NCBI GenBank assembly: GCA_021815835.1
Contig: JAKAZN010000011.1
Coordinates: 1-12,524 of the forward strand
Direction: 5' to 3'
From: Pseudomonadota bacterium
Lineage (GTDB): Bacteria > Pseudomonadota > Alphaproteobacteria > Acetobacterales > Acetobacteraceae
Length of the DNA: 12,524 nt
In this document: positions 1 through 12,524 of the stretch, one piece after another
Layout: every line of letters starts with the position of its first letter
How positions within the stretch are numbered: position 1 is the stretch's first letter
Made by a program: the position numbers and the translations under genes
Notes under the pieces: model-generated
The model's database searches: none
Seen by the model: the letters and a program-made list of their open reading frames with translations, nothing else
What the model was told of the DNA's origin: nothing

Positions 1-426
1 GGCGCCGGCATTCATCACCACCGCGCCGCCGATGGTGCCGGGGATGCCGCACAGGAACTCCAGCCCCGCGAGACCGGCGGCGGCGGCATGCTCGGCCACC
101 GTCGCATCCAGCGCCGCGGCACCGGCAATGATCCCGTCCTGTTCGGCGATGATCGCAGAAAAGCCGCGCGCCAGCCGCACGACGATCCCGGGCAGGCCGC
201 CATCGCGCAGGATCAGATTGGAGCACGCGCCCAGCACATGCACCGGAATCTCCGGAGCGAGCGCGGCCAGGAAGGCGGCGAGATCGGCCGCGTCGGCCGG
301 GCGGATCAGGGTCTCCGCCGGCCCACCGACGCGGAACCAGGTGGACGGCGCCAACGGGGCGTCGTGGGTCAGCCGCCCGCGCAGGGGCGGGAGCGACGGT
401 GGGTCCACGCGCAAAGCCGCCATCAT
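1..426 (-). CDS. murB: UDP-N-acetylmuramate dehydrogenase MurB, 5' part (cut by window edge)
   Basis: Only the first 142 codons are present; the rest lies to the left of the window. MurB is the cytoplasmic FAD enzyme that reduces UDP-GlcNAc-enolpyruvate to UDP-MurNAc with NADPH. Visible family features are the start of the FAD-binding domain with [10 protein letters not shown] (residues 29-38), the [14 protein letters not shown] segment (64-77, matching the usual LGxGSNLLVRDGG nucleotide-binding loop) and [16 protein letters not shown] (127-142). The ATG at 426 overlaps the murC stop as ATGA; a second ATG follows at once at 423, and either could be used. Upstream is only a G-rich GGGGGG stretch, so translation probably depends on coupling from murC. 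The loop has Ala-Cys where Gly-Gly is usual. The family assignment is firm; the exact start is a choice between adjacent codons. Confidence 0.95.
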
Positions 427-1880
427 GACCGGCCCCCCGCGCGCGTCTTGCCCGGTTGGATCTGTCCAGCTTGGGCCTGCAACGCCGCCAGTTCCGCCGG
501 CAACGCGGCCGCCCATTGGGTGATGTTACCCGCGCCCAGGCAGACCACATAATCGCCCGGCCGCGCGATCGCGAACACCATCTCGGCCAGCCGCGCCGGC
601 GAGGACAGTGGCACCACGGAGCGATGGCCGCGCGCGCGCAGACCCTCCACCAACGCGTCGCGATCGACGCCTTGGATCGGCGCCTCGCCCGCGGGATAGA
701 CATCGGCCACGATCACCGTGCCGGCGTCGTTCATGCAGGCACAGAATTCGGAGAACAAGGTTTGCAGGCGGGTGAAGCGATGCGGCTGCACCACCGCGAC
801 CACGTCGCGCGCGCCGGCCTGGCGCGCGGCCTTCAGCACCGCCGCGATCTCCACCGGATGGTGCCCGTAATCGTCGATCACGGTGATGCCGCCGGCCTCG
901 CCGGTTTTCGTGAAGCGTCGCTTCACGCCGGCAAACCCGGCGAAGGCACTACGCAAGGTGGCGTCGTCGATCATCATCTCCACACCCACCGCCACGGCGG
1001 CGAGCGCGTTCTGCACGTTATGCGCGCCCAGCATCGGCAGGCGGAACGGCCCCATCTGGCGGGTCCGGTTGCGGATGCGGTCGGTGATCGTCACGTGGAA
1101 GGTGGTGCCGCGGGAATCCGGCAGCACCCGCTCGGCCCGCACATCGGCTTGCGGGGAAAATCCGTAGGTGACGATCCGCCGGTCCGCGAGGCGCGGGATC
1201 ATCTGCTGCACCGCCGGATGGTCGATGCACAACACCGCGAAGCCATAGAACGGGATGTTGCCGACGAACTGGTCGTAGCCGGCGATCATCGCCTCTGCCG
1301 TGCCCCAATGGTCCAGATGCTCGGGATCCATGTTGGTGACCACGGCGATGACCGCGGGCAGGCGGAGGAAACTGCCGTCGCTTTCGTCGGCTTCCACCAC
1401 CATCCATTCGCCCGCGCCCATGCGGGTGTTGGAGCCGTAGGCCTCGATGATGCCGCCGTTGATGACGGTCGGATCGAGCTTGGCGGCTTCCAGTACCGCG
1501 GCGATCAGGCTGGTGGTCGTGGTCTTGCCGTGCGTGCCGCCGATCGCGATCGCCCATTTCAGGCGCATGAGCTCGGCCAGCATCTCGGCGCGACGGACCA
1601 CGGGGATGAAGCGCGCGCGGGCCGCCGCGACTTCGGGGTTGTCGCGTTTGACGGCGGAGGAAACCACCACCACCTGCGCGGTGCCGAGATTGCCGCCGTC
1701 ATGGCCGATGGCGACGGCGATGCCGGCTTCGCGCAGGCGGCGGACATTGGTCGATTCGGAAATATCGCTGCCCTGGACGGCGTAGCCCATGGTGTGCAGC
1801 ACCTCGGCGATGCCGGACATGCCGATGCCGCCGATGCCGACGAAATGGATCGTGCCGATCGATAGCGGCAGGGCTCTCAC
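423..1880 (-). CDS. murC: UDP-N-acetylmuramate--L-alanine ligase MurC
   Basis: The 485-aa product has the normal length for MurC, the ATP-dependent cytoplasmic ligase that adds L-Ala to UDP-MurNAc. The N-terminal Rossmann domain opens with [12 protein letters not shown] (12-23). The ATP P-loop is GGTHGKTTT (114-122), followed by [10 protein letters not shown] (162-171), [10 protein letters not shown] (183-192), [12 protein letters not shown] (284-295), [11 protein letters not shown] (335-345) and QPHRFTR (365-371). I place the start at GTG 1880. It overlaps the murG stop as GTGA, has GGGGAGGG just upstream, and begins right before the conserved SIGTIHFVG block; the open frame continues upstream but out of family. 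It overlaps murB by ATGA at its 3' end, so it is probably co-translated with both neighbours. Nothing looks broken. Confidence 0.98.
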
Positions 1881-3007
1881 GCGGGCACCCTCCCCCCGGC
1901 CGGCGCCAGCGCGCGTTCGACGAAATCGGCGAGGCGCGACGCCGCGTCGATCCGGCCCAGGGTGGTGGCGGCGGCGGCGGCGCGGGCGCGGCGGGCGGGA
2001 TCGTCCAGCCAGGCGGCGATGCGCGCGGCGAGCAAATCCGGCGTCAGCCCGGCTTGCGCGATCGCTTCCGCCGCGCCCACGCCGACCAGCGGGCGCGTGT
2101 TGGCGCTCTGGTGATCGTCGATCGCACCGGGCAGCGGCACCAGGATCGCGGGGCGGCCGATGGCGGCAAGCTCGGCGATGGTGGAGGCGCCGGCGCGCGC
2201 GATGACCAATTGCGCGCTCGCGATCATCGGCGCGACGTTCTGGAAGAACGCGGCGGCTTCCCAGGGGAACGCGGCGGTCGCGTAGGCTTCGCGCACGCGC
2301 GGCAAATCCTCGGCGCGGCATTGCTGCGCCAGCGCAATGCGAGCGCGCAGATGCTCCGGCAGCGCCGCGAGCGCAGCCGGCACGAGATCGGCGAAGGCGC
2401 GCGCGCCGAGCGAGCCGCCCAGCACCAGCAGCGATAGCCGCCCATCCGCCCCGGCCGACGCATAAGCCGCGTCGGCCTCGGCCAGGATCGCCGGCCGCAC
2501 CGGATTGCCGGTGACCTCCACCGGCACGCCCGACGGCACGCGCGCGGTGTCGGCGAAACTCAGCGCCAACCCCGCCGCGCGCGGCGCGAGGAACCGGTTC
2601 GCCCGGCCCAGCACCGCGTTCTGTTCATGCAACAACACCGGTGGCGCGTGGCGCAGCATCCGCGCACCCAGCGCCGGCGCGACCGAGGGATAGCCACCGA
2701 ACCCCACCACCGCCGCCGCATCCAGCCGTGCGAGCAATCCCCGCGCGCGCAGCGCCCCGCGCGCCAATGCCGCCGCCGCACCGATCCCGCGCAGCGCGCC
2801 GCGCCCGGCGATGCCGGCGCCGGCCAGCACGAAAATCTCGCGGCCCGCGAAGGCGGCGCTGTCGGCGGCGCGCGAGCGGGCATCTGTCATCAGCGCGATC
2901 CGATGCCCGCGCGCGACGAGCGCGCCGGCCAGCGCCTCGGCCGGGAACAGATGCCCGCCCGTCCCGCCCGCCGCGATCACGATCGGCCGCACCGCTGGCC
3001 CCCTCAT
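1877..3007 (-). CDS. murG: Lipid II synthase MurG (undecaprenyl-diphospho-muramoylpentapeptide GlcNAc transferase)
   Basis: The 376-aa product is a GT-B fold glycosyltransferase of the usual MurG length. It works on the inner face of the membrane, moving GlcNAc from UDP-GlcNAc onto lipid I to give lipid II. Diagnostic motifs are [16 protein letters not shown] (12-27), GFGGYPS (102-108), [14 protein letters not shown] (125-138), VTGNPVR (165-171), [10 protein letters not shown] (196-205), [12 protein letters not shown] (269-280) and [11 protein letters not shown] (297-307). The ATG at 3007 overlaps the ftsW stop as ATGA and has GGGGA about 7 nt upstream. An in-frame ATG two codons earlier (3013) and a longer open frame to 3052 are possible, but they add only residues outside the family. 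The stop overlaps the murC GTG start. Confidence 0.98.
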
Positions 3008-4161
3008 GTCCATTCCCCGCGCGCGTCCCGGTGCGACTCGCGACGCCGCCAATCCTCCCGCGCGCCCCGACGCGACAGCGCCAGCAACATCCCGATCTCC
3101 AGCGCCGAGGCGGCGATCGAGGACCCGCCGTAGGAAATGAACGGCAGCGTCATCCCCTTGGTCGGAATCAACGCCAGCGACGAGCCCATGTTCACGAAGG
3201 CCTGCAGGCCGAACGCGGCCAGCAGGCCGGTGCAGGCCAGCGCGATGAACGGGTCCTGCTCGCGCAGCAGCCGTAACAACCCGCGCAGCACGATGAAGCC
3301 GAACACCGCGACGATGACGGCGCAGATGATCAGCCCGTATTCCTCCCCGGCGACGGCGAAGATGAAATCGGCGTGCGCGTCCGGCAGCAGGTCCTTGATT
3401 CGTCCCTCGCCGGGGCCGCGGCCGAACAGGCCGCCATTGGCGAAGGCGTGCAGCGCCATCGTCATCTGATAGGTGTGCGGCCCCGTGGGATGCAGGAACT
3501 CGGCGACGCGCATCCGCACATGTCCGAACATCGCATAGGCGGCGGCGGCGAGACCCAGCATCGCCATCACGCCGACGCCGACCAGATACAGGTTCAGCCC
3601 ATCGACGAACAATTGGATGAACAGCACCGCGGTGAGCACCGCGGTCATGCCGACATCCGGCTGCTCCTTCAGCAGCAGCACGATCAGCAGCCAGATCGCG
3701 CCGGCGATCAGCGCGCCGGGGAAGCGGCGGTTGCGGTGATGCGCGGCGAGCAGCCAGGCGGTGACGACGGCGAAGCAGGGCTTGAGGAACTCGCTGGGCT
3801 GCACCGGCATCCCGGCAATGCGGACCCAGCGGCGCGCGCCGAGAATCTCCACGCCCGAGACCAGGGTGGCCGCGGTCAGCGCCAGCGCGATCGCGCCGCC
3901 GATCAGCGCCAGGCGGCGGATCTCGCGCGGCGAGAGCAGCGAAATGCCGATCATCGCCATCCCGCCCGCGGCGAGGAAGACCATCTGCTTGGCAAGCAGC
4001 CGCGTGCCGTTATCGCCCAGCCGATGCGCGGCCGAGGGCGCGGCGGCGAGCGCCAGGACGAAGCCGAAGGCGAACAGCAGGCCGATCGCGCCCAGGGTCC
4101 AGCGATCGACCGACCACCACCAGCGGCCAAGGACGGAATCGTCGGCGCGGGAGATGGTCAT
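3004..4161 (-). CDS. ftsW: Septal peptidoglycan glycosyltransferase FtsW (SEDS family)
   Basis: The 385-aa polytopic membrane protein belongs to the SEDS family, whose division member FtsW polymerises lipid II at the septum with its partner FtsI. Hydrophobic segments run through the whole chain after a short cytoplasmic N-terminus. Family motifs are LGARRWVRI (108-116), QPSEFLKP (121-128), KEQPDVGMT (165-173), LFGRGPGEG (245-253), DAHADFIFAVAGEEYG (261-276) and IPTKGMTLPFISYGGSS (332-348). The last motif and the cluster context favour FtsW over RodA. The ATG at 4161 shares its A with the murD stop (TGATG), with GGGAGGG upstream. The C-terminus is a short basic tail. The usual polar residue after QPDxG is Met here, a minor variant. 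The 3' end overlaps murG by ATGA. Confidence 0.97.
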   Translation of the reverse strand: MTISRADDSVLGRWWWSVDRWTLGAIGLLFAFGFVLALAAAPSAAHRLGDNGTRLLAKQMVFLAAGGMAMIGISLLSPREIRRLALIGGAIALALTAATLVSGVEILGARRWVRIAGMPVQPSEFLKPCFAVVTAWLLAAHHRNRRFPGALIAGAIWLLIVLLLKEQPDVGMTAVLTAVLFIQLFVDGLNLYLVGVGVMAMLGLAAAAYAMFGHVRMRVAEFLHPTGPHTYQMTMALHAFANGGLFGRGPGEGRIKDLLPDAHADFIFAVAGEEYGLIICAVIVAVFGFIVLRGLLRLLREQDPFIALACTGLLAAFGLQAFVNMGSSLALIPTKGMTLPFISYGGSSIAASALEIGMLLALSRRGAREDWRRRESHRDARGEWT

Positions 4162-5585
4162 CAGGCGGCCCTCCCGGCCGGCGCGGAGTCGGATGCGAGC
4201 GCGGCGACGCAGTCGGCGAAGCGGATGCCGCGCGCCTCGAACCCCGTGAACTGGTCGAAGCTCGCGCACGCGGGCGAGAGCAGCACGACCGGCACGTTGC
4301 CGGCGCGGGCGGCGGCGAAGGCGGCGGGCACGGCCGCGTCCAGGGTTCCGGCGATCTCGTGGGCGACCGACGCGGCGGCGAGCGTGGCGGCGAGCGCGGG
4401 GGCGTCGCGGCCGATCAGGACGGCGCGGACGATACGTGGGAAGAACGGTGCCAGCGGCGCGATGCCGCCCTCCTTGGCGATGCCGCCGGCGATCCAGATC
4501 AGCCGCGGGTAGCAGCCGAGCGCGCGCGCGGCGGCGTCCGCGTTGGTCGCCTTGCTGTCGTCGATGAAGGCGACGCCGTCGATCTCGGCGATCCGGCGCT
4601 GGCGGTGCGCCAAGCCTGGGAAACTTGCAAGCCCGCGCGCGATGGCATCGCGCGGCACGCCGAGGGCCGTCGCGATCGCCGCCGCCGCGGCGGCGTTCTG
4701 CGCGTTGTGGGCGCCGGGCAGCGCGGGCGCGGCGGCGAGATCGGCAAGCACGCCGGCGGCGTCGCGCAGAAATGTTCCGTCAGCCCAGACATCGGCGGGA
4801 TTTGCGCCCGAGACGGTCAGCACCTGGGCGGGACCGGCGCGCAATCCGGCCGCCATCGCGACGGACGCATCGTCGTCGGTGCCGACCACGGCGAGATCAG
4901 GCGCGCACTGGCGGGCGAAGATCGCCCGCTTCGCCGCCGTGTAGCCCGCCATGTCGCCGTGCCGGTCCAGGTGATCGGGAGAAAGATTGAGCATCGCCGC
5001 GGCATCGAAGCGCATGGTTTCGAGTCGCTCCAACATGTAGCTCGACATTTCCAGCACATAGACGCCGCGGTCGGCCAGCAGCGGCAGCGCCAGCGCGGCG
5101 GGGCCGAGATTGCCGCCGGCCGCCACGGGAACCCCGGCGCCGGCCAGGATGTGGGCGAGCAGGGCGGTGGTGGTGGATTTGCCGTTGGTCCCGGTGATGC
5201 CGACGAAGCGCGCGGCGGAGCCGGCGGCGCGGACGGCGCGGAACAACATTTCGGCATCCGACAGGATCGGCACGCCGGAAGCGCGCGCGCGGGAAGCAAC
5301 CGGGTGCGGGTGGGGGAGGAGATGCGGGATGCCGGGGGACAGGATCAAGGCGTCGTAGGGGAAGCCCCGCGCGTCGAGCGGGTTGCGGAAGGTGAGCGTG
5401 CCCCTCACCCCTCCCTCTCCCCCAGAGGGGGGAGAGGGGGCGTTGCGGGCGGCGGCGTCGTCCCAGGCCGTCACATGGGCGCCCATCGCGGCGAGGGCGG
5501 TGGCCGCGGGCAGGCCGTTGCGGCCGAGACCGAGCACCGCGAAACGCGCGCCCGCGAACAGGTCGGGGGGGAAGGCGCCGCTCAT
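4161..5585 (-). CDS. murD: UDP-N-acetylmuramoyl-L-alanine--D-glutamate ligase MurD, with an in-frame repeat insertion
   Basis: The 474-aa product is MurD, which adds D-Glu to UDP-MurNAc-L-Ala in the cytoplasm. Motifs in order are VLGLGRNG (17-24), [13 protein letters not shown] (79-91), the P-loop [10 protein letters not shown] (131-140), EMSSYMLE (179-186), [12 protein letters not shown] (200-211), the AAK lysine (K219, expected to be carbamylated), [11 protein letters not shown] (291-301), [11 protein letters not shown] (341-351), [10 protein letters not shown] (365-374) and [12 protein letters not shown] (435-446). The ATG at 5585 overlaps the mraY stop as ATGA. Residues 50-62 ([13 protein letters not shown]) come from a REP-like hairpin and are not family sequence. 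They sit in a variable loop of the N-terminal UDP-binding domain, after WDD, so activity is probably kept. The 3' end joins ftsW as TGATG. Confidence 0.97.
5401..5440. repeat. REP-like palindromic element inside murD
   Basis: A C-rich then G-rich segment forms a hairpin with 11-bp perfect arms (CCCTCTCCCCC at 5413-5423, GGGGGAGAGGG at 5428-5438) and a 4-nt loop, preceded by CCCCTCACCCCT. This matches the general look of the CCCTCACCC...CCTCTCCCC...GGGGAGAGGG repeats that are dispersed, mostly between genes, in many alpha- and betaproteobacteria (recalled, not searched). Here it lies within the murD coding frame and is read without a stop as murD residues 50-62. Its base runs are unlike the surrounding codons. 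Only one copy is visible in the window, so the family assignment rests on resemblance. Confidence 0.75.
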
Positions 5586-6670
5586 CGGATTTTCAACGTC
5601 GCCAGGCCCACCAGGGCCAGGATCATGGAGATGATCCAGAACCGGATCACGATGGTGGCCTCCGCCCAGCCCTTCTTCTCGAAATGATGATGCAGCGGCG
5701 CCATCAGGAACACGCGCGTGCCGGTGCGCTTGAACCAGAACACCTGGATGATGACGGAGACCGTCTCCACCACGAACAGCCCGCCGACGATCGCCAGCAC
5801 GAACTCGTTCTTGGTCACCACCGCGACCGCGCCCAGCGCGCCGCCGAGCGCGAGCGAGCCGGTATCGCCCATGAACACCGCCGCCGGCGGGGCGTTGAAC
5901 CACAGGAACCCAAGCCCGGCGCCGATCAGGGCCGAGCAGAACACGGTGAGCTCGCCCGCCCCCGGCACCGGATGCAGTTGCAGGTAGTCGGCGAAGACGT
6001 GGTTGCCGACCAGATAGGCGATCAGCGCGAACACGCCGGCGGCGATGATGGAGGGCACGATCGCCAGCCCATCGAGCCCGTCCGTCAGGTTCACCGCGTT
6101 CGAACTGCCCATCATCACCAGCGCGCCGAAGGCCGGGAACCCCCAGCCGAGCGGGACCAGCAGGTTCTTGAACACCGGCAGCGCCACCGCGTCGCCCAGA
6201 TTGCCGTCGGTGGTGTGCATGATCCAGGCGGCGGCGGCCAGCCCGATCACCGCCTGGCCCAGCAGCTTCAGCCGTCCCGCGAGACCCTTATGGCTGCGGC
6301 GGGTGAGCTTCAGCCAATCGTCGGCGAAGCCGAGCAGTCCGTAGCCGAACGTCACCCCCATCACCGCCCAGACATAGCGGTTGCGCAGATCGACCCAGAG
6401 CACCGTCGATCCCAGGGTGGCGAGCAGGATGAGCACGCCTCCCATGGTCGGCGTGCCGGCCTTTTCGATCAGATGCCGCTCGGGTCCGTCGGCGCGGATC
6501 GGCTGGCCCTGGCGCTGGGTGCGCCGCAGCCAGCGGATCAGGCCGGGGCCGATCAGGAAGCTGAACACCAGCGCGGTGAGGCAGGCGGCGCCGGAGCGGA
6601 ACGTGATGTAGTGCAGCACGTTGAACGCGGAGACGTCGCGCGCCAGGGGATGGGCGAGGGCAAACAGCAT
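5582..6670 (-). CDS. mraY: Phospho-N-acetylmuramoyl-pentapeptide-transferase MraY
   Basis: The 362-aa integral membrane enzyme has the standard MraY length. It transfers phospho-MurNAc-pentapeptide from UDP to undecaprenyl phosphate, making lipid I on the inner leaflet. Signatures are [10 protein letters not shown] (16-25), AGTPTMGG (71-78), the acidic FADDWLK (115-121), the [10 protein letters not shown] block (194-203), [19 protein letters not shown] (259-277, with catalytic-site Asp269) and [14 protein letters not shown] (324-337). About ten hydrophobic segments are apparent. The start is ATG 6670, which shares its A with the murF stop (TGATG) and follows GGAGGG by about 6 nt. The longer open frame to 6868 is antisense-like arginine-rich sequence and was not used. 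The stop overlaps murD by ATGA. Confidence 0.98.
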
Positions 6671-8040
6671 CAGCCGCCCTCCGCCAGCCGCGCGAGCGCG
6701 GCGACGACGATATTCATGCGGCTGCCGAGACTGCCTTTCACCAAAATGGCATCGCCCGGCCGGACGGCCTGCGCGAGCAGCGGCGCCAGCGCCGCGGAAT
6801 CGGGCGCATAGGCTATCGTAGCCGGATTTGGCAGGGCGTCGCGCAGATGGCGCATCTGCGTCCCGCACAGGAATACGCGATCGGCGGCGTCCGTAACCGC
6901 CTCGGCGAGCGCCGCGTGCTCGGCGGCGGCGTGGGCGCCGAGCTCCAGCATGTCGCCCAGCACGGCGATCCGCCGCCCGGGCTGGGCGGCGAGCACGGCG
7001 AGGGCCGCGTGCATCGAGGCGCCGTTGGCGTTGTAGCTTTCGTCGAGCAGGAGCGCGCGCCCGCCGGGGACCGCGATGTCCCGCCGCGCGCCGCGCCCGG
7101 CGAGAGGGGCGAAGCCGTCGAGCGCGGCGGCAGCCTGGCCGGGGGGAATGCCGAGCGCCGCCGCGGCGGCCAGTGCCGCGAGCGCGTTCAGCGCCATGTG
7201 CCGGCCGGGAGCAGCGAGGCGGATGGTCACGGTTACGCCGGGGCAGGTGGCGCGGAGCGTGGTGGCTTCGGCCGTGACCTCGGCCGCGTCCAGGCGGAAA
7301 TCGGCGTCGGAGGCCGCGCCGAAGCTGACGATGCGGGCGTAGGCTTGCCGCGCGGCGTCGCGCAGGCGGGGGAACTGGTCGCTGTCGGCGGGCAGGATCG
7401 CGGCGCCGCCCGGCTCCAGCCCGCGCAGGATGGCGGCCTTTTCGTCGGCGATCGCCTCAATGGAGCCGAGATGGCCGATATGGGCTGGCGCGATCGCGGT
7501 GACGATTGCGACATGCGGGCGGGCGAGACGGGCGAGTGGTTCGATCTCGCCCGCGTGGTTCATGCCGAGCTCAGCCACGCAGAACGCCGCGTCGGCCGGC
7601 AGGCGGGCGAGCGTGAGCGGCACGCCCCACTGGTTGTTGTGCGAGGCGCTCGCGGCATGGGTGAGGCCGACGGCGGCGAGGATGGTGCGCAGCATCTCCT
7701 TCGTGGTGGTCTTGCCGACGCTGCCGGTGATCGCGGCGAGCTTGCCGGTGAAGCGGGCGCGCCCGGCGCGGCCGAGCGCGGTAAGGCCCGCCAGCGTGTC
7801 TTCCACCAGCAGCAAAGGCAGATCGGGCGCGCCGTGTTGTGCGAGCGCGCCGGCGGCACCGGCTTGCAGCGCGGCTGGGATGAAGGCGTGGCCATCGCGG
7901 TGTTCGCCTTGGAGGGCCACGAACATCTCGCCCGGGATCAGGCCGCGCGTGTCGATGGCGATGCCGGTCGCGGCGAAGGGGCGGGTGAAGCGTCCGCCGG
8001 TCGCTTCTTGCAGGGCGGTCGCGGTCCAGAGCGCGCTCAT
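6670..8040 (-). CDS. murF: UDP-N-acetylmuramoyl-tripeptide--D-alanyl-D-alanine ligase MurF
   Basis: The 456-aa product is MurF, which adds D-Ala-D-Ala to UDP-MurNAc-tripeptide in the cytoplasm. Motifs are [14 protein letters not shown] (30-43), the P-loop [13 protein letters not shown] (105-117), [10 protein letters not shown] (135-144), [10 protein letters not shown] (157-166), [12 protein letters not shown] (332-343), [10 protein letters not shown] (359-368) and [11 protein letters not shown] (432-442). The start is taken at ATG 8040 because the conserved MurF N-terminus ([16 protein letters not shown]) begins there. No Shine-Dalgarno precedes it (the upstream 15 nt are CGCGCGTGGCCGCCG), unlike its neighbours. 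Unlike every other junction here, murF is separated from the gene before it, by about 445 bp of repeat-bearing DNA. Its ATG overlaps the stop of a 150-codon open frame running from the murE end. The 3' end joins mraY as TGATG. Confidence 0.97.
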
Positions 8041-8489
8041 CGGCGGCCACGCGCGCGCGACGCGGCCGCTTGTCGCCTGCCGTGAGCGCGCCTCGCTCCG
8101 AGCGAGGGCGGTGGACGGGATTGGCGGCGCGCGCGCCCGGATGCGGGTCCCGGGTGGTCGGCGCGCTGTTCTTTTTTTAACACGGAGAAGAAAGGCGAGG
8201 GCCACGGAGGGCACGGAGGGTTGGGTGCGCGCTCCACCCTGGTACGCCACGGGAGACCGGCGTTGGCGGCAACCGCCCGGGGACATACCGGGCTGGAGCG
8301 CGCACCCAACCCTCCGTGCCCTCCGTGGCCCTCGCCTTTCTTCTCCGTGTGAAACAAAAAAATCCGCCCACGTCCGAGGCCTTGCGTGAGGATCCGCAGA
8401 CGGCCGATCTCGTTCTTAGCCGTAACGAACCGATTCGGTAATATGGCGCGCGTCGCTCGCCGCCTCCGCCAGGTGCCCATCGCGCTCAT
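8037..8489 (-). CDS. Hypothetical 150-codon open frame linking murE to murF
   Basis: This frame starts at an ATG that overlaps the murE stop as ATGA, behind GGAGG with a 6-nt spacer, and ends at a TGA that overlaps the murF ATG, again as ATGA. The predicted product is very rich in Arg, Pro and Gly. Its middle (residues about 43-106) is just the palindrome read through, giving GEGHGGHGG and later NPPCPPWPSPFF. I recognise no domain, signal peptide or membrane segment, and it is unlikely to be a conserved protein. It could be translated simply because it inherited the ancestral murF start signals, passing ribosomes on to murF. In GC-rich DNA an open frame of this length can also arise by chance. 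Confidence 0.3.
   Translation of the reverse strand: MSAMGTWRRRRATRAILPNRFVTAKNEIGRLRILTQGLGRGRIFLFHTEKKGEGHGGHGGLGARSSPVCPRAVAANAGLPWRTRVERAPNPPCPPWPSPFFSVLKKEQRADHPGPASGRARRQSRPPPSLGARRAHGRRQAAASRARGRR
8087..8108. repeat. Short GC hairpin upstream of murF
   Basis: CGCCTCGCT (8087-8095) and AGCGAGGGCG (8099-8108) pair over 9 bp with one bulged G and a 3-nt loop. It lies 47 bp before the murF start, on the murF side of the large palindrome. There is no U-run after it in either direction, so it is not a terminator. It may be fortuitous in such GC-rich DNA. Confidence 0.4.
8172..8362. repeat. Long palindromic repeat with perfect 57-bp arms
   Basis: The arms at 8180-8236 and 8294-8350 are perfect reverse complements over 57 bp. 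They surround a 57-nt centre (8237-8293) whose first bases on each side still pair partly. Outside the arms, T7 (8172-8178) faces A7 (8356-8362), extending the stem across a small asymmetric internal loop. Each arm has three CACGGAG copies, two of them a 9-bp tandem CACGGAGGG (8203-8220). The T tract is 5' and the A tract 3' on either strand, so it is not an intrinsic terminator. The style resembles the CACGGAGGGCACGGAG-type repeats that turn up as spurious TEGTEG or HGGHGG peptides in many genomes (recalled). Transcribed within the operon, it should fold into a very stable stem between murE and murF. Confidence 0.92.
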
Positions 8490-9967
8490 GCGCCGCCTCC
8501 GGCGAGACGGCGGATCACGGCGGCGTCGTCGAACGGGATCGTGACAGTGCCGACGATCTGGCCCGGCTCGTGGCCCTTGCCGGCGACGACCAGCACGTCG
8601 CCGGGGCGCAGCGCGTTCAGCCCGGCGGCGATGGCGGCCTCGCGGTCGCCGATCTCGATCGCGCCGGCGCAGGCGGCGAGGATGGCGGCACGGATCGCGG
8701 CCGGGTCCTCGGTGCGCGGATTATCGTCGGTGACAAAGACGAGGTCGGCGCCGCGCGCGGCCTCGGCGCCCATCAGCGGGCGCTTGCCGCGGTCGCGATC
8801 GCCGCCGGCGCCGAAGACGAGGACCAGGCGGCCCGCGGTGTGCGGGCGCAGCGCGGCGAGCAGGCGGGCGAGCGCGTCCGGGGTGTGGGCGTAATCGACG
8901 TAGGCGCACGCGCCTCCGGGGGAGGCGGCCAGTTCGAGCCGGCCGCGGACACCGGTCAGGCCGGGCAGACGGGAAAGCGCGTCTGGCTCGCCCAGCGCCT
9001 CGGCCAGTGCCGCGGCGAGCAGCGCGTTGTCGGCCTGAAAGCGCCCGGGCAGCGGAAAGGCGACGGTCCGACGCACGCCGTCGGGGCGGGCGAGGATCAG
9101 GTCCTGGCCGTCCGGGCGCGGATGGGCGGCGATCACGCGCAGCGTGTCGCCTGCCTCGCCGACGGTGCGGAGATCGAGGCGGCGGGCGATGGCGATGGCG
9201 CGGAGCGCGGCGAGGGTGTCGGGGTCAAGCTCGGCGGTGGCGATCGCGGGGGCGCCGGGGGGCAGCAGGGTGTCGAACAGGCGCAGCTTGGCGGCGCGGT
9301 AGGCTTCGAGGCTGCCGTGATAGTCCAGGTGGTCGCGGGTGAGATTGGTGAAGCCGGCGGCGGCCAGGCGGACGCCGTCGAGACGGCATTGATCGAGGCC
9401 GTGCGAGGAGGCCTCCATCGCGGCGTGGTCGATGCCGTCGCGGGCGAGGGCGGCAAGGGTTTCGGCCAGCGCGACGGGGTCGGGGGTGGTGAGGGAGGCG
9501 GGGGGGGCGACCCCGCGGCTCCCACCGTCATGGCCGGGCCCGACCTCCACGCCGAGCGTGCCGAGGCTCGCCGCGCGATAGCCCGACGCGGCCCAGATCT
9601 GGCGCAGGAACGCGACCGTGCTGGTCTTGCCGTTGGTCCCGGTCACCGCCGCGATTGTGCCCGGTTGCGGCCCGGCGAACCGCGCGGCGAGCAGCGCCAG
9701 GTGGCGACGCGGGGCGGGGTCGGCGATCAGCTTGCGCGCGGGCACGCCTTCGGGCCAGACGGTGCCGGGGGCGGCGAGGACCGCGGCGGCGCCGCGCGCC
9801 ACCGCCTCGGCGATGAAAGCCCGACCGTCGGTGGCCGCGCCGGCGAGCGCCACGAACAGGAACCCGGGGGCCACGCGTCGGCTATCGGCGGTGATGCCCG
9901 CGAGCTCGAGCCCCGCCAGGGATTTGGGCGCGTCGGCCAGCCCGGCGATCAGTTCAGCGCCGCGCAA
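8486..9967 (-). CDS. murE: UDP-N-acetylmuramoyl-L-alanyl-D-glutamate--2,6-diaminopimelate ligase MurE
   Basis: The 493-aa product is MurE, adding the third stem-peptide residue in the cytoplasm. Motifs are GITADSRRVAPGFLFVAL (24-41), the P-loop TGTNGKTST (109-117), TTPDP (160-164), MEASSHGLDQ (184-193), NLTRDHLDYHG (208-218), the AAK lysine (K227, expected carbamylated), YVDYAHTPDAL (356-366), GAGGDRDRGKRP (386-397), DNPR (415-418) and AGKGHEPGQ (462-470). DNPR is the known mark of meso-diaminopimelate specificity, as expected for a Gram-negative. The only start fitting the family N-terminus is TTG 9967, with GGAGG 6 nt upstream; it overlaps the ftsI end by 14 nt. The stretch between GTLG (136-139) and TTPDP looks some 8 residues longer than usual and includes a G8 run on the plus strand (9500-9507), but the frame is intact. 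Confidence 0.96.
   Translation of the reverse strand: MRGAELIAGLADAPKSLAGLELAGITADSRRVAPGFLFVALAGAATDGRAFIAEAVARGAAAVLAAPGTVWPEGVPARKLIADPAPRRHLALLAARFAGPQPGTIAAVTGTNGKTSTVAFLRQIWAASGYRAASLGTLGVEVGPGHDGGSRGVAPPASLTTPDPVALAETLAALARDGIDHAAMEASSHGLDQCRLDGVRLAAAGFTNLTRDHLDYHGSLEAYRAAKLRLFDTLLPPGAPAIATAELDPDTLAALRAIAIARRLDLRTVGEAGDTLRVIAAHPRPDGQDLILARPDGVRRTVAFPLPGRFQADNALLAAALAEALGEPDALSRLPGLTGVRGRLELAASPGGACAYVDYAHTPDALARLLAALRPHTAGRLVLVFGAGGDRDRGKRPLMGAEAARGADLVFVTDDNPRTEDPAAIRAAILAACAGAIEIGDREAAIAAGLNALRPGDVLVVAGKGHEPGQIVGTVTIPFDDAAVIRRLAGGGA
8496..8500 (-). promoter_or_regulatory. Shine-Dalgarno GGAGG ahead of the ATGA at the murE end
   Basis: GGAGG lies within the last murE codons, 6 nt before the ATG at 8489. 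It is a well-placed ribosome-binding site, of the type that serves other genes in the cluster. Today it faces the 150-codon linking frame, not murF, and probably marks where murF originally started. Confidence 0.6.
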
Positions 9968-12134
9968 GCTGGGCCTCCATGGACGGGTGGCCGCCAGGCT
10001 GGGGGCCGGCCGGGTCGGCCGTCGGGGCGCGCCCGGCCAGGGTGCGGCCAGGCGGGCGCGGGGGCGGCAGCGGCAGGATCGGCAGCGGCGACGGCACGTC
10101 GGACGGCGTTCCGGGTGGCATCGCCACCGGAATCCCGTATTTCCAGCTCCGGTCGCCCGGAATGCCACCGGGGACCCGATCGAGCGGCGGCGCGCCCGGG
10201 GGGATAGGGGGCGCAAGCGGCAGATCGAGCGCCTGCTGCAACGCCGGCAGCGCCTCCGGCGCCGCCGGCAGCAATCCCAGCATCGGCGCGATCCGCGCGA
10301 TCGTGCGCCGGATCACCGGCCCCGCGATCGCGCCCCCGGTAGAGAATCCGTAGGTGCTCTTGTTGCCCTTCGGGCTGTCCAGCATCGCGTAGATGATATA
10401 TTTCGGTTCCGTCATGGGAAACGCGGCGATCATCGACGCCAGGTTGCTGTGCAACCGGTAGCCGCCGCGCGCGATCTTCTGCGAGGTCCCGGTCTTCGCC
10501 CCCATCAGATAGCCCGGCACCCGCGCCTGCTTGCCGGTGCCGAACAGCAGGACGTCGCGCATCAGCTTGCGCATGGTGAGCGAGACGGAGGCGCGGATCA
10601 CCCGCCGCCCCGGCGGCACCGTGCCCGCCGGCAGCGCGAGCAGGGTGGGCTTGTGGTACACTCCGCCGTCGATCAGCGCGGCGGTGCCAGTCAGCAGCTG
10701 GATCGGCGTCACCGCGATGCCGTTACCGAACGAAACCGTCATCACGGAGGCCTCGCCCCAGGCGCGCTTCGGCTGCACCAGGGGCGGTGCCGATTCCGGC
10801 AACTGGATCGGCGCGGCGGCGAACATGCCGTTGGCGCGCAGAAAGGCCCGTTGGCGCGCGCGCCCGACCAGCAGCGCGATATGCGAGGCGCCGATATTGG
10901 ATGATTGCGCGATGATCTCGGGCAGCGCGTAGTCGTAATGCGCCTGCTCGAAATCGGTGATGGTGAAGCGGCCGATATGGATCGGATGGACGGTGTCGAA
11001 GCGGTCCCAGACATGGATCACGCCGTCGTTGAGCGCCATCGCCGCGGTTTGCAGCTTGAAGGTGCTGCCCGGCTCATAGACGCCGGAGGCGGCGCGGTTG
11101 AAACGGCCGTCGGGCGGCGCGGTCGCCAGATCGTTGGCATCGTAATCGGGCAGGCTGACCATCGCGAGCACTTCCCCGGTATCGACCTTCATCACGATGC
11201 CGGTGGCGCCGATCGCCTGGAACTCGTCCATCGCGCGGGCCAGTTCGTCGCGCAGCACCGCCTGGACGCGCACGTCGAGCGACAGGCGCAGCGGCGCGGG
11301 ATCGGCGAGCAGGCGCTGGTCGAGCGATTTCTCCACCCCGGCGATACCGTGGTCATCGACATTCACCCCGCCCAGCACCTGCGCGGCGAGCCGGCCCATC
11401 GGGTAGCGGCGGATCTCGGTCGGCAGGAAATCGACCCCGGGGATGCCGAGGGCGTTGATCGCCTCCTCCTGCTCGGGCGTGATGCGGAACGCCAGATAGA
11501 CGAACTGCTTGTCGCTTTGGCCGAGCCGGCGCGTCGCCATCGCCAGGTCGAGATCGGGCAGCACCGCCTTGAGCTGGGCGGCGACCTTGGCCGGATCGAT
11601 GATCTGGCGCGGATCGGCATAGAGCGCGGCGGCGGGCAGCGAGATCGCCAGGATCTGGTCGTGACGATCGACGATCATCGCCCGGCGCACGAGCGGGGCG
11701 TCGGCGAGCTGGTCCGGATGGTCGAACAGCCGTGCCAGCGGATGGCGGGGCGGCGGCGGGCGGTTCGGATCGAGCACGGTGGCGAGCGAGAGCTTCACCA
11801 GCACCGCGAAGAACAGGCCGAGGAAGCCGAGCGCGGTCAGCGCCAGGCGGCGATGGGCGCGTTCCTGCAGGGCGCGCCGGCGGAGATCGGGGGCGGTGAC
11901 GCGCACCGTCTCCATCCGCGGGGTGGCGTCGGTCCGGGTGGCGCCCTGGCGGGTGCGCGGCACCGGGCGGGGGGCGGACCGAGCCGGGGAATGCGGTCCC
12001 CCGTGCGGGGGCGGACCGGGCGGAGCGGGCGTATCCCAGGAGAACCCGTCATCGTCCCGCGCGGGGGGGACCTGCCAGGCGGGGTCGTGCGCGCCCGACG
12101 AGGGGGGCGGTGGAATCGGCGGTGGGCGAGGCAT
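9954..12134 (-). CDS. ftsI: Septal peptidoglycan transpeptidase FtsI (PBP3) with proline-rich extensions
   Basis: The 726-aa product is a class B penicillin-binding protein that cross-links septal peptidoglycan in the periplasm, paired with FtsW. It has a Pro-rich cytoplasmic N-terminus (1-75), a basic stretch, one TM anchor (about 98-119) and a dimerisation domain (about 145-270, with RRYPMGRLAAQVLGG). The transpeptidase domain carries STFK (357-360, Ser357 nucleophile), SSN (411-413) and KTGT (547-550). The last 85 or so residues (about 640-726) are again Pro-rich. FtsI proteins are commonly about 570-650 aa, so both ends are extensions. ATG 12134 has GGAGG 12 nt upstream. A shorter version could start at ATG 11915 (METVRVTAPDLRRRA), close to where the family's conserved part begins, but no Shine-Dalgarno is seen there. 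The 3' end overlaps murE by 14 nt. Confidence 0.95.
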   Translation of the reverse strand: MPRPPPIPPPPSSGAHDPAWQVPPARDDDGFSWDTPAPPGPPPHGGPHSPARSAPRPVPRTRQGATRTDATPRMETVRVTAPDLRRRALQERAHRRLALTALGFLGLFFAVLVKLSLATVLDPNRPPPPRHPLARLFDHPDQLADAPLVRRAMIVDRHDQILAISLPAAALYADPRQIIDPAKVAAQLKAVLPDLDLAMATRRLGQSDKQFVYLAFRITPEQEEAINALGIPGVDFLPTEIRRYPMGRLAAQVLGGVNVDDHGIAGVEKSLDQRLLADPAPLRLSLDVRVQAVLRDELARAMDEFQAIGATGIVMKVDTGEVLAMVSLPDYDANDLATAPPDGRFNRAASGVYEPGSTFKLQTAAMALNDGVIHVWDRFDTVHPIHIGRFTITDFEQAHYDYALPEIIAQSSNIGASHIALLVGRARQRAFLRANGMFAAAPIQLPESAPPLVQPKRAWGEASVMTVSFGNGIAVTPIQLLTGTAALIDGGVYHKPTLLALPAGTVPPGRRVIRASVSLTMRKLMRDVLLFGTGKQARVPGYLMGAKTGTSQKIARGGYRLHSNLASMIAAFPMTEPKYIIYAMLDSPKGNKSTYGFSTGGAIAGPVIRRTIARIAPMLGLLPAAPEALPALQQALDLPLAPPIPPGAPPLDRVPGGIPGDRSWKYGIPVAMPPGTPSDVPSPLPILPLPPPRPPGRTLAGRAPTADPAGPQPGGHPSMEAQLARR
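9974..9978 (-). promoter_or_regulatory. Shine-Dalgarno that decides the TTG start of murE
   Basis: GGAGG, read as part of the ftsI codons for Met-Glu-Ala near its C-terminus, lies 6 nt before the TTG at 9967. No ATG or GTG in the murE frame fits the conserved N-terminus, so this site supports a UUG start embedded in the ftsI end. Confidence 0.75.
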
Positions 12135-12142
12135 GACCGGAC

Positions 12143-12457
12143 CTAGCCTCCACCGAAGCCGCGCATCGGCAACGGCGCGGGCGGCGCGGCGGCGAAGCCC
12201 GGCGCCATGCCGAGCATTGATCCTCCTGGAACCGTTCGCGCCGGCATCGGCCGCGGCGGGGCGCGATAGACGGGCGGCGGGCGGTATTCGGCCGGTCTCA
12301 CCCGAGCCACGGGACGTGGAGCGGGGCGGGCCAAGGGTTGCGGCGTCCAGGCCCGCGGGGCGGCCACGGGCATGGAAGCGGTCTGGATCGGCGGGTGCGG
12401 CGTTGCGCGGGCGGACGGCGCCGGGTGCGTCCGGGCGGCGAGCACCGGCGCGGGCAC
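12143..12457 (-). CDS. Proline-rich open frame, possible C-terminal tail of FtsL
   Basis: This frame ends in TAG 8 nt before the ftsI ATG, the place where FtsL lies in alphaproteobacterial dcw clusters. The sequence is Pro/Ala/Arg-rich (for example PPPVYRAPPRPMPAR) with no domain or membrane segment; the FtsL TM helix and coiled coil would lie beyond the window. About five sixths of its codons end in G or C, and the same frame stays fully G/C-ending back to an in-frame TAG at 12506-12508. The GTG at 12457 is only the first start codon after that stop and has no ribosome-binding site. The frame may be an FtsL tail interrupted by a real or artefactual stop, a separate small gene, or non-coding. 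Assignment by position only. Confidence 0.4.
   Translation of the reverse strand: MPAPVLAARTHPAPSARATPHPPIQTASMPVAAPRAWTPQPLARPAPRPVARVRPAEYRPPPVYRAPPRPMPARTVPGGSMLGMAPGFAAAPPAPLPMRGFGGG
12222..12227 (-). promoter_or_regulatory. Perfect AGGAGG 4 nt ahead of an ATG, 24 codons upstream of the ftsI gap
   Basis: AGGAGG-ATCA-ATG occurs on the minus strand, with the ATG at 12217. The ATG opens a 24-codon frame (MLGMAPGFAAAPPAP onward) that ends in the same TAG 8 nt before ftsI. The site is spelled by a run of A-ending codons (CCA GGA GGA TCA) that stands out from the G/C-ending codons around it. It could start a short leader peptide feeding ribosomes to ftsI, or be a chance match inside a longer gene. 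Confidence 0.4.
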
Positions 12458-12524
12458 GGGCCGGCTCGCGAGGGTCGGGGCGGGGCTGGCCCGCCACGTG
12501 CTCGTCTACCGGACGGTGACCGAG

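Follow-up and report, generated by a model that had tools for sequence, protein, structure and literature searches.

The DNA analysed here, which we refer to throughout as the window (12,524 nucleotides of contig JAKAZN010000011.1 from the Acetobacteraceae assembly GCA_021815835.1), carries a mur/fts cell-division cluster on its minus strand. Within this cluster, murE (8486..10216, minus strand; the open frame as listed, with a provisional start) is followed by murF (6670..8040, minus strand), the frame of which is intact at 456 amino acids, and the murE stop at 8486 is separated from the murF start at 8040 by 445 bp.

A split gene junction and its empty site

Both edges of the murE/murF gap are marked by the 9-bp direct repeat ATGAGCGCG, the two copies of which lie 440 bp apart. 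The murE-side copy (8481..8489, minus strand) contains the murE stop TGA (8486-8488) together with a spare ATG, while the murF-side copy (8032..8040, minus strand) contains the murF start codon (8038-8040). A ribosome-binding-site-like GGAGG (8496..8500, minus strand) precedes the murE-side copy, and today stands ahead of a 150-codon frame rather than of murF; there is no GGAGG in the GC-rich stretch ahead of the murF-side copy. In these respects, the repeat at both edges, the GGAGG at the murE side only and the gap of about 445 bp, the sequence is as the initial annotation of the locus had described it. The same annotation had every other junction in the window overlapping, which holds for the four junctions that we computed (overlaps of 1 or 4 bp at murF/mraY, mraY/murD, murD/ftsW and ftsW/murG) and for murG/murC as read from the sequence, where GTGA is common to both genes (an automated projection from a CCG codon gives an 8-bp gap); ftsI/murE and murC/murB fall outside that set. 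When 200,000 random pairs of window positions were compared, 11 shared an identical 9-mer, and among the 33 minus-strand ATGA sites of the window the next five bases were the same in 2 of 528 pairs, the ATGAGCGCG pair included.

To compare this arrangement with that in relatives, as the initial annotation had proposed, we searched for murF in 40 genomes, the window's own included, and obtained a match in 39. The junction sample consists of 30 loci among the matches listed, namely the window's own and 29 relatives, with murE present in all. As projected from alignments, murE and murF overlap in 26 of the 29 relatives (by 4 bp in 25 and by 8 bp in one), and in the remaining three the two genes are separated by 8, 20 and 91 bp, so that an unrelated spacer shared by all relatives, the finding that would have counted against an insertion, is not what is seen. 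The longest of these gaps, in the family relative G019 (L015 about 1409-1500), contains a small CTCCCCCTCCC/GGGAGGGGGAG palindrome interrupted by NN. An ATGA overlap is present in each of the four congeners represented at the junction (L010, L011, L012 and L026); in a fifth congener, G002, the murF search gave no match. ATGAGCGCG is still found at the murE/murF junction of five of the 29 relatives (L010, L016, L021, L027 and L030), and in L010, from the same genus, the junction reads ATGAGCGCGCTCTGGACC with no insert. Since most relatives have the overlap, the ancestral state was most simply an overlap as well, and the window therefore carries an insertion. There is thus good support for an insertion that entered the murE/murF junction and duplicated 9 bp, and the ATGAGCGCG repeat is likely to be the duplicated target.

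The insert is free of stop codons in only one of its six frames, and this frame (orf150, 8037..8489, minus strand, 150 codons) opens with the ATGA that contains the murE stop and closes with the TGA contained in the murF-start ATGA, giving the order murE-ATGA-orf150-ATGA-murF. An open insert arises in 11.5% of shuffled inserts and in 34.5% of own-genome stretches, which, multiplied by one third for length, gives a chance of about 4-12%; the frame is therefore no demonstration of selection. Because it joins two ATGA junctions, however, translational coupling from murE through orf150 to murF may survive the insertion, with the chain of ATGA junctions presumably being translated.

Iterated arms in the insert and around GxxExxY genes

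The insert (8041..8480, 440 bp) has at its core a hairpin (8169..8361) with two arms of 85 nt (8169-8253 and 8277-8361) that are 89% complementary, are separated by 23 nt and consist of iterated CACGGAG units directed inward. GxxExxY proteins often adjoin CACGGAG-type repeats, and we tested this lead. A 20-base piece of the arm was found in seven stretches of named genomes from Verrucomicrobia, Planctomycetota, Phycisphaerales/Phycisphaeraceae, Chromatiales, Rhodospirillales and Limobrevibacterium gyesilva, the last of these a member of the Acetobacteraceae; the exact 27-base arm pattern gave no match in genome contigs. Inverted repeats of at least 25 nt lie near the 20-base piece in two of the seven stretches (in L119, from L. 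gyesilva, a repeat of 73 nt containing the same motif; in L118, one of 30 nt containing a different motif), and none of that length was reported near the other five. PF13366, the Pfam model of the GxxExxY family (TIGR04256), was found in six of the seven genomes picked by the arm motif alone, as well as in 19 of the 289 class genomes and 23 of the 200 family genomes. In the family sample the genome richest in PF13366 matches is again G019 (15, fragments among them), and in the Planctomycetota genome G491 there are nine (L154, L160, L164, L168, L170, L172, L174, L175 and L176), with arm scores, as defined below, of at least 40 at four matches, 36-37 at three and no arms at two, and with iterated units that differ between them.

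For the arm test, we took the 180 bp on either side of each PF13366 match and aligned the preceding segment with the following one, the latter reverse-complemented, at a threshold score of 40. In the combined class and motif-chosen sets, 21 of 49 scored loci reached at least 40, and at none of the 49 did any shifted control do so (50 of the 53 loci were used, L149, L152 and L153 being second pieces of genes already counted, and L169 was not scorable). Among the family loci the threshold was reached at 19 of 29, and by a control in 2 of 29 (this set comprises 30 loci among the matches listed, L184 not being scorable). Inverted arms were thus found at 40 of the 78 scored GxxExxY loci, the other 38 falling below the threshold, or at 39 of 77 distinct loci once L158 and L190 are counted as the one gene that they are. 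The arms are made of iterated units of 7-9 bp that vary from gene to gene, including CACGGAG, CACAGAG, CACGAAG and CGCAGATG among others; the CGCAGATG type frames the GxxExxY gene of the congener G002 (L194). About half of the scored genes are therefore framed by the same kind of arms as those in the window, and, read in the sense orientation, the window arm itself matches the flanks of six of the 29 family loci, with scores of 26-39 against at most 24 in 837 control windows. No sense-direction flank at the other 23 loci resembled the window arm above the controls, and L202 scored 25 in the antisense direction.

Two further comparisons point to an association between gene and arms, both of them uncorrected for kinship. 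A pattern of paired CACGGAG motifs co-occurs with PF13366 (9 of 14 genomes with the pattern versus 14 of 186 without it; Fisher p 1e-6, kinship uncorrected), the five pattern-bearing genomes that lack PF13366 including the window's own, where a search of the 62% complete assembly gave no matches. Protein similarity and arm similarity are correlated, with a Spearman coefficient of 0.46 over 38 loci and none of 2000 permutations as high, again uncorrected for kinship. These 38 were drawn from 46 loci with an arm score of at least 36, leaving out L132, L185 and L194 (internal stop), L147, L150 and L197 (partial gene), L190 (the duplicate of L158) and L173.

All four GxxExxY proteins tested matched both PF13366 and TIGR04256 above the cut-off. 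In an alignment of 32 rows, D62 and K74 are present in at least 90% and E72 in all, so that both the family match and the D...ExK residues agree with membership of the PD-(D/E)XK superfamily; for one member, L158, there was no sequence relative among solved structures. A search of plasmids for GxxExxY returned 8 records. A literature search, with most subscription journals outside its reach, found no account linking GxxExxY genes to inverted arms in the text available to it, which for the GxxExxY family included PMC8934634.

Three genomes (G087, G129 and G149) contain a gene-bearing unit and, in addition, gene-less hairpins with mostly genome-specific arms. In this comparison, from which five G054 stretches were left out (the gene-bearing L252 has no CACRGAG) and to which G149 contributed two gene-less stretches, 23 of 24 gene-less arms were nearer to the gene-bearing arms of their own genome than to those of the other two. 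The window hairpin shares with all of these units its inverted, CACGGAG-like iterated arms pointing inward, and differs from the gene-bearing units in having 23 nt and no GxxExxY gene between them. Because G087, G129 and G149 each contain both gene-bearing and gene-less units, we assign the window hairpin to the gene-less form only. Its kinship with the arms around GxxExxY genes is, as judged from sequence similarity, well supported, and the reading that suits the core of the insert best is a hairpin of the kind that frames these genes, without the gene.

Extent and carrier of the putative mobile unit

The window's own genome is a draft of 2.83 Mb in 575 contigs, and contains stretches related to the insert on contigs C44, C59, C149 and C10. 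A genome search with 8041-8480, which the initial annotation had suggested as a way to learn whether the whole 440 bp or only the palindrome is repeated, favours the former in one case: the diverged copy on C149 (L006 about 1410-1853) is collinear with insert bases 2-431 of 440, and is the one near full-length relative, C44, C59 and C10 being partial matches. On the left (8041..8161), bases 2-121 of 121 align with the C149 left flank, and on the right (8369..8480), positions 3-103 of 112 align with its right flank. The right-flank match, with a score of 54, was equalled by none of 500 shuffles and none of 500 real own-genome segments (best real score 52); the left-flank match is weaker, being equalled in 5 of 500 shuffles and by 17 of the 500 real segments. 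At C44 there is only a faint likeness to the left flank, equalled by 65 of 500 real segments, and none to the right flank. The collinear flanks at C149 support a single unit of about 440 bp, on the basis of one good second copy. Elsewhere, a search of the genus with 8340-8480 yielded, besides the sequence itself, only matches of 18-43 bp, with C149 unlisted; the whole insert found matches in 30 of 200 family genomes, only short ones outside its own genome; and a 27-base arm piece, allowing at most three mismatches, was present in 1 of 40 genomes, namely its own. A 7-bp repeat at C149 was considered as a target duplication and dismissed as chance, since 682 of 2000 random trials did equally well.

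The initial annotation had seen neither terminal inverted repeats nor a transposase, and the same holds here for the insert ends and the window's frames: ungapped comparison of the insert ends at 15, 20, 30 and 40 bp was equalled or bettered by 48-57% of random pairs, local end-to-end scores were matched by 26%, 45%, 8% and 1.25% of random pairs, and inspection of the frames by eye revealed no transposase. Of its proposal of transposition with a 9-bp target duplication, the insertion and the empty site hold; transposition as such stays conjectural, given these absent hallmarks and the unconvincing duplication at C149.

These observations bear on a narrower explanation, in which mobility is confined to the roughly 200-bp hairpin, the 120 and 112 bp outside it grew as spacer in some other way, and the 9-bp repeat is a coincidence made likelier because murF must have a start codon. 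The gene-less hairpins of G087, G129 and G149 have no common outer flanks by eye, positions 8041 and 8480 lack terminal inverted repeats, and an ATG is required at the murF start in any case, all of which suit it. We nevertheless consider it unlikely, because the flanks are collinear with C149 (on the left weakly), because nothing but an overlap is found at this junction in the four congeners, and because agreement in the five bases beyond ATGA is as rare as the 2 in 528 pairs given above.

A different carrier is seen in the congener G003, where a repeat of roughly 500 bp with ends like GCTCGACTTTCCGC encloses a hairpin of the window type. Three of its copies (L077, L084 and L087) are directly flanked by CTCAG, CTTAG and CTGAG, that is, by CTNAG direct repeats. 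Window-type hairpins inside this different repeat indicate that the hairpin type occurs in more than one carrier. One G003-type end also lies near the one-armed copy of the window hairpin on C44 (L003 about 360-650), which is situated upstream of a frame resembling, by eye, an acyl-CoA dehydrogenase gene. On these grounds an element of IS type, similar to the G003 family, could have given rise to the insert and carried it by means of its transposase; however, the insert is bounded by a 9-bp repeat and lacks GCTCGACTTTCCGC-type ends, no alignment was obtained between its flanks and those of L077, and the left end of L079 in G003 itself does not fit CTNAG, which makes such a derivation improbable. 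The expectation in the initial annotation that a repeat family should end where the insert ends is accordingly borne out in part, by C149 reaching bases 2-431, but not by the G003 family, with its other ends and other direct repeats. Two G003 copies contain extra DNA at inner points (about 600 bp in L084 and about 1300 bp in L087), in the frame lists of which, the part inspected, no transposase was recognised by eye; the extra DNA of L084 (about 1767-2361) has a second iterated motif of the CGCAGATG type, at a place also covered by L041.

The stretch 8041-8489 folds with a z of -14.7 relative to 100 shuffles, and so stable a fold within an essential operon might suggest a selected regulatory element for murF, such as an attenuator or RNA hairpin. 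We regard this as very improbable, since 8000-8520 contains no promoter or terminator pattern and the spacer is missing from the 29 relatives read. Rfam returned 13 matches, mostly to microRNA precursors and none at gathering score, which we take to be the effect of any long GC-rich hairpin and which offers that explanation no help. Finally, an assembly artefact might be feared in so fragmented and incomplete a draft, and is hardly credible where gene order and both genes are continuous, both repeat edges are exact and related sequence occurs elsewhere in the same genome.

A model for the insertion and its significance

The account that we favour, and hold to be probable as a whole, is that a non-autonomous element of about 440 bp, with a gene-less hairpin of the GxxExxY type as its core, was inserted with a 9-bp duplication. 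A staggered cut in the ancestral murE/murF ATGA overlap would have been followed by insertion of the element, with its CACGGAG hairpin and its lack of terminal inverted repeats, and by duplication of the 9 bp ATGAGCGCG, the whole 440 bp presumably arriving in one step. The open frame across the insert would have rebuilt two consecutive ATGA junctions. Since the duplicated stretch holds the shared stop and start, murE and murF were left undamaged. The hairpin core would be one of many sets of inverted iterated arms, which in related bacteria often have a GxxExxY gene between them.

Among known systems, the insert is like bacterial MITEs (see also PMC10969869) in part. MITEs are short and dispersed, contain no functional gene and have a direct repeat at the empty site, as the insert does (9 bp, with four of four congeners empty); unlike them, it has no terminal inverted repeats, its inverted repeat is internal, and no parent IS was recognised in the sequences inspected. 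The hairpin group also recalls the REPIN/RAYT (TnpA-REP) systems, in which genome-specific, gene-less palindromes share a genome with a unit bearing a nuclease-type gene. Here, in contrast to the HUH tyrosine enzyme of REPIN/RAYT, the associated gene encodes a PD-(D/E)XK protein, and the arms are iterated 7-9-bp units extending over about 20-100 bp as aligned (on REP/REPIN systems, see also PMC3116915 and PMC8266576). The selfish intervening sequences of 23S rRNA are similar in size, at 428 nt in one case (PMC4990558), and may hold a small gene; unlike these, the window insert lies between murE and murF rather than in rRNA. A search for PF05635 gave no match in 200 family genomes and is uninformative, because it was equally silent in every control genome.

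We know of no established role for the GxxExxY nuclease-like family, and we hypothesise, as a hypothesis only, that its protein might act on or move such hairpins. A broader scheme, which we put forward as possible though doubtful, is that GxxExxY proteins and iterated-arm hairpins could be the two parts of a mobile system that has so far escaped recognition and extends across bacterial phyla, and in which the protein would recognise and spread both gene-bearing units and gene-less hairpins, with arms specific to each genome. The insert in the window would then be a gene-less unit of this system that had entered a gene overlap, with the duplication preserving both genes and their coupling.

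What is new here is the framing of GxxExxY genes by inverted iterated arms, the presence of gene-less hairpins beside gene-bearing units, and the single open frame that links murE and murF through the insert. The locus offers a natural example of an insertion that splits two overlapping essential genes and harms neither, the duplicated bases being the overlap itself. By tying dispersed CACGGAG-type hairpins to a nuclease-like family, it also provides a concrete and testable proposal for the role of both.
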